From the NCBI RefSeq assembly GCF_001429185.1, contig NZ_LMIW01000010.1, forward strand, positions 62,001-126,000: a stretch of DNA of 64,000 bases. Reading direction: 5' to 3'. Below are positions 1 to 64,000 of the stretch, in pieces; within the stretch, counting starts at the first letter, position 1, and every line of letters begins with the position of its first letter. Source of the DNA: Terrabacter sp. Root85 (GTDB lineage: Bacteria; Actinomycetota; Actinomycetes; Actinomycetales; Dermatophilaceae). A model generated the notes under the pieces. The model saw only the letters and a list, made by a program, of their open reading frames with translations, did no database searches and was not told where the DNA came from. Made by a program: the position numbers and the translations under genes.

Positions 1-408
1 GACCGCTACGCCGGCGTCGCCAGCGGGGTCAACAACGCCGTCGCGCGCGCGGGCAGTCTCCTCGCCGTCGCCGCACTGCCGGCCGTCGTCGGGCTCAGCG
101 GCTCGGACTACGCCGTCCCCGAGGCCTTCTCGTCGGCGTACCGGACCGCGATGCTCCTGTGCGCCGGGATGCTCGCCGCCGGAGGTGTCGTGTCGTGGCT
201 GCTCATCCGCAACCCCGCACCCGCGCCGTCCGGCACCGACGAGACGGGTGCCGAGCGGCAGGGGCGCGCCGCCGCAGCGGGGGCGACACGGCATACGCGA
301 GCGGTTCCGGCCGGCTGGTCGTGCGCCGGCTCGGAGGGGTGCCCGGGGACGGCGCACCACCACGACGAGGACCTGCCCGCGCTGGGCGGGGCGCCGACCG
401 GGCGCTGA
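1..408 (+). CDS. MFS multidrug-type exporter, C-terminal fragment (5' end outside window)
   Basis: Frame 1 is open from the first base and ends at TGA 406-408, leaving 135 residues. It begins DRYAGVASGVNNAVARAGS, the loop and helix typical of the last third of 14-helix DHA2/EmrB-QacA type drug:proton antiporters. Two hydrophobic helices follow (about residues 18-33 and 48-67). The polar tail carries Cys and a HHHDED stretch, as many actinobacterial members of this family do. The substrate cannot be told from the fragment. It converges on the sialidase-like gene with 32 bases between the stops. The tail contains one copy of the dispersed GGCATAC heptamer (290-296). Confidence 0.75.
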   Translation, partial: DRYAGVASGVNNAVARAGSLLAVAALPAVVGLSGSDYAVPEAFSSAYRTAMLLCAGMLAAGGVVSWLLIRNPAPAPSGTDETGAERQGRAAAAGATRHTRAVPAGWSCAGSEGCPGTAHHHDEDLPALGGAPTGR

Positions 409-440
409 CGCAAGTCCGCCCCGCCCGGTCGGCCGCACTG

Positions 441-2177
441 TCAGGGCGTCGGGTCGGCCCAGCTCCCACCACGGATGTCGCTGTTGCCGAAGGTCGCCGG
501 GCACGCCGCGAGGACGTCGGGCGGCGGCTTGGGGCTCGCCGTGTAGAGCGAGGCGCGGTACGAGTCGATCGCCGGGCAGTCGGCGGCGTGCGACGCGTCG
601 TTCCAGACGCCGACCACGCCGTCGCGGGTCGCGGCCGCATAGACGTAGTCGCCGAGGAACTCGGCGGTCAGGCCGTTCTGGCTCGTCGCGCGCGGGTCGC
701 CGACGGCGCTGCGGTCCAGTGACGACCACCCGCTCGGCACCCCGGCCACGATGTTCGCGTGCCAGACCTGACCGACGAGACCGCGGGACGACGCCGTGTC
801 GTGCCGGTAGGGCGTCGTGAAGGCGTTGTCGACGACGTAGAGGTCGGTGCCGTCGGGAGACAGCGCCGGCGCGGTGTAGAGGGGGCGGTCCCCCGTCGGC
901 AGCTCGAGCGCGGCCGGAGCGGTCCAGCTGGCGCCCGCCGTGGTGGAGCTCGTCCACAGCAGGCTCTCGTGGTCGAGTCCGGAGGCACCGTCTGCCCAGG
1001 TCATGACGATCTGGTTCGTGGCGCCGGCCCCGCTCGGGGCCCCGTTGGCGATGTCGACGCTCGGGCCTGCCGCCAGGTCGACGCGAGCTCCTGCGATCCC
1101 GTCCATGGTCGGGCGACCGAGCACGGGGTCGGTGACACCGGGCTCGGTGACCCGGGCGACGACCGTCGGGCCTGCCCAGTGGGCGCCGCCGTCGGTCGAG
1201 CGGTACATGAGCTGGAGATCGGTGCCCGCACGCCTGCCGATGCCGAAGACGTACACGTTGCCGTGGCTGTCCGTGCGGACCGTGCAGCCGTCAGGTTGCC
1301 CGTTGATCCCGTTGTCGGTCGCGGGGCCGACCTGCTTCGTCGTCCACGTGCCTCCGCCGTCCGTCGACCGCGCGACGATGAGGGGCGTCGGGAGGGCGTT
1401 GCCGCGGCTGTTGCTCCTGAACGAGGCCCAGCACACGTAGACGTTGCCGAAGAACCGACTCGACTCGGCGTTGTCGGCCCACACCTGCTCCTTGTCGGAG
1501 AACGTCGTCGACGACTGCTTGGAGATGATCACCGGGTCCTTCCACGCCGTGGCGTCACCCGCGGCTGCCGCGTGCGGGTCGTCGGTCCTCGACACCGCGA
1601 TGGCCTCGAAGCCCTTGAAGGTCGCGGACTCCTTGTCCGCCGAGACGTTCGAGGTGAGGTTCGCGTAGTAGAGGCGCGAGCCGTTGACCCACGAGAACGT
1701 CCCGTCCGACGCCGGACGCGGGCCGAACGCGACCGCCGGGTCACCGTCCGAGACGAGTCCCTTCGCGGCGTAGCCGGGGAGCGTGCCGATGGGGCCGGGG
1801 TGCGCGGTGCAGGCCGCGGGTCCGAGGCAGTCACGGGCCGTGAGGCCGGTGTAGGTCGGCTGCGTCCACCCGCTGCCGCCGGTGAACGAGAAGTACACCC
1901 CGGAGACACCCACGCCGTCCGTGAAGGGGCAGGTGGTCGGGTCCCCGGCCGCGCACGACTCGTCGTCGATCTCGTCGTTGGCCCCGGCCGCGACGACGCT
2001 CGGGTCGTGGGCGTCGATCGCGACGGCGGGTTCGTTCTGCTTGTTCTGCGAGAAGGGGGTGGGCGGACTGGCGACGCTGACGATCTCGTCGGGTGGGGAG
2101 GCCACCGCGACCGCGGCTCCGGCGAGGGCGGTCGCGACGGACACGATGCACGCGGTGAGAACTCGACGGTGAGCCAT
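441..2177 (-). CDS. Secreted sialidase-fold (BNR repeat) protein
   Basis: 578 residues. The N-terminus has a Sec signal peptide: MAHRRVL, a hydrophobic stretch to about residue 24, and AVAVASPP as a likely cleavage region. The body shows several Asp-box/BNR signatures ([16 protein letters not shown] and a degenerate TTAGASW), so a six-bladed beta-propeller like exo-alpha-sialidases is likely. I do not see the full arginine triad or the Tyr/Glu pair needed to call a true sialidase, so substrate and activity are unknown. The ATG at 2177 has a strong GAGGAGAGG ribosome binding site. It is divergent from fumC, with no linked sugar genes nearby. Confidence 0.72.
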
Positions 2178-2305
2178 GGCCTCTCCTCAGGGTGGTACGT
2201 CAAAGGATCGCGTCGGCGCCCGCACCGTCCAGCGTGCGCCCGCGACCCGGCATCCGACAAGGTCTACGGCGCGGATCTCGTCGGCGAGACGTGGATGATG
2301 GGGAC

Positions 2306-3712
2306 ATGAGCGACGTGTCAGCGCCAGGCTTCCGGACCGAGCACGACTCGATGGGCGAGGTACAGGTGCCCGCCGACGCGTTGTGGGGCGCGCAGACGGC
2401 GCGGGCCGTCGAGAACTTCCCGATCAGCGGGCAGCCGGTGCCGCCGGGCGTCGTCCACGCCCTCGCTCGGCTCAAGGCCGCCGCCGCCGACGTCAACGCC
2501 GAGCTCGGGGTCCTCGACGCCGATCGGGCCCGAGCCATCGCGGCGGCAGCCGGTGAGGTCGCGGACGGCGACCACGACGACGAGTTCCCGATCGACGTCT
2601 TCCAGACCGGGTCGGGCACCTCGACGAACATGAACGTCAACGAGGTCGTGGCACGGATCGCACACCTCGCGAGCGACCTCGACGTGCACCCCAACGACCA
2701 CGTCAACGCCGGCCAGTCGAGCAACGACACGTTCCCCAGCGCGCTGCGCATCGCGGCGACGACGGCGAGCGTCCTCGACCTCGTGCCGGCGCTCGAGCAC
2801 CTCGCGCTCGCCCTGGGCCGCAAGGAGACCGAGTTCGCCGACGTCGTCAAGGCCGGACGCACCCACCTCATGGACGCCGTGCCGGTGACGCTCGGGCAGG
2901 AGTTCGGCGGCTACCGGCGCCAGGTCGAGCTCGGCGCCAGCCGGGTGCGCAGCGCGGCGGAGGCGACGAGCGAGCTGCCCCTCGGTGGCACGGCCGCCGG
3001 AACCGGTCTCAACGCGGCACCCGGCTTTGCCCGCAAGGTGATCGAGCGGGTCTCGGGGGTCACCGGCATCCCGTTCCGCGAGGCCGCGAACCACTTCGAG
3101 GCGCAGTCGGCGCAGGACGCCGTCGTCGAGCTGTCCGGGGCGCTCAAGGTCGTGGCCGTGAGCCTGACGAAGATCTGCAACGACCTGCGCTGGATGAGCT
3201 CCGGGCCCCGCACGGGCCTCGGCGAGATCCACCTGCCCGACCTCCAGCCCGGGTCGAGCATCATGCCCGGCAAGGTGAACCCCGTCGTGCCCGAGGCGAC
3301 CCTCATGGCGTGCGCGCAGGTCATCGGCAACGACGTCGTCATCACGACGGCCGGCGCTGCGGGCAACTTCGAGCTCAACGTCATGCTGCCGGTCATGGCC
3401 AAGAACGTCCTCGAGTCGATCGGGCTGCTCGCCTCGACGAGCCGCCTGCTCGCCGACCGCTGCGTCGACGGCATCACGGCCGAGGTCGAGCACGCGCGGG
3501 CCCTCGCCGAGGGCTCGCCCTCGATCGTCACGCCGCTCAACCGCTACCTCGGCTACGAGGCGGCGGCCGCGGTCGTCAAGCAGGCGGTCAAGGAGCGGCG
3601 CACGATCCGCGACGTCGTCATCGCGCAGGGTCACGTGGCCGACGGCAAGCTCACCGAGCAGCAGCTCGACGAGGCCCTCGACGTCCTCTCGATGACCCGC
3701 CCCGAGGACTGA
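2306..3712 (+). CDS. fumC: Class II fumarate hydratase
   Basis: 468 residues, the usual size for the iron-independent fumarase of the TCA cycle (fumarate + water to malate). It shows [12 protein letters not shown] near residue 108, NDTFPSA, the [10 protein letters not shown] segment, and the superfamily signature [11 protein letters not shown] near residue 320. Frame-open sequence exists upstream, but the ATG at 2306, after GGGGAC, matches the family N-terminus ([23 protein letters not shown]). It is monocistronic and divergent from the sialidase-like gene. Its reaction feeds malate/NADH supply to the respiratory chain encoded further along. Confidence 0.95.
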
Positions 3713-3721
3713 CGTCGAGGT

Positions 3722-3819
3722 CCCTGTGCGTTGAGTCATCCAGCGACCCAGCGTCCACCCGGCCACCGGCCGACCCGGCTGCCGGGGCGCTGAGTCACCT
3801 CACGGTGCAAGGCACAGGG
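3722..3819. repeat. Inverted repeat pair between convergent genes
   Basis: An 8-base inverted repeat, CCCTGTGC at 3722-3729 and GCACAGGG at 3812-3819, bounds 82 bases in the 199-base space between the convergent fumC and VOC genes. The loop is too long for a simple terminator. The inner segment also has GAGTCA at both ends. It could be a relic of a small repeat element or simply chance. Confidence 0.3.
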
Positions 3820-3911
3820 CGCACGGCGCAACCCGGCCACGTCGGCCGTGTGCACGGTGAAGGTCCACGGCTGACGCGACCCCGCTCGCCGAGCAGCGGG
3901 AGGTCCCGCGA

Positions 3912-4766
3912 TCAGCCGAGGAACTGGCTGACCGTGAAGACGGCGCCCTGCGGGTCGCGCACGACGGCGGTGCTCGTCCAGTCGCTGTCACCGGTGCGGA
4001 TGACGGACCCGCCGAGCCGCGCGACACGCGCGGCCGCCGCGTCGCGCTCGGCGACGGTGAACGTCACGTGCCAACCCGGCTCGGCGGCCGGTGCGACGGG
4101 CACGACCCAGCCGATGGCGTCGGCAAAGCCCGGTGGCACCCTCGCCCCGGACTGTCGCTCGTGGATGTCGGGGTCGACCGTCGAGGCGAGGTGGTCGCCG
4201 TAGCCGGGCACACGGATCATCGTGGCGAAGCCGACGTCGGCGAACTCCCAGCCGAAGGCCCGGGCGTAGAACTGCTGCGCGGCCGCGGGCTCGTCGGTGT
4301 GCAGGTCGCTGAAGTTCCAGGCACCCGGGACGTTGGTCACCTGCGAGCCCAGACGTCGCCTAGCCTCCCAGAGGCGCACCTCGAGTCCCTGCGGGTCGCG
4401 CACGACGGCCGACCGGCCACCCTCGCCGGCAGCCGTCGGCGGTTGGACGACCGCTCCCCCGGCCTCCTCGACGCGGCTGGTCGCGGACTCGGCGTCGTCG
4501 ACCGCGACGTAGGTGTGCCACCGGGGCGCTCCACCGCCATCACCACCGGCGTCCTCGGCCGCGGGTGTCGCGGGGCCGCCGAGCCCACCGACGTCCTGGC
4601 CGTCGAGCTGGGCGATGAGATAGCGGAACGGCACCCCCGGCGGGGTGGCCTCGGTGAACGTCCAGCCGAAGAGCCCGCTGTAGAAGTCGGCGGCGGCATC
4701 GACGTCGTCCTGCTCGGTGTCGACCCACGAGGTCACGCCCTCGGGGTAGGTCCTCTGCTCGGTCAC
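3912..4766 (-). CDS. Two-domain VOC (glyoxalase/bleomycin resistance fold) protein
   Basis: 284 residues with two tandem vicinal-oxygen-chelate domains (about 5-130 and 145-282). Both open with a TSWVDTEQDDVDAAADFYSG-like or NFSDLHTDEPAAAQQFYARA motif and end near a VVRDPQG.F motif. The arrangement resembles mycobacterial CFP30B-type proteins, whose reaction is not established; a lyase, dioxygenase or binding role is possible. I chose the GTG at 4766 because GAGGAGG lies 6 bases upstream and the protein then starts MTEQRTYPEGVTSW; a longer in-frame start at 4850 lacks such a site. Confidence 0.8.
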   Translation of the reverse strand: MTEQRTYPEGVTSWVDTEQDDVDAAADFYSGLFGWTFTEATPPGVPFRYLIAQLDGQDVGGLGGPATPAAEDAGGDGGGAPRWHTYVAVDDAESATSRVEEAGGAVVQPPTAAGEGGRSAVVRDPQGLEVRLWEARRRLGSQVTNVPGAWNFSDLHTDEPAAAQQFYARAFGWEFADVGFATMIRVPGYGDHLASTVDPDIHERQSGARVPPGFADAIGWVVPVAPAAEPGWHVTFTVAERDAAAARVARLGGSVIRTGDSDWTSTAVVRDPQGAVFTVSQFLG

Positions 4767-4900
4767 GGCATCCTCCTCGGCGTCGGTGTGCGTCGTTCTC
4801 CACCGTAGGTGGGCCCGCCGACAGCCGTCGACGCACACGACGGTCGTCACCAGGTGCCGCCGAGCGGGAGCGCACGCCCCGCAGGCGGGCCCGTGCGGTC

Positions 4901-4906
4901 TACCGT
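4901..4906 (+). promoter_or_regulatory. -10 element of a leaderless promoter (TACCGT)
   Basis: TACCGT fits the actinobacterial -10 consensus TANNNT and ends 6 bases before the ATG at 4913, where no Shine-Dalgarno sequence exists. Transcription would start at or next to the start codon. Confidence 0.45.
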
Positions 4907-4912
4907 CGGTGG

Positions 4913-5227
4913 ATGACCCTGGACGACGTCGACGAGTACCTCCGGACGCTCGACGGGGTCCGCGCCAGACGCACCGACGGGCGCCGCGCGTGGTACGTCG
5001 ACGGGCTGCTCGTGGCCCGAGCCGACGTTGCCGGCACGCTGCTCGTCCGCCTCGGCGGCCGCGACCGCGAGCAGCTCGTCAGCGCCCACCCCGACACCTT
5101 CGGCGTGCCGCCCCGGTGGGAGGCGCACGCCAAGCTGCAGGCCGACCTCACGGGCGACGAGGACGCCATCAGGCGCTCGCTGCGCCTCGCCTGGGAGCGA
5201 CAGCGCTCGGCGCGCGCCGGCGCCTGA
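4913..5227 (+). CDS. MmcQ/YjbR family small protein
   Basis: 104 residues. The pattern MTLDDVDEYLRTLDGVRARR, then RRAWYVDGLLVARADVAGTLLVRLG, then HPDTFGVPPRWEAHAKLQADL matches the MmcQ/YjbR family, which has a CyaY-like alpha-beta fold and was proposed to bind DNA; its biochemical role is unknown. The ATG has no ribosome binding site but a -10-like TACCGT lies just upstream, so the message is probably leaderless. It is divergent from the VOC gene. One copy of the GGCATAC heptamer sits just past the stop (5239-5245). Confidence 0.7.
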   Translation: MTLDDVDEYLRTLDGVRARRTDGRRAWYVDGLLVARADVAGTLLVRLGGRDREQLVSAHPDTFGVPPRWEAHAKLQADLTGDEDAIRRSLRLAWERQRSARAGA

Positions 5228-5271
5228 GTGGCGGACACGGCATACGCCATCGCTCGCCGGGACGGCGGCGC

Positions 5272-6603
5272 TCAGGCGCCGAGGACCCGCTCGAGGTAGG
5301 GATTGCCGAAGCGGCGCTCCGGGTCGACCCGGTTGCGGACCGCGAGGAAGTCGTCGAAGCGCGGGTAGACGCCGCGGAGGTAGTCGGCGTGGCGCGTGTG
5401 GAGCTTGCCCCAGTGCGGGCGACCGCCGTGGTTGACGGCGATGGCCTCGAAGGCGTCGAAGTAGGCACCTCGCCCCTGCCGGTGGTACTTGTGGATCGCG
5501 ATGTAGCAGCTCTGGCGCTCGTAGGCCGTCGAGAGCCAGACGTCGTCGGCAGCGGCGACGCGGCACTCGACGGGGAAGGAGATGCGCTCGTCGTGGGTGT
5601 CGACCCACTCGCGCAGCTCGAGCAGCACCTCGGACAGGCTCGCGCGCGGGAAGGCCCACTCCGACTCCATGAAGCGCACCTCGCGCGCGGTGACGAAGAC
5701 CTTGCGCGAGCTGTCGGTGAACTGGCGCTCGCTCAGGGCACGCGACGCGATGGCGTTGATGCTCCTCGTCGAGCGCGGCATCCGGGTGGCGACACGGTTG
5801 GTCAGCTCGAAGAAGCGGTTGCTCAGGAGGTCGTCGTCGAGCTTCTCGCGCCAGGCCGGCAGCGGGCGCCTCGCCGTGCCCTCGGGCACGCGGTTGTTGC
5901 GCTTGGTCAGGGCCCGGTCGGTGTGTGGGAACCAGTAGAACTCGAAGTGGTCGTTGGCCTCCGCCGAGACGTCTGCGTGGGCCAGCACGTCGGTGAGGGA
6001 CTCGGGACGCTCGACGGCGTGGAGCAGGAAGGCGGGCACGACGGCGACGGTGATCTCGGTGACGATGCCGAGAGCTCCGAGCCCGAGACGGGCAGCCTGG
6101 AAGAGCTCGGGCTCGTGCGTCGGGGAGCACTCGACGAGAGACCCGTCGGCGAGGACGATGCGCAGCGCCCGGATGCCCGCGGACAGGCCCGTCAAGCGCA
6201 GACCGGTGCCGTGCGTCCCGGTGCCGGTGGCGCCGGCGAGGCTCTGCCGGTCGATGTCGCCGAGGTTGGGCAGCGCGTAGCCGAACGCCTCGAGCTCCTC
6301 GTTGAGGACGTGCAGCGGGGTGCCGGCGCGCACGGTGGCCTCGCCGCGCGTCGAGTCGATCGAGGTGACCCCGCTCAGGGCGCCGAGGCGCAGCTGCACC
6401 CCGTCGGTCACGGCGACGCCGGTGAACGAGTGACCGGCGCCGATCGCCTTGACCCGCAGCCCCCGGTCGGCAGCTCGCACGACCTCCTCGACGACCTCCG
6501 CCTCGCTGCGCGGCGTCGCCACGCGCGCGAGCTTCGAGGACTCCGTGCCGGCCCAGTTGGACCAGTCGATGCTGCGTACGACGCGACGCTTCACGCCACC
6601 CAC
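5272..6603 (-). CDS. FAD-linked aldonolactone oxidase/dehydrogenase (D-arabinono- or L-gulono-1,4-lactone type)
   Basis: About 443 residues. The N-terminal PCMH-type FAD domain shows RVATPRSEAEVVEEVVRAAD and VKAIGAGHSFTGVAVTDGVQ. The C-terminal ALO domain ends with WGKLHTRHADYLRGVYPRFD and VDPERRFGNPYLERVL, typical of gulono/arabinono-lactone oxidoreductases. The preferred lactone and electron acceptor cannot be read from sequence. The start is uncertain: I use GTG 6603, 4 bases after the stop of the upstream PLP gene, but GTG 6594 or a TTG nearer the GGGGAAGGG are possible. This gene and the deaminase/aldolase are a recurrent actinobacterial pair, translated together here. Confidence 0.82.
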   Translation of the reverse strand: MGGVKRRVVRSIDWSNWAGTESSKLARVATPRSEAEVVEEVVRAADRGLRVKAIGAGHSFTGVAVTDGVQLRLGALSGVTSIDSTRGEATVRAGTPLHVLNEELEAFGYALPNLGDIDRQSLAGATGTGTHGTGLRLTGLSAGIRALRIVLADGSLVECSPTHEPELFQAARLGLGALGIVTEITVAVVPAFLLHAVERPESLTDVLAHADVSAEANDHFEFYWFPHTDRALTKRNNRVPEGTARRPLPAWREKLDDDLLSNRFFELTNRVATRMPRSTRSINAIASRALSERQFTDSSRKVFVTAREVRFMESEWAFPRASLSEVLLELREWVDTHDERISFPVECRVAAADDVWLSTAYERQSCYIAIHKYHRQGRGAYFDAFEAIAVNHGGRPHWGKLHTRHADYLRGVYPRFDDFLAVRNRVDPERRFGNPYLERVLGA

Positions 6604-6607
6604 GCTG

Positions 6608-7789
6608 TCAGCCAAAACACTGCCCTTCCCCACGATAGGTCGCGGCCCGTCCGACGACCCGGTCGCCTCCGTCGCTGCTGACGAGCGCGAACTCCGTGAA
6701 GCGCTCGGCCAGCTCCCCTGCCTTGGCGTGCCGGAACCATATCCGATCACCCAGTGAGAGCCGGTCGGCGCCCGGACCCTCGAGAGGCGTCTGCACCTCG
6801 CCCGCCCCCTCCCGCCGGAGCAGCGCGACCTCGTGCTCGGGCAGCGGGCTCGGCACGCGGGACCACCCGGGCGGCCCCGACGCGACGTAACCGCCGCCGT
6901 ATGCCGTCACCATCCCTGCGCCGGGCCGGCGCACCACCGGGGCGGCGAAGTAGGCGGCCGGACGCAGCGACAGCGCGTCGTAGCCGTCGAAGAGGGTCGG
7001 CGCGAAGAGACCCGACCCCGCAGCGAGCTCGGTGAGCGACGGGTCGTGGTGCGTGACGTGCAGGCTGCCGGTCCCACCGCCGTTGACGAGCTCGAGGTCG
7101 GCGAGGGCGCGCGCGGCCGCGACGACCTCGGCCCGGCGGGTGCGCAGCTCGGCGTCGGACGCCTTCTTCATCCGGCGCACGACGGGCGAGGAGTCGGGCA
7201 GACCGGCGATCTGGGCGTCGTAGAACATGAGGCCGGCGACGACGAGGCCCCGCTCCTGGGCCCGACGGATGACCGCCTCGACGTCGGCCGGCGTGCGGGT
7301 GGGTGACCGGCGGACCCCCATGTGTGCGGGGCCGACCCGGAGCGACGCGTCGACGTCGATCGCCACGCGCAGACCCTCGTGGCCGGGCACCTCGCGGGCG
7401 ATGAAGTCGACGTGCTCGACGCTGTCGACCATGACGACGACGGCCCGGGTCAGGGCGGGGTCGGCAGCGAGCTCGGCCAGAGCGGGGACGTCGACGCTCG
7501 GGTAGGCGACGAGGAGGTTGTCGTGACCGTCGCGGGCCCACCAGAGGGCCTCGCGCACGGCGTAGCACATCAGGCCCTCGAAGCCGCCGCGCCCGAGGGC
7601 CCGCTCGATGAGGGGTCTGCTGCGCAGCGACTTCGTCGCGATGCGGATCGGCACGCCCGCGGCGAGGTCGACGAGGGTCGCGGCGTTGGCGTCGAAGGCG
7701 TCGAGGTCGACGACGGCGAGCGGGCCGTGCAGGTCGGCGGTCGCCGCCGAGAGGCGCGCCGCGACGGGCGGCGACAGGCGGCGATGCAT
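6608..7789 (-). CDS. PLP-dependent amino acid deaminase/aldolase (alanine racemase N-terminal fold)
   Basis: 393 residues. A fold-type III PLP barrel is indicated by LAVVDLDAFDANAATLVDLA followed by PIRIATKSLRSRPL, where the Lys near residue 47 is the expected Schiff-base residue. Later motifs (MFYDAQIAG, LVNGGGTGSLH, GSGLFAPTLFDGY) match the actinobacterial amino acid deaminase/aldolase family related to D-threonine aldolase and D-serine dehydratase. The substrate is unknown. The ATG at 7789 is supported by a TAGGGT -10 ending 8 bases upstream (leaderless). It leads a two-gene unit with the lactone oxidase. Confidence 0.8.
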   Translation of the reverse strand: MHRRLSPPVAARLSAATADLHGPLAVVDLDAFDANAATLVDLAAGVPIRIATKSLRSRPLIERALGRGGFEGLMCYAVREALWWARDGHDNLLVAYPSVDVPALAELAADPALTRAVVVMVDSVEHVDFIAREVPGHEGLRVAIDVDASLRVGPAHMGVRRSPTRTPADVEAVIRRAQERGLVVAGLMFYDAQIAGLPDSSPVVRRMKKASDAELRTRRAEVVAAARALADLELVNGGGTGSLHVTHHDPSLTELAAGSGLFAPTLFDGYDALSLRPAAYFAAPVVRRPGAGMVTAYGGGYVASGPPGWSRVPSPLPEHEVALLRREGAGEVQTPLEGPGADRLSLGDRIWFRHAKAGELAERFTEFALVSSDGGDRVVGRAATYRGEGQCFG

Positions 7790-7796
7790 GGTCTGC

Positions 7797-7802
7797 ACCC
7801 TA
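7797..7802 (-). promoter_or_regulatory. -10 element of a leaderless promoter (TAGGGT)
   Basis: On the minus strand TAGGGT (TANNNT class) lies 7 bases before the ATG at 7789, with no ribosome binding site, indicating a leaderless message for the deaminase/aldolase gene. Confidence 0.5.
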
Positions 7803-7809
7803 CCCAGCG

Positions 7810-7853
7810 TCACCCCACCCCGTGACCCCCCGATCTCACTCGAGTTGGGGTGA
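7810..7853 (-). terminator. Possible stem-loop after the polyprenyl synthase gene
   Basis: TCACCCCA (7810-7817) pairs with TGGGGTGA (7846-7853), an 8-bp stem around a 28-base loop. It follows the polyprenyl synthase stop (7873) and precedes the next promoter, so it may end the nuo transcript. The loop contains CACTCGAG, the core of the palindromic repeat family seen at 32.9 and 41.0 kb. Confidence 0.35.
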
Positions 7854-7872
7854 GGGTGGTCGCGAGGGGACG

Positions 7873-8892
7873 TCAGCCGACGCGGTCGACGACGCTCATC
7901 GCCAGAGCCTGTAAGGCTGCCTTGGCGTCGCTGTCGGGCAGCGGGTCGAGCAGGGCCTGCGCCTCGCGGGCGACGGCATACGTCTCGTCGCGCGCGACCG
8001 CGAGGGCCGGGTGGGCCCGGAGGAGCCCGAGGGCCTCCGCCAGGGCCGCGTCGTCGTCGGTGAGGTCACCGTCGAGGAGCTCGAGCAGACGTGCGTCCGA
8101 CGCATCGGCGGGATCGGCCGTGGCGCGAAACCGCAGCACGGCCAGGGTGTCGACGCCCTCGCGCAGGTCGGTGCCGGGGATCTTGCCGCTGTCGTCGGCG
8201 TCGGACGCGATGTCGATGAGGTCGTCGGCGAGCTGGAAGGCGATGCCGAGCTTCTCGCCGTAGGAGCGCATGATCTCGACCGACTCGGGCGAGCCGCCGC
8301 TGAACATGACGCCGTAGCGTCCGGCCGTCGCGATGAGCACGCCGGTCTTGTCGGCGAGGACACCGAGGTAGTAGTCGACCGGGTCGACGCCCTCGGGGCA
8401 GGGACGGTCGTCGCGGATCTGCCCGTTGCAGAGGCGGACGAACGTCTGGGCCTGGATGAGAACGGCCTCGGCGCCGAGACCCGCGACGAGCTCGGACGCC
8501 TTGCCGAAGAGCAGGTCGCCCACGAGGATCGCCGTCGAGTTGTCGTAGGCCGCGTTGACCGACGCGACACCACGCCGCACGCTCGCCTCGTCCATGACGT
8601 CGTCGTGGTACAGCGAGGCGAGGTGGGTCAGCTCGACACCTGCCGCAGCCGCGACGACGTCGTCGTTGATGCCCTCACCGAGCTCGGCCGCGAGGAGCGT
8701 CAGCAGCGGCCGGAACCGCTTGCCGCCCGCCGCGACGAGGTGCCCCGACGCGGCCGCGATGAACGGGTCGTCGTGGTCGACGACCTGCGTCAGCAGGGCG
8801 TCGACCCGGGCCAGGCCGTCACGCAGGCGTGCCGACAGGTCCGCAGTCGCCCCGGGGATCCCGAGGACCGGCGGGGTGGCGTGCGTCGTCAT
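7873..8892 (-). CDS. Trans-polyprenyl diphosphate synthase (menaquinone side chain)
   Basis: 339 residues. Both aspartate-rich motifs of long-chain E-prenyl synthases are present: LYHDDVMDEASVRRG (first DDxxD-like) and QLADDLIDIASDADDSGKIPG (second). These bind Mg2+ and the allylic diphosphate while isopentenyl units are added. The product is probably the side chain attached by MenA, as for mycobacterial GrcC1, but chain length is not readable. It starts 46 bases after nuoN ends, so it is likely read with the nuo operon, tying quinone tail supply to complex I. Confidence 0.88.
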   Translation of the reverse strand: MTTHATPPVLGIPGATADLSARLRDGLARVDALLTQVVDHDDPFIAAASGHLVAAGGKRFRPLLTLLAAELGEGINDDVVAAAAGVELTHLASLYHDDVMDEASVRRGVASVNAAYDNSTAILVGDLLFGKASELVAGLGAEAVLIQAQTFVRLCNGQIRDDRPCPEGVDPVDYYLGVLADKTGVLIATAGRYGVMFSGGSPESVEIMRSYGEKLGIAFQLADDLIDIASDADDSGKIPGTDLREGVDTLAVLRFRATADPADASDARLLELLDGDLTDDDAALAEALGLLRAHPALAVARDETYAVAREAQALLDPLPDSDAKAALQALAMSVVDRVG

Positions 8893-8938
8893 CGAGCCCC
8901 GTGACCGGACGGACGACCCTGCAGCCGTGGCTGAGCCG

Positions 8939-10552
8939 TCATCGGACGAACTGCGAGGCGCGGTCGGCCAGGTCGAGCAGCGCCGACGGCAGGACGCCGA
9001 GGGCGAGCGTGGCCAGGGTGCCGATGGCGATCGAGAACGTCGTCGAGACCGACGGGATGACGACCTCGACGGCGTCGTCGGGGGCGTCGCTGAAGAACAT
9101 CAGGACGATGACCCGGGCGTAGACGAAGACCGTGATCGCGCTGCACAGGACACCGACGATCGCCAGGACCGTGCCGGTCGCGCCACCCGTGCCGATCGCC
9201 GCCGAGAAGACGCCGAACTTCGAGACGAAGCCCGAGGTCAGCGGGATGCCGGCGAAGGCGAGCATGAGGAAGGCGAACGCGCCGGCCACGACCGGGTAGC
9301 GCTTGCCGAGGCCGGCCCACTGCGACAGGTGCGTGGCCTCGGCGCCGTTCTGGCGCACGAGCGAGACGATGGCGAAGGCCGCGATCGTCGAGAAGCCGTA
9401 GGCGACGATGTAGAAGAGCACCGCGCCGACGCCCTTGCGGTCGAAGGCGAGGACACCGACGAGGATGAAGCCCGCGTGCGCGATCGAGGAGTAGGCGAGC
9501 AGGCGCTTCATGTCAGTCTGCGTCACCGACAGCACCGAACCGACGACCATGGTGAGCAGGGCGACGAGGACGAGCGCGTTGGTCCACTCCCAGCGGCCGG
9601 TGTCGAGGCCGACGTAGCCGAGGCGCAGGATCGCGCCGAACGCGGCGGCCTTGGTGCACGCGGCCATGAAGCCGGTGACCGGCGTCGGAGCGCCCTGGTA
9701 GACGTCGGGCGTCCACGCGTGGAACGGCACCGCGCCGACCTTGAAGAGGAGTCCGACGAAGACGAGGAACGCACCGGGCACCAGCAGGCCGTTCATCGCG
9801 AGCGGTCCGGCCGCGATCGCCTTGGACAGGTCACCGAAGTAGACCGAGCCGGCGTAGCCGTAGAGCAGGGCCGTGCCGAAGAGGAAGAAGGCCGAGCTGA
9901 AGGCACCGAGCAGGAAGTACTTCAGGGACGCCTCCTGCGAGAGGAGGCGGCGACGACGCGCCAGGCCCGAGAGGATGTAGAGCGGCAGCGAGAGCACCTC
10001 GAGGGCGACGAACATGCCGATGAGGTCGTTCGTCGTCGGGAAGAGCATCATGCCGAAGATCGCGAACATCGTCAGCGGGAAGACCTCGGACGTCAGCGCG
10101 CCCGCGCGGGCCGCCGCCGTCTCGGTGGCCGAGCCCGGCGTCGACGCACCGCTCGGGGTGAAGGCGTCGGGACCGACGCCGCCGAACCGCTCGGCCATCG
10201 TCAGGACGCCCAGGACACCCAGGAGCAGGATCGTGGCCTGCATGAACAGGGCCGGTCCGTCGATGGCCAGGGCGAAGAGCTGGCGGTTGGTCGAGCCGTC
10301 CGTCAGACCCATCGTCAGGCCCTGGTGCTTGGCCGCGAGGATGATCGCCGCGGCGGCCGCGAGCAGGCCCGCGACGGCGAGCGTCACCTGGATGGCGTGG
10401 CGACGCTCCCGCGAGGCGAACGCCTCGACGAGGACGCCGATGAGCGCCGTGCCGAAGACGATGAGCAACGGCAGGATCGCGAGGTAGTCGACGTTCGACT
10501 GCTGGAACGCTGCGGGAAGCGTGGGCAGCGCCAGCGGAGCGACGGCGGTCAC
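8939..10552 (-). CDS. nuoN: NADH-quinone oxidoreductase subunit N
   Basis: 537 residues, an antiporter-like membrane subunit of complex I with about 14 helices. The helix cores LPLYILSGLARRRRLLSQEASLKY, FKVGAVPFHAWTPDVYQGAP and LLAYSSIAHAGFILVG contain the conserved Lys and the discontinuous helix of the proton channel. The start is GTG at 10552, sharing GTGA with the nuoM stop, with AAGGGAG 8 bases upstream. It is the last nuo gene; the polyprenyl synthase follows after 46 bases. Confidence 0.95.
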   Translation of the reverse strand: MTAVAPLALPTLPAAFQQSNVDYLAILPLLIVFGTALIGVLVEAFASRERRHAIQVTLAVAGLLAAAAAIILAAKHQGLTMGLTDGSTNRQLFALAIDGPALFMQATILLLGVLGVLTMAERFGGVGPDAFTPSGASTPGSATETAAARAGALTSEVFPLTMFAIFGMMLFPTTNDLIGMFVALEVLSLPLYILSGLARRRRLLSQEASLKYFLLGAFSSAFFLFGTALLYGYAGSVYFGDLSKAIAAGPLAMNGLLVPGAFLVFVGLLFKVGAVPFHAWTPDVYQGAPTPVTGFMAACTKAAAFGAILRLGYVGLDTGRWEWTNALVLVALLTMVVGSVLSVTQTDMKRLLAYSSIAHAGFILVGVLAFDRKGVGAVLFYIVAYGFSTIAAFAIVSLVRQNGAEATHLSQWAGLGKRYPVVAGAFAFLMLAFAGIPLTSGFVSKFGVFSAAIGTGGATGTVLAIVGVLCSAITVFVYARVIVLMFFSDAPDDAVEVVIPSVSTTFSIAIGTLATLALGVLPSALLDLADRASQFVR

Positions 10553-12159
10553 TTCGAGCTCCCTTCGGCCACGGTGCCGGCCGGGTTGAGGTTCGGAACG
10601 GCTTGCTGGACGTGCGACAAGGTCTTGTCGACGGCCGGGTTGATCACGTTCAACGCGAGGTTCGGCAGGAAGCCGAGCACGACGAAGGCGGCGATCAACG
10701 GGGCGGCGACGAGCTTCTCGCGCGTCGTCAGGTCACGCACGGCGGTGAGGCCGCGACGGCCGCGCTCGTCGAGCCGGTCGTGCTCGCGCTCGCCCACGAG
10801 GCCCTCGGGCTTCGGGCCGGTCATGACCTTCTTGTACATGAGCAGGATGTAGAGCGCGGCGAGGATGATGCCGGACGTCGCGATGACCGTGGCCACCGGC
10901 TGCGTGGAGAAGCTGCCGACGAGCACGAGGAACTCCGAGACGAAGCTCGACAGGCCCGGGAGGGCCAGACCTGACAGGCCCGCGACGAGGAAGATGCCCG
11001 CGAGCGCAGGGGTGATGCGCTGCCACCCACCGAAGTCGGGGATGCGCTTGCTCCCCCTGCGCCGGACGAGCATCGCGGCGAAGAGGAACAGCGCCGCCGT
11101 CGAGAAGCCGTGGTTGACCATGTAGAGCGTCGAGCCGCCCTGGCCCACCGTCGTGAAGGCGAAGATCCCCAGCACGATGAAGCCGAAGTGGCTCACCGAG
11201 GTGTAGGACACGAGGCGCATCATGTCGGTCTGGCCGATCGCGAGGAGCGCACCGTAGATGACCGAGAGCACCGCGAGGGCCACGACGACGGGCGTCGCCC
11301 ACGTGCTCGCCTCCGGGAAGAGCTGGAGGCAGAAGCGGATCATCCCGAACGTGCCGACCTTGTCGAGCACGCCGACGAGCAGCGTCGCCGTCGCGGGCGA
11401 GGACTCGGTGGCGGCGTCGGGCAGCCACGTGTGGAACGGCACCATCGGCGCCTTCACCGCGAAGGCGAAGAAGAAGCCGACGAAGAGCAGCCGCTCGGTG
11501 GTCGGGTCGAGCGAGAGACCCGTGAGGCGCTCGATGAGGAAGCCGTCGGTGCCGCCGGGGCCCTGCAGGTAGAGGGCGATGACGGCGACGAGCATGATGA
11601 GCCCGCCGGCCAGCGAGAAGAGGAGGAACTTCATCGCGGCGTACTGCCGGCGCGGCCCGCCGAAGCGGCCGATGAGGAAGTAGACCGGGATGAGCATGGC
11701 CTCGAAGAAGACGTAGAAGAGGAACACGTCGGTGGCGGCGAACACCCCGACCATGAACGTCTCGAGCACGAGGATGAGCGCGAAGTACGTCTTGACCCGC
11801 TGGCCGCCCCGGGGGCCAGCCTCCTCGGGCACGTCGTGCCAGGCGGCGAGCAGGCAGATCGGGGTCAGCACGAGCGCCATGAGGATGAGCACGAGCGCGA
11901 TGCCGTCGACGCCGAGCGAGTAGCTGACGCCGAACTGCGGGATCCACGAGTGCTGCTCACCGAGCTGGAACTGCTTGCCGGAGGCACGGTCGAACTGCGT
12001 CGCGGCGATGATGCCGACGACGAGCGTGACGACGGAGAACCCGATCGCCATCCGCTTGGCGTTCTCGGCGCTCCCCGGCACGAAGGCGACGACGAGCGCG
12101 CCCACGAGAGGGATGAGGCCGAGGATCGTCAGCCAGGGGACGGTGGACATTGCGGTCAT
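10549..12159 (-). CDS. nuoM: NADH-quinone oxidoreductase subunit M
   Basis: 536 residues, the second large antiporter-like subunit in the proton-pumping arm. It contains LLIPVYFLIGRFGGPRRQYAAMK-like and FAVKAPMVPFHTWLPDAATE segments and RLVSYTSVSHFGFIVLGIFA, all classic for NuoM. The ATG at 12159 overlaps the nuoL stop by one base (TGATG); a second ATG 9 bases on is the alternative. The C-terminus has an extended charged segment (EREHDRLDERGRRG) before the last helix. Confidence 0.95.
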   Translation of the reverse strand: MTAMSTVPWLTILGLIPLVGALVVAFVPGSAENAKRMAIGFSVVTLVVGIIAATQFDRASGKQFQLGEQHSWIPQFGVSYSLGVDGIALVLILMALVLTPICLLAAWHDVPEEAGPRGGQRVKTYFALILVLETFMVGVFAATDVFLFYVFFEAMLIPVYFLIGRFGGPRRQYAAMKFLLFSLAGGLIMLVAVIALYLQGPGGTDGFLIERLTGLSLDPTTERLLFVGFFFAFAVKAPMVPFHTWLPDAATESSPATATLLVGVLDKVGTFGMIRFCLQLFPEASTWATPVVVALAVLSVIYGALLAIGQTDMMRLVSYTSVSHFGFIVLGIFAFTTVGQGGSTLYMVNHGFSTAALFLFAAMLVRRRGSKRIPDFGGWQRITPALAGIFLVAGLSGLALPGLSSFVSEFLVLVGSFSTQPVATVIATSGIILAALYILLMYKKVMTGPKPEGLVGEREHDRLDERGRRGLTAVRDLTTREKLVAAPLIAAFVVLGFLPNLALNVINPAVDKTLSHVQQAVPNLNPAGTVAEGSSK

Positions 12160-14144
12160 CAGGACATCACCCAAAGAGCACCGAGGATGGCGACGACACC
12201 AGCGAGCATCGTCAGGGCATAGGAGCGCGCGAAGCCGTTCTGCAGCTTGCGCAGGCGGGAGCTCGTCCCGCCGACGAGGGCGGCGAGGCCACCGGCCGCA
12301 CCGTCCACGCCCTTGCTGTCGGCGAAGACGAGCGAGCGCGTGAGGTGGATGCCGGGCCGCATGAGGAGGGCCTCGTTGACCTGGTCCTGGTAGAGGTCCT
12401 TGCGCGCCGCCTGCGTGATCAGCGAGCCCGCCGGGGCCGTGACCGGCACCTCGTCACGCCAGTAGCGCAGCCACGCCAAGGCGCCACCGGCGGCGACGAG
12501 GACGAGCGTCAGGGCCATGAGGACCGGCACCGGGATGACCGGGTGGGCGCCCTCGGGCTCGGCGCCGGTGACCGGCTCGAGCCAGGAGGTGAAGAGTCCC
12601 GTCGGGCCGAGGATCAGACCGAGGAAGGCGGAGCCCACCGCGAGGACGATCATCGGGACCGTCATGAGCTTGCCCGACTCGTGCGGGTGCACGTCGTCGG
12701 TCCAGCGCTTCTTGCCGTGGAAGGTCATGAAGAACAGGCGCGACATGTAGAAGGCCGTGATGCCGGCACCGAGGAGGGCGGCCAGACCGAAGACCCACGG
12801 GCGCCAGCCCTCGCCGATGAAGGCGGCCTCGATGATCTTGTCCTTGGACCAGAAGCCCGAGAACGGGGGCACGCCGAGGATGGCGAGCCAGCCGACGGCG
12901 AACGTCGCCCACGTGATCTTCATGGCGCCGGACAGGCCGCCGAAGCGGCGCATGTCGACCTGGTCGTTCATGCCGTGCATGACCGACCCGGCCCCGAGGA
13001 ACATCCCGGCCTTGAAGAACCCGTGCATGAGCAGGTGGAAGATCGCGAACGCGTAGCCGACCGGGCCGAGGCCTGCGGCGAGCATCATGTAGCCGATCTG
13101 GCTCATCGTCGAGGCCGCGAGGGCCTTCTTGATGTCGTCCTTGGCGCAACCGACGATCGCACCGAAGAGCAGCGTGATCGCGCCGACGATGACGACGACG
13201 AGCTGGGCCGTGGGCGCCGCCTCGAAGATCGGCGCCGAGCGCACGACGAGGTAGACGCCGGCGGTGACCATGGTCGCGGCGTGGATGAGCGCCGAGACCG
13301 GCGTCGGGCCGGCCATGGCGTCACCGAGCCAGCTCTGGAGCGGGAACTGCGCCGACTTGCCGCAGGCGCCGAGCAGGAGCATCAGGCCGATGGCCGTCAT
13401 GAAGCCCTGGTTGGCGTTGCTGCCGGCCGCGCCGAGCACCGTCGCGAAGTCGACCGCACCGAAGTGGAAGAACATCACGATGATCGCGATGGACAGACCG
13501 AAGTCACCGACGCGGTTGGCGACGAACGCCTTGTTGGCCGCGGTCGCGTAGGCCGGGTTGTAGTTCCAGAAGCCGATGAGCAGGTAGCTCGCGAGGCCGA
13601 CGCCCTCCCAGCCGACGTAGAGCAGCAGGTAGGAGTTGGCGAGGACGAGCAGCAGCATCGCCGCGACGAACAGGTTGAGGTAGGCGAAGAAGCGCCGCTT
13701 GTCGGCGTCGTGCTCCATGTACCCGATCGAGTAGACGTGGATGAGCGAGCCGACGAAGGTGATGAGCAGGACGAAGACCATGGACAGCTGGTCGACGAGC
13801 AGCCCCGCGCTCACCTTGAACGAGCCGGCGGCGATCCAGTCGAAGAGGTTGATGCCGACGGCGCGGTCCTCGGCACCACGGCCGAGCATCGCGAGGAAGA
13901 CGAGCGCGCCGACGACGAACGCGCCCCAGGAGAGGGCGGTCGCGAGCACGGGCCCGAACCTGTCGGTGCGGCGGCCGCCGAGGAGAAGCACGGCGGCACC
14001 GAGCAGCGGCAGCGCGACGAGCAGCCACGCGTATGCCGTCACCCCGGTGGCGGCGTGCGCCTCACCTTCGTGCGTGGCGAGGCCCGCGGCATACGTGCTC
14101 AGCGTGCTCGACGAGCTCGCGAGCGTCTGGACGAGAGTTCCCAT
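12159..14144 (-). CDS. nuoL: NADH-quinone oxidoreductase subunit L
   Basis: 661 residues, the distal proton-pumping subunit of complex I. It shows [40 protein letters not shown] and [19 protein letters not shown], the conserved Lys/His channel helices. The C-terminus should form the long amphipathic helix that runs along the membrane arm. It starts at ATG 14144, 15 bases after nuoK, with AGGAG overlapping the TAA stop of nuoK. Two GTATGCC/GGCATAC motifs lie in its 5' end (14031 and 14088). Confidence 0.96.
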
Positions 14145-14159
14145 TCTGGCCGGCGCTCC

Positions 14160-14459
14160 TTACAGCTTCAGCAGGTTGGCGTCGTCGACCGAGGCCGAGC
14201 GGCGGGCGCGGAAGATCGCCATGATGATGGCGAGTCCCACGACGACCTCCGCGGCTGCGACGACCATGACGAACAGGGCCATGACCTGCCCGTCGAGGGC
14301 GCCGTGCATCCGGGAGAAGGTGACGAGGGCGAGGTTCGTCGCGTTGAGCATGAGCTCGACGCCCATGAAGACGATGATCGCGTTGCGTCGCACCAGCACT
14401 GCAGCCGCGCCGATGGCGAAGAGCAGCACCGAGAGGTAGACGTAGTGCATCGGGCTCAC
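14160..14459 (-). CDS. nuoK: NADH-quinone oxidoreductase subunit K
   Basis: 99 residues, the typical size of this three-helix subunit of the membrane arm. Helix 2 carries [21 protein letters not shown] with the conserved buried Glu needed for proton pumping. The GTG at 14459 shares GTGA with the nuoJ stop; an ATG 9 bases later (14450) is also possible. It ends with TAA, unusual in this operon. Confidence 0.95.
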
Positions 14460-15244
14460 TTGGACCGACCTTCCTCGATCTCGCGCTCCATGTGGCGCTC
14501 GACGTCCTTGAAGCCGTCGGTCGTCGCGACCTGGTCACGGGCCACGAGGACGCGCGAGACGGACAGGTCGCTCGGCGTGCCGTCGGGCAGCAGCGCCGGG
14601 GTGTCGACCGCGTTGTGGCGGGCATAGACACCCGGCGCGGGCAGGCCCGCGACGTTCTTGTTGTCGCGGACGCGCTTGGCGGCCCACTCGGCCTGCGTGA
14701 TGCGCGGCGTCAGGCGCTCGCGGTGCGCGAGCACCATGGCGCCGAGGGCGGCCGTGATGAGCAGGGCCGAGGTGACCTCGAAGATCCAGACGTACTGGCC
14801 GAAGATCAGCTCGGCGAGGCCCGTCACGTTGCCGGTCTCGGCGTTGGACGAGACGAGCTTGTCCATCCCGGCCTGCACCGTCTGCTCGTCCATGACGACG
14901 CGGCCCAGCGAGAAGACGAGGATGCCGGCGAGACCGATGACGAGCAGCAGCGCAGCCCAGCGCTGACCCTTGATCGTCTCGACGATCGAGTCGGACGAGT
15001 CGACGCCGACGAGCATGAGGACGAAGAGGAAGAGCATCATCACGGCGCCGGTGTAGACGAAGATCTGCACGATCCCGAGGAAGTCGGCCTTCTGCATGAT
15101 GTAGAAGACGCCGAGGATGCACATGACCAGGGCCATGCCGAGGGCGGCGTGGACGGCCTTCTTGGCGAAGAGCAGGCCCAGCGCGGCGAGGACCGCGATC
15201 GGGGCGAGCACCCAGAAGCCGACGGCTTCGGCGGTGGAGGTCAC
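14456..15244 (-). CDS. nuoJ: NADH-quinone oxidoreductase subunit J
   Basis: 262 residues. The five-helix NuoJ core is seen in the first 170 residues, including [20 protein letters not shown], the pi-bulge helix that links quinone chemistry to the pumping subunits. The C-terminal 90 residues are hydrophilic, ending [17 protein letters not shown]; this makes the protein longer than the roughly 184-residue E. coli subunit, a common actinobacterial extension. The GTG start at 15244 overlaps the nuoI stop by four bases. Confidence 0.94.
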
Positions 15245-16050
15245 GGGTTGGCCCCTTCCCTGGTCTCGGCTGCGGTCGGGTGGGTGGAGTGCACGAGGTC
15301 ATGGGCCCCGGGCACCGCCGCCCCGACGTTGCCGGGCCCACCGGCATACGCGTCGTCCTCGTCGTCGGCCGCGTCGCGGGCGTCGACGTAGGCGCGCTGC
15401 GCGGCGGTCGGCTCGCTCACCTTGCCCTGGTAGTAGTCGCGCTCCTCGAGCCCGTCGGACATCGGGAACGGCGTCTGGAGCATGCCGCTCTGGAGCGGGG
15501 CGAGCAGCTGGTCCTTGGTGAAGATCAGCTTGCCGCGGTCGTTGTCGGCGAGCTCGTAGAAGTTCGTCATCGTCAGGGCGCGCGTCGGGCACGCCTCGAT
15601 GCACAGGCCGCAGAAGATGCAGCGCAGGTAGTTGATCTGGTAGACGCGGCCGTAGCGCTCGCCCGGGCTGAAGCGGCCCTTGCCACCCTGGTCGAGCGGG
15701 GTGTCGTCGTTGTCGGCACCCTCGACGAGGATCGCGTCGGCCGGGCAGGCCCACGCGCACAGCTCGCAGCCGATGCACTTCTCGAGGCCGTCCGGGTAGC
15801 GGTTGAGCTGGTGGCGACCGTGGAAGCGCGGCGCCGTGGGGCGCGGCTTCTCGGGGTACTCCTCGGTCGCGACCTTGCGGAACATCGTGGAGAACGACAC
15901 CCCGAAACCGGCCACCGGCGCGAAGAGCTCGGACAGGAAGCCCTTGCTGCGGTCGTCCTGACCGGGTCGCTGGTCACGGGGCGCGCCGACCTCCGAGCCC
16001 CTGCCGGGGCTCTGGGGTGACACGTCCTTGCCGACGGTGTCGTCAGCCAT
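15241..16050 (-). CDS. nuoI: NADH-quinone oxidoreductase subunit I (two [4Fe-4S] ferredoxin subunit)
   Basis: 269 residues. Two cluster-binding motifs are complete: [16 protein letters not shown] and [16 protein letters not shown] (clusters N6a and N6b), which pass electrons toward NuoB. It has a hydrophilic N-terminal extension of about 35 residues and a C-terminal tail rich in acidic residues and Ala, so it is longer than the usual 180. The ATG at 16050 overlaps the nuoH stop by 8 bases. Confidence 0.96.
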
Positions 16051-17464
16051 GGTCCTCCTCCTTGACGGCGGTCGAGGTGCTCGAGGTGCCGGCGGTCGTG
16101 AGCACGGGCTCGCGGGATGCCGCCAGCTGGTGGCCCGACCGGGTCGGCTCGTTGAGGCGCTGACCCGGCAGCGGCGGGACGGGGTAGCCGTCCTCGAAGG
16201 GGTCGATCTCCTCCGGCGGGGTCACGTCCTCGGCAGCGGCACGGGCGGCGCGCTTGTCGTCCCAGATCCACGCCGCGGCGAGGGCGATGACGGCGACGAT
16301 GCTGACGATGACGACGGTCGCGACGGACAGCTCGCGCCCGGCGAAGGTCAGCTTGCTGTCACCGAGGAAGCCGAGCTGCGCGCCGCGGATGAAGGCGACG
16401 GCCACGACCCAGGCCAGGGTGATCGGGATGAGGAACTTCCAGCCGAAGCGCATGAACTGGTCGTAGCGGACACGCGGCAGCGAGCCACGCAGCCAGACGA
16501 ACATGAACATGAACAGCCACAGCTTGGCGGTGAACCACAGCAGGCCCCACCAACCGCCGCCGAACATGTTGTCGTTGATCGCCGAGATGAACGGCGGGGC
16601 CTGCCAGCCACCGAGGAAGAGCGTGGTGGCCAGGGCCGAGACGGTGAACATGTTGACGTACTCGCCGAGGAAGAACATCGCGAAGCGCATCGAGGAGTAC
16701 TCGGTGTGGAAGCCACCGGTCAGCTCACCCTCGCCCTCGGCGAGGTCGAACGGCAGGCGGTTGGTCTCGCCGACCATGGTGATGACGTAGACGGCGAAGC
16801 TGAAGAACGCCGGGAGGATGTACCAGAGCGAGCTCTGCGCCGAGACGATCGCCGAGGTCGACATCGACCCGCTGTAGAGGAAGATCGCGACGAGCGAGAG
16901 TCCCATGGCGATCTCGTAGCTGATGACCTGGGCGGTCGAGCGCAGGCCACCGAGCAGCGGGTAGGTCGAGCCGGAGCTCCACCCGGCGAGGATGATGCCG
17001 TAGACGCCGACCGAGGCGACGGCGAGCACGAGCAGCACGGCGACGGGGACGTCGGTGACCTGCAGCGGCGTCTCGTGGCCGAACATCGAGACGGTGCCGC
17101 CGACCGGGATGATCGCGAACGACACGAAGGCCATCGTCGCGGCGAGCAGCGGCGCGAGGGTGTAGATGAGCTTCTCGGCGTTGGCCGGCGTGATGTCTTC
17201 CTTGAGCATCGACTTCATGCCGTCGGCGAGCGTCTGGAGCAGACCGAAGGGACCGTTGCGGTTCGGGCCCGGGCGCTGCTGCATGCGGCCGATGACGCGG
17301 CGCTCGAACCAGATGACGAGCAGCGTCGAGACGAGCAGGTAGACGAAGATGCCGACGGCCTTGATCAGGGCCACCCACCACGGGGTGTCGCTGAAGTCGG
17401 CCGTGGGGTTCTCGGACACGGGCAGCGTGGCTGCCACCCCGTATGCGGTCAGGCCGAGGCTCAT
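16043..17464 (-). CDS. nuoH: NADH-quinone oxidoreductase subunit H
   Basis: 473 residues. The heel subunit that forms the quinone entry tunnel is recognised by [32 protein letters not shown] and [20 protein letters not shown], the latter with the acidic residues of the E-channel. About 8-9 helices occupy residues 25-385; a hydrophilic C-terminal tail follows. The ATG at 17464 overlaps the nuoG stop (ATGA). An open frame continues upstream inside nuoG but the family match begins here. Confidence 0.96.
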
Positions 17465-19926
17465 GCCGCACCACCCTTCGTGACGTGGACGCGGCCACCG
17501 GCGGCGGTGCCGAGGCCCGAGCGGATCGAGCAGTCCTGGTGGGTCGAGTCGCTGGTGGAACGCGAGTTGGTCGGGACCCAGACGACGCCGTCGACCATCC
17601 CCTCGGTGACGACGGCGGGCAGCGTGACGCTGCCGGCCGGGCCGGAGACCGTGACGTGGTCGCCCTCGACGAGCCCGAGCCCGGCGGCCGAGGCCTCGGA
17701 CAGACGGGCCACGGCGAGCGGTGCGGTGCCGGCGAGGAACGGCTCGCCGTCCTGCATGCGGCCGGCGTCGAGGAGCGTGGCCCAGCTCGACAGGACGAAG
17801 TCGCCGCTCCCGTCGGGGGCCGTCGCGACGCGCTGGCCGTCGGGGGCGCTCGTGGCTCGGGCGCCACCCCACGGGCCGAGGGCCTCGAACTGGGCGTGGA
17901 TCTCGCGCTGGGTGCGGGTCTCGAGGAAGACGCCCATCTCGCTCGCGAGCATGTCGAGGGCGCGGTGGTCGCTGACCGCGTTGGTCTCGAGGGCCTCGTC
18001 GAAGGCGCGGACGCGGCCTTCCCAGTTGACGTAGGTGCCGGTCTTCTCGGACTGCGAGGCGACGGGCAGCACGACGTCGGCGACGGCCGTGACCGGCGAC
18101 TCGCGCAGCTCGAGCGAGACGACGAACGCCTTCTCGAGCGCCGCGGCGGCGGCCGGGTCACCGAGGTCGGACGGGTCGACACCACCGACGACGAGGGCCG
18201 CGATGTCGCCGGCCGCAGCGGCCGCGACGATGCCGGCCGTGTCGCGGGCCGGGGTGGCCGGGACCTGGTCGAGGTCCCACACGCGGGCGACCTCGGCGCG
18301 CGCCGATGCGTCGGAGACCGGGCGTCCGCCTGGCAGGAGCGCACCGAGCGCACCGGCCTCGAGGGCACCGCGCTCCCCCGCCCGACGCGGCACCCACGCG
18401 AGGCGGGCACCGGTGGCGGCGGCGAGGTCGGCCGCGGCGCGCAGGGCACCGGGCGAGGTGGCGAGGCGCTCACCGACGAGCACGACGCCGCCGGCACCGA
18501 GGGCCTCGCGGGCCTTCGCGCCGAGCTCGGTCGAGCCGAGGTCGGTCAGGGCCGAGGCCTCGTGGCCGGGGACGGTCGGCAGCAGCGTGCCGCCCACCTT
18601 GGTCAGGCCGCGCGTCGGGTGGGACGCGACGGCATACACCTGCGTCCGGTGCTTGCGGAACGCCTTGCGCAGGCGCAGGAAGACGATCGGGCTCTCGTCC
18701 TCGGGCTCGAAGCCCACGAGCAGGACGGCCTTGGCGGCCTCGAGGTCGGCATACGTGACGGCGCCGCCATCGGGTCCCGTGGCGGCGACGTGCTCGGCGA
18801 GGAAGGCGACCTCCTCGGCCGAGTGCGGTCGCGCCCGGAAGTCGACGTCGTTGGTGCCGAGCACGACGCGCGCGAACTTGCCGTAGGCGTAGGCGTCCTC
18901 GGCGGACACGCGTCCACCGACGAGCACGCCGGCCTTGGTGCCGGCGAGACCGGCCGCCGCGGCAGCGAGGGCCTCGGGCCAGCCGACGACCTGCAGCTCG
19001 CCGTCGGCGTCACGGACCATGGGCAGCTCGACGCGGTCGGGCAGCGTGGCGTACGTGAACGCCCACCGGCCCTTGTCGCAGTTCCACTCCTCGTTGACGG
19101 CCTGGTCCTCGGCCGCCATCCGGCGCAGCACGACGCCGCGGCGGTGGTCGGTGCGGGTCGCGCAGCCGCTCGCGCAGTGCTCGCAGACCGACGGCGTCGA
19201 CACGAGGTCGAAGGGCCGGCTGCGGAAGCGGTAGGCCGCACCGGTCAGCGCGCCGACCGGGCAGATCTGGACGGTGTTGCCCGAGAAGTAGCTCTCGAAC
19301 GGCTTCTCCTCGTAGATGCCGATCTGCTGGAGCGCACCGCGCTCGACGAGCGCGATGAACGGGTCACCGGCGACCTGGTCGGAGAAGCGGGTGCAGCGGG
19401 CGCAGAGCACGCAGCGCTCGCGGTCGAGCAGGACCTGCGAGGAGATGTTGACCGGCTTGGGGTAGGTGCGCTTGACGTCGTCGAAGCGCGACACCGGGCG
19501 GCCGGCGCTCATCGCCTGGTTCTGCAGGGGGCACTCGCCGCCCTTGTCGCAGACCGGGCAGTCGAGCGGGTGGTTGATGAGGAGCAGCTCCATGACGCCC
19601 TGCTGCGCCTTGTCGGCGACCTTGGACGTGGCCTGCGTGTTGACGACCATGCCCTCGGACACCGTCATCGTGCACGAGGCCTGCGGCTTCGGCATGGGGC
19701 GGACGTTGCCCTCGCGGTCAGGCATCGCGACGTCGACGAGGCACTGGCGGCACGCCCCGACGGGGTCGAGCAGCGGGTGGTCGCAGAAGCGCGGGATCTC
19801 GACGCCGATCGTCTCGGCGGCGCGGATGACGAGCGTGCCCTTGGGGACGCTGACGGGAACGCCGTCGATCGTCAGGCTGACGTGGTCGGGCGCCGTGGGC
19901 GCCTTCGTCTCCGTCGTGGCGGTCAT
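17461..19926 (-). CDS. nuoG: NADH-quinone oxidoreductase subunit G (iron-sulfur / molybdopterin-fold subunit)
   Basis: 821 residues. The N-terminal [2Fe-2S] ferredoxin domain has [15 protein letters not shown], followed by the His-ligated cluster region and [20 protein letters not shown] and CEHCASGC motifs for the [4Fe-4S] chain. The C-terminal half is the degenerate molybdopterin oxidoreductase domain without cofactor. It sits in the peripheral arm and relays electrons from NuoF. The ATG at 19926 overlaps the nuoF stop (ATGA). The Ala/Gly-rich middle is less conserved than the N-terminus. Confidence 0.96.
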
Positions 19927-21254
19927 GCGGACACCATCCCGCTGGACTCCTTGGTCTGGACGTCGAAGAGGACCGACTTCTCGGGCGGGAAGAGCTCGTG
20001 GGCCGGCGTGTGCATGCCGGCCTCGAACTCCTCGCGGAAGTACTGCACGGCCGAGGTGATCGGGCTCGTGGCCGCGTCACCGAGGGCGCAGAAGCTGCGA
20101 CCGAGGATGTTGTCGCAGATGTCGACGAGCTTGTCGATGTCGTCCTGCGTGCCCTGGCCGTTCTCGATGCGGTTCATGATCTGGCGCAGCCACCACGTGC
20201 CCTCGCGGCACGGCGTGCACTTGCCGCACGACTCGTGGGCGTAGAAGTCGGTCCAGCGGGCGACGGCGCGCACGACCGACACGGTCTCGTCGAAGACCTG
20301 CAGGGCACGCGTGCCGAGCATCGAGCCGGCCGCGGCGACCGAGTCGAAGTCGAGGGGCACGTCGAGGTGCTGGTCGGTGAAGATCGGCGTCGAGCTGCCA
20401 CCCGGCGTCCAGAACTTCAGCTTCTTGCCGCCGCGCATGCCGCCGGCGAGGTCGATGAGCTCGCGCATCGTGATGCCGAGCGGGGCCTCGAACTGGCCCG
20501 GGTTGGCGACGTGGCCCGAGAGGCTGAAGATGCCGAAGCCCGTGGACTTCTCGGTGCCCATGCCCTTGAACCAGTCGGAGCCCTCGAGGATGATCCCGGG
20601 CACCGAGGCGATGGACTCGACGTTGTTGACCGACGTCGGGCGGGCGTAGAGACCGGCGGCACCGGGGAACGGCGGCTTGAGGCGCGGCTGGCCGCGGCGA
20701 CCTTCGAGCGAGTCGAGCAGCGCCGTCTCCTCGCCGCAGATGTAGGCGCCGGCGCCGGCGTGCACGGTGATGTCGACCTTGACGCCCTTGCCACCGACGT
20801 TGTCGCCGAGGTAGCCCGCGGCACGGGCCTCCTCGACGGCGCGCAGCAGGCGGCGGTAGACGTGGACGACCTCACCGCGGAGGTAGATGAACGCGTGCTC
20901 GCAGCCGATGGCGTACGAGGAGATGGCCACCCCCTCGATGAGCGCGTGCGGGTTGGCCATCATGAGCGGCACGTCCTTGCACGTGCCCGGCTCGGACTCG
21001 TCGGCGTTGACGACGAGGTAGCGCGGGCCGCCGTCGGGCGGCGCCATGAACGACCACTTCATGCCGGTCGGGAAGCCGGCACCACCACGGCCACGGATGC
21101 TGGAGTCCTTGACGGCGTCGATGATCGCCTGCGGCTCCATGTCGAGCGCCTTGGTCAGGGCCTTGTAGCCGTCGTGGCGCTCGTAGGTCGCGAGGGTCCA
21201 GGACTGCGGGTCGTCCCAGAACTTCGTGAGGATCGGGGTCAGGGTGTCGGTCAC
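19923..21254 (-). CDS. nuoF: NADH-quinone oxidoreductase subunit F (NADH- and FMN-binding)
   Basis: 443 residues, the entry point for NADH. It shows [19 protein letters not shown] (nucleotide/FMN-binding glycine-rich loop), [20 protein letters not shown], and the cluster N3 ligands [12 protein letters not shown] plus the distal Cys in [11 protein letters not shown]. The GTG at 21254 shares GTGA with the nuoE stop; the open frame further upstream overlaps nuoE and is not coding. Confidence 0.97.
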
Positions 21255-22008
21255 TGCGATCCGTCCTTCCCGTCGGGCTGCGACGAGTGCGAGCCGTTGC
21301 TGCTGTTGGCACCAGGGGCGACCCAGCCGCGGTCGTTGGCGATCTTGAGACCGAGCAGGGACGCCGGACCGGCGCCCACGCCCTCGTCGGCGCGGCCGTC
21401 CTCGAAGCCCGCGAGGACCCGCGAGACCTCCTTGAACGTGCAGACCTTGGCGGCGCCGCGCGTCGGGGCGACGTCCTTGCCGGCGCGAAGGTCCTCGACG
21501 AGGCCGATCGTGCTCTCCGGCGTCTGGTTGTCGAAGAACTCCCAGTTGGCCATGACGACCGGCGCGTAGTCGCACGCGGCGTTGCACTCGACGCGCTCGA
21601 GGGTGATCCTGCCGTCGTCGGTCGTCTCGTCGTGGCCGATGCCGAGGTGCTCGGAGAGCCGGTCGAAGATGAGGTCGCCGCCCATGACCGCACACAGCGT
21701 GTTGGTGCAGACGCCGACGGTGTAGTCACCGTTGGGGTGGCGCTTGTACTGCGTGTAGAAGGTGGCGACACCGCTCACCTCGGCCTCGGTGAGGTCGAGC
21801 ACCTCCGCGCAGAAGCTCACGCCTCGGCCCGCGACGTAACCGTCGACCGACTGCACGAGGTGCAGCAGCGGCAGCAGCGCCGAGCGCTTCTGCGGGTAGC
21901 GCGAGATGACCTCGGCGGCGTCGACGTGCAGCTTCTCGAGGACGTCGGCGGCATACGGCGCCTTGGACTCGGGGCTGACGTGCAGGTGGCCTGACGCGTC
22001 GTGACCGC

Positions 22009-22012
<4 letters not shown>
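21251..22012 (-). CDS. nuoE: NADH-quinone oxidoreductase subunit E ([2Fe-2S] thioredoxin-fold)
   Basis: 253 residues. The [2Fe-2S] ligands are in VCTNTLCAV and [11 protein letters not shown], cluster N1a next to NuoF. I place the start at TTG 22012: GGAGGTG lies 7 bases upstream, the codon shares TTGA with the nuoD stop like the other junctions, and the product then begins [17 protein letters not shown]. No ATG or GTG in this frame has comparable support. A hydrophilic, Asn/Ser-rich tail of about 30 residues extends past the usual end. Confidence 0.93.
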
Positions 22013-23396
<1,384 letters not shown>

Positions 23397-23397
<1 letters not shown>

Positions 23398-24179
23398 CAG
23401 TTGTACGACCTCCGCTGGTCCGGCGGCGGGACGGTGGCGCCCTTGTACTCGACGGGGATGCCGCCGAGGGGGTAGTCCTTCCGCTGCGGGTGGCCCGGCC
23501 AGTCGTCGGGCATGAGGATTCGGGTGAGGGCCGGGTGGCCGTCGAACTCGATGCCGAACATGTCCCACGTCTCGCGCTCGTGCCAGTCGTTGGCCGGGTA
23601 GACGGAGACGATCGACGGGATGTGGCGGTCGTCGTCGGGGCACGAGACCTCGACGCGGACCCGCCGGCCGCCGTGGGTGATCGACAGGAAGTGGTAGACC
23701 GCGTGCAGCTCCTCGCCGGTGCGGTTCGGGTAGTGCACGCCCGAGACGCCGGTGACGATCTCGAAGCGCAGCGACGCGTCGTCGCGCAGGACGCGGGCGA
23801 CGGCCAGCAGGTGCTCGCGGCGGACGTGGATCGTCATCTCGCCCCGGTCGACGACGACGCGGTCGACGGCCTCGCCGTAGGAGGCCGTGCCGCCGACGAG
23901 GCCACGCTCGAGGTTGTCGGCGATCTCGTCGAAGTAGCCGCCGTAGGGGCGCTCCGAGGCGCCGGCGACGAGGATCGGGCGGACGAGGCCGGAGTAGCCG
24001 GTCGTGTCGGCGCCCTGGGTCGCCCCGAACATGCCGTGGCGCACGCCGACGACCTCGGGCTCGGTCGCGCCGCCCGTCTGGGCGAGCTCGATCTCGTGGG
24101 GCGTCAGGCCGGAGGCCTGGTCCTTGGTCGTGTCGGCGTTCACGGCGTTCGTGTCGTCCTTCTTCTCCCCGTCGCTCAT
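23397..24179 (-). CDS. nuoC: NADH-quinone oxidoreductase subunit C
   Basis: 260 residues. The 30-kDa type domain begins near residue 85; conserved segments include [19 protein letters not shown] and the signature [20 protein letters not shown], then [20 protein letters not shown]. The first 85 residues are hydrophilic and poorly conserved, as in other actinobacteria. The ATG at 24179 shares ATGA with the nuoB stop. Confidence 0.96.
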
Positions 24180-24730
24180 GCGAGGAGACCCTTCATCTGG
24201 TGCGTCGGCGTCGCGGAGAGGGCCGCGACCTCGGCGGCCTTGGCCGCCTCCTCGCGGTTGACGCCGAGCGGCGAGGTCTCGATCTGGTGGTGCAGCTCGA
24301 TGATCGCGTTGAGCAGCATCTGCGGGCGCGGCGGGCAGCCGGGCAGGTAGATGTCGACCGGGATGATGTGGTCGACGCCCTGGACGATCGCGTAGTTGTT
24401 GAACATGCCGCCCGAGCTGGCGCACACACCCATCGAGATGACCCACTTGGGGTTGGGCATCTGGTCGTAGACCTGGCGCACGACAGGGGCCATCTTCTGG
24501 CTGACGCGACCGGCGACGATCATGAGGTCGGCCTGGCGCGGGGTCGCCGAGAAGCGCTCCATGCCGAACCGGGCGATGTCGTAGTCGGGCGTGCCCACGG
24601 CCATCATCTCGATGGCGCAGCACGCGAGGCCGAACGTGGCCGGCCAGATCGAGGCCTTGCGCATGTAGCCGGCGAGACCCTCGACGGTCGAGAGCAGGAA
24701 CCCGGCTGGGAGCTTCTCTTCGAGACCCAT
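24176..24730 (-). CDS. nuoB: NADH-quinone oxidoreductase subunit B (cluster N2)
   Basis: 184 residues. The N2 [4Fe-4S] ligands are visible: the tandem Cys in [10 protein letters not shown], the Cys in [11 protein letters not shown], and [11 protein letters not shown]2 is the last cluster before quinone. The ATG at 24730 has a strong AAGGAG ribosome binding site, unlike most overlapping nuo genes, because 78 bases separate it from nuoA. Confidence 0.97.
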
Positions 24731-24772
24731 TGCTTACTCCTTAACCTTTCCTGACGAACCCGGTGGACGCGT

Positions 24773-24788
24773 ACCCGCTGGTGCGGGT
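24773..24788 (-). other. Small hairpin between nuoA and nuoB
   Basis: ACCCGC and GCGGGT form a perfect 6-bp stem with a 4-base loop in the 78-base nuoA-nuoB gap, the longest gap in the operon. It could affect mRNA processing or the nuoA:nuoB ratio; no T-run follows, so full termination is unlikely. Confidence 0.35.
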
Positions 24789-24808
24789 GCTCACGTTTGC
24801 AACGGGCG

Positions 24809-25168
24809 TCAGTCCCACTCGAGGCCGCCGCGACGCCAGACGTAGGCGTACGCGACGAACACCGTGAGGATGAACAGGACCATCTCGACCAGCGCGAAGA
24901 GGCCGAGCTTGTTGAAGGCCACCGCGAACGGGTAGAGGAAGACGGACTCGATGTCGAAGATGATGAAGAGCATCGCCGTCAGGTAGTACTTGATCGGCAC
25001 GCGGCCACCACCGGCCGCCTGGGGCGTCGGCTGGATGCCGCACTCGTACGCCTCGAGCTTGGCGCGGTTGTAGCGCTTGGGCCCGACGACGAGCGAGGTG
25101 AAGACCGACAGCGCGGCGAACGCGAAGCCGAGCCCCAGCATGAACAGGATCGGGACGTAGGAGTTCAT
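24809..25168 (-). CDS. nuoA: NADH-quinone oxidoreductase subunit A
   Basis: 119 residues, three helices. The conserved loop KLEAYECGIQPT and helix 2 FIIFDIESVFLYPFAVAF (acidic residues near the quinone tunnel) identify it. It is the first gene of the nuo operon; the ATG at 25168 follows a leader of about 60 bases from a promoter carrying a Rex-like operator. Confidence 0.96.
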   Translation of the reverse strand: MNSYVPILFMLGLGFAFAALSVFTSLVVGPKRYNRAKLEAYECGIQPTPQAAGGGRVPIKYYLTAMLFIIFDIESVFLYPFAVAFNKLGLFALVEMVLFILTVFVAYAYVWRRGGLEWD

Positions 25169-25234
25169 CCGAGGTCACGTGCCTTTCGGTCGTGCTTGAC
25201 GTGCGAAGCAGGGGCGCAGGTGCGCGGCGCACCC

Positions 25235-25240
25235 ATCCTA
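25235..25240 (-). promoter_or_regulatory. -10 element of the nuo operon promoter (TAGGAT)
   Basis: On the minus strand TAGGAT fits TANNNT. Predicted transcription start is near 25228, giving a leader of about 60 bases before nuoA. No good -35 hexamer is visible; the Rex-like operator covers that position. Confidence 0.5.
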
Positions 25241-25256
25241 GGGGCGTCGGCATCGA

Positions 25257-25274
25257 TTGTGCTCGGCGTCACAA
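25257..25274. promoter_or_regulatory. Rex operator-like inverted repeat upstream of nuoA
   Basis: TTGTGCTCGGCGTCACAA has the 18-base length and outer arms of the Rex consensus TTGTGAANNNNTTCACAA; on the minus strand it reads TTGTGACGCCGAGCACAA. It lies at about -30 to -47 relative to the predicted nuo start, over the expected -35 site, as expected for a repressor. Rex is encoded at 54799-55482. Rex control of nuo is known in other actinobacteria; binding here is inferred. Confidence 0.6.
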
Positions 25275-25295
25275 TGGCGCCGACGGGCGGGTGGC

Positions 25296-26615
25296 TCATG
25301 CGCTCGGAGCCAGCCGCGAGAGGGTGTTGATGAGGCGGTCGCTCGCGCCCTTGCTCGCGGGGTCGGCGAGGTTGGCCATGATCTTGAGCAGGAGCGGCAT
25401 GAGCTTCCTGCGGGGCAGGCCGTACTTCGTCGCGAGCCGCATGACCTCGGGGTTGCCGATGGCGTGGGCGAACCAGCGACCGAGCGTGAAGTAGCCGCCC
25501 AGCTCGTCCTTCATGACCTTGGGGTATGCCGCGAGCACCCGTTCGCGCGCAGCGTCGCTCGGGCGCGCCATGGCCTGGGCGACGAGCTCCGCGCCGAGGC
25601 GCGCGGCCTCGAGGGCGTAGTCGATGCCCTCGCCGTTGAAGGGGTTGACCATGCCACCGGAGTCGCCGACGAGGAGCAGGCCGTCGGCGTAGAGCGGGGT
25701 GCGGTTGAAGCCCATCGGCAGCGCGGCGCCGCGGATCGGACCGGCCGACTCGTCGTGCTCGAGCTGCCACTCGGGATTGATGTCCTCGACCCAGCGACGC
25801 ATGACGTCCTTGTAGTCGGTCTTCTGGAAGGCCGAGGTGGTGTCGAGCGTGCCGAGGCCGACGTTGGTGCGGCCGTCCTCGAGCGGGAAGAGCCAGCCGT
25901 AGCCGGGCATGAGGATGCGGTTGCCGTCGTCGTCGCGGCTCCACAGCTCGAGGTGGCTCTCGAGGTAGTCGTCGCGCTTCGGCGTCGTGTAGTAGGCGCG
26001 GACGGCCACACCCATGACGCGGTCCTCGCGCTTGGGTCGGCCGACCGCGGTGGCGAGGCGGCTCGAGACGCCGTCGCTCGCGACGACGACGGGCGCACGG
26101 TAGGAGACGGTCTCGCCCGTCGCGCGGCCGGCGTCGTCGAGGCGCTTGGCCGTGACGCCGGTGACGCGGCCCGAGGAGTCGCGGAGCGGGGTGGAGACGC
26201 TCGTGCGCTCGTGGAGGCGCGCGCCCCGGGCCTCGGCGTGGCGGGCCAGGGTCTCGTCGAGCTGGGCGCGGGTGCGGACCATGCCGTAGCCCGGGAAGGC
26301 GTCGGACTCGGGCCAGTCGAGCTGCAGCGTGTGGCCGCCACCCTTGATGCGCAGGCCCTTGGTGCGCTGCCACCCCGTCGTGTCGACGCCGAGGGAGATG
26401 AGCTCCTTGGTCGCGCGGGGGGTCAGGCCGTCGCCGCAGATCTTGTCGCGGGGGAAGGCCGACTTCTCGAGGAGGACGACGTCGAGACCGTGGTCGGCCA
26501 GGTAGGCCGCCGTCGCGCTGCCGCCCGGACCGGCGCCGACGACGATGACGTCGGCCCGCTCGACGGGTGCAGCACCAGACCCCGAGGGGCTGGGCGCGAC
26601 GCTCGAACTGGTCAT
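25296..26615 (-). CDS. menJ: Geranylgeranyl reductase family flavoprotein, probable menaquinone reductase (MenJ-like)
   Basis: About 439 residues. The FAD motif is DVIVVGAGPGGSATAAYLAD near residue 24, followed by KICGDGLTPRATKEL and later GDSGGMVNPFNGEGIDYALE, the second FAD motif. The family includes plant and archaeal geranylgeranyl reductases and mycobacterial MenJ (Rv0561c), which saturates one double bond of the menaquinone tail. Menaquinone context favours MenJ. The start is ATG 26615; a GTG 12 bases upstream is possible. A near-perfect Rex operator lies between its -10 and the start. Confidence 0.78.
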   Translation of the reverse strand: MTSSSVAPSPSGSGAAPVERADVIVVGAGPGGSATAAYLADHGLDVVLLEKSAFPRDKICGDGLTPRATKELISLGVDTTGWQRTKGLRIKGGGHTLQLDWPESDAFPGYGMVRTRAQLDETLARHAEARGARLHERTSVSTPLRDSSGRVTGVTAKRLDDAGRATGETVSYRAPVVVASDGVSSRLATAVGRPKREDRVMGVAVRAYYTTPKRDDYLESHLELWSRDDDGNRILMPGYGWLFPLEDGRTNVGLGTLDTTSAFQKTDYKDVMRRWVEDINPEWQLEHDESAGPIRGAALPMGFNRTPLYADGLLLVGDSGGMVNPFNGEGIDYALEAARLGAELVAQAMARPSDAARERVLAAYPKVMKDELGGYFTLGRWFAHAIGNPEVMRLATKYGLPRRKLMPLLLKIMANLADPASKGASDRLINTLSRLAPSA

Positions 26616-26640
26616 GTCTCCCTGCACGCTTCCGAACCGC

Positions 26641-26658
26641 TTGTGAAGAACTTCACGA
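26641..26658. promoter_or_regulatory. Rex operator upstream of the menJ-like gene
   Basis: TTGTGAAGAACTTCACGA matches the Rex consensus TTGTGAANNNNTTCACAA at every fixed position but one. It lies 12 bases downstream of a TAGACT -10, so bound Rex would cover the early transcribed region. This is the best Rex site in the window. Confidence 0.7.
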
Positions 26659-26670
26659 ACTAACTTCGGG

Positions 26671-26700
26671 AGTCTATTCCCGCGATTTCGCGCTTGTCAG
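26671..26700 (-). promoter_or_regulatory. Promoter of the menJ-like gene
   Basis: Minus strand: -35 CTGACA (26695-26700), 18-base spacer, -10 TAGACT (26671-26676). Just upstream lies a perfect 10-base palindrome, AGGCATGCCT (26704-26713). Confidence 0.5.
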
Positions 26701-26703
26701 ATA

Positions 26704-26713
26704 AGGCATGCCT
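26704..26713. promoter_or_regulatory. Palindrome AGGCATGCCT upstream of the menJ promoter
   Basis: Perfect 10-base palindrome, partly extended by TA and AA on its sides, 3 bases upstream of the -35 of the menJ-like gene. It may bind an activator; no factor can be named. Confidence 0.3.
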
Positions 26714-26733
26714 AACTCTCGACAAGCCGGCGG

Positions 26734-27426
26734 TCAGCGCTTGGTGCCGTGGTGCAGCGCGACGATGCCGCCGGTCAGGTTGGTCCAGCCGACCTGCTGC
26801 CAGCCGGCCGCCTCGACGACGCGGGCGAGCTCGCCCTGCGGCGGCCACGCGCGGATCGACTCGGCGAGGTAGACGTAGGAGTCGGGGTTGCTCGACGTGC
26901 GGCGGGCGACCGGCGGGAGCGCGCGCATGAGGTAGTTCGAGTAGACGGTGCGGAAGACCTTGTTGACCGGCTGGCTGAACTCGCAGACGAGGAGTCGGCC
27001 GCCCGGCTTGGTGACGCGGAGGAACTCGCGCAGCGCGGTCTCGGCATCGGCGACGTTGCGCAGCCCGAAGCTCATCGTCACGACGTCGAAGCTCTCGTCG
27101 GCGAACGGCAGGCTCATCGCGTCGGCGGCCGTGAAGGCCATGTCCGGGCGACGCCGGCGGCCGACCCGCAGCATGCCGAGCGAGAAGTCGGCCGGGACGA
27201 TCTCGATCTCCTCGTTGGCCCACGGCTCGCTCGACGTGCCCGTGCCCGCCGCGATGTCGAGGATGCGCTCCCCCGGCTTGGCGTCGACTGCCTTGACGAC
27301 GGCCCGGCGCCACAGCCGGTCCTGCCCGAGCGAGAGCACGTCGTTGGTCACGTCGTACTTCTCGGCGACGGTGTCGAACATCGACGCGACGTCGACCGGC
27401 TTCTTGTCCAGCTGCGCACGGGTCAT
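26734..27426 (-). CDS. menG: Demethylmenaquinone methyltransferase
   Basis: 230 residues. UbiE/MenG family SAM methyltransferase: [20 protein letters not shown], the SAM loop [12 protein letters not shown], and [21 protein letters not shown]. It catalyses the last step of menaquinone synthesis, C-methylation of demethylmenaquinone. The start is ATG 27426, giving the standard [19 protein letters not shown]-terminus. It is divergent from menF with 94 bases between the starts. Confidence 0.94.
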
Positions 27427-27506
27427 GCGCTCATCCTCGCACCCACGACGGGTGTGGGTCGGGTCGCACCGGCGACCACGCGAGCAGGGTGGCTCGCGAT
27501 CGGCCG

Positions 27507-27512
27507 TAGAGT
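27507..27512 (+). promoter_or_regulatory. -10 element of leaderless menF promoter (TAGAGT)
   Basis: TAGAGT ends 8 bases before the menF ATG, which lacks a ribosome binding site; a leaderless transcript is likely. No clear -35 is present. Confidence 0.45.
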
Positions 27513-27520
27513 TGCCACCG

Positions 27521-28816
27521 ATGTCCACGCTTCCCGCCCCCGAAGCGCCGTCCCCCGCCGCGGGACCGACGGTCGTCGTCCGCACGGTGCCCCTCGAGGC
27601 CGCGGACCCATTGCTGGCCTACCTCCCGGCCGACGTCCCGCACGACGAGCTGCTCTCGTGGGTGCGCCGAGGCGAGGGCCTCGTCGGCTGGGGGTCGGCA
27701 CTGTCGTTCGAGGCCAACGGCGACAGCCGTTTCCGCGAGGCCGAGGCCTGGTGGCGCGAGGTCAGCCGGCACGCCGTCGTGCGCGACGAGGTGGGCCGCC
27801 CGGGCACGGGTCTCGTGTGCTTCGGCTCCTTCCCCTTCGCCTCCGACTCCGCCGAGGCGGCCCGGCTCGTCGTCCCCTCGACGATCGTCGGCCGTCGGGA
27901 CGGGCAGACCTGGCTCACGACGGTCTCTCTCGAACCGCAGCTCACGCTGCTCGAGAAGCCCTCTGTCGCAAGCGATCCCGAGCCTCCTCGTGACGTCGCC
28001 TTCGCCGACGGCCAGGTGTCCCCCGCCGACTACGCCCATGCGGTCGCCGACGCCGTCCAGCGCATCGGGGCGGGTGAGGTCGACAAGGTCGTCCTCGCCC
28101 GCGACCTCGTCGCGACGGCCTCCGGCCCCATTGACCCGCGCTGGCTGCTGCGTCGCCTCGCCGAGCGCTACGAGAACACGTGGGTCTTCTCGGTGGCCGG
28201 TCTCGTCGGAGCAACCCCCGAGCTGCTCGTGCGCCGCGACCAGGGACTCATCACCTCGCGTGTGCTGGCCGGCACGATCCGCCGCACCGGCGACGACGCC
28301 AAGGACCTCGCCCTCGCGGCCTCGCTCGCCCGCTCGTCGAAGGACCTCGAGGAGCACGAGTACGCCGTGCGCTCCGTCGCCGAGGCCCTCGCCCCGCACT
28401 GCTCGTCGATGAACGTGCCCGAGGCACCGTTCGTGCTGCACCTGCCCAACGTCATGCACCTCGCGACCGACGTCGCCGCCGTCAGCGCCGACGAGGCCTC
28501 GGCCCTGACGCTCGCCGCGTCGCTGCACCCCTCGGCCGCCGTCGGCGGGACCCCCACGGCCCGCGCGGTCGAGCTGATCGGGGAGCTCGAGCACATGGAC
28601 CGGGGGCGCTACGCCGGCCCGGTGGGCTGGATGGACGCCAGTGGCGACGGCGCGTGGGGCATCGCCCTCCGCAGCGGCGCCATCGATCCCGGCAACCCGT
28701 CACAGATCACGCTGTATGCCGGGTGCGGCATCGTCGCGGGGTCCGACCCCGAGTCCGAGGTGGCCGAGTCCAACGCCAAGCTCATCCCGATGCGCGACGC
28801 GCTCGCGAGCGACTGA
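27521..28816 (+). CDS. menF: Isochorismate synthase
   Basis: 431 residues, chorismate-utilising family. Conserved segments: [71 protein letters not shown], and the ending [20 protein letters not shown] typical of isochorismate/salicylate synthases. It diverts chorismate to isochorismate, the first committed step of menaquinone synthesis. A siderophore-type salicylate role is possible in the family, but menD directly downstream (11 bases) points to menaquinone. Confidence 0.92.
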
Positions 28817-28827
28817 TCGGGGCGACG

Positions 28828-30702
28828 GTGACCGCTCGTCTGAGTGCGCCTGAGATCGCGCTGCACGTGCTCCAGCAGCTGTGGCTCGGCGGGGTGCGCG
28901 ACGTCGTGCTGGCCCCGGGGTCGCGATCGGCACCCTTCGCCCTCGCCCTCGACGCGGCCGACCGGGCCGGCGACCTGCGCCTGCACGTGCGCGTCGACGA
29001 GCGGTCCGCGGGCTTTCTCGCGCTCGGTCTCGCCACCGGGTCACGCCGACCGGTCGCCGTCGTCACGACGTCGGGCACGGCCGTCGGCAACCTGCTCCCG
29101 GCGGTCATGGAGGCGCACCACACGGGGCGCCGGCTGGTCGTCGTCAGTGCCGACCGGCCCGACCACCTGCGGGGCACGGGCGCCAACCAGACGACCGACC
29201 AGGCCGGCATCTTCGGCACCTTTGCGCCGTGCCACGACCTCACGGCGGCCACGCCCGACGACGAGCTGGCCGGCCTCGTGGCACAGGCGTGCTCGCGACC
29301 CGGACCGACCCAGCTCAACGTCCAGCTCGACGGTGACCTGCTGCCCTCGGACGCCGACCCAACGACGTGGTGGCAGCGCCCGGCCGAGGAGCCCTCTCCT
29401 CCCTCCCTCCCCACCTCGATCGACCACCACAACTCCGCCCCGGCGGACCTCGGACGCGACACCGGAGCCGAACCTCACGACAAGTCCGCACCGGCGGACC
29501 TCCGACGCGAGACCGGAGCCGAACCCCACGACAAGTCCGCCCCGGCGGACGTTGCGCGCGCGGGCCGGGCCGGACGAGGCGTCGAGCCGTCGGTGTCGGT
29601 GCCGACCGACGGCGAGGTGCTGCCGCTCGGGCCGCGCACCGTCGTCGTCGCCGGTGACGACGCCGGACCGGCCGCACGCCTGCTCGCCGAGGCGGCGGGC
29701 TGGCCGCTCGTCGCGGAGCCCACCTCTGGGGCGCGCATCGGCCGGCAGGCCCTGCGCACCGGGCGGCTGCTGCTCACCACCGACCTGCGCGGGGACGTCG
29801 AGCGCGTCGTCGTCGTCGGCCACCCGACCCTGTCCCGCCCCGTCACGAGCCTCATCAGCGACCCGCACGTCGAGGTCCTCTCCGTCCGAGGTCGTGACGG
29901 CGTGGCCACCGACCCGGGCCGGGTGGCGCGCGTGCTCGACGTCGTGCCACGGGTCGAGGCCGCCGACGCCCCGGCCTGGTTCGACGCCTGGCGTGGCGCC
30001 GACCAGCGACTCGGCGCCCTAATCGATGCGGGACTCGTTGCGCCCGAGGGAGATCCGTCACGAGCCCCCGGGGACGGCGGCCTGTCGCCACTCGCCGTCG
30101 CGGCTGTCGTGGGCGCCGCGGTCGCCGCCGACACGACGCTCGTCGTCGGCTCGTCGAACCCCGTCCGCGACCTCGATGTCATGGCCACACCGTGGACGCC
30201 GCTCGAGCACCGCTTCGTCGTCGGCAACCGTGGTCTCGCCGGCATCGACGGCATGGTCTCGACGGCCGTCGGCGTCGCCCTCGGTCGCCCACGAGCCGCG
30301 CGCAGCATCGCCTACCTCGGCGACCTGACCTTCCTTCACGACACGAACGGCCTGCTCACGGGTCGCGGTCAGCGGCGGCCCGACCTCACCTTCGTCGTGC
30401 TCAGCGACGACGGGGGCGCGATCTTCAGCACCCTCGAGCAGGGCGACCGCCGCTACGCGCGTGCCTTCGAACGCGTCTTCGCGACCCCGCACGGCACCGA
30501 CCTCGAGGCCTTGTGCGCGGCGCACCACACGGCATACGAACGCGTCGACGACCTCGGCCGGCTTGCCGAGGCGCTCGCCGAGTCCCCTTCTGGCACCAGG
30601 GTCCTCGAGGTCCCCGTCTCGCGGGCCGACCGCCGGGCCGAGGCCGCCTGGCTGCGCGAGCTGGCTCAGCAGGTCGTGACCCACCGCGACGACCGCCGCT
30701 GA
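28828..30702 (+). CDS. menD: SEPHCHC synthase (MenD), with an inserted repeat region
   Basis: 624 residues; thiamine-diphosphate enzyme joining isochorismate and 2-oxoglutarate. The N-terminal domain has VVLAPGSRSAPFALALDAAD and VDERSAGFLALGLA with the catalytic Glu; the C-terminal domain has the TPP/Mg motif region YLGDLTFLHDTNGL. It is 50-70 residues longer than usual. The excess lies at about 190-255, between domains, where a 17-residue motif repeats 2.4 times (from residue 202). The GTG at 28828 has a weak upstream GGGGCG. It is translationally close to menF. Confidence 0.92.
   Translation: MTARLSAPEIALHVLQQLWLGGVRDVVLAPGSRSAPFALALDAADRAGDLRLHVRVDERSAGFLALGLATGSRRPVAVVTTSGTAVGNLLPAVMEAHHTGRRLVVVSADRPDHLRGTGANQTTDQAGIFGTFAPCHDLTAATPDDELAGLVAQACSRPGPTQLNVQLDGDLLPSDADPTTWWQRPAEEPSPPSLPTSIDHHNSAPADLGRDTGAEPHDKSAPADLRRETGAEPHDKSAPADVARAGRAGRGVEPSVSVPTDGEVLPLGPRTVVVAGDDAGPAARLLAEAAGWPLVAEPTSGARIGRQALRTGRLLLTTDLRGDVERVVVVGHPTLSRPVTSLISDPHVEVLSVRGRDGVATDPGRVARVLDVVPRVEAADAPAWFDAWRGADQRLGALIDAGLVAPEGDPSRAPGDGGLSPLAVAAVVGAAVAADTTLVVGSSNPVRDLDVMATPWTPLEHRFVVGNRGLAGIDGMVSTAVGVALGRPRAARSIAYLGDLTFLHDTNGLLTGRGQRRPDLTFVVLSDDGGAIFSTLEQGDRRYARAFERVFATPHGTDLEALCAAHHTAYERVDDLGRLAEALAESPSGTRVLEVPVSRADRRAEAAWLRELAQQVVTHRDDRR
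29431..29556 (+). repeat. 51-bp in-frame tandem repeat inside menD
   Basis: Units start at 29431, 29482 and 29533 (exact 51-base period). They encode NSAPADLGRDTGAEPHD, KSAPADLRRETGAEPHD and KSAPADVARAG. Each unit carries a near-palindrome of type GTCCGCCCCGGCGGAC. The third copy is truncated. Confidence 0.9.
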
Positions 30703-30718
30703 CCGGACCGGCGTCGGG

Positions 30719-31483
30719 TCAGCCCGGGGCGTCGGGGACCGGCCACTGGGACGGCGTGCCCGGCTCGGACCGCACCGCTGCTGCGACGAGCTCGGCACTG
30801 TCACGCGCCTCCCGCCCGTCGGGCAGGTGGACGGTGTCCTCGAGGCCGATGCGCACGTCGTAGCCCGCAGCCTGCGCCCAGCGCAGCACCCGCCAGGTCC
30901 AGCGCCCCTCACCGTGCACGAGGACCGGCACCGGCGACATGCCGAGCGCCGCGAGGATGCGCTCGGCCGCCCACGGCCCGTCGGAGCCGGGGGTCACACC
31001 CGGGATGAGCTCGACGAGCACCCGCTCGACCTGCCAGGGCCAGTTCGTCCCCACGTAGCGGCTGGCCGCCATGGGCGTCCAGATCCCCGCCTCGACGCCG
31101 GATCCGTTGTCGCGCAGGGCTGCCGCGACGTCCACGGCGCCCTCCTCGTGCCAGTTCACGCTCGCGCAGTCCGGGCCGCCGAGGTCCGGCGACGGCCACT
31201 CCGACACGTGGGCGAGCTTGCGGCGGGCGCTGTCGACGATGCCGTCGCGGGTCGAGACGCTGATGCGGAGCCCCGGCGTCGCAGCCCGGATCGCGCTGAC
31301 GGCGTCGACGACGTGCCGGGTCTCGAGCGTCTCGCGGCCGGACTCGTCACGCGGGTGCACGTGCACCATGACGGCACCCGCCGCCACGGCGTCGGCCGCG
31401 GCGCGGGCGAGCTCGTCGGGCGTCTGCGGCACCGTGCGATGCTGGCCGCGGGTGCGGTCACCGTTGAGGCAGGCCTGGATCAT
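30719..31483 (-). CDS. BKACE-family enzyme (3-keto-5-aminohexanoate cleavage type, DUF849)
   Basis: 254 residues, slightly shorter than typical members. It shows AGAVMVHVHPRDESGRET (His-x-His metal ligands), RISVSTRDGI, and the late VRIGLEDTVHLPDG loop. The family condenses beta-keto acids with acetyl-CoA to give a new acetoacetate-type product and a CoA ester; the substrate is not predictable here. The ATG overlaps the menC stop (ATGA), so it is co-translated with menC, although no step in menaquinone synthesis is known to need it. Confidence 0.82.
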   Translation of the reverse strand: MIQACLNGDRTRGQHRTVPQTPDELARAAADAVAAGAVMVHVHPRDESGRETLETRHVVDAVSAIRAATPGLRISVSTRDGIVDSARRKLAHVSEWPSPDLGGPDCASVNWHEEGAVDVAAALRDNGSGVEAGIWTPMAASRYVGTNWPWQVERVLVELIPGVTPGSDGPWAAERILAALGMSPVPVLVHGEGRWTWRVLRWAQAAGYDVRIGLEDTVHLPDGREARDSAELVAAAVRSEPGTPSQWPVPDAPG

Positions 31484-32484
31484 CGGGGGCTTCCCTCGGC
31501 GAGCACGGTGTGGCAGCGCACGAGCCGGTCACGCCACCACTGCTGCCGGTCAGGTGGAGCCGCGAGGTCCGCGAGCGCGTCGGGGTCGGCCACGGCACGA
31601 CCGACCCCCAGGAGACCGCCCGACGGACGCCACGGGTCCGCCGAGACGTCGCGCTCGAAGAGACCCACCGTGCCGAGGCCGCACGCGTGGTCGAGCGACG
31701 GCAGCGCCGCGGCGAGGGCCACCCCCGCAGCGATGCCGACGCTCGTGTCGAGCGCCGACGACACGACGGCGGGCAGCCCGCAGGCCTCGACGACACCGAG
31801 CGCCGACGCCACGCCACCGAGGGGTGCGACCTTGACGACGACGAGGTCCGCGGCACCGAGCCGGGCCACACGGATCGGGTCCTCGGCCTTGCGGATCGAC
31901 TCGTCGGCCGCGATGAGCACGTCGATCCCGTTGCGTGCCAAGGCGGTTCGCAGCTCGACGAGGTCCTCGACGCTGGCACAGGGCTGCTCGGCGTACTCGA
32001 GGTCGTATGCCGTGAGCCGCCGCAGCGCCTCCGTGGCGGTCGCGACGTCCCACCCTCCGTTGGCATCGACCCGGATGTGCGCCGACGGACCCATCGCGGA
32101 CCGGACTGCCGCGACCCGGTCGATGTCGTCGTCGAGCGTCTGGCCACGCTCGGCGACCTTCACCTTCGCCGTCGTGCACCCGTCGAAGCGCGCCAGGACC
32201 TCCGGCACCCGGTCGGGGCCGACGGCCGGCACGGTCGCGTTGACCCCCACGGCGTCGCGCACGGGAGCGGGCCACACGGCATACGCCGCCTCGAGGACCG
32301 CGGACAGCCAGCGCGCGGACTCGCGATCGGCGTACTCGACGAAAGGGCTGAACTCACCCCAGCCCGAGGGCCCTTCGAGGAGCAGGGCCTCGCGCACGTC
32401 GACGCCGCGGAAGCGCACCCGCATCGGCAGGGCGACGACGTGGGCCCGGGCGAGGAGCTCGTCGGCAGGAGGCAGCGTCGTCAT
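31480..32484 (-). CDS. menC: o-Succinylbenzoate synthase
   Basis: 334 residues, enolase superfamily. Catalytic features: KVKVAERG (KxK), RVDANGGW (Asp ligand), EYAEQP (Glu), LIAADES (Asp) and VVVKVAPLGG (Lys). It dehydrates SHCHC to o-succinylbenzoate. The ATG at 32484 has GGAGGC upstream and overlaps the stop of the small membrane-protein gene upstream. The gene is in a three-gene minus-strand unit: small membrane protein, menC, BKACE enzyme. Confidence 0.93.
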   Translation of the reverse strand: MTTLPPADELLARAHVVALPMRVRFRGVDVREALLLEGPSGWGEFSPFVEYADRESARWLSAVLEAAYAVWPAPVRDAVGVNATVPAVGPDRVPEVLARFDGCTTAKVKVAERGQTLDDDIDRVAAVRSAMGPSAHIRVDANGGWDVATATEALRRLTAYDLEYAEQPCASVEDLVELRTALARNGIDVLIAADESIRKAEDPIRVARLGAADLVVVKVAPLGGVASALGVVEACGLPAVVSSALDTSVGIAAGVALAAALPSLDHACGLGTVGLFERDVSADPWRPSGGLLGVGRAVADPDALADLAAPPDRQQWWRDRLVRCHTVLAEGSPR

Positions 32485-32774
32485 GCCTCCATCATCACCG
32501 ACGGCGCTTGGCGGGCGGGGAAGGCCTCGTGCCGGTCCTGCGTCGGGTCGGGCTGCGCCGGGACCGGCTGCGTCGGGGCGTGGTCGTCGTGCGGGAGCCC
32601 GCGGTCGTGGGAGCGACGGGCCCGACTGCCACAGGCGTGGCCGCGGGTGCGGCCGGCGGCGTGAGGGAGCACCCAGAGGAGCCCGAAGAGCCACCAGAGG
32701 CCGTGACCGGACGCACCGAGCGCGACGGCGATGAGCACGACTCCGGCGATGATGAGGTTGCGTGGCGAGAACAC
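32481..32774 (-). CDS. Small membrane protein with His/Pro-rich tail, unknown function
   Basis: 97 residues. The GTG at 32774 follows a strong GGAGGAG site. Residues 8-37 form two short hydrophobic segments (LIIAGVVLIAVALGASG and LWWLFGLLWVLP); the rest is a charged tail with many His, Arg and Pro. It overlaps menC by 4 bases (ATGA), so it is real by position and translation signals. I do not recognise a family. Confidence 0.6.
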   Translation of the reverse strand: MFSPRNLIIAGVVLIAVALGASGHGLWWLFGLLWVLPHAAGRTRGHACGSRARRSHDRGLPHDDHAPTQPVPAQPDPTQDRHEAFPARQAPSVMMEA

Positions 32775-32855
32775 GTCGGTCTCCTCCGTCCGCGGGACCG
32801 GTCGGCCCCGTACTCCCTCGACGGTAGGCCTGCGAAGCCCGCCGGACCCGGTCCC

Positions 32856-32880
32856 TCTGTCAGCGCCTCCCCCTGACAGA
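32856..32880 (-). terminator. Stem-loop downstream of the NUDIX gene
   Basis: TCTGTCAG and CTGACAGA form a perfect 8-bp stem with a 9-base loop, 30 bases past the NUDIX stop. No T-run follows, as is common in high-GC actinobacteria. Confidence 0.45.
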
Positions 32881-32905
32881 TGTCACCTCCGCCGGCCGGG
32901 ACGGG

Positions 32906-32942
32906 GCGCTCACTCGACTGGGGCGGGGCGCTCACCTGAGTG
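32906..32942. repeat. Two copies of the GCGCTCACTCGAGTG palindromic repeat
   Basis: GCGCTCACTCGACTG (32906-32920) and GCGCTCACCTGAGTG (32928-32942) are head-to-tail copies of the family found at 41.0-41.1 kb. The second encodes part of the last codons of the NUDIX protein and the first contains its stop codon region. Confidence 0.7.
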
Positions 32943-33428
32943 GGAGAGGGGGCCGAGGACGACGTCGCGCGGGTCGTCGACGGCCACGGCGATGCGGTCG
33001 CGGAAGACCTGGCGCATCTGCGGGAGGGCGTCGAGGGGGAAGAACCGCGCGTCGGTCGACTCGTCGTCACCCGGTCGGGGCTCGCCCGAGACCCAGCGAC
33101 ACCGGAAGGTGTGGTCGAGGTACTGCCCGAGGTCGCCGTTGACGTGCGTCACGACGCCGCTCGCCGAGACCCAGACGAGCCGCTCGACCTCGGCGACGAC
33201 GCACGCCTCCTCCTCGACCTCCCGGACGGCGGTGACGTGCGGGTCCTCGCCGGGGTCGACGATGCCGGTGACCGGCGTCCACGCGCCGTTGTCCGAGCGC
33301 TTGACGAGCAGCACCTCGTCGGCGCCGTCAGCGCTCGTGCGGAGCACGACCGCCGTGACCCCGGGCATCCAGAGCAGCTCCGTGCCGACCATGGTGCGCA
33401 GGTGGGAGACGTAGGGAGGGATCGGCAT
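32910..33428 (-). CDS. NUDIX hydrolase
   Basis: 172 residues. The Nudix box lies at about 55-77: GIVDPGEDPHVTAVREVEEE, with the catalytic REVEEE; the usual Gly after the box is Cys. The family hydrolyses nucleoside diphosphates linked to another moiety; substrate unknown. The start is ATG 33428, leaderless behind TAGGGT. The last codons (SGERPAPVE) and stop are built from the palindromic repeat, so the native C-terminus may have been replaced by repeat sequence. Divergent from menB. Confidence 0.85.
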   Translation of the reverse strand: MPIPPYVSHLRTMVGTELLWMPGVTAVVLRTSADGADEVLLVKRSDNGAWTPVTGIVDPGEDPHVTAVREVEEEACVVAEVERLVWVSASGVVTHVNGDLGQYLDHTFRCRWVSGEPRPGDDESTDARFFPLDALPQMRQVFRDRIAVAVDDPRDVVLGPLSHSGERPAPVE

Positions 33429-33436
33429 ACGGCCGA

Positions 33437-33457
33437 CCCTAACCCCGCCGATAGGGT
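33437..33457. promoter_or_regulatory. Divergent leaderless promoters of the NUDIX gene and menB
   Basis: TAGGGT on the minus strand (33437-33442) and TAGGGT on the plus strand (33452-33457) are the arms of an inverted repeat CCGACCCTA/TAGGGTCGG. Each is followed 6-7 bases later by a start codon (ATG 33428, GTG 33464) with no ribosome binding site. The two start points are only about 35 bases apart, so polymerases should compete. Confidence 0.55.
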
Positions 33458-33463
33458 CGGTCC

Positions 33464-34423
33464 GTGAGCAGCGAGCCGGGCCAGAGCGCCGTGTCCGAGA
33501 CCTTCGACCCGAGTGAGTGGGCACCCGTCGAGGGCTTCGACCTGACCGACATCACCTACCACCGGCGCCGGCCCGTGGCCGGACGCCCGCACGCGGAGTC
33601 GGGGGTCGTGCGCATCGCCTTCGACCGGCCCGAGGTGCTCAACGCCTTCCGCCCGCACACCGTCGACGAGCTCTACCGCGCGCTCGACCACGCCCGCATG
33701 ACGCCCGACGTCGGCGTCGTCCTGCTCACCGGCAACGGCCCGAGCCCCAAGGACGGCAAATGGGCCTTCTGCTCGGGCGGCGACCAGCGCATCCGCGGGC
33801 GCTCCGGCTACCAGTACGCCGAGGGCGAGACAGCCGACACCGTCGACGCGGCCCGCACGAAGGCCCAGGGCGGGCGACTCCACATCCTCGAGGTGCAGCG
33901 GCTCATCCGCACCATGCCCAAGGTCGTCATCGCCGTCGTGAACGGCTGGGCGGCCGGCGGCGGGCACTCCCTCCACGTCGTGTGCGACCTGACGATCGCG
34001 AGCCGAGAGCAGGCCCGCTTCAAGCAGACCGACGCCGACGTCGGCTCGTTCGACGCCGGCTACGGCAGCGCCTACCTCGCCAAGATGGTCGGCCAGAAGT
34101 TCGCCCGCGAGATCTTCTTCCTCGGGCGCACCTACTCCGCCGAGGACATGCAGCGGATGGGCGCCGTCAACATCGTCGCCGACCACGCCGACCTCGAGCG
34201 CGAGGCCCTGCAGGTCGCGACGGAGATCATGGGCAAGAGCCCGCAGGCGCAGCGGATGCTCAAGTTCGCCTTCAACCTCACCGACGACGGGCTCATGGGC
34301 CAGCAGGTCTTCGCCGGCGAGGCGACGCGCCTGGCCTACATGACCGACGAGGCCGTGGAGGGCCGCGACCAGTTCCTCGAGAAGCGCGAGCCCGACTGGT
34401 CGCCCTTCCCCTGGTACTTCTGA
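33464..34423 (+). CDS. menB: 1,4-Dihydroxy-2-naphthoyl-CoA synthase
   Basis: 319 residues, crotonase fold. Key segments: CSGGDQRIRGRSGYQY, VNGWAAGGGHSLHVVCDLTI (oxyanion hole) and QTDADVGSFDAGYGSAYLAK. The Asp in QTDADVG, where E. coli has Gly, marks the bicarbonate-independent type II MenB as in mycobacteria. It closes the naphthalene ring of the menaquinone head. The GTG start is leaderless behind TAGGGT. Confidence 0.95.
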   Translation: MSSEPGQSAVSETFDPSEWAPVEGFDLTDITYHRRRPVAGRPHAESGVVRIAFDRPEVLNAFRPHTVDELYRALDHARMTPDVGVVLLTGNGPSPKDGKWAFCSGGDQRIRGRSGYQYAEGETADTVDAARTKAQGGRLHILEVQRLIRTMPKVVIAVVNGWAAGGGHSLHVVCDLTIASREQARFKQTDADVGSFDAGYGSAYLAKMVGQKFAREIFFLGRTYSAEDMQRMGAVNIVADHADLEREALQVATEIMGKSPQAQRMLKFAFNLTDDGLMGQQVFAGEATRLAYMTDEAVEGRDQFLEKREPDWSPFPWYF

Positions 34424-34426
34424 CGC

Positions 34427-35407
34427 TCAGGGCCCGTCGACCAGGGCGACGGTGGCGGCCACGATCTGGCGCTGCGCCTCGGCCCGGCTGACCGTCGGGG
34501 TGCCGTCGCCGGGCTGGTCGCCGTAGTCACCGAAGTAGGAGTGCACGGCCCCCGTGACGGCGGTGTATGCCGTGTCGCCGGGCAGGAGCGGCCGGCTGGC
34601 CGCGATGTCGGCGGGCGTCGTGAAGCCGTCGCGGGTGCCGCTCACCGATGCGACGGCGAGGTCGGTGCGCTCGGCCATGGAGTCGACCGGATAGGACGCC
34701 CAGAGCACGAGTCCCTTGACGACGCCAGGGTGGTCGTGGGCGAACCCGGCCGCGACGACGCCGCCGAGGCTGTGCCCGGCGATCGTCCACGACGTCACCT
34801 CGGGATGACGGTCGATGAAGGCGTGGGGCGCCGTCGTGGCAAGGAAGCCGATGCCGAACGGCTGCTTGACGATGAAGACGATGACGCCCTGCCGGCTCAC
34901 CTCCGACAGCATCGGCACGTAGGCGCGCGGGTCGACGCGGGCGCCGGGCTGGAAGATCAGGCCGCGGGTCGGCGTGCCGCTCGTCGGCGCGATGACGATG
35001 TGGGCCGGCGCGTCCATGACGCGGACGTCGGCGCTGCCGGACATCGCGGCCACGGCCTCGGGGGTCGCCCCGAAGGGCCGCAGCCAGACGAGCGCCCCGA
35101 GCACGACGACCGTGACCAGGACCCCGGCCACCCGGCCGACGACACGGAGCACCGGTCGCGCGGTCCGACGTCGCGGGTCCGGCTCCGAGCGGTCCCGCAC
35201 GAGGAGCACGACGCCGATGAGACCGCTCGCCGCGAGCGCGATGACCTGGGCCGGGTTGCCGGCCAGCAGGACGGAGTGGTCGAGCAGGAAGAGCACGAGC
35301 GGCACGACGAGCCAGAGGACCCCGAGCACGACGGTGAACCGCGCGCGAGGGCGCCGTCGGGCCCCGGCCCCGGTCCCCGCCAGTCCCTCGTCCGGCACGG
35401 TCGTCAC
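34427..35407 (-). CDS. Membrane-anchored alpha/beta hydrolase
   Basis: 326 residues. Three hydrophobic helices occupy about residues 20-40, 47-65 and 85-105; then a hydrolase domain with SWTIAGHSLGGVVAAGFAHD (nucleophile Ser in GHSLGG), the acid in the SGTRDGF segment and a late His in AVHSYFGDYGDQ, so the triad looks intact. The active domain probably faces outside. Substrate unknown. The GTG at 35407 is leaderless behind TACCCT. It converges on menB. Confidence 0.72.
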   Translation of the reverse strand: MTTVPDEGLAGTGAGARRRPRARFTVVLGVLWLVVPLVLFLLDHSVLLAGNPAQVIALAASGLIGVVLLVRDRSEPDPRRRTARPVLRVVGRVAGVLVTVVVLGALVWLRPFGATPEAVAAMSGSADVRVMDAPAHIVIAPTSGTPTRGLIFQPGARVDPRAYVPMLSEVSRQGVIVFIVKQPFGIGFLATTAPHAFIDRHPEVTSWTIAGHSLGGVVAAGFAHDHPGVVKGLVLWASYPVDSMAERTDLAVASVSGTRDGFTTPADIAASRPLLPGDTAYTAVTGAVHSYFGDYGDQPGDGTPTVSRAEAQRQIVAATVALVDGP

Positions 35408-35413
35408 GTGCTG

Positions 35414-35419
35414 AGGGTA
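35414..35419 (-). promoter_or_regulatory. -10 element of a leaderless promoter (TACCCT)
   Basis: Minus-strand TACCCT ends 6 bases before the GTG at 35407, which has no ribosome binding site. Confidence 0.45.
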
Positions 35420-35538
35420 ACCACGCCGGCGGGCCCAGCGGCGGCGTGGACGCCGGCATTCCGGAGGACGGACGTCCCGGCCGCGGCGAAGCCGGTGTCG
35501 GTCGCCCGCCGGCCCGCGGGACAGGGCAGGATGTTGGA

Positions 35539-37230
35539 GTGGAACCGAGCGACGACCGCCGCGCCAGCCCTGGCCGTCGTGCGCCCAGTTCCGCGCCACG
35601 TGGTCGCGCCGCAGCAGGCGCCCCGCACGGGACCGACGGATCGGCCGCACCCCCTCCCGCTCCCCCTCCCGTACCCGAGACCCCGGACGTGCCCGAGGGC
35701 GGCCGGCCCGCGGACTTCCGCCAGCCACCGCGCACGACCGCGGCCAACGCGACGCGCGCCGTCGGGCGCGGGCTCGGACGGGCCGCCACCGGCACCGCTC
35801 GCCTGACCGCACGCTCGGGTCGCTTCGCTGCCGCCAAGGCGCATGCGTACACCCACTCCGGCGGAGCCGGCGAGAGCGGTCTGGCCCGGATGACCGAGCT
35901 GCACGCGAGCCACACCGCGGGCGACACGATCATGACGCTGGCCCTGGCCGGCACCCTCTTCTTCAACCCGCAGACGGCCCAGGCCCGCGGCGACGTCGCG
36001 ACGTTCCTGCTGCTCACGATGGTGCCCTTCGTCCTCGTCGCGCCGCTCATCGGGCCGCTCCTCGACCGCTTCTCGCACGGCCGGCGCTGGGCCATCGGCA
36101 CGACGCTCGCCGTGCGGGCCTTCCTCTGCTGGGTGCTCGCCGAGGCCATCACCCACGACAGCAGCTGGCTCTTCCCCGCCGCGCTCGGGTGCCTCGTCGC
36201 CTCCCGGGCCTACACCATCACGCGCGCGGCAGCCGTCCCGCGGCTCCTGCCGCCGGGCACGACCCTCGTCAAGGCGAACTCCCGCGTCTCGATGGCCGGA
36301 GTCGTCGGCGCGGTCATCGGGGGCGCCCTGGGCGGGGTGGCGATGCTCGCCGGACCGTCCTGGGCCCTCCGCGTCGGCTTCGTCGTCTTCGTCGTCGCCA
36401 CCGTCCAGGCGATCCGCCTCCCGGCGCGTGTCGACAGCTCGCTCGGCGAGGTCTCCATCGAGGACACGACCCCGATCCCGGTACGAGGCGCGCACGACGA
36501 CGCGAGCGCACCCGGGGCCGGCTCGCTCCGCGGCACCCGGCGCGGCTGGGGCGACGACCCGGCCCGGCGGCATACGCCCTCGGACGGCGACGCGCTCACC
36601 GTCGACTCGCTGGGACCCCTCGGCCGCTTCCGCCGGCGCAAGCAGGCGATCCCCTGGCCGGTGATGCACGCCATGTGGTCGACGGGTGGCACCCGCGTGC
36701 TCACCGGCTTCCTCATCCTCTTCATGGCGTTCCTCGCCAAGGAGCACCCCATCGACGGCATCCGCGGCGAGCTCGTCCTCGCATTCATCGCGGTCGCCAT
36801 CGGGGTCGGCAACGGCATGGGCAGCGTCGTCGGCAACGTCGTGCGCGACCAGCGGCCCGAGCGCATCGCCATGGTGTCGGTCCTCGCCGCGACGGTCTGC
36901 TGCGTCGCGACGGGCATCTGGTACGGCGTGTGGACGCTCGTCGTGCTCGGCTTCGTCCAGGGCATGTCGGCGCAGCTGTCCAAGCTGGGCTTCGACGCGC
37001 TCGTGCAGCGCGAGGTCCCCGAGAACGTCCGCACGTCGGTCTTCGCCTGGTCCGAGACGATGCTCCAGGTGCTGTGGGTCGTCGGCGGCACCCTCGGCAT
37101 CGTGCTCCCGCTCAACCCCTACGTCGGCTTCCCCGTCTGCGCGGTCGCGCTCGTCTGGACCGTCGCCATGGCCGCGCGCCAGCGCCGGCGCGCCGCCCCC
37201 ACCGCACCCCCGAGAGCGAGACGTGCCTGA
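35539..37230 (+). CDS. MFS-like membrane protein
   Basis: 563 residues. The first 120 are basic and Pro/Ala-rich without helices; then 10-12 hydrophobic segments in two groups split by a loop at about 310-375. A motif like FVLVAPLIGPLLDRFSHGRR at the helix 2-3 loop matches the MFS motif A region. Substrate unknown; it resembles uncharacterised actinobacterial MFS proteins. I chose the GTG at 35539 (AGG 9 bases upstream) over the longer frame from 35446. It overlaps menE by one base, so it is co-expressed with menaquinone genes. Confidence 0.72.
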   Translation: MEPSDDRRASPGRRAPSSAPRGRAAAGAPHGTDGSAAPPPAPPPVPETPDVPEGGRPADFRQPPRTTAANATRAVGRGLGRAATGTARLTARSGRFAAAKAHAYTHSGGAGESGLARMTELHASHTAGDTIMTLALAGTLFFNPQTAQARGDVATFLLLTMVPFVLVAPLIGPLLDRFSHGRRWAIGTTLAVRAFLCWVLAEAITHDSSWLFPAALGCLVASRAYTITRAAAVPRLLPPGTTLVKANSRVSMAGVVGAVIGGALGGVAMLAGPSWALRVGFVVFVVATVQAIRLPARVDSSLGEVSIEDTTPIPVRGAHDDASAPGAGSLRGTRRGWGDDPARRHTPSDGDALTVDSLGPLGRFRRRKQAIPWPVMHAMWSTGGTRVLTGFLILFMAFLAKEHPIDGIRGELVLAFIAVAIGVGNGMGSVVGNVVRDQRPERIAMVSVLAATVCCVATGIWYGVWTLVVLGFVQGMSAQLSKLGFDALVQREVPENVRTSVFAWSETMLQVLWVVGGTLGIVLPLNPYVGFPVCAVALVWTVAMAARQRRRAAPTAPPRARRA

Positions 37231-38414
37231 TGGCCGCGCCGTCCCCCCGCCCGCTGGCGGTCCCCGCCGGACCCGCCGTCCTCGACGTCCTGCCTGCCCT
37301 CGAGGCGGCCCTGACCGGCCGCTCCCCCGTGCTGCCGTATGCCGCCGACACCCCGCCGCCGACCGTGCCGTCCCACGACCCGGCCGAGCTCCCCGACGGT
37401 CTCGCGGTCGCGATCGGCACGTCGGGCTCGACCGGCCGGCCCAAGCGCGCGCTGCTGACGGCGGACGCCCTCGAGCGGTCGGCGTGGGCCACCCACCAGG
37501 TGCTCGGCGGCAGTGGCGCGTGGCTGCTCGCCATGCCGGCCCACCACGTGGCGGGGCTCCAGGTCCTGCTCCGGTCGCTCGCCTCGGGCGTGACGCCGGA
37601 GGTGCTCGACCTGCGCGACGGCTTCTCGGTCGCGGGCTTCGCGGAGGCCGCGGCCCTGGTGCGGCCCACGAGCGCGGCGCCCCGGCGCTACACCGCGCTC
37701 GTGCCGACGCAGCTGTCCCGTCTCGTCGACGACCCCGTCGGGCTCGACGCCCTGCGCACCTTCGACGGGGTGCTCGTCGGCGGCGCGGCCACGCCGCCCG
37801 CCCTCGTCGAGCGCTGCCGCTCGCTGGGCGTCGCGCTGAGCCTGACGTACGGCATGAGCGAGACGGCCGGCGGCTGCGTCTACGACGGCATCCCGCTGCC
37901 CGTCAGCAGGGTCCACGTCGACAACGACCGGCACGTCGTGCTCGGCGGCGACACCGTCGCGCACGGCTACCTCGGCGAGGCACGCCTCAGCCGTGACGCC
38001 TTCGCCGTCGACCCCGACGGCGTCCGGTGGTTCCGCACCGACGACCTCGGCCACTTCGACGACGACGGTCTGCTCGTCATCGACGGCCGCGCCGACGACG
38101 TCATCAACACCGGGGGCCTCAAGATCAACCCGGGAGTCGTCGAGGACGCCATGACCCGGCACCTCGACGACGTGCTCGACGTCGTCGTGCTCGGCCTCCC
38201 CGACCCCGAGTGGGGCGAGGCCGTCTGTGCCGCAGTGACGCTCGTCGACCCGACCGGCCACCTGACGACGCGCGCCGTCCGCGAGAGGCTGCGCGGCATC
38301 CTCCCCGACGCGGCGCTGCCGCGACGGGTCCTCGTGCTCGCCGAGATCCCCCAGCGCGGGCCCGGCAAACCCGATCGGGCCGCCATCCGACGCGCCGTGC
38401 AGGGCCTCGGCTGA
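37230..38414 (+). CDS. menE: o-Succinylbenzoate-CoA ligase
   Basis: 394 residues, a short ANL-family ligase. P-loop GTSGSTGRPKRALLT, the aromatic motif LTYGMSETAGGCVYDG, the hinge TDDLGHFDDDGLLVIDGRAD and the C-terminal catalytic Lys in GPGKPDRAAIRR are present. It activates o-succinylbenzoate with ATP and CoA before MenB. The ATG at 37230 overlaps the MFS stop (TGATG). Confidence 0.93.
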   Translation: MAAPSPRPLAVPAGPAVLDVLPALEAALTGRSPVLPYAADTPPPTVPSHDPAELPDGLAVAIGTSGSTGRPKRALLTADALERSAWATHQVLGGSGAWLLAMPAHHVAGLQVLLRSLASGVTPEVLDLRDGFSVAGFAEAAALVRPTSAAPRRYTALVPTQLSRLVDDPVGLDALRTFDGVLVGGAATPPALVERCRSLGVALSLTYGMSETAGGCVYDGIPLPVSRVHVDNDRHVVLGGDTVAHGYLGEARLSRDAFAVDPDGVRWFRTDDLGHFDDDGLLVIDGRADDVINTGGLKINPGVVEDAMTRHLDDVLDVVVLGLPDPEWGEAVCAAVTLVDPTGHLTTRAVRERLRGILPDAALPRRVLVLAEIPQRGPGKPDRAAIRRAVQGLG

Positions 38415-38461
38415 GCGGTGGCAAGATGGGGGTGTCCCACCCGTCGCCGAAGGAGGTCGCC

Positions 38462-38743
38462 GTGCTGCGCGTCGTGCTGATCGCCCTCGTCGTCTTCGCC
38501 ACGATCTACGCGCTGGTCGACTGCCTCCAGACCGATCGTCGGCTCGTGCGGATCATGCCCAAGACCGTCTGGCTGATCGCGGTGCTCGTGCCCGTGCTCG
38601 GCCCGGTCTTCTGGCTCGTCGCCGGGCGCAGCGACGCCCGGGGCGGCCCCGGTCCCGCGTCGCGCGGGCCCGGCCGCCGGCCGCCCGGGCCCCGAGGCCC
38701 GATGGGCCCCGACGACGACCCCGACTTCCTCCGCAAGCTGTAG
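38462..38743 (+). CDS. PLDc_N domain small membrane protein
   Basis: 93 residues. The GTG at 38462 has a perfect AAGGAGG 5 bases upstream. Residues 1-20 and 36-54 are transmembrane; the pattern IMPKTVWLIAVLVPVLGPVFWLVAGR is the phospholipase D-nuclease N-terminal domain (PF13396), a membrane helix-hairpin, without any PLD catalytic domain. The tail is Pro/Gly/Arg-rich. It sits between menE and menA; its function is unknown. Confidence 0.75.
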   Translation: MLRVVLIALVVFATIYALVDCLQTDRRLVRIMPKTVWLIAVLVPVLGPVFWLVAGRSDARGGPGPASRGPGRRPPGPRGPMGPDDDPDFLRKL

Positions 38744-38762
38744 AAGGACCCTCCGGAACTCC

Positions 38763-39638
38763 ATGGCCACCCTGTCCCAGTGGATCGAGGGCGCTCGCCC
38801 CCGCACGCTGCCCGCCGCCGTCTCGCCCATCCTCGTCGGCACTGGTGCCGCCTACCAGACCGGTCACGTCGTCTGGGCGTACGCCGTCCTCGCCCTCGTC
38901 GTCGCCCTGGCCCTGCAGGTCGGGGTCAACTTCGCCAACGACTACTCCGACGGCATCCGCGGCACCGATGAGGTGCGCGTCGGGCCGGTGCGGCTCGTGG
39001 GCCAGCGGCTCGCCGCACCCCGCTCGGTCAAGATCGCGGCCTTCGCGTGCTTCTTCTTCGCCGCGCTCATGGGACTCGCGCTCGTCGGGCTGTCGGAGCT
39101 GTGGATCATGATCCCGATCGGCGCGGCCGCCATCGTCGCGGCCTGGTACTACACCGGCGGCACGCGGCCCTACGGCTATCTCGGCCTCGGCGAGGTCTTC
39201 GTCTTCGTCTTCTTCGGGCTCGTCGCGACCCTCGGCACCATGGCGACGATGACGCCGCCCACCGCCGCCGGCTGGTGGGGCGCCATCGGCGTCGGGTCGC
39301 TCGCCTCGGCGATCCTCGTCGCCAACAACCTGCGCGACATCCCGACCGACCGCGAGCACGGCAAGCGCACGCTCGCCGTGCGGATGGGCGAGTCAGGGAC
39401 CCGGGCCTTCTACGTCGCGCTGATCGCCGTCGCCTTCGTCATGACGGGCCTCGCCTCGCTCACCTCGCCGTGGGCCCTGCTCGCGCTCCTCGCGGCGCCG
39501 CTCGTCGTGCGGCCGATGCAGGCCGTCGTCGGGCGCGCCACGGGGCCCGGCCTCATCCCGGCCCTGGCCGGCACGGGGCAGTTCCAGCTCGCCTGGTCGC
39601 TGCTGCTCGCCGTCGGCCTGGCGCTCGGCCGCGTCTGA
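38763..39638 (+). CDS. menA: 1,4-Dihydroxy-2-naphthoate polyprenyltransferase
   Basis: 291 residues, UbiA family with about 8-9 helices. The two Asp motifs that bind Mg-prenyl diphosphate are NFANDYSDGIRGTD and NNLRDIPTDREHGKRTLAVR. It attaches the polyprenyl tail (made by the synthase at 7873-8892) to the naphthoate and decarboxylates it, producing demethylmenaquinone. ATG 38763 lies 19 bases after the small PLDc_N gene. Confidence 0.95.
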   Translation: MATLSQWIEGARPRTLPAAVSPILVGTGAAYQTGHVVWAYAVLALVVALALQVGVNFANDYSDGIRGTDEVRVGPVRLVGQRLAAPRSVKIAAFACFFFAALMGLALVGLSELWIMIPIGAAAIVAAWYYTGGTRPYGYLGLGEVFVFVFFGLVATLGTMATMTPPTAAGWWGAIGVGSLASAILVANNLRDIPTDREHGKRTLAVRMGESGTRAFYVALIAVAFVMTGLASLTSPWALLALLAAPLVVRPMQAVVGRATGPGLIPALAGTGQFQLAWSLLLAVGLALGRV

Positions 39639-39663
39639 GCCGGTGAACCGCCCAGCCGCTGAG

Positions 39664-39680
39664 CCGCTGCGCCGCAGCGG
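39664..39680 (+). terminator. Hairpin downstream of menA
   Basis: CCGCTGC-GCC-GCAGCGG, a perfect 7-bp GC stem with a 3-base loop, 26 bases after the menA stop. No T-run follows. Confidence 0.5.
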
Positions 39681-39766
39681 GTCGAGGTGATCCCTCGCGA
39701 CCGGGCGCGACGGCATACCTCGGCATTCGGCTGACGGGAGCCACGTCCCGGTGCCACCGTGGACGC

Positions 39767-40990
39767 GTGTCCGAGGAGATCGACGTCGTCGTCATCGGGG
39801 CCGGGCAGGCGGGCCTCGCGACGAGCCACGAGCTCGACCAGCGCGGCGTCGAGCACGTCGTCCTCGAGGCGAGCGTGCCCGGGTCGTCGTGGCTCGGCCG
39901 GTGGGACAGCTTCACCCTCGTCGGCCCCAACCACACCGTCCGCCTGCCGGGCGCCGCCTATGCCGGCGACGACCCCGGCGGCTTCATGACCCGCACGGAG
40001 GTGGCCGGGCACCTGCAGGCGTATGCCGGCCGGCTCGGTCGGGTGCGCGAGGGGGTCCCCGTGCACGGGCTCTGGAGACGCGACGGCGCGTTCGAGCTGC
40101 GCACCGACGACGACACGATCCGCAGCCGCATCGTCGTCGTGGCGACAGGCGCCTACCAGCAGCCACTCCGACCGGCAGCGGTCGCCGGTCTCTCGCCGGA
40201 CGTGCCGTGCATCGACGTGCTCGGCTACCGGAACCCGGGCGCGCTGCCCGACGGCGCGGTGCTCGTCGTGGGCAGCGGACAGAGCGCGTGCCAGATCGCC
40301 GAGGAGCTCGCGCTGTCGGGGCGGGACGTCGTCATGGCGTGCGGCAGGGCGCCGTGGTTCCTGCGGCGGGTCGGCGGCCGCGACCTCTTCGAGTGGCTGA
40401 TGGACTCGAGCTTCTACGAGCAGACGCCCGACCAGCTACCGAGCCCGGCGGCGCGGCACGGCGCCAACGTCCAGGCGAGCGGCGCCGGCGGCGGTCACGA
40501 CCTGCACTACCGGACGCTCGCCGCGCTCGCGGTGCGCCTCGTGGGACACCTCGTCGACATCGACGGCCACACGGCGCGCTTCGCGCCCGACCTGCCCGAG
40601 GTCATCGCCGCCGGCGACGCCGGGTTCGGGTTCGTGCGCGACACCATCGTCGCTGGGTGCCGGGAGCGCGGGATGCCGGCACCCGAGATCCCGGAGCCGG
40701 GCCCTCTCGACACGTCGGCGCCCACCGAGCTCGACCTGCGGGGCTTCGGAGCGGTCGTCGTGGCCACGGGCTTCCGCTCGCGCTACACCGAGTGGGTCGA
40801 CGTCCCCGGGCTCGTCGACGAGCAGGGGTTCCCCGTGCACGTCGACGGCGAGAGCGTCGTGGCCCCCGACCTGCACTTCGTCGGCGTCCACTTCCTGCGC
40901 CGGCGCCGCTCGTCCCTGCTCTTCGGCGTCGGGGACGACGCCACGGCCACGGCCACCCGCATCGCCACCCGGCCCGGCCTCCCCACCTGA
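39767..40990 (+). CDS. Flavin-dependent monooxygenase-like oxidoreductase (CzcO/FMO type)
   Basis: 407 residues. N-terminal FAD motif IDVVVIGAGQAGLATSHELD (residues 5-24), second dinucleotide (NADPH) motif LVVGSGQSACQIAEEL near 166, and ATGFRSRYTEWV near 340, as in class B flavoprotein monooxygenases. Substrate unknown; no neighbouring pathway points to one. The GTG at 39767 matches the family start. It ends against the palindromic repeat array at 41.0 kb. Confidence 0.8.
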   Translation: MSEEIDVVVIGAGQAGLATSHELDQRGVEHVVLEASVPGSSWLGRWDSFTLVGPNHTVRLPGAAYAGDDPGGFMTRTEVAGHLQAYAGRLGRVREGVPVHGLWRRDGAFELRTDDDTIRSRIVVVATGAYQQPLRPAAVAGLSPDVPCIDVLGYRNPGALPDGAVLVVGSGQSACQIAEELALSGRDVVMACGRAPWFLRRVGGRDLFEWLMDSSFYEQTPDQLPSPAARHGANVQASGAGGGHDLHYRTLAALAVRLVGHLVDIDGHTARFAPDLPEVIAAGDAGFGFVRDTIVAGCRERGMPAPEIPEPGPLDTSAPTELDLRGFGAVVVATGFRSRYTEWVDVPGLVDEQGFPVHVDGESVVAPDLHFVGVHFLRRRRSSLLFGVGDDATATATRIATRPGLPT

Positions 40991-41001
40991 CCCACCCCGC
41001 C

Positions 41002-41108
41002 CACTCGAGTGAGCGCCCCGTCCCACTCGACTGAGCGCTCCGTCACACGATCGTGGGACCGGTGTGACGGCGTACTCACTCGACTGTGGTTGGGCGCTCA
41101 CTCGAGTG
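41002..41108. repeat. Mirror-image array of CACTCGAGTGAGCGC repeats around a hairpin
   Basis: Copies: CACTCGAGTGAGCGC (41002-41016), CACTCGACTGAGCGC (41024-41038), then in opposite orientation TCACTCGACTG (41076-41086) and GCGCTCACTCGAGTG (41094-41108). A perfect 8-bp stem CGTCACAC/GTGTGACG (41041-41069) stands at the centre. The array fills the space between two convergent genes, so it may be a bidirectional terminator. Confidence 0.75.
41041..41069. terminator. Central hairpin of the repeat array, likely bidirectional terminator
   Basis: CGTCACAC (41041-41048) and GTGTGACG (41062-41069), 8-bp perfect stem, 13-base loop, between the convergent oxidoreductase and DUF4229 genes. Confidence 0.5.
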
Positions 41109-41119
41109 GATGTCGGCGC

Positions 41120-41446
41120 TCAGCGGTCGGCGTTGCGGGGGTCCTCGGTGGCCGCGGCACCCGTGGTGTCGGCGTCGCGGAGCGGGCGCTCGTCCTCGAG
41201 GTCCTCGGCGAACTCGTCGCTCGTCGGGTCGACCGCGTGCTTCGCCTCGAGCTTGGCCTCGTGGCGCTCGACGAGCTTGGCCGTGATCTCGTCGCGCATG
41301 CCGCGCAGCAGGATGTAGGACGCGGCCGCCGAGGCGATCGCCGAGGCACCGAGCAGGAGCACGGGGTTGTTGCGCAGGCCGATGAGCCAGAAGAGGAAGA
41401 GGAACCCGAAGAAGATGAGGATGCGGAGCAGGGAGTAACGGACCAT
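41120..41446 (-). CDS. DUF4229 membrane protein
   Basis: 108 residues. Two helices (about 6-24 and 28-47), with MVRYSLLRILIFFGFLFLFW at the N-terminus, then an acidic cytoplasmic tail. This matches DUF4229, an actinobacterial family often placed after the cytochrome c biogenesis genes. It starts 12 bases after ccsB and ends the operon; role unknown, possibly accessory to heme handling. Confidence 0.75.
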   Translation of the reverse strand: MVRYSLLRILIFFGFLFLFWLIGLRNNPVLLLGASAIASAAASYILLRGMRDEITAKLVERHEAKLEAKHAVDPTSDEFAEDLEDERPLRDADTTGAAATEDPRNADR

Positions 41447-41458
41447 GTCAGATCACCG

Positions 41459-42469
41459 TCACATGCCCGAGTAGTTGTGCATGCCCACGAAGGTCGAGAC
41501 GAGGTTGACCAGCGTGAAGTTGATGATGACGGCGACGTAGCCCGCGAGCGCGATGTACATCGACTTGCGGTGGTCGACGCCGGCCGTCGCGCGGCCGTGC
41601 ATGTAGGCGGCGTAGACCGTCCAGATGACGAAGGTCCAGACCTCCTTGGGGTCCCACTGCCAGTAGGCGCCCCAGGCCTGCTTGGCCCAGATGGCTCCCG
41701 CGATGAGCGTGAACGTCCAGAGGATGAAGGCCACCATGTTGAGGCTGTATGCCGTCCGCTCGAGCGAGGCGGACGACGGCAGCGACTCGATGAAGTTCGG
41801 CTTGGCCGGCGGCTTCTCCTCACGGCGCAGGCGCACGAGGTAGAGCAGGCCGACCGCGAAGGCCAGCGTGAAGAAGGCGACGGCGAGGAAGGCCACGGAG
41901 ACGTGGATGCCGAGCCAGTAGGACTTGAGGGCCGGCATGAGCTCGCCGGCCTCGGTGTAGAGCACCGTCAGGGCGAGACCGAGGACGAGGAGGATGGGCG
42001 TGACGATGAAGACGCCGAGCCACTGCCAGTTGTTGCGCTTGGCGAGCACGCTGTAGGCGGCACCGACCGCCGCCGTGGCGGCCGTCGCGAACTCGAACAT
42101 GTTGCCCCACGGCGGGCGGCCCACGGCGAGGCCGCGCATGAGCACCGACGCGACGAGCAGCGCCGACGCGAGGTAGGTGAGCATCAGGGCGATGCTGCCC
42201 CGCTGGCGGCTCTTGAGGCTCTCCTCGAAACCCGGTCCGGCAGCGTACGGCGTTGCCGGACGTCGCTCGGCCGGGGTCGGGGCGCCGGCACCGACGAGGA
42301 CGCCCTCGCGCTCGTTGGCGGCGACCTCGGCACGGGACTCGGCGACGGCCTTCGAGTCGGCCACCTTCGGTGCTCGCGCGGCCAGGTGCCAGGTGAAGGC
42401 GAGCATGGCGAGCGTGTAGACGATCATCGACGCGTAGAGCGCGGCGTTGGCGTTGGCTGCGAGGTTCAC
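41459..42469 (-). CDS. ccsB: Cytochrome c biogenesis protein CcsB/CcsA (heme lyase/exporter)
   Basis: 336 residues, about 8 helices. The heme-handling WWD-type motif is recognisable in WAKQAWGAYWQWDPKEVWTF, with flanking conserved His residues (WLGIHVSVAFLAVA, YMHGRATAGVDHRKSM). With ResB it forms the system II complex that exports heme and attaches it to CXXCH apocytochromes. The GTG at 42469 shares GTGA with the resB stop. A hydrophilic insert sits after helix 1 (about 35-85). Confidence 0.93.
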   Translation of the reverse strand: MNLAANANAALYASMIVYTLAMLAFTWHLAARAPKVADSKAVAESRAEVAANEREGVLVGAGAPTPAERRPATPYAAGPGFEESLKSRQRGSIALMLTYLASALLVASVLMRGLAVGRPPWGNMFEFATAATAAVGAAYSVLAKRNNWQWLGVFIVTPILLVLGLALTVLYTEAGELMPALKSYWLGIHVSVAFLAVAFFTLAFAVGLLYLVRLRREEKPPAKPNFIESLPSSASLERTAYSLNMVAFILWTFTLIAGAIWAKQAWGAYWQWDPKEVWTFVIWTVYAAYMHGRATAGVDHRKSMYIALAGYVAVIINFTLVNLVSTFVGMHNYSGM

Positions 42470-44217
42470 GAGCGGTCGGTCCGTTCTGCAAGGCGGTCGT
42501 GCACGCCGGTCGTGATCGCGGAGACGATCGCGGCGAGCCCGGGGTCGGAGTCCTTCGAGAGGCCACCGATGGTGACCACGGTAGCCGGTCGCCCGTCGGC
42601 GCCGGCAGGGCTGTCGAGCGTGCCGCCGTCGGGGCCGTCGCCCGTGGTGGCGGGGGCCGGCCGCACGCGGACGAAGACGCGGCGGCGCTTGATCGTGAGC
42701 CCGAGGATCAGGCCGAGCGTCGCGAGGATCGCGCAGACGAGGCTGATCGGGGCGCCGGGGTCGGTGCGCACGGACAGGCCGGCGAAGCGCTTGACGCTGT
42801 CGAAGGTGATCGAGCCGCGGTCGCCCGGGAGCTGGTAGGTCTGGCCGGGCTTGAGGCGGATCAGCGCGGGCGAGCCGTCGGCCTTGGTGACCTGCTTCAT
42901 CTCGTCGGTGTTGAGCGTGTAGACCGACTGCGGCGCGCCACCCGGGAAGAGGTTGCCCTCCCAGACCGAGAGCGCCACCTCGGGGTTGTTGGTGTCGGGG
43001 AAGATCGACACCGGCCCGTTGGTGAAGCTCGGCTCGGCGGTCGGCAGGAAGAAGCCGGTGAAGCCGAGCTGCTTCGGCGAGGCCGACGGCACCTTGATGA
43101 CGCCGACCGAGCGGTAGTTGCCGTCCTGCGGCAGGAACGGCGTCGCCTCGCGGTAGAGCACGGAGCCCTTGGCGTCCTTGACCGTGATGACGGGCGTGTA
43201 GCCGTTGCCGAGCAGGAAGATGTCGGCGCCGTCGACGGTGATCGGGTGGTTGACCGAGACGTTCTCGCTGCTCTTCGGGGCGCCGGGCGAGCTCTGCAGC
43301 GTCGTCTGCGCGTCGAAGAGGCGCGGCGTGCCGAACGAGCGGCCGGGCGTCTCGTTGAACTCGACGTGGAGCTTGTCGAGCGAGAGGACGAAGGGCGGCA
43401 GCGTCTCGGTGTCGACCCACGGGCCGGGCGAGATCGTGTTGTAGGTGCCCGCGGACGACGCGAACTTGTCGCCCTCGGCGAGGATGATGTCGCCGCGCCA
43501 GCCGAGCAGGTGGCCGACCGCCATGCCGATGATGATGCCGGTCAGGGCCAGGTGGAAGAGCAGGTTGCCGGTCTCGCGGAGGTAGCCGGACTCGGCGGAG
43601 ACGCTCGTCGCGTCGTGCGAGTGCAGCCGGAACCGCTTGCGCTTCAACACGGCCCGCGCAGCCGAAAGCGCCTCGTCGGGCGAGAGGGTCGTCGTGATCT
43701 CGGCGTGCTCGTCGAGACGCTTGAGCCGGGCGGGGGCGCGCGGCGGCCGCGAGCGCAGGGCCGACAGGTGCACCTTCGTGCGCGGCACGATGCAGCCGAC
43801 GAGGGAGACGAAGAGCAGCAGGTAGATCGCCGAGAACCACGGCGACGCGTAGACGTCGAAGAAGCCGAGCTTGTCGAGCCACGGCGAGCTCGTCGGGTTC
43901 TGGGCGATGTAGTCGGCGACCCGGCCGGCGTCGATGTTGCGTTGCGGGAAGATCGAGCCCGGGACGGCGGCGATGGAGAGCAGCAGGAGCAGGAAGAGCG
44001 CCGTGCGCATGCTCGTCAGCTGGCGCCAGCCCCAGCGGAGCATCCCGATCGCGCCGAGGGTGGGAAGCGTCGGCTCCTGGCGGTCGGGACGCATCCCCGT
44101 GCGTATGCCGTCGCTGGGCGTCGCGCCGGCCGTGGCCTTCCGGGTTGCGGCCGCGTCGACGGACGTGTCGGCCGTGGCGGTGGCCTCGCCGGTGGTGGGG
44201 TCGGTGTCGGTGCTCAT
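42466..44217 (-). CDS. resB: Cytochrome c biogenesis protein ResB/Ccs1
   Basis: 583 residues. Three N-terminal helices (TSMRTALFLLLLLSIAAVPG; WFSAIYLLLFVSLVGCIVPR; NLLFHLALTGIIIGMAVGHL), a large outer domain, and a fourth helix near 480 (LVCAILATLGLILGLTIKRR). This is the typical ResB layout, the periplasmic-side partner of CcsB in system II. It lies 1 base after ccdA. The first 50 residues are a low-complexity Thr/Ala region. Confidence 0.93.
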   Translation of the reverse strand: MSTDTDPTTGEATATADTSVDAAATRKATAGATPSDGIRTGMRPDRQEPTLPTLGAIGMLRWGWRQLTSMRTALFLLLLLSIAAVPGSIFPQRNIDAGRVADYIAQNPTSSPWLDKLGFFDVYASPWFSAIYLLLFVSLVGCIVPRTKVHLSALRSRPPRAPARLKRLDEHAEITTTLSPDEALSAARAVLKRKRFRLHSHDATSVSAESGYLRETGNLLFHLALTGIIIGMAVGHLLGWRGDIILAEGDKFASSAGTYNTISPGPWVDTETLPPFVLSLDKLHVEFNETPGRSFGTPRLFDAQTTLQSSPGAPKSSENVSVNHPITVDGADIFLLGNGYTPVITVKDAKGSVLYREATPFLPQDGNYRSVGVIKVPSASPKQLGFTGFFLPTAEPSFTNGPVSIFPDTNNPEVALSVWEGNLFPGGAPQSVYTLNTDEMKQVTKADGSPALIRLKPGQTYQLPGDRGSITFDSVKRFAGLSVRTDPGAPISLVCAILATLGLILGLTIKRRRVFVRVRPAPATTGDGPDGGTLDSPAGADGRPATVVTIGGLSKDSDPGLAAIVSAITTGVHDRLAERTDRS

Positions 44218-44218
44218 G

Positions 44219-44962
44219 TCAGATCGCCACCCGGAAGCCGTTGACGAGCCGCACCTGGAGCCAGACGATGACGTCCTCCCAGACCCCGGTCAGCATGAGC
44301 AGGCCCACGGCGACGAGGAGCAGGCCGCCGACGTTCTGAAGGGCGCGGCGGTGCCGACGCAGCCAGTCGCTCGCCGTGCCGGCGCGCTCCCACAGCGCCG
44401 CCATGAGCACGAACGGCAGACCCAGCCCGATCGAGTAGACGGCGGCGAGCGCGAGGCCGCGTCCGATCGAGCCGGACTCGGCCGAGATCGGAGCAGCCAT
44501 GGCCTGGATGGCCCCGAGCGTCGGGCCCATGCACGGCGACCAGCCGATGGCGAAGGCGGCGCCGAGCAACGGTGCCCCCGCGAGTCCGGCACGCGGTCGC
44601 CAGCTCACCGGGGCGGCATACGACCGGCCGAGCCCGAGGAAGAGCAGACCCATGAGCAGGACCACGGCACCGCCGACGCGCAGCAGCGCGCTCTGGTGCT
44701 CGCGGAAGGCGAGGCCGACGGCAGAAACGGCAGCGGCCGCGATGAGGAAGACGACCGTGAAGCCGAGGACGAAGAGCAGCGCCCCGACGACGAGCCGCCC
44801 GCGCGACCGCTTCTCCAGCGACACGTCGGACAGACCGGTGACGTAGCCCAGGAAGCCGGGCACGAGAGGCAGCACGCACGGCGAGGCGAACGAGACGAAC
44901 CCGGCCACGAGGGCGACGAGCCCCGCGGCGAGGAGTGACCCGGAGGCGAGCTCGGTACCCAC
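44219..44962 (-). CDS. ccdA: Cytochrome c biogenesis CcdA (thiol electron transporter)
   Basis: 247 residues, six helices of the DsbD/CcdA family. The paired redox cysteines are present: [21 protein letters not shown] and [15 protein letters not shown]. It carries electrons across the membrane to the TlpA-like thioredoxin, keeping apocytochrome cysteines reduced. The GTG at 44962 has TGAGG 6 bases upstream and is 7 bases after tlpA; longer frames overlap tlpA. Confidence 0.93.
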
Positions 44963-44969
44963 GAGGACC

Positions 44970-45584
44970 TCAGGCCTTCTCGGCGAGGACGTCGTCGATG
45001 AGGCCGAGCAGGGTCGTCGTCGAGACAGGACCGGAGACACGCGCCGCGATGCGGGCCTGGTGGTCGAGCACGAGCGTCGTCGGGGTGGCGGAGGCCTTGC
45101 CCTGGAGGGAGAGGATCGGGACGCCGCCGTCGTAGGCCAGCGACGGGTAGGTCACCTTGTTGGCGGTCTGGAAGGCGAGCCCGGTCTCGGGGCCCTCGAG
45201 CTTGTCGAGGCCGATGAACTCGACCTTCTTGCCCTTCGACTGCACGGTCTCCCAGGCCTTCTGCAGCGCGGGCGTCTCCTCGATGCAGGGTGGGCACCAC
45301 GAGCCCCAGACGTTGACGACGAGGACCGTGCCGGCGCGCTCGGCGCTGCTCCACGGCTTGCCCTCGAGGGTCGTGCCGTCGAGCTTCACCGGCTCGCCGC
45401 GGTCGGTGGCGGGCAGCTGCTCGATGGAGCCGTCGCCGGCGACGTAGCCCTTGCGGTCACCCGAGCGGGCTTGGTCCGCAACGGAGTTCGGGTCGGACGA
45501 GCAGGCGGCCGCGAACGTCACGAGGCCCCCGGCCATGGCCACGGCGCCCCACCGCAGTGCGGTGCGTCGGTCGAGGTGGTCCAT
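44970..45584 (-). CDS. resA: TlpA/ResA-type thiol:disulfide oxidoreductase, probable lipoprotein
   Basis: 204 residues. The N-terminus [20 protein letters not shown] is a lipoprotein-type signal with FAAACSSDP as lipobox. The thioredoxin fold shows [19 protein letters not shown] with the WCPPC active site. It reduces the CXXCH disulfide of apocytochromes with electrons from CcdA. ATG 45584 overlaps the phosphatase stop by one base. Confidence 0.92.
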
Positions 45585-46252
45585 CAGGCGCCCACGCTCT
45601 TGCTCGCCCTCGCGAGCAGCTCGGCGGCCGGCTCGGAGTACGTGATCGAGGCGAGCTCGTCGCCCCGGTAGGTCAGCGACGTCAGCGAGGCGAGCGTGCA
45701 CTCGCGCTTGCGCGGGTCGTGCCAGAGGCGCCGTCCCTCGAGCTTGTTGCGCACGGTCCAGACCGGCAGCTGGTGGCTCACGACGACGGCCTCGTGTCCG
45801 CGGGCGGCGGCGCGCGCGTCGGCGACGGCCGCGAGCATGCGGGTCGCGATGTCCTCGTAGGGCTCGCCCCAGGAGGGCTTCGTGATGTCGCGGAAGAGGT
45901 GCCAGTTGCGCGGGTGGAGCAGGTCCTTGGGGCTGACCGACCGGCCCTCGAACTGGTTCTCGGACTCGATGACGCGCGCGTCGGTGGCGATCTCGACGTC
46001 GTGGTCGGCCGCGATGGGGGCCGCGGTCTCCTGGGCGCGTTCGAGCGGTGAGGCGACGACGTGGGTGATGTCATTGGCTCGGAGGTGGGCCGCGACGAGA
46101 CACGCCATCTCCCGGCCGAGATCGGAGAGGTGGAAGCCGTCGAGGCGCCCGTAGAGCACGCCGTCGGGGTTGTGGACCTCACCGTGTCGCATGAGGTGCA
46201 CGACCGTGAGGTCGTCGGCGCCCGGCGCCACCCCGCTCGTGCTCTCACCCAT
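45584..46252 (-). CDS. Histidine phosphatase family protein (phosphoglycerate mutase-like)
   Basis: 222 residues. VVHLMRHGEVHNPDGVLYGR carries the catalytic RHG His (about residue 23), ASPLERAQETAAPIA the conserved Arg, and AVVVSHQLPVWTVRN the second His. A true glycolytic mutase is unlikely; small-molecule phosphatase activity is more probable. It is first in the cytochrome c maturation operon, an arrangement shared with mycobacteria (Rv0525-Rv0529). Confidence 0.86.
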   Translation of the reverse strand: MGESTSGVAPGADDLTVVHLMRHGEVHNPDGVLYGRLDGFHLSDLGREMACLVAAHLRANDITHVVASPLERAQETAAPIAADHDVEIATDARVIESENQFEGRSVSPKDLLHPRNWHLFRDITKPSWGEPYEDIATRMLAAVADARAAARGHEAVVVSHQLPVWTVRNKLEGRRLWHDPRKRECTLASLTSLTYRGDELASITYSEPAAELLARASKSVGA

Positions 46253-46259
46253 GGGCGAC

Positions 46260-46265
46260 AGTCTC
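46260..46265 (-). promoter_or_regulatory. -10-like element (GAGACT) of the phosphatase/ccs operon
   Basis: Minus-strand GAGACT lies 7 bases before the ATG at 46252, within TTGAGAGACTG, a string also found before hemL. No ribosome binding site is present, consistent with a leaderless start. Confidence 0.35.
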
Positions 46266-46408
46266 TCAAACGTCGTGCTCAGGACCGAATCCGCACCCGA
46301 GCCTGTGCACCCCCTGTGACGTGCAGCGACACCGAGCGGTGCCCCGCTGACGCGGCCCCACGCGTACGCCGTCGGTGGCGGTCCCCGACACCCGTGGCCG
46401 AGGTCACG

Positions 46409-46439
46409 CCGTCCGTGGGACGACCGGCGCCACGGACGG
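46409..46439. promoter_or_regulatory. Perfect 10-bp inverted repeat at the lysE promoter
   Basis: CCGTCCGTGG (46409-46418) and CCACGGACGG (46430-46439) are perfect arms with an 11-base spacer. It covers the expected -35 region of the lysE promoter (-10 at 46448). The geometry suits a dimeric repressor or activator. No local regulator gene is adjacent. Confidence 0.5.
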
Positions 46440-46447
46440 GGGCCGAC

Positions 46448-46453
46448 CTACAC
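46448..46453 (+). promoter_or_regulatory. -10 element of leaderless lysE-family promoter (TACACT)
   Basis: TACACT ends 8 bases before the GTG at 46462; no ribosome binding site is present. Confidence 0.45.
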
Positions 46454-46461
46454 TCCGTGAC

Positions 46462-47079
46462 GTGTCGTGGTCACTCTGGCTGACGCTCGTCGCGACGGGC
46501 GCGCTCATCTCCTTCACCCCCGGGGCCGGCGCCGTCAACACGATGGCCAACTCGCTCGGGTCCGGCTGGACCCGCTCGATCTGGGGCATCCTCGGCCAGC
46601 AGGTCGCGCTGCTCGCCCACATCGCCGTCGTGGCCGCCGGCGTCGGCGTCCTCGTCGCGGGCTCACCGGTGCTCTTCAACCTCATCCGGTATGCCGGCGC
46701 CGCCTACCTCGTCTACCTCGGGATCCGCCAGTTCCGGTCGCGCGCCGCGGCGGCACGGGTGGGTGAGGTGCAGCGGGAGCCGGCGTGGTCGATGTTCCGC
46801 CGCGGTCTGCTCGTCAACCTCACCAACCCGAAGGCCGTCGTCTTCTTCCTCGCGTTCACGCCGCAGTTCATCCGGCCGGAGCAGCCCCTGCTGCCGCAGT
46901 ACGCCGTGCTCGCCGCGACGGTGATCGCCATCGACGTCATCGTCATGTGGTTCTTCTTCGCCGCGGCGGCACGCGGGCTGGGGCGGCTGACCCAGCGCGA
47001 GTCGGGCCAGCGCACGCTCAACCGCGTCTTCGGCGGGCTCTTCGTCGGCGTCGGGGTGCTCCTCGCCGCCGTCCACTAG
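46462..47079 (+). CDS. LysE/RhtB family amino acid exporter
   Basis: 205 residues, six helices. The family signature is the N-terminal LISFTPGAGAVNTMANSLGS, followed by GAAYLVYLGIRQFRS and NLTNPKAVVFFLAFTPQFI. Members export amino acids or homoserine-like compounds; substrate not known. The GTG at 46462 gives the normal size; it is leaderless behind TACACT. It is monocistronic and converges on the ABM-like gene. Confidence 0.88.
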   Translation: MSWSLWLTLVATGALISFTPGAGAVNTMANSLGSGWTRSIWGILGQQVALLAHIAVVAAGVGVLVAGSPVLFNLIRYAGAAYLVYLGIRQFRSRAAAARVGEVQREPAWSMFRRGLLVNLTNPKAVVFFLAFTPQFIRPEQPLLPQYAVLAATVIAIDVIVMWFFFAAAARGLGRLTQRESGQRTLNRVFGGLFVGVGVLLAAVH

Positions 47080-47096
47080 CGCCCGGACGACCGGCG

Positions 47097-47717
47097 TCAG
47101 ACGAGCTCGGGCACGTCGAGGTGCGCGATGGCGAGGGAGAACTCGCCGATCTGGGTGATCCTCATGCCGGTCTCCTGCACGAGGTCGGCCCGCAGGCCCA
47201 TCGCCGCGTTGCGGGTCGCCATCATCGCCTGCGGTGAGTCGTACGTCGCGGTGACGCACGTCCGTCCCGCGGCCCGGTCGACGAAGAGGCTGGCGCTGCA
47301 GAAGCCCTCGAGCTGCTCGACCCGCGGCATGATGCCCATCCGGAAGGCGTCGAGCATCCGGTCGACCATGGCCGGGTCGCCGTCGGTCCACGTCACCCGG
47401 GCGGCGCAGCCGTCGGCCACGCGGTGGTCACGGTGGAGGTAGGCGATCTCCCACTCCTCGACGGTGGCCTCACCGCCGAGCAGGTCGGCCGCCTGCCGTC
47501 GGAGCGGGACGACGGTGTCGGCGGTGGCGCGCATCGCGGCATCGTCACGCCAGGCCGTCGTGACGATGCACTGGCCGCTGATGCGGTCGGCGACCATGGA
47601 CAGGCCCACGCAGCCGTCCATCGCCCTGACCTGCGGCATCACCACGTCCTGCACGTGTGCGATGCCGCTCTCGATCATGCCGGGACGGCCCAGGACCGTC
47701 GTGGAGCGTGCGTGCAC
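47097..47717 (-). CDS. Two-domain ABM-like (dimeric alpha-beta barrel) protein, unknown function
   Basis: 206 residues in two similar halves of about 100. The first has VQDVVMPQVRAMDGCVGLSM and the second MGIMPRVEQLEGFCSASLFV, each followed by a segment like TTAWRDDAAMRATAD or TATYDSPQAMMATRN; this suggests an internal duplication of the antibiotic biosynthesis monooxygenase fold (also found in heme-degrading enzymes). No catalytic residues can be assigned. The GTG at 47717 has GGGAGGTGG upstream. Confidence 0.55.
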   Translation of the reverse strand: MHARSTTVLGRPGMIESGIAHVQDVVMPQVRAMDGCVGLSMVADRISGQCIVTTAWRDDAAMRATADTVVPLRRQAADLLGGEATVEEWEIAYLHRDHRVADGCAARVTWTDGDPAMVDRMLDAFRMGIMPRVEQLEGFCSASLFVDRAAGRTCVTATYDSPQAMMATRNAAMGLRADLVQETGMRITQIGEFSLAIAHLDVPELV

Positions 47718-47831
47718 GACCCCACCTCCCTCGGTCGGGGCGGCACCCCGACGGCGCCGCCGTCACCGACCAGCGTCCTCCTCGTGGGTCGAGCCCACAA
47801 TCCCCGCTTGCCGTATGCCGTGTCGCCCGGT

Positions 47832-47895
47832 CCCCGCGCCCGTTCGAGGTGATCGCGGGCTCGCCCGTGGCGGCCGCGATCACGTCGAACCGGGG
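47832..47895 (-). other. Long imperfect hairpin between hemL and the ABM-like gene
   Basis: GTTCGA-G-GTGATCGCGG (47842-47858) pairs with CCGCGATCAC-G-TCGAAC (47874-47890): 16 pairs with one G-G mismatch and a 15-base loop; CCCCG/CGGGG (47832-47836, 47891-47895) adds 5 pairs beyond a bulge. It lies 33 bases past the hemL stop in the 210-base gap and probably ends the heme operon transcript, although it lacks a T-run. Confidence 0.6.
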
Positions 47896-47927
47896 TCGCG
47901 CGAGGCGCCGGGTCGGCGGTCCGCAGG

Positions 47928-49265
47928 TCAGTCCGAGGTCGCGGCGGCCCGCGCTGCGGCCGGTAGGGCCGCGAGCACGTGGTCGACGGCCTCGTCGTCG
48001 TGCGAGGCCGAGACGAACCACGACTCGAAGGCGCTCGGCGGGAGGTGCACGCCCTGGCTCAGCATCGAGTGGAAGAACCGGCGGAAGGCGTCGCTGTCCT
48101 GGTCCCTGGCGTCGTCGTAGTTGGCGACGGCCCCGTCGCGGAAGAAGACCGAGAACATCGAGCCGGCCCACTGGATCCTGTGCGGCACCGAGGCCGCGGA
48201 GAGCTCGCTCGCGACGGCGTCGGCGATCGCGTGCGAGACGACGTCGAGGCGCTCGTACACGGCAGGCGTGCAGCCCTGGAGCGTCGCGAGGCCGGCAGCG
48301 GAGGCGACGGGGTTACCGGACAGAGTGCCGGCCTGGTAGACGGGCCCCTGCGGGGCGAGGAGCGCCATGACGTCGGCACGACCGCCGAAGGCCGCGGTCG
48401 GGAAGCCGCCGCCCATCACCTTGCCGAAGGTGAAGAGGTCGGGCGCCCCTGCGGCATAGGGTCCCTCGAGGCCGTAGAAGCCTGACGCGCTGCACCGGAA
48501 GCCCGTCATCACCTCGTCGGAGACGAGGAGGGCGCCGTGCGCCCTGGTGACGCGGAGCAGTGCCTCGGTGAAGCCGGGAGCCGGCGGGACGACGCCCATG
48601 TTGCCGGCCGCGGCCTCCGTGATGACGGCGGCGATCTCGTGGCCGCGCTCGGCGAACGCGGCCTCGAGGGCCGGGACGTCGTTGTAGGGCAAGACGATCG
48701 TCTCGCCGGCGCTCGAGCGCGGCACACCGGCGGAGTCGGGGAGGGCGAAGGTCGCGACACCCGAGCCCGCCGAGGCGAGGAGGGCGTCGACGTGACCGTG
48801 GTAGCAGCCGGCGAACTTGACGATGACGTCGCGGCCGGTGAAGCCGCGGGCGAGGCGGATGGCCGACATCGTCGCCTCGGTGCCGGAGTTGACGAGGCGC
48901 ACCTGCTCGACGGGCTCGACCCGCCGGACGATCTCCTCGGCGAGGCGCACCTCGTTCTCGCTGGGCGTGCCGAACGAGAAGCCGTGAGCGGCCGCCTCGG
49001 TCACGGCGGCGAGGACGTCGGGATGCGCGTGGCCGAGGATCATCGGGCCCCACGAGCAGATCAGGTCGACGTAGCGCTTGCCGTCGACGTCGGTCAGCCA
49101 CGGACCGGTCCCGCTCGCCATGAAGCGCGGCGTGCCGCCGACCGCCCGGAAGGCGCGCACCGGCGAGTTGACCCCACCGGGGATCACCTCGCTGGCCCGT
49201 GCCAGGAGCGCGGCGGACGCCGGGGCGTCGGTGGTCGTCTGGACGGTGACGGGCTGCGAGCTCAT
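47928..49265 (-). CDS. hemL: Glutamate-1-semialdehyde 2,1-aminomutase
   Basis: 445 residues, class III PLP aminotransferase fold. It has [20 protein letters not shown], the substrate gate region, [10 protein letters not shown] and the PLP Lys in [18 protein letters not shown] (about residue 280). It converts glutamate-1-semialdehyde from HemA to 5-aminolevulinate, the C5 heme route. The ATG at 49265 directly follows a hairpin and lacks a good ribosome binding site. It is 44 bases after the marR gene. Confidence 0.96.
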
Positions 49266-49295
49266 GCACCCAGTCTCTCAACCGATGCTGGGTGC
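49266..49295 (-). promoter_or_regulatory. Hairpin abutting the hemL start codon, containing a -10-like GAGACT
   Basis: GCACCCAG (49266-49273) and CTGGGTGC (49288-49295) form an 8-bp perfect stem that ends at the base before the hemL ATG. Minus-strand GAGACT (49272-49277) sits 6 bases before the ATG, in the same TTGAGAGACTG string found before the ccs operon. It could be a terminator of marR, a leaderless promoter, or a translation block. Confidence 0.4.
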
Positions 49296-49309
49296 GCCCC
49301 GCCGGGTCG

Positions 49310-49795
49310 TCAGTGGCCGCTCGTGCCGTTCGGGTCGAGGTGGTCACGCACGATGGCCATGGCGTCGCCGATCGCCGTGAACTGCGTCGCCGTCATGATG
49401 TCGACGAGGTTGGCGCGCACGCTCTGCACGTGGACGCGCGCGATGTCGCCGACCGCAGCCAGACCACCGGTCGTCAGGACGAGCTCGACGCCGCGCTTGT
49501 CGTCGGAGCACTGCTCGCGCGTCACCCAGCCGCGGTCCTCGAGCCGCTTCGCCGTGTGCGTCAGCCGGCTGCGCGACTGGACGACCATGGCCGCGAGCTC
49601 GGACATCCGGAGCCGGTGGTTCGGGCTCTCGGAGAGCATCGAGATGATCTCGTACTCGCTCAGCTGCAACCCGGCGTCGCCGAGCGCGTCGTCGAGCGCG
49701 CGCTCGAGCAGCCTCGTGCCGCGCAGGATGGCCCGCCACGACGCCTGCTCGGCGTCACTGAGCCACCGCACGCCGTCATCCCCTGTACCTGACAT
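49310..49795 (-). CDS. MarR family transcriptional regulator
   Basis: 161 residues. Winged helix: LQLSEYEIISMLSESPNHRL, MSELAAMVVQSRSRLTHTAK (recognition helix), RLEDRGWVTREQCSDDKRGV and a wing VELVLTTGG. It lies between hemB and hemL in the heme operon; the ligand could be a heme intermediate, a phenolic compound or a redox signal. ATG 49795 has AGGAGG 5 bases upstream, and a perfect palindrome covers the start, suggesting autoregulation. Confidence 0.86.
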   Translation of the reverse strand: MSGTGDDGVRWLSDAEQASWRAILRGTRLLERALDDALGDAGLQLSEYEIISMLSESPNHRLRMSELAAMVVQSRSRLTHTAKRLEDRGWVTREQCSDDKRGVELVLTTGGLAAVGDIARVHVQSVRANLVDIMTATQFTAIGDAMAIVRDHLDPNGTSGH

Positions 49796-49799
49796 GTCA
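49790..49799. promoter_or_regulatory. Palindrome TGACATGTCA over the marR start codon
   Basis: Perfect 10-base palindrome spanning the ATG of the MarR gene. MarR proteins commonly bind palindromes of this type near their own start; it may be the autoregulatory operator. Confidence 0.35.
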
Positions 49800-49830
49800 A
49801 CCTCCTGCGATTGCACAGATGGTAGTGGTG

Positions 49831-50796
49831 TCAGGCGGTCCATTCGGCCACGTCGAGCGCGAAGTACGTCAGCACGACCTGCGCACCGGCGCGGCGGATC
49901 GAGGTGAGGGACTCGATCGCGGCGCTCCGGAGGTCGATCCAGCCGTTGGCCGCGGCCGCGTGGATCATGGAGTACTCGCCCGACACCTGGTAGGCCACGA
50001 CCGGCACCGACGCCCGCTCGGCAGCGGCCGCGACGACGTCGAGGTAGGACATCGCCGGCTTGACCATGACCATGTCGGCGCCCTCGGCGATGTCGAGGTC
50101 GATCTCGCGGAGGGACTCCACGATGTTGGCCGGGTCCTGCTGGTAGGTGCGGCGGTCGCCCTGCAGGCTCGACTGGACGGCCTCGCGGAAGGGCCCGAAG
50201 AAGGCCGAGGCGTACTTGGCGGAGTAGGCGAGGATCACGGTGTCGGTGAGGCCTTCGGCGTCGAGCGCCTCGCGGATGACGGCGACCTGCCCGTCCATCA
50301 TCCCGGAGGGCGCCACGACGTGGGCGCCCGCGCGAGCCTGCGCGACGGCCATCTCGGCGTAGAGGAGGTTGGTGGCGTCGTTGTCGACGCGACCGTGCTC
50401 GTCGAGCACGCCGCAGTGCCCGTGGTCGGTGAACTCGTCGAGGCACGTGTCGGCCATGACGACGAGGTCGTCACCGACGGCGTCGCGGACGGCACGCAGG
50501 GCGACGTTGAGGATGCCGTCGGGGTCGACGGCGCCCGAGCCGGTCGCGTCCTTCTCCTGCGGCACCCCGAAGAGCATGATCCCGCCGAGTCCGGCCGCGA
50601 CGCAGCGGTGGGCGACCTCGACGACGCTCTCGAGCGTGTGCTGGTCGACGCCCGGCATGCTCGTGATCGGGCGCGGCTCCGTCAGGCCCTCGCCGACGAA
50701 GACGGGCAGCACGAGGTCACGCGGGTGCAGCCGGGTCTCGGCGACGAGGGATCGCAGGACGGGGGTCTGGCGCAGGCGACGGGGACGCTCGATCAT
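49831..50796 (-). CDS. hemB: Delta-aminolevulinic acid dehydratase (porphobilinogen synthase)
   Basis: 321 residues. [18 protein letters not shown] provides two cysteine/acidic metal-site residues, and the two catalytic lysines are in [16 protein letters not shown] and [14 protein letters not shown] (Schiff base). It condenses two 5-aminolevulinate molecules. The metal site has both Cys and Asp residues, so Zn or Mg dependence is not certain. ATG 50796 lies 12 bases after cobA/hemD. Confidence 0.96.
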
Positions 50797-50808
50797 CGGG
50801 GCCTCGTC

Positions 50809-52458
50809 TCAGCGGGCGCGGCGGCGCGAGGCCGGACGCTTGTCGCTGGGACGCTGCACCGACTGGCCCGCCTCGGCCGCCGCGACGGCGAGCCCGACGC
50901 CGTGGCCGGCGAGCGCGTCGACGAGGCTGAGGGCCGAGGCCTCGGGCGCGAGGACGTCGACCCGAAGGCCGTGCTCCTGCGCCGTCTTGGCCGTGGCCGG
51001 CCCGATGCATGCGACGACCGTTGCGGCGTGGGGCTTTCCGGCGATGCCGACGAGGTTGCGCACGGTCGAGCTCGACGTGAAGAGCACGGCGTCGTAGTCG
51101 CCGCCCTTGATGGCGTCGCGGATCGACGCGGCCGGCGGGGCGGCGCGGACCGTTCGGTAGGCCGTGACGTCGTCGACCTCCCAGCCCATGTCGCGCAGGC
51201 CGGCGACGAGCGTCTCGGTCGCGATGTCGGCGCGGGGCAGCAGCACGCGGTTGATCGGGTCGAGGACCTCGTCGAACTCGGGCCACGACTCGAGCAGGCC
51301 GGCAGCGGACTGCTCGCCCGCGGGCACGAGGTCGGGGTTGATGCCCCACTCGCGGAGAGCGGCGGCGGTGACGCCACCGACCGCGGCGACCTTGAGGCCG
51401 GCGAAGGCCCGGGCGTCGAGCCCGAACTCCTCGAAGCGCTCGCGCACGGCGCGTACGGCGTTGACCGAGGTGAAGCCGACCCACTCGTAGCGTCCGGTGA
51501 CGAGGCCCTTGACGGCCTTCTCCATCTGCTGCGGCGTGCGCGGCGGCTCGACGGAGATGGTCGGCACGACGTCGGCCGTCGCGCCGTAGCCGGCGAGCCG
51601 GTCGACCATCGAGCCGGCCTGGGCCTGGGTGCGCGGCACGAGCACCTTCCAGCCGAAGAGCGGCTTGGACTCGAACCACGAGAACTCGTCACGCAGCCCG
51701 ACGTTGGGAGACACGACGGCGAGCGACACCTGCAGCGGCTCCTTGCCACCGAAGATCCCGTCGGCGTCGCCGAGGGTCGTCGCGACCGAGGACTGGCGCA
51801 CCGTGGTGCCGTATGCCGTCAGCGCCACGAGGGCGTCCGCCGGACGTCCTGCAGCGCGCAGCGCAGCGAGGGCGGCCCGGATGCCCTCGGTGCCGCCGAG
51901 CAGCACGAGGGTGTCGGTGTCGGCCGCGTAGGCGGACCAGTCGACGCCGGAGCGGTCGACGCCGACGACGTGGACGGCCCCGGTCGACTTCGAGGTCAGG
52001 GGCACTCCGGCATATGTGGGCCCGGCGGTGAGCGCCGACACCCCCGGCACGACGTCGTAGGTGATGCCGGCCTTGCGGCAGGCACGCACCTCCTCGACGA
52101 GGCCGTTGAAGGTCGCGGGGTCACCGTCCATGAGGCGCACGACGAGACCGCCGGGTGCGACCGACTTCGCGGCCTTGACGACGAGCTTGGCGCGCACCGC
52201 GTGGGTGAGCTCCTGGCCCTGCTCGCCGTGGCCGGCGTCGATGATCTCGACGTCGGGGCGGGCGTGCTCGAGCACGACGTCGTCGCGGGCGATCCGGTCG
52301 AGGATCACGACGTCGGCGGCAGCGAGCAGGTCGCGGCCGCGCAGCGTCATGAGGCCGGGATCGCCCGGTCCGGAGCCGACGAAGGCGACACACGCCGGCG
52401 TCGTCGCGTGGGTGGGAGTCGAGTCCGTCTGCTCTGACGGCTGGCGGGAAGGAGTCAC
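50809..52458 (-). CDS. hemD: Bifunctional uroporphyrinogen-III C-methyltransferase / uroporphyrinogen-III synthase
   Basis: 549 residues. Residues 18-265 are a SUMT/CobA domain ([38 protein letters not shown]), which makes precorrin-2 for siroheme or cobalamin. Residues 270-540 are uroporphyrinogen-III synthase ([52 protein letters not shown]). This fusion is usual in actinobacteria (Rv0511). The GTG at 52458 shares GTGA with the hemC stop. Arg/Lys-rich C-terminus. Confidence 0.93.
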
Positions 52459-53423
52459 GAAACTTGCTCCGGTTGGTGTGGGGCGTGGTCTGGGACAGGT
52501 CCAGCTGACGTGGCGACCTGGAGGTCGGCGGCGCCGTCCTCCAGCAGGATCCGGGCGAGGCGCGAGCCGAGAACCACCGGCTCGTCGTAGGGCCCGACGA
52601 GCGAGCGGCGCAGCGGGGCGGTGCCGTCCTCCGCGCCGGCGAAGGCACGCAGCGACAGCTCGAGGCCGTCGTCGCCCTCGACGACCTCGGCGAGCGCCCC
52701 GACGGGTGCGGTGCAACCGGCCTCGAGCGTCGCGAGCAGCGAGCGCTCGGCCTCGACGCAGGCTCGCGTGTCGGGGTCGTCGAGGACGGACACTGCGGCC
52801 ACGACGTCGTCGCGGTCGGACCGGCACTCGACGGCGAGGGCGCCCTGACCCGGTGCCGGCAGCACCTGGATCGGGTCGATGACCTCGGTGGCCTCGTCGA
52901 GACGGCCGAGCCGGGCGAGACCGGCGCGTGCCAGCACGACGGCGTCGAGCGCACCCGAGGAGACGAATCCAATTCTGGTGTCGACGTTTCCGCGGATCGG
53001 CCGGATCTCGATGCCGAGCCCGAGCGCCGCGATCTGTGCCGTGCGACGCGGCGAGCCGGTGCCGACGACGGAACCGGCGGGCAGCTCGCCGAGCGTCAGC
53101 CCGTCGCGCGCCACGAGCACGTCGCGGCTGTCCTCGCGCACCGGCACGGCGGCGACGACGAGACCCGGCTCGGGCGCCGTCGGGAGGTCCTTGAGCGAGT
53201 GCACGGCGACGTCGATGCGACCGTCGAGCAGGGCTCGTCGGATGGCCGCGGCGAAGACGCCGGTGCCACCGATCGCGGTGAGCAGCTCGCCCGAGACGTC
53301 GCCCTCGGTCGTGATCTCGACGAGCTCGACCTCGTGGCCGGCCTCGCGGAGGCGGTCGGCCACCCACCCGGACTGGGTGGTGGCGAGGGCCGATCGGCGC
53401 GTGCCGAGACGCAGGGCGGTCAT
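52455..53423 (-). CDS. hemC: Porphobilinogen deaminase (hydroxymethylbilane synthase)
   Basis: 322 residues. [20 protein letters not shown] at the N-terminus, [32 protein letters not shown], and the dipyrromethane-binding Cys in [15 protein letters not shown] (about residue 238). It polymerises four porphobilinogens. ATG 53423 shares ATGA with the hemA stop. The C-terminus has a 15-residue Ala/Pro/His tail. Confidence 0.96.
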
Positions 53424-54802
53424 GGCTGGGCCCGCTTCGGCGGCGTGGACACGTTGGCGACGTCCTTGGGCTCGAGGTCGAAGAGCTCGCGCAGGGCGGC
53501 GGCGTAGTCGTCGCCGCTGCCCTCCATCGCGAACTCCTTGACCCGCATGGTCGGCGTGTGGAGCAGCTTCTCGACGATGCGGTGCACGGCGAGGCCGACC
53601 TCGGCACGGGTGGCCTCGTCGAGGCCGGGCAGCCGCTGGTCGAGCCGCTCCATCTCGGTCGCGACGAGGGCGGCGGCACGCGCGCGCAGCGCGGCGACGG
53701 TGGGCGCGACGGACTTCTCCATGCGGCGCGTCAGGTAGTCGGCGACCTCACCGGTGACGAGCTCGCGCACGCGGACGACCTGGGTCGTGTCGGCGCGGCC
53801 CTCGAGCAGGAGTCCCAGCGACTGGAGGTCGACGAGCGAGACGCCCGGGACGGCGTGCGGCCAGGAGACGACGGGCTCGACGTCGCGCGGGAGGGCCAGG
53901 TCGACGACGACCTGGGGTCGACCCCCGCGGCGGCTCGCGCTCGCGGCCAGCATGTCGGCCGTGATGACGTGGCCGACCGCCCCGGTGCACGTGACGACGA
54001 GGTCGCTCTCGGCGAGGACGTCGGTCAGGTCGTCCCAGGGACGGGCCACGCCGGACGTCGTGGCCGCGAGGCGCTCGGCACGCTCGGGCGTGCGGTTGAC
54101 GATGGTGAGGGACCCGATGCCCTGGCGGCGGACGGTCGCGGCGGCGAGGCCGCTCATGCCACCGGCCCCGACGACCGCGGCGGCGACATCCTCGAGCGGG
54201 CCGAGGACCGCGGCCGCCTCCTCGAGCGCGATCTGCACGAGCGAGACGCTGTGCTGGTCGATGTCGGTCTCGGTGTGGGCGCGCTTGCCGACGCGCAGGG
54301 CGCCCTGGAAGAGCGCGTTGAGCGACTCCCCCACCTGACCCCGGCTCTGGGCCCCGGCGAGCGAGTCGCGCATCTGGCCGAGGATCTGGGCCTCGCCGAC
54401 GGCCATCGAGTCGAGCCCGCAGGCGACGGTGAAGGCGTGGGCGACGGCGGCGTCGTCGTAGCGCACGTAGAGGTGGTCCGCGAGGGCCTCGGCACGGTCG
54501 GCGAGGGCGTCGGCCGGGTCGCCCGGCGGCAGGTCGGAGACGCGGCGCGCCCCCTCGGGCTCCTCGACCCCGGCAGCGAGGGCGAGCGCCTCACCGATGG
54601 CGGCGACGGCGGGGTGGAAGGCCGGCACCGACGCGTAGACCTCGAGGCGGTTGCACGTGGAGAGCACGACGGCCTCGGTGGCCGTGGCCGAGCTGAGCAC
54701 GGAGGCGGCGATGGCCTCGGCACGGCCGGGACGCTCCGAGAGCGCCTCGAGCACCGACAGCGGGGCGGTGTGGTGGGACAGGCCGATGACGAGAAGGCTC
54801 AT
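53420..54802 (-). CDS. hemA: Glutamyl-tRNA reductase
   Basis: 460 residues. The catalytic Cys is in [14 protein letters not shown] (about 50), the substrate-binding region [20 protein letters not shown], and the NADPH domain [20 protein letters not shown]. It reduces Glu-tRNA to glutamate-1-semialdehyde, the rate-setting first step of heme synthesis. ATG 54802 shares ATGA with the rex stop, so the redox regulator and hemA are translated together. The C-terminal 40 residues are a dimerisation tail. Confidence 0.96.
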
Positions 54803-55482
54803 GGGGCGGCCACCGCCGACCGGAGGTCACCCGCGGCCAGCGACTTGCGCTGGGCGTGGAAGGCGAGGATCTGCAGCTCGGTCGAGAGGTCGACCCGGCG
54901 TACGTCCACACCGCTCGGGACGGAGAGCACCGCGGGCGCGAAGTTGAGGATCGAGCTGATGCCCGCGCCGACGAGGGCGTCGCAGACGGCCTGGGCGGCG
55001 GGGGCCGGCGTCGCGATGACGCCGATGGCGATGGGATCGACGGCGTGGTGCTCGGTGAGCTCGGCGAGCGGGCGGATCGCCACCCCGACGATCTTCTCGT
55101 CGGCGAGCGCGGGGTCGTCGTCGTAGAGACCGACGATGCGGAAGCCCTTGGTGACGAAGCCGGAGTAGGAGGCGAGCGCGTGCCCGAGGTTGCCCATCCC
55201 GACGATGGCGACGGGCCAGTCCTCGGTCAGACCGAGGGCGCGGGAGATCTCGAGGGCGAGCGTCTCGACGTCGTAGCCCACGCCGCGGACCCCGTAGGAG
55301 CCGAGGTGGCTGAGGTCCTTGCGCAGCTGCGCCGAGCGCACTCCGACCTCGGCCGCGAGCTCTTCCGACGAGACCGACAGAACGCCGTCCTCAGCGAGGC
55401 GCGAGAGCGTTCGGAGGTACTCGGGAAGCCGCGCGACGGTTGCGTCGGGGATCTCGCGACGCAGTGCTGGGTCGGCGGACAC
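54799..55482 (-). CDS. rex: Redox-sensing transcriptional repressor Rex
   Basis: 227 residues. Winged-helix N-terminus (IPDATVARLPEYLRTLSRLA; LRKDLSHLGSYGVRGVGYD) and a Rossmann domain with VAIVGMGNLGHALASYSGF. Rex senses NADH/NAD+: NADH releases it from DNA and derepresses respiratory genes. The GTG start at 55482 is about 60 bases after the predicted transcription start. Its own promoter carries a Rex operator, and two further sites precede nuoA and the menJ-like gene. A rex-hemACD operon is known in Streptomyces. Confidence 0.96.
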   Translation of the reverse strand: MSADPALRREIPDATVARLPEYLRTLSRLAEDGVLSVSSEELAAEVGVRSAQLRKDLSHLGSYGVRGVGYDVETLALEISRALGLTEDWPVAIVGMGNLGHALASYSGFVTKGFRIVGLYDDDPALADEKIVGVAIRPLAELTEHHAVDPIAIGVIATPAPAAQAVCDALVGAGISSILNFAPAVLSVPSGVDVRRVDLSTELQILAFHAQRKSLAAGDLRSAVAAP

Positions 55483-55547
55483 TCTTGCTCACCGGCTCCT
55501 CTCGAACGAGGCGTTCTCCCACACGTGGAGCACGTGGGGACCCGATC

Positions 55548-55576
55548 AGGCTAGACGTTTGTGAACCCATGCACAA
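55548..55576 (-). promoter_or_regulatory. Promoter of the rex-hem operon
   Basis: Minus strand: -35 TTGTGC (55571-55576), 17-base spacer, -10 TAGCCT (55548-55553). The -35 and spacer overlap the Rex operator. Confidence 0.6.
55559..55576. promoter_or_regulatory. Rex operator at the rex promoter
   Basis: TTGTGAACCCATGCACAA matches TTGTGAANNNNTTCACAA at all fixed positions but one (TGCACAA for TTCACAA). It overlaps the -35 and spacer of the rex promoter, which predicts autoregulation. Confidence 0.7.
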
Positions 55577-55625
55577 AGTTGACTTCGACGGCCTACCACG
55601 GCATGGGATGCGCCGGTGAGGCAGG

Positions 55626-55919
55626 TCACCGGAGCGCGGCGCGCAGGCGTGCCTCGTCGACCCGCCAGAAGTCGTGGCGCCGCCCGTCGACGAACGTCAC
55701 GGGGATCTGCTCGGCATAACGCCGCAGCAGCTCCGGGTCGTCGTCGACGGACTGCTCCTGCCAGGCCACGCCGAGCTCGCCGGTCACCCGCTCGACGACG
55801 GCGCGCGCCTCGTCGCACAGGTGGCATCCGGCGCGCCCGAGGAGGACGACCCGCGGTGGGACCCCGGCAGCCGGGACAGCGGGAGGGTCTGGAGCGTCGA
55901 GGGGAGGCTCGCTCGTCAT
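55626..55919 (-). CDS. Glutaredoxin-like thiol protein
   Basis: 97 residues. VVLLGRAGCHLCDEARAVVE shows a CxxC (CHLC) redox motif at the start of a thioredoxin fold, and QIPVTFVDGRRHDFWRVDEA ends it; this is the glutaredoxin family (DUF836), small cytoplasmic thiol proteins. ATG 55919 is leaderless behind TACAGT, so a longer frame upstream is not used. It lies between rex and the BldN-like sigma gene, as in related actinobacteria. Confidence 0.82.
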   Translation of the reverse strand: MTSEPPLDAPDPPAVPAAGVPPRVVLLGRAGCHLCDEARAVVERVTGELGVAWQEQSVDDDPELLRRYAEQIPVTFVDGRRHDFWRVDEARLRAALR

Positions 55920-55926
55920 GCCGACC

Positions 55927-55932
55927 ACTGTA
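55927..55932 (-). promoter_or_regulatory. -10 element of a leaderless promoter (TACAGT)
   Basis: Minus-strand TACAGT ends 7 bases before the ATG at 55919; no ribosome binding site is present. Confidence 0.45.
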
Positions 55933-56093
55933 GGCACGCTCACGGCGCCGCACGTCGGGTGCACCACAAAACGTCGTCGGGGTCCCATCCGCGGGCGCAT
56001 TCCGACAGACTGTCCACAATGCGCGCGAACAGGACGTCGGGTCGCCGGCCCCCACCTGTCCTTGCACCGGGAACGACCCCGGGGCGGGCGTCG

Positions 56094-56849
56094 ATGACGC
56101 CTGCCTGCCCGGCACTGCCGGGCACGGTCCCGGCGATCCTCGCGCCCACGGCATACGCCCCGCCGACGTGGCGCTCGGCGCTCGACGCCATCTGGTCGGC
56201 CCTGGCCGATGCAGGCGCCGAGGGTGGCGGACTGACCCGCACCTCCCCGGGCTCCCCCGGCTCTGCCGGGTGGCGGCGGCACCCGGAGCGCGACGCCGAC
56301 GAGCAGGCCCGCATCGCGGCCCTCGTCGAGCTCGCCCAGGGCGGCGACAAGGAGGCGTACGCCCAGCTCTACGACGTCTACGTCGACACGGTCTTCCGCT
56401 ACGTGCTCGTCCGGGTCGCCAACCGCGCGCTCGCCGAGGACCTCACGTCCGAGACCTTCCTCCGGGCGATGCGCCGGATCGACTCGTTCACGTGGCAGGG
56501 CAAGGACATCGCGGCGTGGTTCGTCACCATCGCGCGCAACCTCATCGCCGACCACGTGAAGTCGGCGAAGTTCCGGTTCGAGGTGGCGACCGCCGACATG
56601 CGTGACGCCGACGAGCGGGTCGACGCCCCCGACACCGAGGTGCTGACCCGGCTGCGCGACGAGCGCCTCGTCTCGGCGATCAAGGAGCTCGGCTCCGACC
56701 AGGCCGAGTGCATCACCCTGCGCTTCCTCCAGGGACTCAGCCTCGCCGACACCGCGAAGATCCTCGACAAGTCCGAGGGTGCCGTCAAGCAGCTCCAGCT
56801 GCGCGCCACCCGGGCGCTGCGCAAGGCCCTCGAAGGAGCCGAGCTGTGA
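56094..56849 (+). CDS. bldN: ECF sigma factor of the BldN type
   Basis: About 251 residues. Region 2: YAQLYDVYVDTVFRYVLVRV, LAEDLTSETFLRAMRR, TWQGKDIAAWFVTIARNLIA. Region 4: ECITLRFLQGLSLADTAKIL and KSEGAVKQLQLRATRALRKA. An unconserved 70-residue N-terminal extension precedes region 2, as in Streptomyces BldN, a pro-sigma factor. The position next to rex/hemA and a DUF5667 protein downstream supports orthology. The start is not certain: ATG 56019 is equally open; neither has a good ribosome binding site. Confidence 0.8.
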   Translation: MTPACPALPGTVPAILAPTAYAPPTWRSALDAIWSALADAGAEGGGLTRTSPGSPGSAGWRRHPERDADEQARIAALVELAQGGDKEAYAQLYDVYVDTVFRYVLVRVANRALAEDLTSETFLRAMRRIDSFTWQGKDIAAWFVTIARNLIADHVKSAKFRFEVATADMRDADERVDAPDTEVLTRLRDERLVSAIKELGSDQAECITLRFLQGLSLADTAKILDKSEGAVKQLQLRATRALRKALEGAEL

Positions 56850-57192
56850 TCCGCGTAACCCCACCGGCCCCCTCGTCGTTCTCATGGCGTAGGGACGGTG
56901 CGTGTGGGCCCGGACCGACGCTCGGCGCGCTGACCGGCGCGACCGTGGAACGTGTGAACGCAGGCGGCGGGGTGGCAGCGATGGCGGTGCTCCGGCCCCT
57001 GACGAACGACCCGCACCACCCACCCCTCGCCGCACCACGTGTCGTATGCCGTGCCGTGTCGTCCCAGCCGGGGCCGCCGGGTCGGGCGAGGGCACCCGGC
57101 ACCCCCTGACGGGACGACCGACGAGGGGACCAGCACGACCAGCCAGCACACCGGCACCACGAACCAACGGACTCGAGAGACGGAGGAGGGAC
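56850..57192 (+). other. 343-base intergenic region between the sigma and DUF5667 genes
   Basis: No gene-like frame was found. It holds the candidate ECF promoter at 56854-56882, one GTATGCC heptamer (57044-57050) and, at its end, a strong GGAGGAGG ribosome binding site. The long leader, if transcribed from 56890, would be about 300 bases; no clear RNA structure was recognised. Confidence 0.5.
56854..56882 (+). promoter_or_regulatory. Candidate BldN-type ECF promoter before the DUF5667 gene
   Basis: CGTAAC (56854-56859) and CGTTCT (56877-56882), 17-base spacer. Streptomyces BldN promoters are remembered as CGTAAC-N16-CGTTGA, so the -35 is exact, and the -10 and spacer are near matches. It would let the sigma factor activate its own regulator. 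Confidence 0.4.
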
Positions 57193-58509
57193 ATGGACCT
57201 CGGTGCGAACGCCGATGGCGAGCTCCTCCAGCGCGCCCTCGAGGGCGAGCAGGTCTCCGAGCCCGGCATCCTCGAGCTCGTCGCGGTGCTGCACGCCGTG
57301 CAGGCCGTCGACCAGGCCGGCCTGGCGCCGCGGGCCGAGTTCGTCTCCGACCTGCGCGCCCGACTGCTGGCCGACGACGCCACCGCGGTCACTCCCCTCG
57401 TCCCCCTCGCACCCGCAGACCCGGTCGACGGCGACGAGGACGGACCCGCCCGAGCCGACGCCGCCGACGCCGCCGACGACGGTCCGCGCGACGGCGGCAC
57501 CGTGTCGATCCTCCGCGTGGCGGCGCGGCCGCTGAAGTTCATCGCCGCCGCGGCCGCCAGCATCCTCGTCATCGGCGGCGCCCTCGGCTTCGCGTCCCGC
57601 TCGGCCGTGCCCGGCGACGCGCTCTACGGCGTCAAGCAGCTGCTCGACCGGGCCGCCGTCCAGCTGGCGGGCTCCCGCTACGACGAGGGCCTGACCTACC
57701 TCGCCCAGGCGCAGGAGCACATCGCCGATGCCCGCGACCTCATCGACGGAGGCTCGCCGTCGACGCACGACCTCGACACGGCCTACGACGCCGCGACGGA
57801 CGCGACCGGCCGCGCCCAGACCATCCTCATGGAGGTCTACCGCACCGAGCACCGCGCTGACGCGCTGACCGAGCTGGCCGACTTCTACACCCGCGCCATC
57901 CCGCAGGTCGACGCGATGCGACCCCGGGTGCCCGCCGACTCGCTCGCGTCCTGGCAGCGTCTGCGGGACCTGCTCGGCGCGGGCCAGGTGGCGACCCTGA
58001 GGGAGCTGGCCGCCTGCGGCGTGTGCGGCGACCGAGCCACCCAGGCCCGACAGGCCCTGGCACGACTGCCCGGTGCGGTCCGGCCCAGCAGCCCGGTGAG
58101 CGGCACGTCCGCCCCGGGCACCGCGCCATCTCGACCCGGGGCCACAACGACCCCACGGCCCACCGGCTCGGCGCCGCGGCCCCCGGTGGTCACGGTGCCC
58201 GTCCCTGGCGGCGTGCCGGTGCCCGGCGTCTCCGTGCCCGGCGTCACCGTCACCGGCGGCGTCACCCTCCCCGGCGGCACGATCAACCTGCCCGGCGTCG
58301 GGGTCACGAGCTCGTCCGTCGCTGTCGGTGGCGGCGGAGTCACGCTCCCGGGTGCCACGGTCAGCCTGCCGGGGGTGGGCGTCACGTCCTCGACGATCAG
58401 GGTCGGCGGCGGTGGCGTCACGCTGCCCGGCGCGACGATCCCGCTGCCGTCGGTGACCCTCGGCGCCCCCACGGTGCCGGTGCCGCTACCGACGAAGATC
58501 CTGCCCTGA
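57193..58509 (+). CDS. rsbN: DUF5667 membrane protein, RsbN-like anti-sigma factor, with repeat-rich outer tail
   Basis: 438 residues. A cytoplasmic N-terminal domain of about 112 residues, one helix at about 113-135 (PLKFIAAAAASILVIGGALG), then the DUF5667 domain (SAVPGDALYGVKQLLDRAAV). The tail from 300 is Pro/Thr/Gly-rich with 26-residue tandem repeats from 356. In Streptomyces RsbN, the DUF5667-type protein next to bldN, holds BldN inactive; the same role is inferred. ATG 57193 has GGAGGAGGG 2 bases upstream. Confidence 0.72.
   Translation: MDLGANADGELLQRALEGEQVSEPGILELVAVLHAVQAVDQAGLAPRAEFVSDLRARLLADDATAVTPLVPLAPADPVDGDEDGPARADAADAADDGPRDGGTVSILRVAARPLKFIAAAAASILVIGGALGFASRSAVPGDALYGVKQLLDRAAVQLAGSRYDEGLTYLAQAQEHIADARDLIDGGSPSTHDLDTAYDAATDATGRAQTILMEVYRTEHRADALTELADFYTRAIPQVDAMRPRVPADSLASWQRLRDLLGAGQVATLRELAACGVCGDRATQARQALARLPGAVRPSSPVSGTSAPGTAPSRPGATTTPRPTGSAPRPPVVTVPVPGGVPVPGVSVPGVTVTGGVTLPGGTINLPGVGVTSSSVAVGGGGVTLPGATVSLPGVGVTSSTIRVGGGGVTLPGATIPLPSVTLGAPTVPVPLPTKILP
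58258..58470 (+). repeat. 26-residue tandem repeat in the RsbN-like tail
   Basis: Period 78 bases: GVTLPGGTINLPGVGVTSSS.. at residues 356-381, GVTLPGATVSLPGVGVTSST.. at 382-407, and a partial third from 408. Regular Gly, Pro and beta-branched residues suggest an extended or beta-rich outer stalk. Confidence 0.75.
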
Positions 58510-58571
58510 CCTGAACGCGTGTCGGTCTCCTCGCGGTTCCGTCGCGACCGGCGGTCACGGGCGGGCGCCGG

Positions 58572-60407
58572 TCAGAGGAAGACGGACTTGCGCTGCATGA
58601 GCAGGCTGTAGAGCGTCTGCTGGATCGTCTCGCGCACCTGGTCGGTGAGGTCGAAGACGAGCATGGGGTCGTCGGCGGCGTCGGGCCCGAAGCTCGTGGT
58701 CTCGATGGGCGGCCCGAACTCGATGAGCCACTTGCTCGGCAGCGGCACCATGCCGAGGGGGCCGAGCAGCGGGAACGTCGGCGTGATCGGGGCGTAGGGC
58801 AGCCCGAGCAGCCGGGCGACGGCGGGCATGTTGCCGAGGATCGGGTAGATCTCCTCGGCCCCCACGATCGACACCGGCACGATCGGCACGCCGGCGCGCA
58901 GCGCGGCCGAGACGAACCCACCGCGGCCGAAGCGCTGCAGCTTGTAGCGCTCGCTGAACGGCTTGCCGACACCCTTGAAGCCCTCGGGCCAGACGCCGAC
59001 GAGGGCGCCGCTGCTGAGGAGGCGCTCGGCGTCGGAGTTGGCCGCAAGGGTCGTGCCCGAGCGCCGGGCCATGGTGCCGATGAAGGGCATCTGGAAGACG
59101 AGGTCGGCGCCGAGCATCCGCAGGTGCCGGTTGCGTGGGTGCTCGTCGTAGACGGCCACCTGCGTCATGAGGGAGTCCATCGCGATGGTGCCGGAGTGGT
59201 TGCCGACGACGAGGGCTCCGCCGACGTCGGGGATGTTCTCGATGCCGCGCACCTCGACCCGGAACCACGAGCGGTAGAGCGGGCGCAGCAGCGGCAGGTG
59301 GACGTTGACGGTGTAGTCCTCGTCGAAGCCGAACTCGTCGACGACGTAGTCGCCCGTGAGCCGGCGCCGGAGGTAGGCAAGGGTCTCGGCGACCTGGCGC
59401 TCGACCTCCTCGGCGGGCACCCCGGCCGAGGTGGCGGCGGCGCGCAGCACGTTGACGGCGAGCTCCACGAGCTCGGCCGGGCCCGGGCGGGACTCCGAGC
59501 TGAGCTCGGCCCCGTCGAGCACCGCGCCGACGAGCTTCTCGGCCCGCGACTGCAGCCCCGACGTCAGCGCGTGCTCCCAGCCGCCTCCGTCTCCAGCGGG
59601 CGTATGCCGTGTCTCCGGCTCGGTCTCGGGGCGGACGCCGCGCTGGGCGACCTCCTCGACCGGCGGGACGGCACGCAGCCGGGCAGGCTCGCCCGCGCCC
59701 GCGCGACGGGGCGAACGCATCGACGCGCGGCTCGGCCTGGTCCGTGGCGGTGTCGGCTCGGCCGGAAGGGTGTCGGCGGGGTCCCCGGGCTCGGTGATGT
59801 CGGCGACCTCGAAGGCTTCGTCGGGCTCGGCGGACTCGAAGGCTTCGGCGGGTCCGGCGGCGTCACCCCCGTCGCTCGGGACCTCGTCGCGCGCGGACCG
59901 GCTCGACGGCGTCCGGACGGGGCGGGACTCGGGCTCGGTCGGGCCCTCGGTCACCGCTGCCTCGATGAGGTCGTCGGCGACGGTGTCGGCGCCCGCGCCG
60001 GTCGCGAGGCGTCGCGCGGCGCTCACCTCGACCGGCGCCGTGGGGATGAGGGGCGTCCCCGCGCGGCGCCGACGCTCGCCCGAGGCACGGGCCGCTCCGG
60101 CCGCGAAGGCTCCCCGGGCCGGGCGGCCCGAGGTCGCGACAGGCCTCTCGCTCGTGACCGTGGCCGGCTCGGCCTTCGTGGCCGGCGCGGTCCTCTTCGT
60201 CGTTTTCGGGGCCTTCGGGGTCTTAGGCGTCTTCGCCTTGGCCGGCTTCGCGGGCTTCGTCTTCGCCGACTTCGTCCCCGTCGGCTTCGTCCCCGTCGGC
60301 TTCTTCGGTGCGCCCGTCGTGGAGGTCGACGGCGCGGCCGTGGCCTTCGTCGTCTCAGCCGCGTCGGACGTCGTCGAGTCGGCGGCCTTGCTCGGGTCGG
60401 CGCTCAC
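58572..60407 (-). CDS. PlsC-type 1-acylglycerol-phosphate acyltransferase with long N-terminal extension
   Basis: 611 residues. The acyltransferase domain covers about 380-611; VVGNHSGTIAMDSLM is the HX4D site (His about 404), and VGVWPEGFKGVGKPFSERYK is the EGF-type motif III. Residues 1-300 are disordered; about 35-75 is a Lys/Thr/Pro/Ala tract (KPTGTKSAKTKPAKPAKAK-like), histone H1-like. Rv0502 is the mycobacterial counterpart in the same order. The GTG at 60407 shares GTGA with the epimerase stop. It converges on the RsbN-like gene. Confidence 0.83.
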   Translation of the reverse strand: MSADPSKAADSTTSDAAETTKATAAPSTSTTGAPKKPTGTKPTGTKSAKTKPAKPAKAKTPKTPKAPKTTKRTAPATKAEPATVTSERPVATSGRPARGAFAAGAARASGERRRRAGTPLIPTAPVEVSAARRLATGAGADTVADDLIEAAVTEGPTEPESRPVRTPSSRSARDEVPSDGGDAAGPAEAFESAEPDEAFEVADITEPGDPADTLPAEPTPPRTRPSRASMRSPRRAGAGEPARLRAVPPVEEVAQRGVRPETEPETRHTPAGDGGGWEHALTSGLQSRAEKLVGAVLDGAELSSESRPGPAELVELAVNVLRAAATSAGVPAEEVERQVAETLAYLRRRLTGDYVVDEFGFDEDYTVNVHLPLLRPLYRSWFRVEVRGIENIPDVGGALVVGNHSGTIAMDSLMTQVAVYDEHPRNRHLRMLGADLVFQMPFIGTMARRSGTTLAANSDAERLLSSGALVGVWPEGFKGVGKPFSERYKLQRFGRGGFVSAALRAGVPIVPVSIVGAEEIYPILGNMPAVARLLGLPYAPITPTFPLLGPLGMVPLPSKWLIEFGPPIETTSFGPDAADDPMLVFDLTDQVRETIQQTLYSLLMQRKSVFL

Positions 60408-61450
60408 GGCTGGATCCTGTCGAAGACGCGGGAGAGGGCTGCGGCGGTGCCACCGGCGGCGTCGCTGACGACCTCGCCGACACCTTCGACGCCGGGCACG
60501 GCGGGCCGCAGGTGACGCGCGTAGTCCTCGAAGGCCTCTCGCGTGGTGAAGTGCGGCTCGAACTCGAGGACGGAGCGCATCCGGGTCGTGTCGAGACCCC
60601 GGCCGAAGGCGAGGAAGGTCAGCTGGTCTGACGAGAAGTCGGCGAAGCCGCTGCGCTTGACGATGGTGCCGATGAGACCGGCGGCCGAGAGCGGCACCGG
60701 GACGACGGGGCGCCGCGCGATGGCGGTGCACTGCGTCACGGTGAGGAAACCGTCGCCGGCGACGTTGACGATCCCGGCGGGCGGTCCGGTGGTCGCGAGG
60801 ATCATGGCCGCCGTGGCGTCGTCCTCGTGGATGAACTGGAAGCGGGCGTCGTAGCCCAGTGGGATCGGCACGAGTGGCAGCGAGAAGTAGTCGGTGATGG
60901 CCGTGTGGATGCTCGGTCCCACGACGTTGGCCAGGCGCAGCATCGTGATCTCGACGTCGGGCCGGCGCCGCGAGAAGCCCCTGACGTAGCCCTCGACCTC
61001 CACGGAGTCCTTGCCGAATCCCGTGCGCGGCAGGGTCTTGGGGTTCATGTCCTCGCTGAACATCGCCGGGTCGCGGGGCGAGGAGCCGTAGACGGCAGCG
61101 GACGACTTCACGACGAGTCGCGAGACCGACTCGGACTTCTGGCACGCGGCGAGCAGCTGCATCGTGCCGATGACGTTGATCTCCTTCTGCGTCACCCGAC
61201 CGCCGGAGTCCTTGGGCGTCGCGATGACGTTCATGTGCACGACCGTGTCGACCTCGGCCTGCGCCATGATGCGCCCGATCATCGGGTTGCGGATGTCGGC
61301 GCGCACGAACTCGGCCCGGCCGATGGAGTGCTTGGGCGGCACGACGTCGACGCCGAGGATGCGCTCGATCGACGGATCCGTCGAGAGCCTTCGGGCGTAG
61401 AGGCCACCGAGGTAGCGGGACACCCCCGTGACCAGGACGACCTTGGCCAT
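60404..61450 (-). CDS. NAD-dependent epimerase/dehydratase (extended SDR)
   Basis: 348 residues. VVLVTGVSRYLGGLYARRLS has a variant glycine-rich nucleotide motif, and SSAAVYGSSPRDPAMFSED corresponds to the active-site Ser/Tyr area; the YxxxK motif is degenerate (FGKDSVEVEGY), so catalysis may be altered. Mycobacterial counterpart Rv0501 (GalE2). Substrate unknown. ATG 61450 has GGAGG 6 bases upstream. Cotranscribed with the acyltransferase, which hints at lipid or glycolipid metabolism. Confidence 0.83.
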   Translation of the reverse strand: MAKVVLVTGVSRYLGGLYARRLSTDPSIERILGVDVVPPKHSIGRAEFVRADIRNPMIGRIMAQAEVDTVVHMNVIATPKDSGGRVTQKEINVIGTMQLLAACQKSESVSRLVVKSSAAVYGSSPRDPAMFSEDMNPKTLPRTGFGKDSVEVEGYVRGFSRRRPDVEITMLRLANVVGPSIHTAITDYFSLPLVPIPLGYDARFQFIHEDDATAAMILATTGPPAGIVNVAGDGFLTVTQCTAIARRPVVPVPLSAAGLIGTIVKRSGFADFSSDQLTFLAFGRGLDTTRMRSVLEFEPHFTTREAFEDYARHLRPAVPGVEGVGEVVSDAAGGTAAALSRVFDRIQP

Positions 61451-61755
61451 CGGATCCTCCTGTCGTCGGTCGGTGCGGACGTCGTGCACGGGCGCTGCTC
61501 GATCGGGCTCGAGGATGGCGCGCGCTGCGGAGGAGTTCTCGCTCCCCCGCCCTCGCAGCCTACCGAGACCCTGCTCGATCCGTACCCGGGCGTGGCACCT
61601 GTTGGTCGGATGTGTCGAGGCTCTCCATCGGCGCTCCCGTCGGCCCTCGTCGAGGCTCGGTGTCCGACTGACCCCGGGAACGCGAACGACCCCCACCGGA
61701 GGTGAGGGTCGAGAGCGTGCGGGGCGATCCCGCCGGTATACCTGAGCTGGTCAGG
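61451..61755 (-). other. 305-base intergenic region between bS22 and the epimerase gene
   Basis: No gene-like frame with coding character. It holds two hairpins just after the bS22 stop (61740-61756 and 61687-61711) and a TAGGCT -10-like site at 61557-61562 on the minus strand, about 105 bases before the epimerase ATG, with no convincing -35. Confidence 0.45.
61687..61711 (-). terminator. Hairpin downstream of the bS22 gene
   Basis: CGACCC-c-CACC-GGA-GGTG-a-GGGTCG: 10 pairs, one mismatch, 3-base loop, 45 bases past the bS22 stop; TTC-rich DNA follows on the minus strand. A smaller 6-bp stem (61740-61756) overlaps the stop. Confidence 0.5.
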
Positions 61756-61854
61756 TCACTTCTTGTTGCGACGCTGGTGGCGCGTCTTGCGCAGCAGCTT
61801 GCGGTGCTTCTTCTTCGCCATCCGCTTGCGGCGCTTCTTGATGACAGAACCCAT
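61756..61854 (-). CDS. Small ribosomal protein bS22 (AURKAIP1/COX24-domain peptide)
   Basis: 32 residues, MGSVIKKRRKRMAKKKHRKL at the start, ending RNKK; about 60% Lys/Arg. It matches the tiny actinobacterial 30S protein bS22 (33 residues in mycobacteria, Rv0500B), which lies in rRNA near the decoding site. It falls below usual gene-finding length. Its order (BldC-like, bS22, epimerase, acyltransferase) is the same in mycobacteria. The promoter at 61960-61989 gives a leader of about 100 bases. Confidence 0.9.
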   Translation of the reverse strand: MGSVIKKRRKRMAKKKHRKLLRKTRHQRRNKK

Positions 61855-61959
61855 GTTTGTCCTTGTCGTGAGACGTGTCCTCGAACTGAGCTGGTGCCGA
61901 CCTGCGTCGACACCCCTCGGAGAAGGGTAGGTCGAACTTCACGAGCCGAACAGGCTCAC

Positions 61960-61989
61960 AGGGTAGCGCGTGCGGGCTCCCTAACCCAA
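61960..61989 (-). promoter_or_regulatory. Promoter of the bS22 gene
   Basis: Minus strand: -35 TTGGGT (61984-61989), 18-base spacer, -10 TACCCT (61960-61965). A second TACCCT lies at 61924-61929. Confidence 0.5.
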
Positions 61990-62020
61990 AAGCGCGTCGA
62001 CGCGCCCACCTGCGCCAACG

Positions 62021-62063
62021 CCGAGGGGGCGGCCGGACCGGGTGGTCGCGGCCGCCCCCTCGG
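62021..62063 (-). terminator. Strong hairpin terminator of the bldC-like gene
   Basis: CCGAGGGGGCGGCCG (62021-62035) pairs perfectly with CGGCCGCCCCCTCGG (62049-62063): 15 bp, 13-base loop, just past the stop at 62083. It lacks a T-run, as is usual for high-GC actinobacteria. Confidence 0.75.
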
Positions 62064-62082
62064 GTGCGTGGTGACGCTGCTG

Positions 62083-62283
62083 TCACGCGGTGTCGATGAA
62101 GGATGTCTGGAGGTACTTGTGCACCGCATCCTCCGGAACCCGGAAGGAGCGGCCGACGCGTACGGCCGGAAGGTCTCCGCCGTGGACGAGCCGGTAGACG
62201 GTCATCTTCGACACGCGCATGATCGAGGCGACCTCGGCGACGGTCAGAAACCGCACCTCGGCGAGCTGGCGCTCATTCGACAT
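62083..62283 (-). CDS. bldC: BldC-like helix-turn-helix regulator
   Basis: 66 residues. RFLTVAEVASIMRVSKMTVY is a MerR-type helix-turn-helix, followed by the wing RLVHGGDLPAVRVGRSFRVP. This is the excisionase/BldC family; in Streptomyces BldC binds DNA as head-to-tail filaments and times sporulation. In non-sporulating relatives the function is less clear. ATG 62283 gives the standard length; Rv0500A is the mycobacterial counterpart. Confidence 0.86.
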   Translation of the reverse strand: MSNERQLAEVRFLTVAEVASIMRVSKMTVYRLVHGGDLPAVRVGRSFRVPEDAVHKYLQTSFIDTA

Positions 62284-62435
62284 GTGTTACCCCGATCTTC
62301 GGTGGGTTTGCACCCGCGCGTCGACGGCTTCCCCTCCGGCGAAACTGCACGCAGGTGCAAGAAGCAACATTAGGGGCAGATGTGACTGGAGGGGAAGCGA
62401 ACGAGAGAACGAATCGATCACGCGCAACTCGACAC

Positions 62436-62464
62436 GCCGGTGAGATCACGTTGGATCTCCCGGC
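62436..62464 (-). terminator. Hairpin terminator of aspS
   Basis: GCCGG-t-GAGATC-acgttg-GATCTC-CCGGC: 11 pairs, one bulge, 6-base loop, 4 bases past the aspS stop (62468). Confidence 0.6.
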
Positions 62465-62467
62465 TCG

Positions 62468-63784
62468 TCATGGCTCCAGACGGTGCAGGTCACGCGGGAA
62501 GAGGGTGACCTCGCGGATGTTCTCGGCACCCGTCAGCCGCCCGACCCACCTTTCCAGACCGATGGCGAACCCGCCATGCGGAGGCATGCCGTGGGCGAAG
62601 GCGTCGAGGTAGCCGGCCAGGACCTCGGGGTCGGTCCCGGTGCGCTCCATCGCCGCGGCGTAGTCCGAGGGCCGGTGCAGGCGCTGCCCTCCGGTCGTCA
62701 GCTCGAGCCCGCGGAAGAGCAGGTCGAAGCTGTTGCTCCACCGCTCGTCGCCCGGCTGAGGGTGCGTGTAGAAGGGCCGCTTGCCCATCGGATAGCCCTC
62801 CACCGCAAGGAAGTCCGAGCCGTATGCCGTCTTGGCCCACTCGCTGAGCGCGCGTTCGTGCGCGGGGCTGAGGTCGGGCTCGTCCGGGTCGGCGCCGACC
62901 TTCGCGAGGGCGTCGCTGAAGTGGAGGACGGGGAACTGCTCCGGCACCTGCGGCAGCTCCACGCCCAGGAGCGCAGCGGCGTCGGCGGCATACTCCCGGA
63001 TGCCCTCGACCATGCCCGCGATCGCCTCGCGCAGGACGGCGAGCACGTCGTGGTGGTCACGGATGAAGCCCAGCTCGGCGTCGAGCGAGGTGTACTGCGC
63101 GAGGTGGCGCACCGTGTCGTGCGGCTCGGCCCGGAAGACCGGACCGACCTCGAAGACCCGCTCGAAGACCCCGACGAGCATCTGCTTGTAGAGCTGCGGG
63201 CTCTGCGCGAGGTAGGCCGTGCGTCCGAAGTAGTCGACGGTGAAGACGTTGGCCCCCGACTCGGTGGCCGTGCCGACGAGCTTCGGGGTCGCGATCTCGG
63301 TGAACTCGAGGCTTCCGAGCGCAGCGCGGAAGCCTCGCATCGACGCGCTCGCGAGCTGCCAGGCAGCCCGGTGGCGCGGGTGGCGCAGGGTCACCGCCGC
63401 GTGGTCGAGGTGCGTGGGCAGCCCGGCGCCGAAGGTCGGGCGCCACAGCTCGGTGGGTGGCGCGACCGCCGGCTCGGTGAGCGCGGTGATCACCGGTTCC
63501 ACGAGCTCGGCACCGCCGGGGGCCGACTCGTTGGCCGACACGGTGCCGGTCACCTCGACGACGGTCTCCTCGGGCAGACCCGAGAGCTGGTCGACGGTCT
63601 CGCGGTCCTTGACGACGACCTGGGCCAGGCCCGAGCGGTCGCGCAGCACGAGGAACGTGACGCTCGCGAGGACGCGGCGCCGGTGGATCCAGCCGGCGAG
63701 CGTGACCCGCTCGCCGGGTTCGACGGACGCGAGGTCCCGCGCGAGCACGCGCGGAGCAAGGGTCGTGGGTTGGGTTGGTTGCAT
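62468..63784 (-). CDS. aspS: Archaeal-type, probably non-discriminating, aspartyl-tRNA synthetase
   Basis: 438 residues, the size of archaeal AspRS; bacterial AspRS is about 590 and has an extra insertion domain. Anticodon domain GWIHRRRVLASVTFLVLRD; class II motif 2 FRAEPHDTVRHLAQYTSLD; motif 3 GGFAIGLERWVGRL. The residue after GWI is His34, where discriminating archaeal enzymes have Trp, and the later PK pair is absent; these are marks of enzymes that also charge tRNA-Asn (used with GatCAB). ATG 63784 has GGAGGTG 6 bases upstream, inside the T-box sequestrator. Confidence 0.9.
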   Translation of the reverse strand: MQPTQPTTLAPRVLARDLASVEPGERVTLAGWIHRRRVLASVTFLVLRDRSGLAQVVVKDRETVDQLSGLPEETVVEVTGTVSANESAPGGAELVEPVITALTEPAVAPPTELWRPTFGAGLPTHLDHAAVTLRHPRHRAAWQLASASMRGFRAALGSLEFTEIATPKLVGTATESGANVFTVDYFGRTAYLAQSPQLYKQMLVGVFERVFEVGPVFRAEPHDTVRHLAQYTSLDAELGFIRDHHDVLAVLREAIAGMVEGIREYAADAAALLGVELPQVPEQFPVLHFSDALAKVGADPDEPDLSPAHERALSEWAKTAYGSDFLAVEGYPMGKRPFYTHPQPGDERWSNSFDLLFRGLELTTGGQRLHRPSDYAAAMERTGTDPEVLAGYLDAFAHGMPPHGGFAIGLERWVGRLTGAENIREVTLFPRDLHRLEP

Positions 63785-63925
63785 TCCGTTCACCTCCAGA
63801 GGGTTGGTGCCCCGGAGGTGTGGGCGATGGGGAATGTCGCTGTGCCACCACACCTTCGCCGCCGCGGATCGCGGACGGCCTCTGGTCGTGCTCGGCTCAG
63901 GATCGTCAGGCCCGTCGTCGCCGTG
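63785..63925 (-). promoter_or_regulatory. Candidate translational T-box riboswitch of aspS
   Basis: Minus-strand RNA order: possible Stem I GACGG(g)CC/GGCCGUC (63909-63916 with 63874-63880) closing a loop with a GAC codon at 63905-63907; Stem III CCGCG-AUC-CGCGG (63862-63874); antisequestrator A1 GGUGUGG/CCACACC (63848-63854 with 63817-63823), 7-base bulge UGGCACA (63841-63847; consensus UGGNACC), A2 GCGA/UCGC (63837-63840 with 63824-63827). The competing helix CACCUCC (63814-63820) with GGAGGUG (63791-63797) hides the ribosome binding site. Stem I shares one base with Stem III and is least certain. Confidence 0.65.
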
Positions 63926-63930
63926 CGCCA

Positions 63931-63960
63931 AGGGTAGGCGCTCAGCCCGCCGCCCACCAA
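63931..63960 (-). promoter_or_regulatory. Promoter of aspS
   Basis: Minus strand: -35 TTGGTG (63955-63960), 18-base spacer, -10 TACCCT (63931-63936). The start near 63925 gives a 140-base leader that would hold the T-box. Confidence 0.5.
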
Positions 63961-64000
63961 CCCGATTGTCAGGCCACGCCCGGCGCCGGCGTCCTCCCGG

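Follow-up and report, generated by a model that had tools for sequence, protein, structure and literature searches.

The aspS2 locus and its leader

The window, meaning the whole 64,000-nucleotide stretch of Terrabacter sp. Root85 DNA that was analyzed, carries a gene for an aspartyl-tRNA synthetase (AspRS) preceded by a leader of about 140 nt, counted on the minus strand from the base of Stem I to the ATG. A sequence-only reading of this DNA had named an aspartyl-tRNA synthetase gene at this place. This holds, with the refinement that the gene encodes a second, archaeal-type AspRS (aspS2), the bacterial-type housekeeping aspS of the host lying on a separate contig. The product was matched by the NCBIfam family NF003483, "aspartate--tRNA(Asn) ligase", with 529 bits (cut-off 353), and by TIGR00458 with 348 bits, below that family's own cut-off of 368. 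Its best solved relative was the Thermus AspRS2 (1n9w), its closest loci were L049 and L017 (98% and 97% identity), and it is probably a non-discriminating AspRS. The next gene downstream of aspS2, at window 62083-62283 (minus strand), encodes a small helix-turn-helix protein, presumably BldC. An extra AspRS is described as common in Actinomycetales (PMC4206432). Microcin C-like compounds are described as targeting AspRS; a role of aspS2 in antibiotic resistance was considered, and the analysis gave no evidence for it.

The features of the locus, all on the minus strand, are the following:

63931..63936, minus strand: -10-like promoter element TACCCT, ending 7 nt before the basal helix
63893..63923, minus strand: ultrashort Stem I, basal helix CGGC/GCCG, K-turn-like GAC-GA...GA
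63905..63907, minus strand: specifier GAC (Asp) in the apical loop, U before, G after
63880..63892, minus strand: 13-nt linker AGCACGACCAGAG in place of Stem II, its 3' end joining the purine motif that flanks Stem III
63858..63879, minus strand: Stem III hairpin GCCGUCCGCGAUCCGCGGCGGC
63848..63855, minus strand: 5' arm of antisequestrator helix A1, AGGUGUGG
63841..63847, minus strand: T-box bulge UGGCACA, whose UGGC can pair with tRNA 5'-GCCA-3'
63824..63840, minus strand: antisequestrator helix A2, GCGA/UCGC, loop CAUUCCCCA
63816..63823, minus strand: 3' arm of A1, CCACACCU, overlapping the anti-Shine-Dalgarno
63814..63820, minus strand: anti-Shine-Dalgarno (anti-SD) CACCUCC, the 5' arm of the sequestrator
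63810..63813, minus strand: GGGG, complementary to CCCC of the A2 loop, candidate second OFF-state helix (pseudoknot)
63791..63797, minus strand: Shine-Dalgarno (SD) GGAGGUG of aspS2
62468..63784, minus strand: aspS2, archaeal-type AspRS of 438 aa, ATG start codon 63784-63782

The leader thus runs in the order Stem I, 13-nt linker, Stem III, GAA, A1, bulge, A2, anti-SD overlapping A1, and SD. Stem I, correctly anticipated as short or atypical, is an ultrashort hairpin at 63923-63893 with an upper helix of 3 bp (GGG/CCU) and a 9-nt apical loop, CCUGACGAU, that holds GAC; in relatives the apical loop, as parsed, measured 6-10 nt. The window leader is without an AGUA/AGAGA elbow-binding arm, and its linker is too short to hold Stem II with the IIA/B pseudoknot. 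The basal helix was invariant in 14 close leaders, so its support comes from distant leaders compared by eye, where other self-complementary helices took its place (GAGC/GCUC in L053, CACGG/CCGUG in L030, and GACGAGG/CCUCGUC in L037). In the close leaders, 4 of the 9 Stem III pairs were changed on both sides and 84.1% of cells were paired. The T-box discriminator motif RRRxG-Stem III-AA (PMC7583486) was present as AGAGG-Stem III-GAA, in agreement with the AA and Stem III hairpin that the sequence-only reading had placed before the antisequestrator.

The same reading had set a bulge between perfect helices of 7 and 4 bp; the bulge UGGCACA and the 4-bp A2 are as described, and A1 has 8 bp, not 7. 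The bulge matched 6 of the 7 positions of the UGGNACC consensus, and relatives had UGGCACC or UGGCACA, with UGGUACC in L060. The described overlap of the A1 3' arm with an anti-SD was likewise borne out: CACCUCC pairs with GGAGGUG over 7 bases and shares five bases with the A1 3' arm, which makes the antisequestrator and the sequestration of the SD mutually exclusive.

Of 17 leaders examined, 14 had a TANNNT element 13-15 nt ahead of the basal helix, and L007, one of the three counted without it, has TACCCT on re-reading; the chance expectation in an 11-position window is 0.2-0.4%. Given how close this -10-like element lies to Stem I, the leader RNA probably begins at Stem I, with no room for a long arm upstream. 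Near or upstream of the aspS2 promoter in eight Terrabacter-type loci (L001, L017, L018, L020, L021, L022, L024, and L049), a stretch of about TCGCTCGCTGCGCTGCGTCCAGGCGACGCCGGCGCC recurred with variations and looks, by eye, like an interspersed repeat.

Orthologous leaders and comparison with Rfam

Fifty of 52 loci found were scanned, two short spurious matches being left out. The T-box bulge with its helices lay at the same place before 46 of these 50 aspS2 relatives and was absent at L059, L061, L064, and L065, the first two of which have incomplete N-termini. The relatives preceded by a T-box span Actinomycetota, Chloroflexota, Thermomicrobiota, and Bacillota. In the family sample, the T-box preceded aspS2 in 13 of 13 genomes with the gene, the window's included; in the class sample it did so in 21 of 21, where the antisequestrator model R2 had been trained on the leaders of 16 of the 21 genomes and on one identical to the window's.

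No T-box match to Rfam was obtained in the window, and the element is therefore demonstrable only through its orthologues. At the gathering score, RF00230 matched 0 of 20 loci. Below it, the model aligned end to end with 5 of the 12 loci tried (L043, E = 9e-8; L057, 1e-7; L041, 1e-7; L027, 2e-6; L029, 0.025), at 28-49 bits against a gathering score of 93; the other seven, including the window's locus and the long-armed L016, gave no match even at E 1. The Rfam comparison proposed in the sequence-only reading thus failed on the window itself and succeeded, below the gathering score, on long-form orthologues. In four of these alignments (L043, L057, L041, and L027), AGUA, AGAGA, GAAGAC, and UGGCAC fell at the expected places, and the aligned antisequestrator of the matched orthologues equals that of the window almost base for base. 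The consensus of RF00230 has G-U at the base of A2, in contrast to G-C in 51 of 51 actinobacterial leaders. Across the whole host genome at E 10, the sole RF00230 match (16 bits, E = 0.5) lay before an ileS-like gene (L069). The current Rfam model misses the actinobacterial T-boxes of aspS and aspS2.

Judged by its orthologues, the element in the window is beyond chance, and the best reading of the aspS2 leader, which the analysis supports, is a translational T-box, as had been proposed. Two checks named beforehand, loss of the bulge in relatives and covariation among orthologous leaders, gave a UGGC bulge that was kept and helices A1 and A2 that covary.

Covariation and folding

Covariation was analyzed in 51 distinct actinobacterial rows, the Chloroflexota and Bacillota leaders being left out of the alignment. 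Over A1, A2, and a possible third helix, 90.3% of cells paired. Shuffles gave 84.7%, none of the 500 reaching the observed value, and slid registers gave 37-57%. Changes on both sides of a pair were found in 58 cells, compared to 19.1 in shuffles (0 of 500 as high), A1 and A2 accounting for 32 of them and the possible pseudoknot helix for 26. Pair types were no more numerous than in shuffles (15 versus 16.4; 488 of 500 as high). A1 was paired in 95% and A2 in 94% of cells, with compensatory changes in two pairs each. The A2 pair adjoining the bulge, the G-C already noted, occupies the position where a G-U is described as the primary steric sensor of aminoacylation (PMC7583486).

In folds computed without tRNA, the SD-sequestered form (-63.8 kcal/mol) was better than the antisequestrator form (-57.2) by 6.6 kcal/mol. 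The folding energy of the leader did not stand out (z = -1.44; 16 of 200 shuffles folded as well), and the proposed Stem I was missing from the unconstrained fold.

Among 49 distinct actinobacterial pairs, 47 showed complementarity between the A2 loop and the stretch directly behind the anti-SD, as CCCC/GGGG, GCCC/GGGC, UCCCUU/AAGGGA, or UGGUCU/AGGCCA; the exceptions, L110 and L116, had little of such a helix. A crude test of this complementarity in 33 distinct pairs did not reach significance (1178 of 5000 permutations did as well), and a duplex-energy test in the 49 pairs was marginal (788 of 20000 permutations), with mean energies of -8.39 kcal/mol for cognate and -7.95 for non-cognate pairs. 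In the MAFFT register, 76.5% of cells of this helix paired and its last pair was unpaired in 23 of 51 rows. With this pairing rate and the marginal permutation result, an OFF state in the form of an H-type pseudoknot, in which the A2 loop would pair with GGGG and the anti-SD with the SD, stays a suggestion.

Leader architectures and their history

Leaders were classed by eye from their sequences and motif positions, L056 and L060 being left unclassed and L059, L061, L064, L065, and L119 excluded from leader counts (L119, like L059 and L061, has no complete N-terminus at its match). The architectures were distributed as follows:

Long Stem I, Stem II present: 26 tree rows, Chloroflexota and many Actinomycetes
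Long Stem I without Stem II (group B): Nocardioidaceae and Intrasporangiaceae, 10 loci
Short Stem I, Stem II present: L110
Short Stem I with a small hairpin replacing Stem II: 12 Microbacterium/Nocardioides-type loci
Short Stem I with another small hairpin replacing Stem II: L035, L042, and L103
Short Stem I with a short linker only: the window and its relatives, plus L053

At the position of Stem II, a small hairpin of about GCGCGUCCGGCGUNACCGACGAGAGG was seen in L030-L033, L037, L038, L066, L100-L102, L104, and L111 and also in housekeeping aspS leaders; the conservation of its sequence suggests that it makes a separate contact. L110 (G125) is an Asp T-box with the hexaloop CAGACA; as judged by eye, it has Stem II and an F-box-like stretch and would combine Class III anatomy with Asp specificity.

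In the AspRS2 tree (69 rows, 68 of them different), 39 of the 40 leaders classed as lacking Stem II grouped in a single clade (support 100/99), the exception being L053. Within this clade, leaders with a long and with a short Stem I were interleaved. The 13 family rows, including the window, made up one short-Stem I clade (100/99), L015 paired with the long-armed L016 (93/98), and the Microbacterium/Nocardioides types were placed elsewhere in the clade. The well-supported branches force at least two changes for the window's group, at least two for the Microbacterium/Nocardioides group, and at least three for the long Stem II-less group; several forks placing L011, L015, and L016 were weak. With the long form present in the Chloroflexota outgroup, the simplest reading is that Stem II would have been lost first and Stem I then shortened repeatedly. 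Compared with L011, the short form of the window resembles the long form minus everything between the K-turn and the specifier. In L110, Stem I was shortened and Stem II kept.

Every one of the 37 short leaders, 33 of them distinct, had GAC within a hairpin loop, with U before it and a purine after it, as counted with scripts that searched for GAC and, in one default pick, for UGAC. When the base before GAC was left free, U stood in the top hairpin of 35 of the 37, another hairpin outscoring the U-GAC hairpin in L009 and L042. This constancy bears on the possibility that the short form is a decayed T-box, a long ancestor having lost its tRNA-binding arms and left a fixed ribosome-site hairpin free of tRNA control. 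Such decay would agree with the loss of both grip elements and with the change of the bulge end from ACC to ACA in Terrabacter and its kin. We nevertheless consider it improbable: beside the retained U-GAC hairpin, the UGAC loop, Stem III purines, UGGCAC, and A2 were invariant in 14 distinct close leaders in which Stem III itself varied, and short forms occurred in several parts of the tree and persisted in many genera.

Distribution of the T-box

Of the 59 family genomes, 13 encoded AspRS2, as did 21 of the 394 class genomes, the host's own genome being counted in both and the loci of different samples overlapping in part (same genome twice). Model R2 gave 25 strong matches in the class sample (E <= 2e-6; next 0.015): the 21 AspRS2 genomes, the housekeeping aspS of G009 and G010, a divergent archaeal-type AspRS of 38% identity in G236, and a serS-like gene in G279. 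The narrower model R1 matched 18 of 394 genomes, including G009, G010, and G236. In the family sample, R2 matched 24 of 59 genomes strongly (E <= 9e-10; next 0.001), namely, the 13 with AspRS2 and 11 without it.

In all of these 11, which lay outside the R2 training set, the T-box stood just upstream of the housekeeping aspS, a gene that shared 79-83% identity, across the compared part, with the housekeeping aspS of Terrabacter sp. Root85. A short Stem I hairpin with a UGAC loop was found in the housekeeping leaders L179, L180, L181, L183, L184, L185, L186, L187, L189, L147, and L153, with only U or A considered before GAC. In the host itself, UGGNAC[CA] was absent from the roughly 1.7 kb before the start of the housekeeping aspS (locus L002).

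The T-box of G279 (L160) precedes the serS-like gene, whose first 120 aa matched serS with 39 bits, under the whole-protein cut-off. It has Stem II, the bulge UGGCACC, and, by eye, the specifier UCC, and reads as an actinobacterial Ser T-box. The plasmid search returned one copy, on a Rhodococcus megaplasmid, with a short-form leader and an AspRS2 of 65% identity. On contig C895 of G065 (L119 and L122), a T-box at 139-255 precedes a split aspS2, with the N-terminus extending to about 540, the rest at 3723-4739, and about 3 kb between, the result of either an insertion or an assembly fault. T-boxes of aspS2 in Chloroflexota, Thermomicrobiota, and Sulfobacillus-like Bacillota were seen at L039, L040, L044-L047, L051, L054, L055, L058, L063, L056, and L060; several of these leaders (e.g., L045) end, by eye, in terminator-like hairpins with U runs.

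tRNA recognized by the leader

The host tRNA-Asp (L098) has the anticodon GUC, A37, and G73, as read by eye, and the host tRNA-Asn (L086) also has G73; 30 of 48 tRNA matches were scanned for identity, and further tRNA-Asp or tRNA-Asn genes may exist. The variable base C of the bulge is complementary to G73 of the host tRNA-Asp, as the sequence-only reading had supposed from the discriminator base. With G73 common to both tRNAs, this base cannot tell them apart, and the switch had accordingly been called Asp/Asn. Its Asp part is upheld by the codon and its Asn part is not: the specifier GAC in the apical loop, together with the host anticodon GUC, would make the switch choose tRNA-Asp rather than either of the two. 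In long-form leaders, GAC occurred in the context (G)AAGAC in 37 of 38, with AACGAC in L055, in a count made with AAGAC and AACGAC patterns.

A switch that reads tRNA-Asn, or both tRNAs, would suit the metabolism of the host and the fit of UGGC to G73 of tRNA-Asn. GatB is encoded in the genome and AsnRS was not found, the own-genome search with AspRS2 yielding, apart from AspRS2, just the bacterial aspS and a LysX-like gene; with no AsnRS found, Asn-tRNA is probably made by transamidation. The His and Pro of AspRS2 (GWIH and APGG), which we take to be marks of a non-discriminating AspRS, align with the Thermus non-discriminating AspRS2. A two-codon T-box is also on record, by title, for Clostridium acetobutylicum, where Saad 2012 and 2013 reportedly describe Asn-linked, two-codon T-boxes on extra aspS/gatCAB. 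That system is similar in that a T-box governs an additional AspRS gene belonging to the tRNA-dependent Asn pathway; it differs in belonging to a Firmicute and in being, by title, Asn-linked and two-codon. One of the three aspS genes of C. acetobutylicum is described as carrying a T-box (PMC2494555). Recognition of tRNA-Asn is nonetheless very unlikely here, as GAC is common to the long and short forms and AAC overlaps it in a few loops only (e.g., L031 and L066), the window loop not being among them.

The sequence UGACR may pair with U33-A37 of tRNA-Asp over 4-5 bp instead of 3, which is suggestive only. The idea that the U before GAC compensates for the lost Stem II was weakened by two loops. 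The leader of L069 (G000:C8:448677-448774), a T-box with UGGUACC before the ileS-like gene of the same genome (gene named by eye), keeps Stem II, by eye, and still reads UAUCA in its specifier loop; L110, with a short Stem I and Stem II, has A at the position before the specifier.

Proposed mechanism and relation to known T-boxes

We hold with high confidence, on comparative grounds, that the leader is a translational T-box that would sense tRNA-Asp and turn on the second AspRS when this tRNA is uncharged. When the tRNA is charged or absent, the 3' arm of A1 and the bases that follow it (CACCUCC) would pair with the SD and keep translation off. Uncharged tRNA-Asp would be held at two points, its anticodon at GAC in the apical loop of the ultrashort Stem I and its 3' GCCA at UGGC in the bulge; the docked tRNA would stabilize A1/A2, remove the anti-SD arm, and free the ribosome site. 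Binding of the tRNA, the response to its charging, the direction of control, and operation without an elbow-binding arm or Stem II are what we infer from the conserved anatomy. That the region is instead coding, aspS2 starting upstream at a TTG (63931) and the conservation reflecting an N-terminal extension, is hardly credible, for although the reading frame is open through the leader, a perfect SD lies at the right distance from ATG 63784, A1 shows compensatory changes, and the specifier-to-bulge distance of 60 versus 61 nt among orthologous leaders, a single-base difference, means that the frame is not kept.

T-boxes are described as forming at least four classes, in which tRNA binding is strengthened by an elbow-binding motif, Stem II, or both, and none of the described classes is without both (PMC10482949). 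Class III, described from Nocardia farcinica ileS (PMC10482949 and PMC7583486), is the closest in outline: it is actinobacterial and translational, switches between sequestrator and antisequestrator, and has a short Stem I with no elbow-binding motif and the specifier in its apical loop, all of which the window shares. It differs in its apical loop of 5-6 nt, its required Stem II (S-turn and IIA/B pseudoknot), and its Ile specificity, compared to a 9-nt loop, no Stem II, and Asp in the window. Class II (Bacillus subtilis glyQS) likewise has no Stem II and joins Stem I to Stem III by a linker, but has a long Stem I with an elbow-binding motif, is reportedly glycine-specific, and is generally transcriptional; the ten group B relatives have Class II-like anatomy with a GAC specifier and are translational by appearance. 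Second synthetases under T-boxes are also found in B. subtilis (thrZ and tyrZ), and the T-boxes of the spare synthetases thrZ, tyrZ, and lysK are transcriptional and of the long form. These systems are similar to aspS2 in that a spare synthetase beside another is under T-box control and differ in the amino acids concerned. The lysK gene of B. cereus is described as an inducible second synthetase under a T-box (PMC2916919).

What appears new is the anatomy, a Stem I reduced to a K-turn-like base and a 9-nt UGACG loop with no elbow-binding arm, and a 13-nt linker replacing Stem II, whose absence, passed over in the sequence-only reading, would be the unusual part. A truncated Stem I without Stem II is described as having barely detectable tRNA affinity, and Stem II as essential only for A-U-rich codons (PMC7583486), so that GAC may do without it. 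Whether the short form represents a fifth architectural class, a functional tRNA-Asp switch that lacks the elbow-binding arm and Stem II alike, is in our judgment evenly balanced. In such a class, the tRNA would be held by a loop-loop pairing of 4-5 bp (UGACG with U33-GUC-A37) and by the UGGC:GCCA contact, and the OFF state might be the pseudoknot considered above.

If this is true, a natural and conserved form that lacks the elbow-binding arm as well as Stem II would show how small an RNA can be and still read a tRNA. For dissecting the role of each part, the leaders of one orthologous gene would offer a natural series in which both, the arm alone, Stem II alone, or neither is present. The literature search found no published report of an actinobacterial aspS T-box, although TBDB entries are possible. 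Actinobacterial T-boxes would thus widen from ileS, the gene named in the literature searched, to aspS and aspS2.
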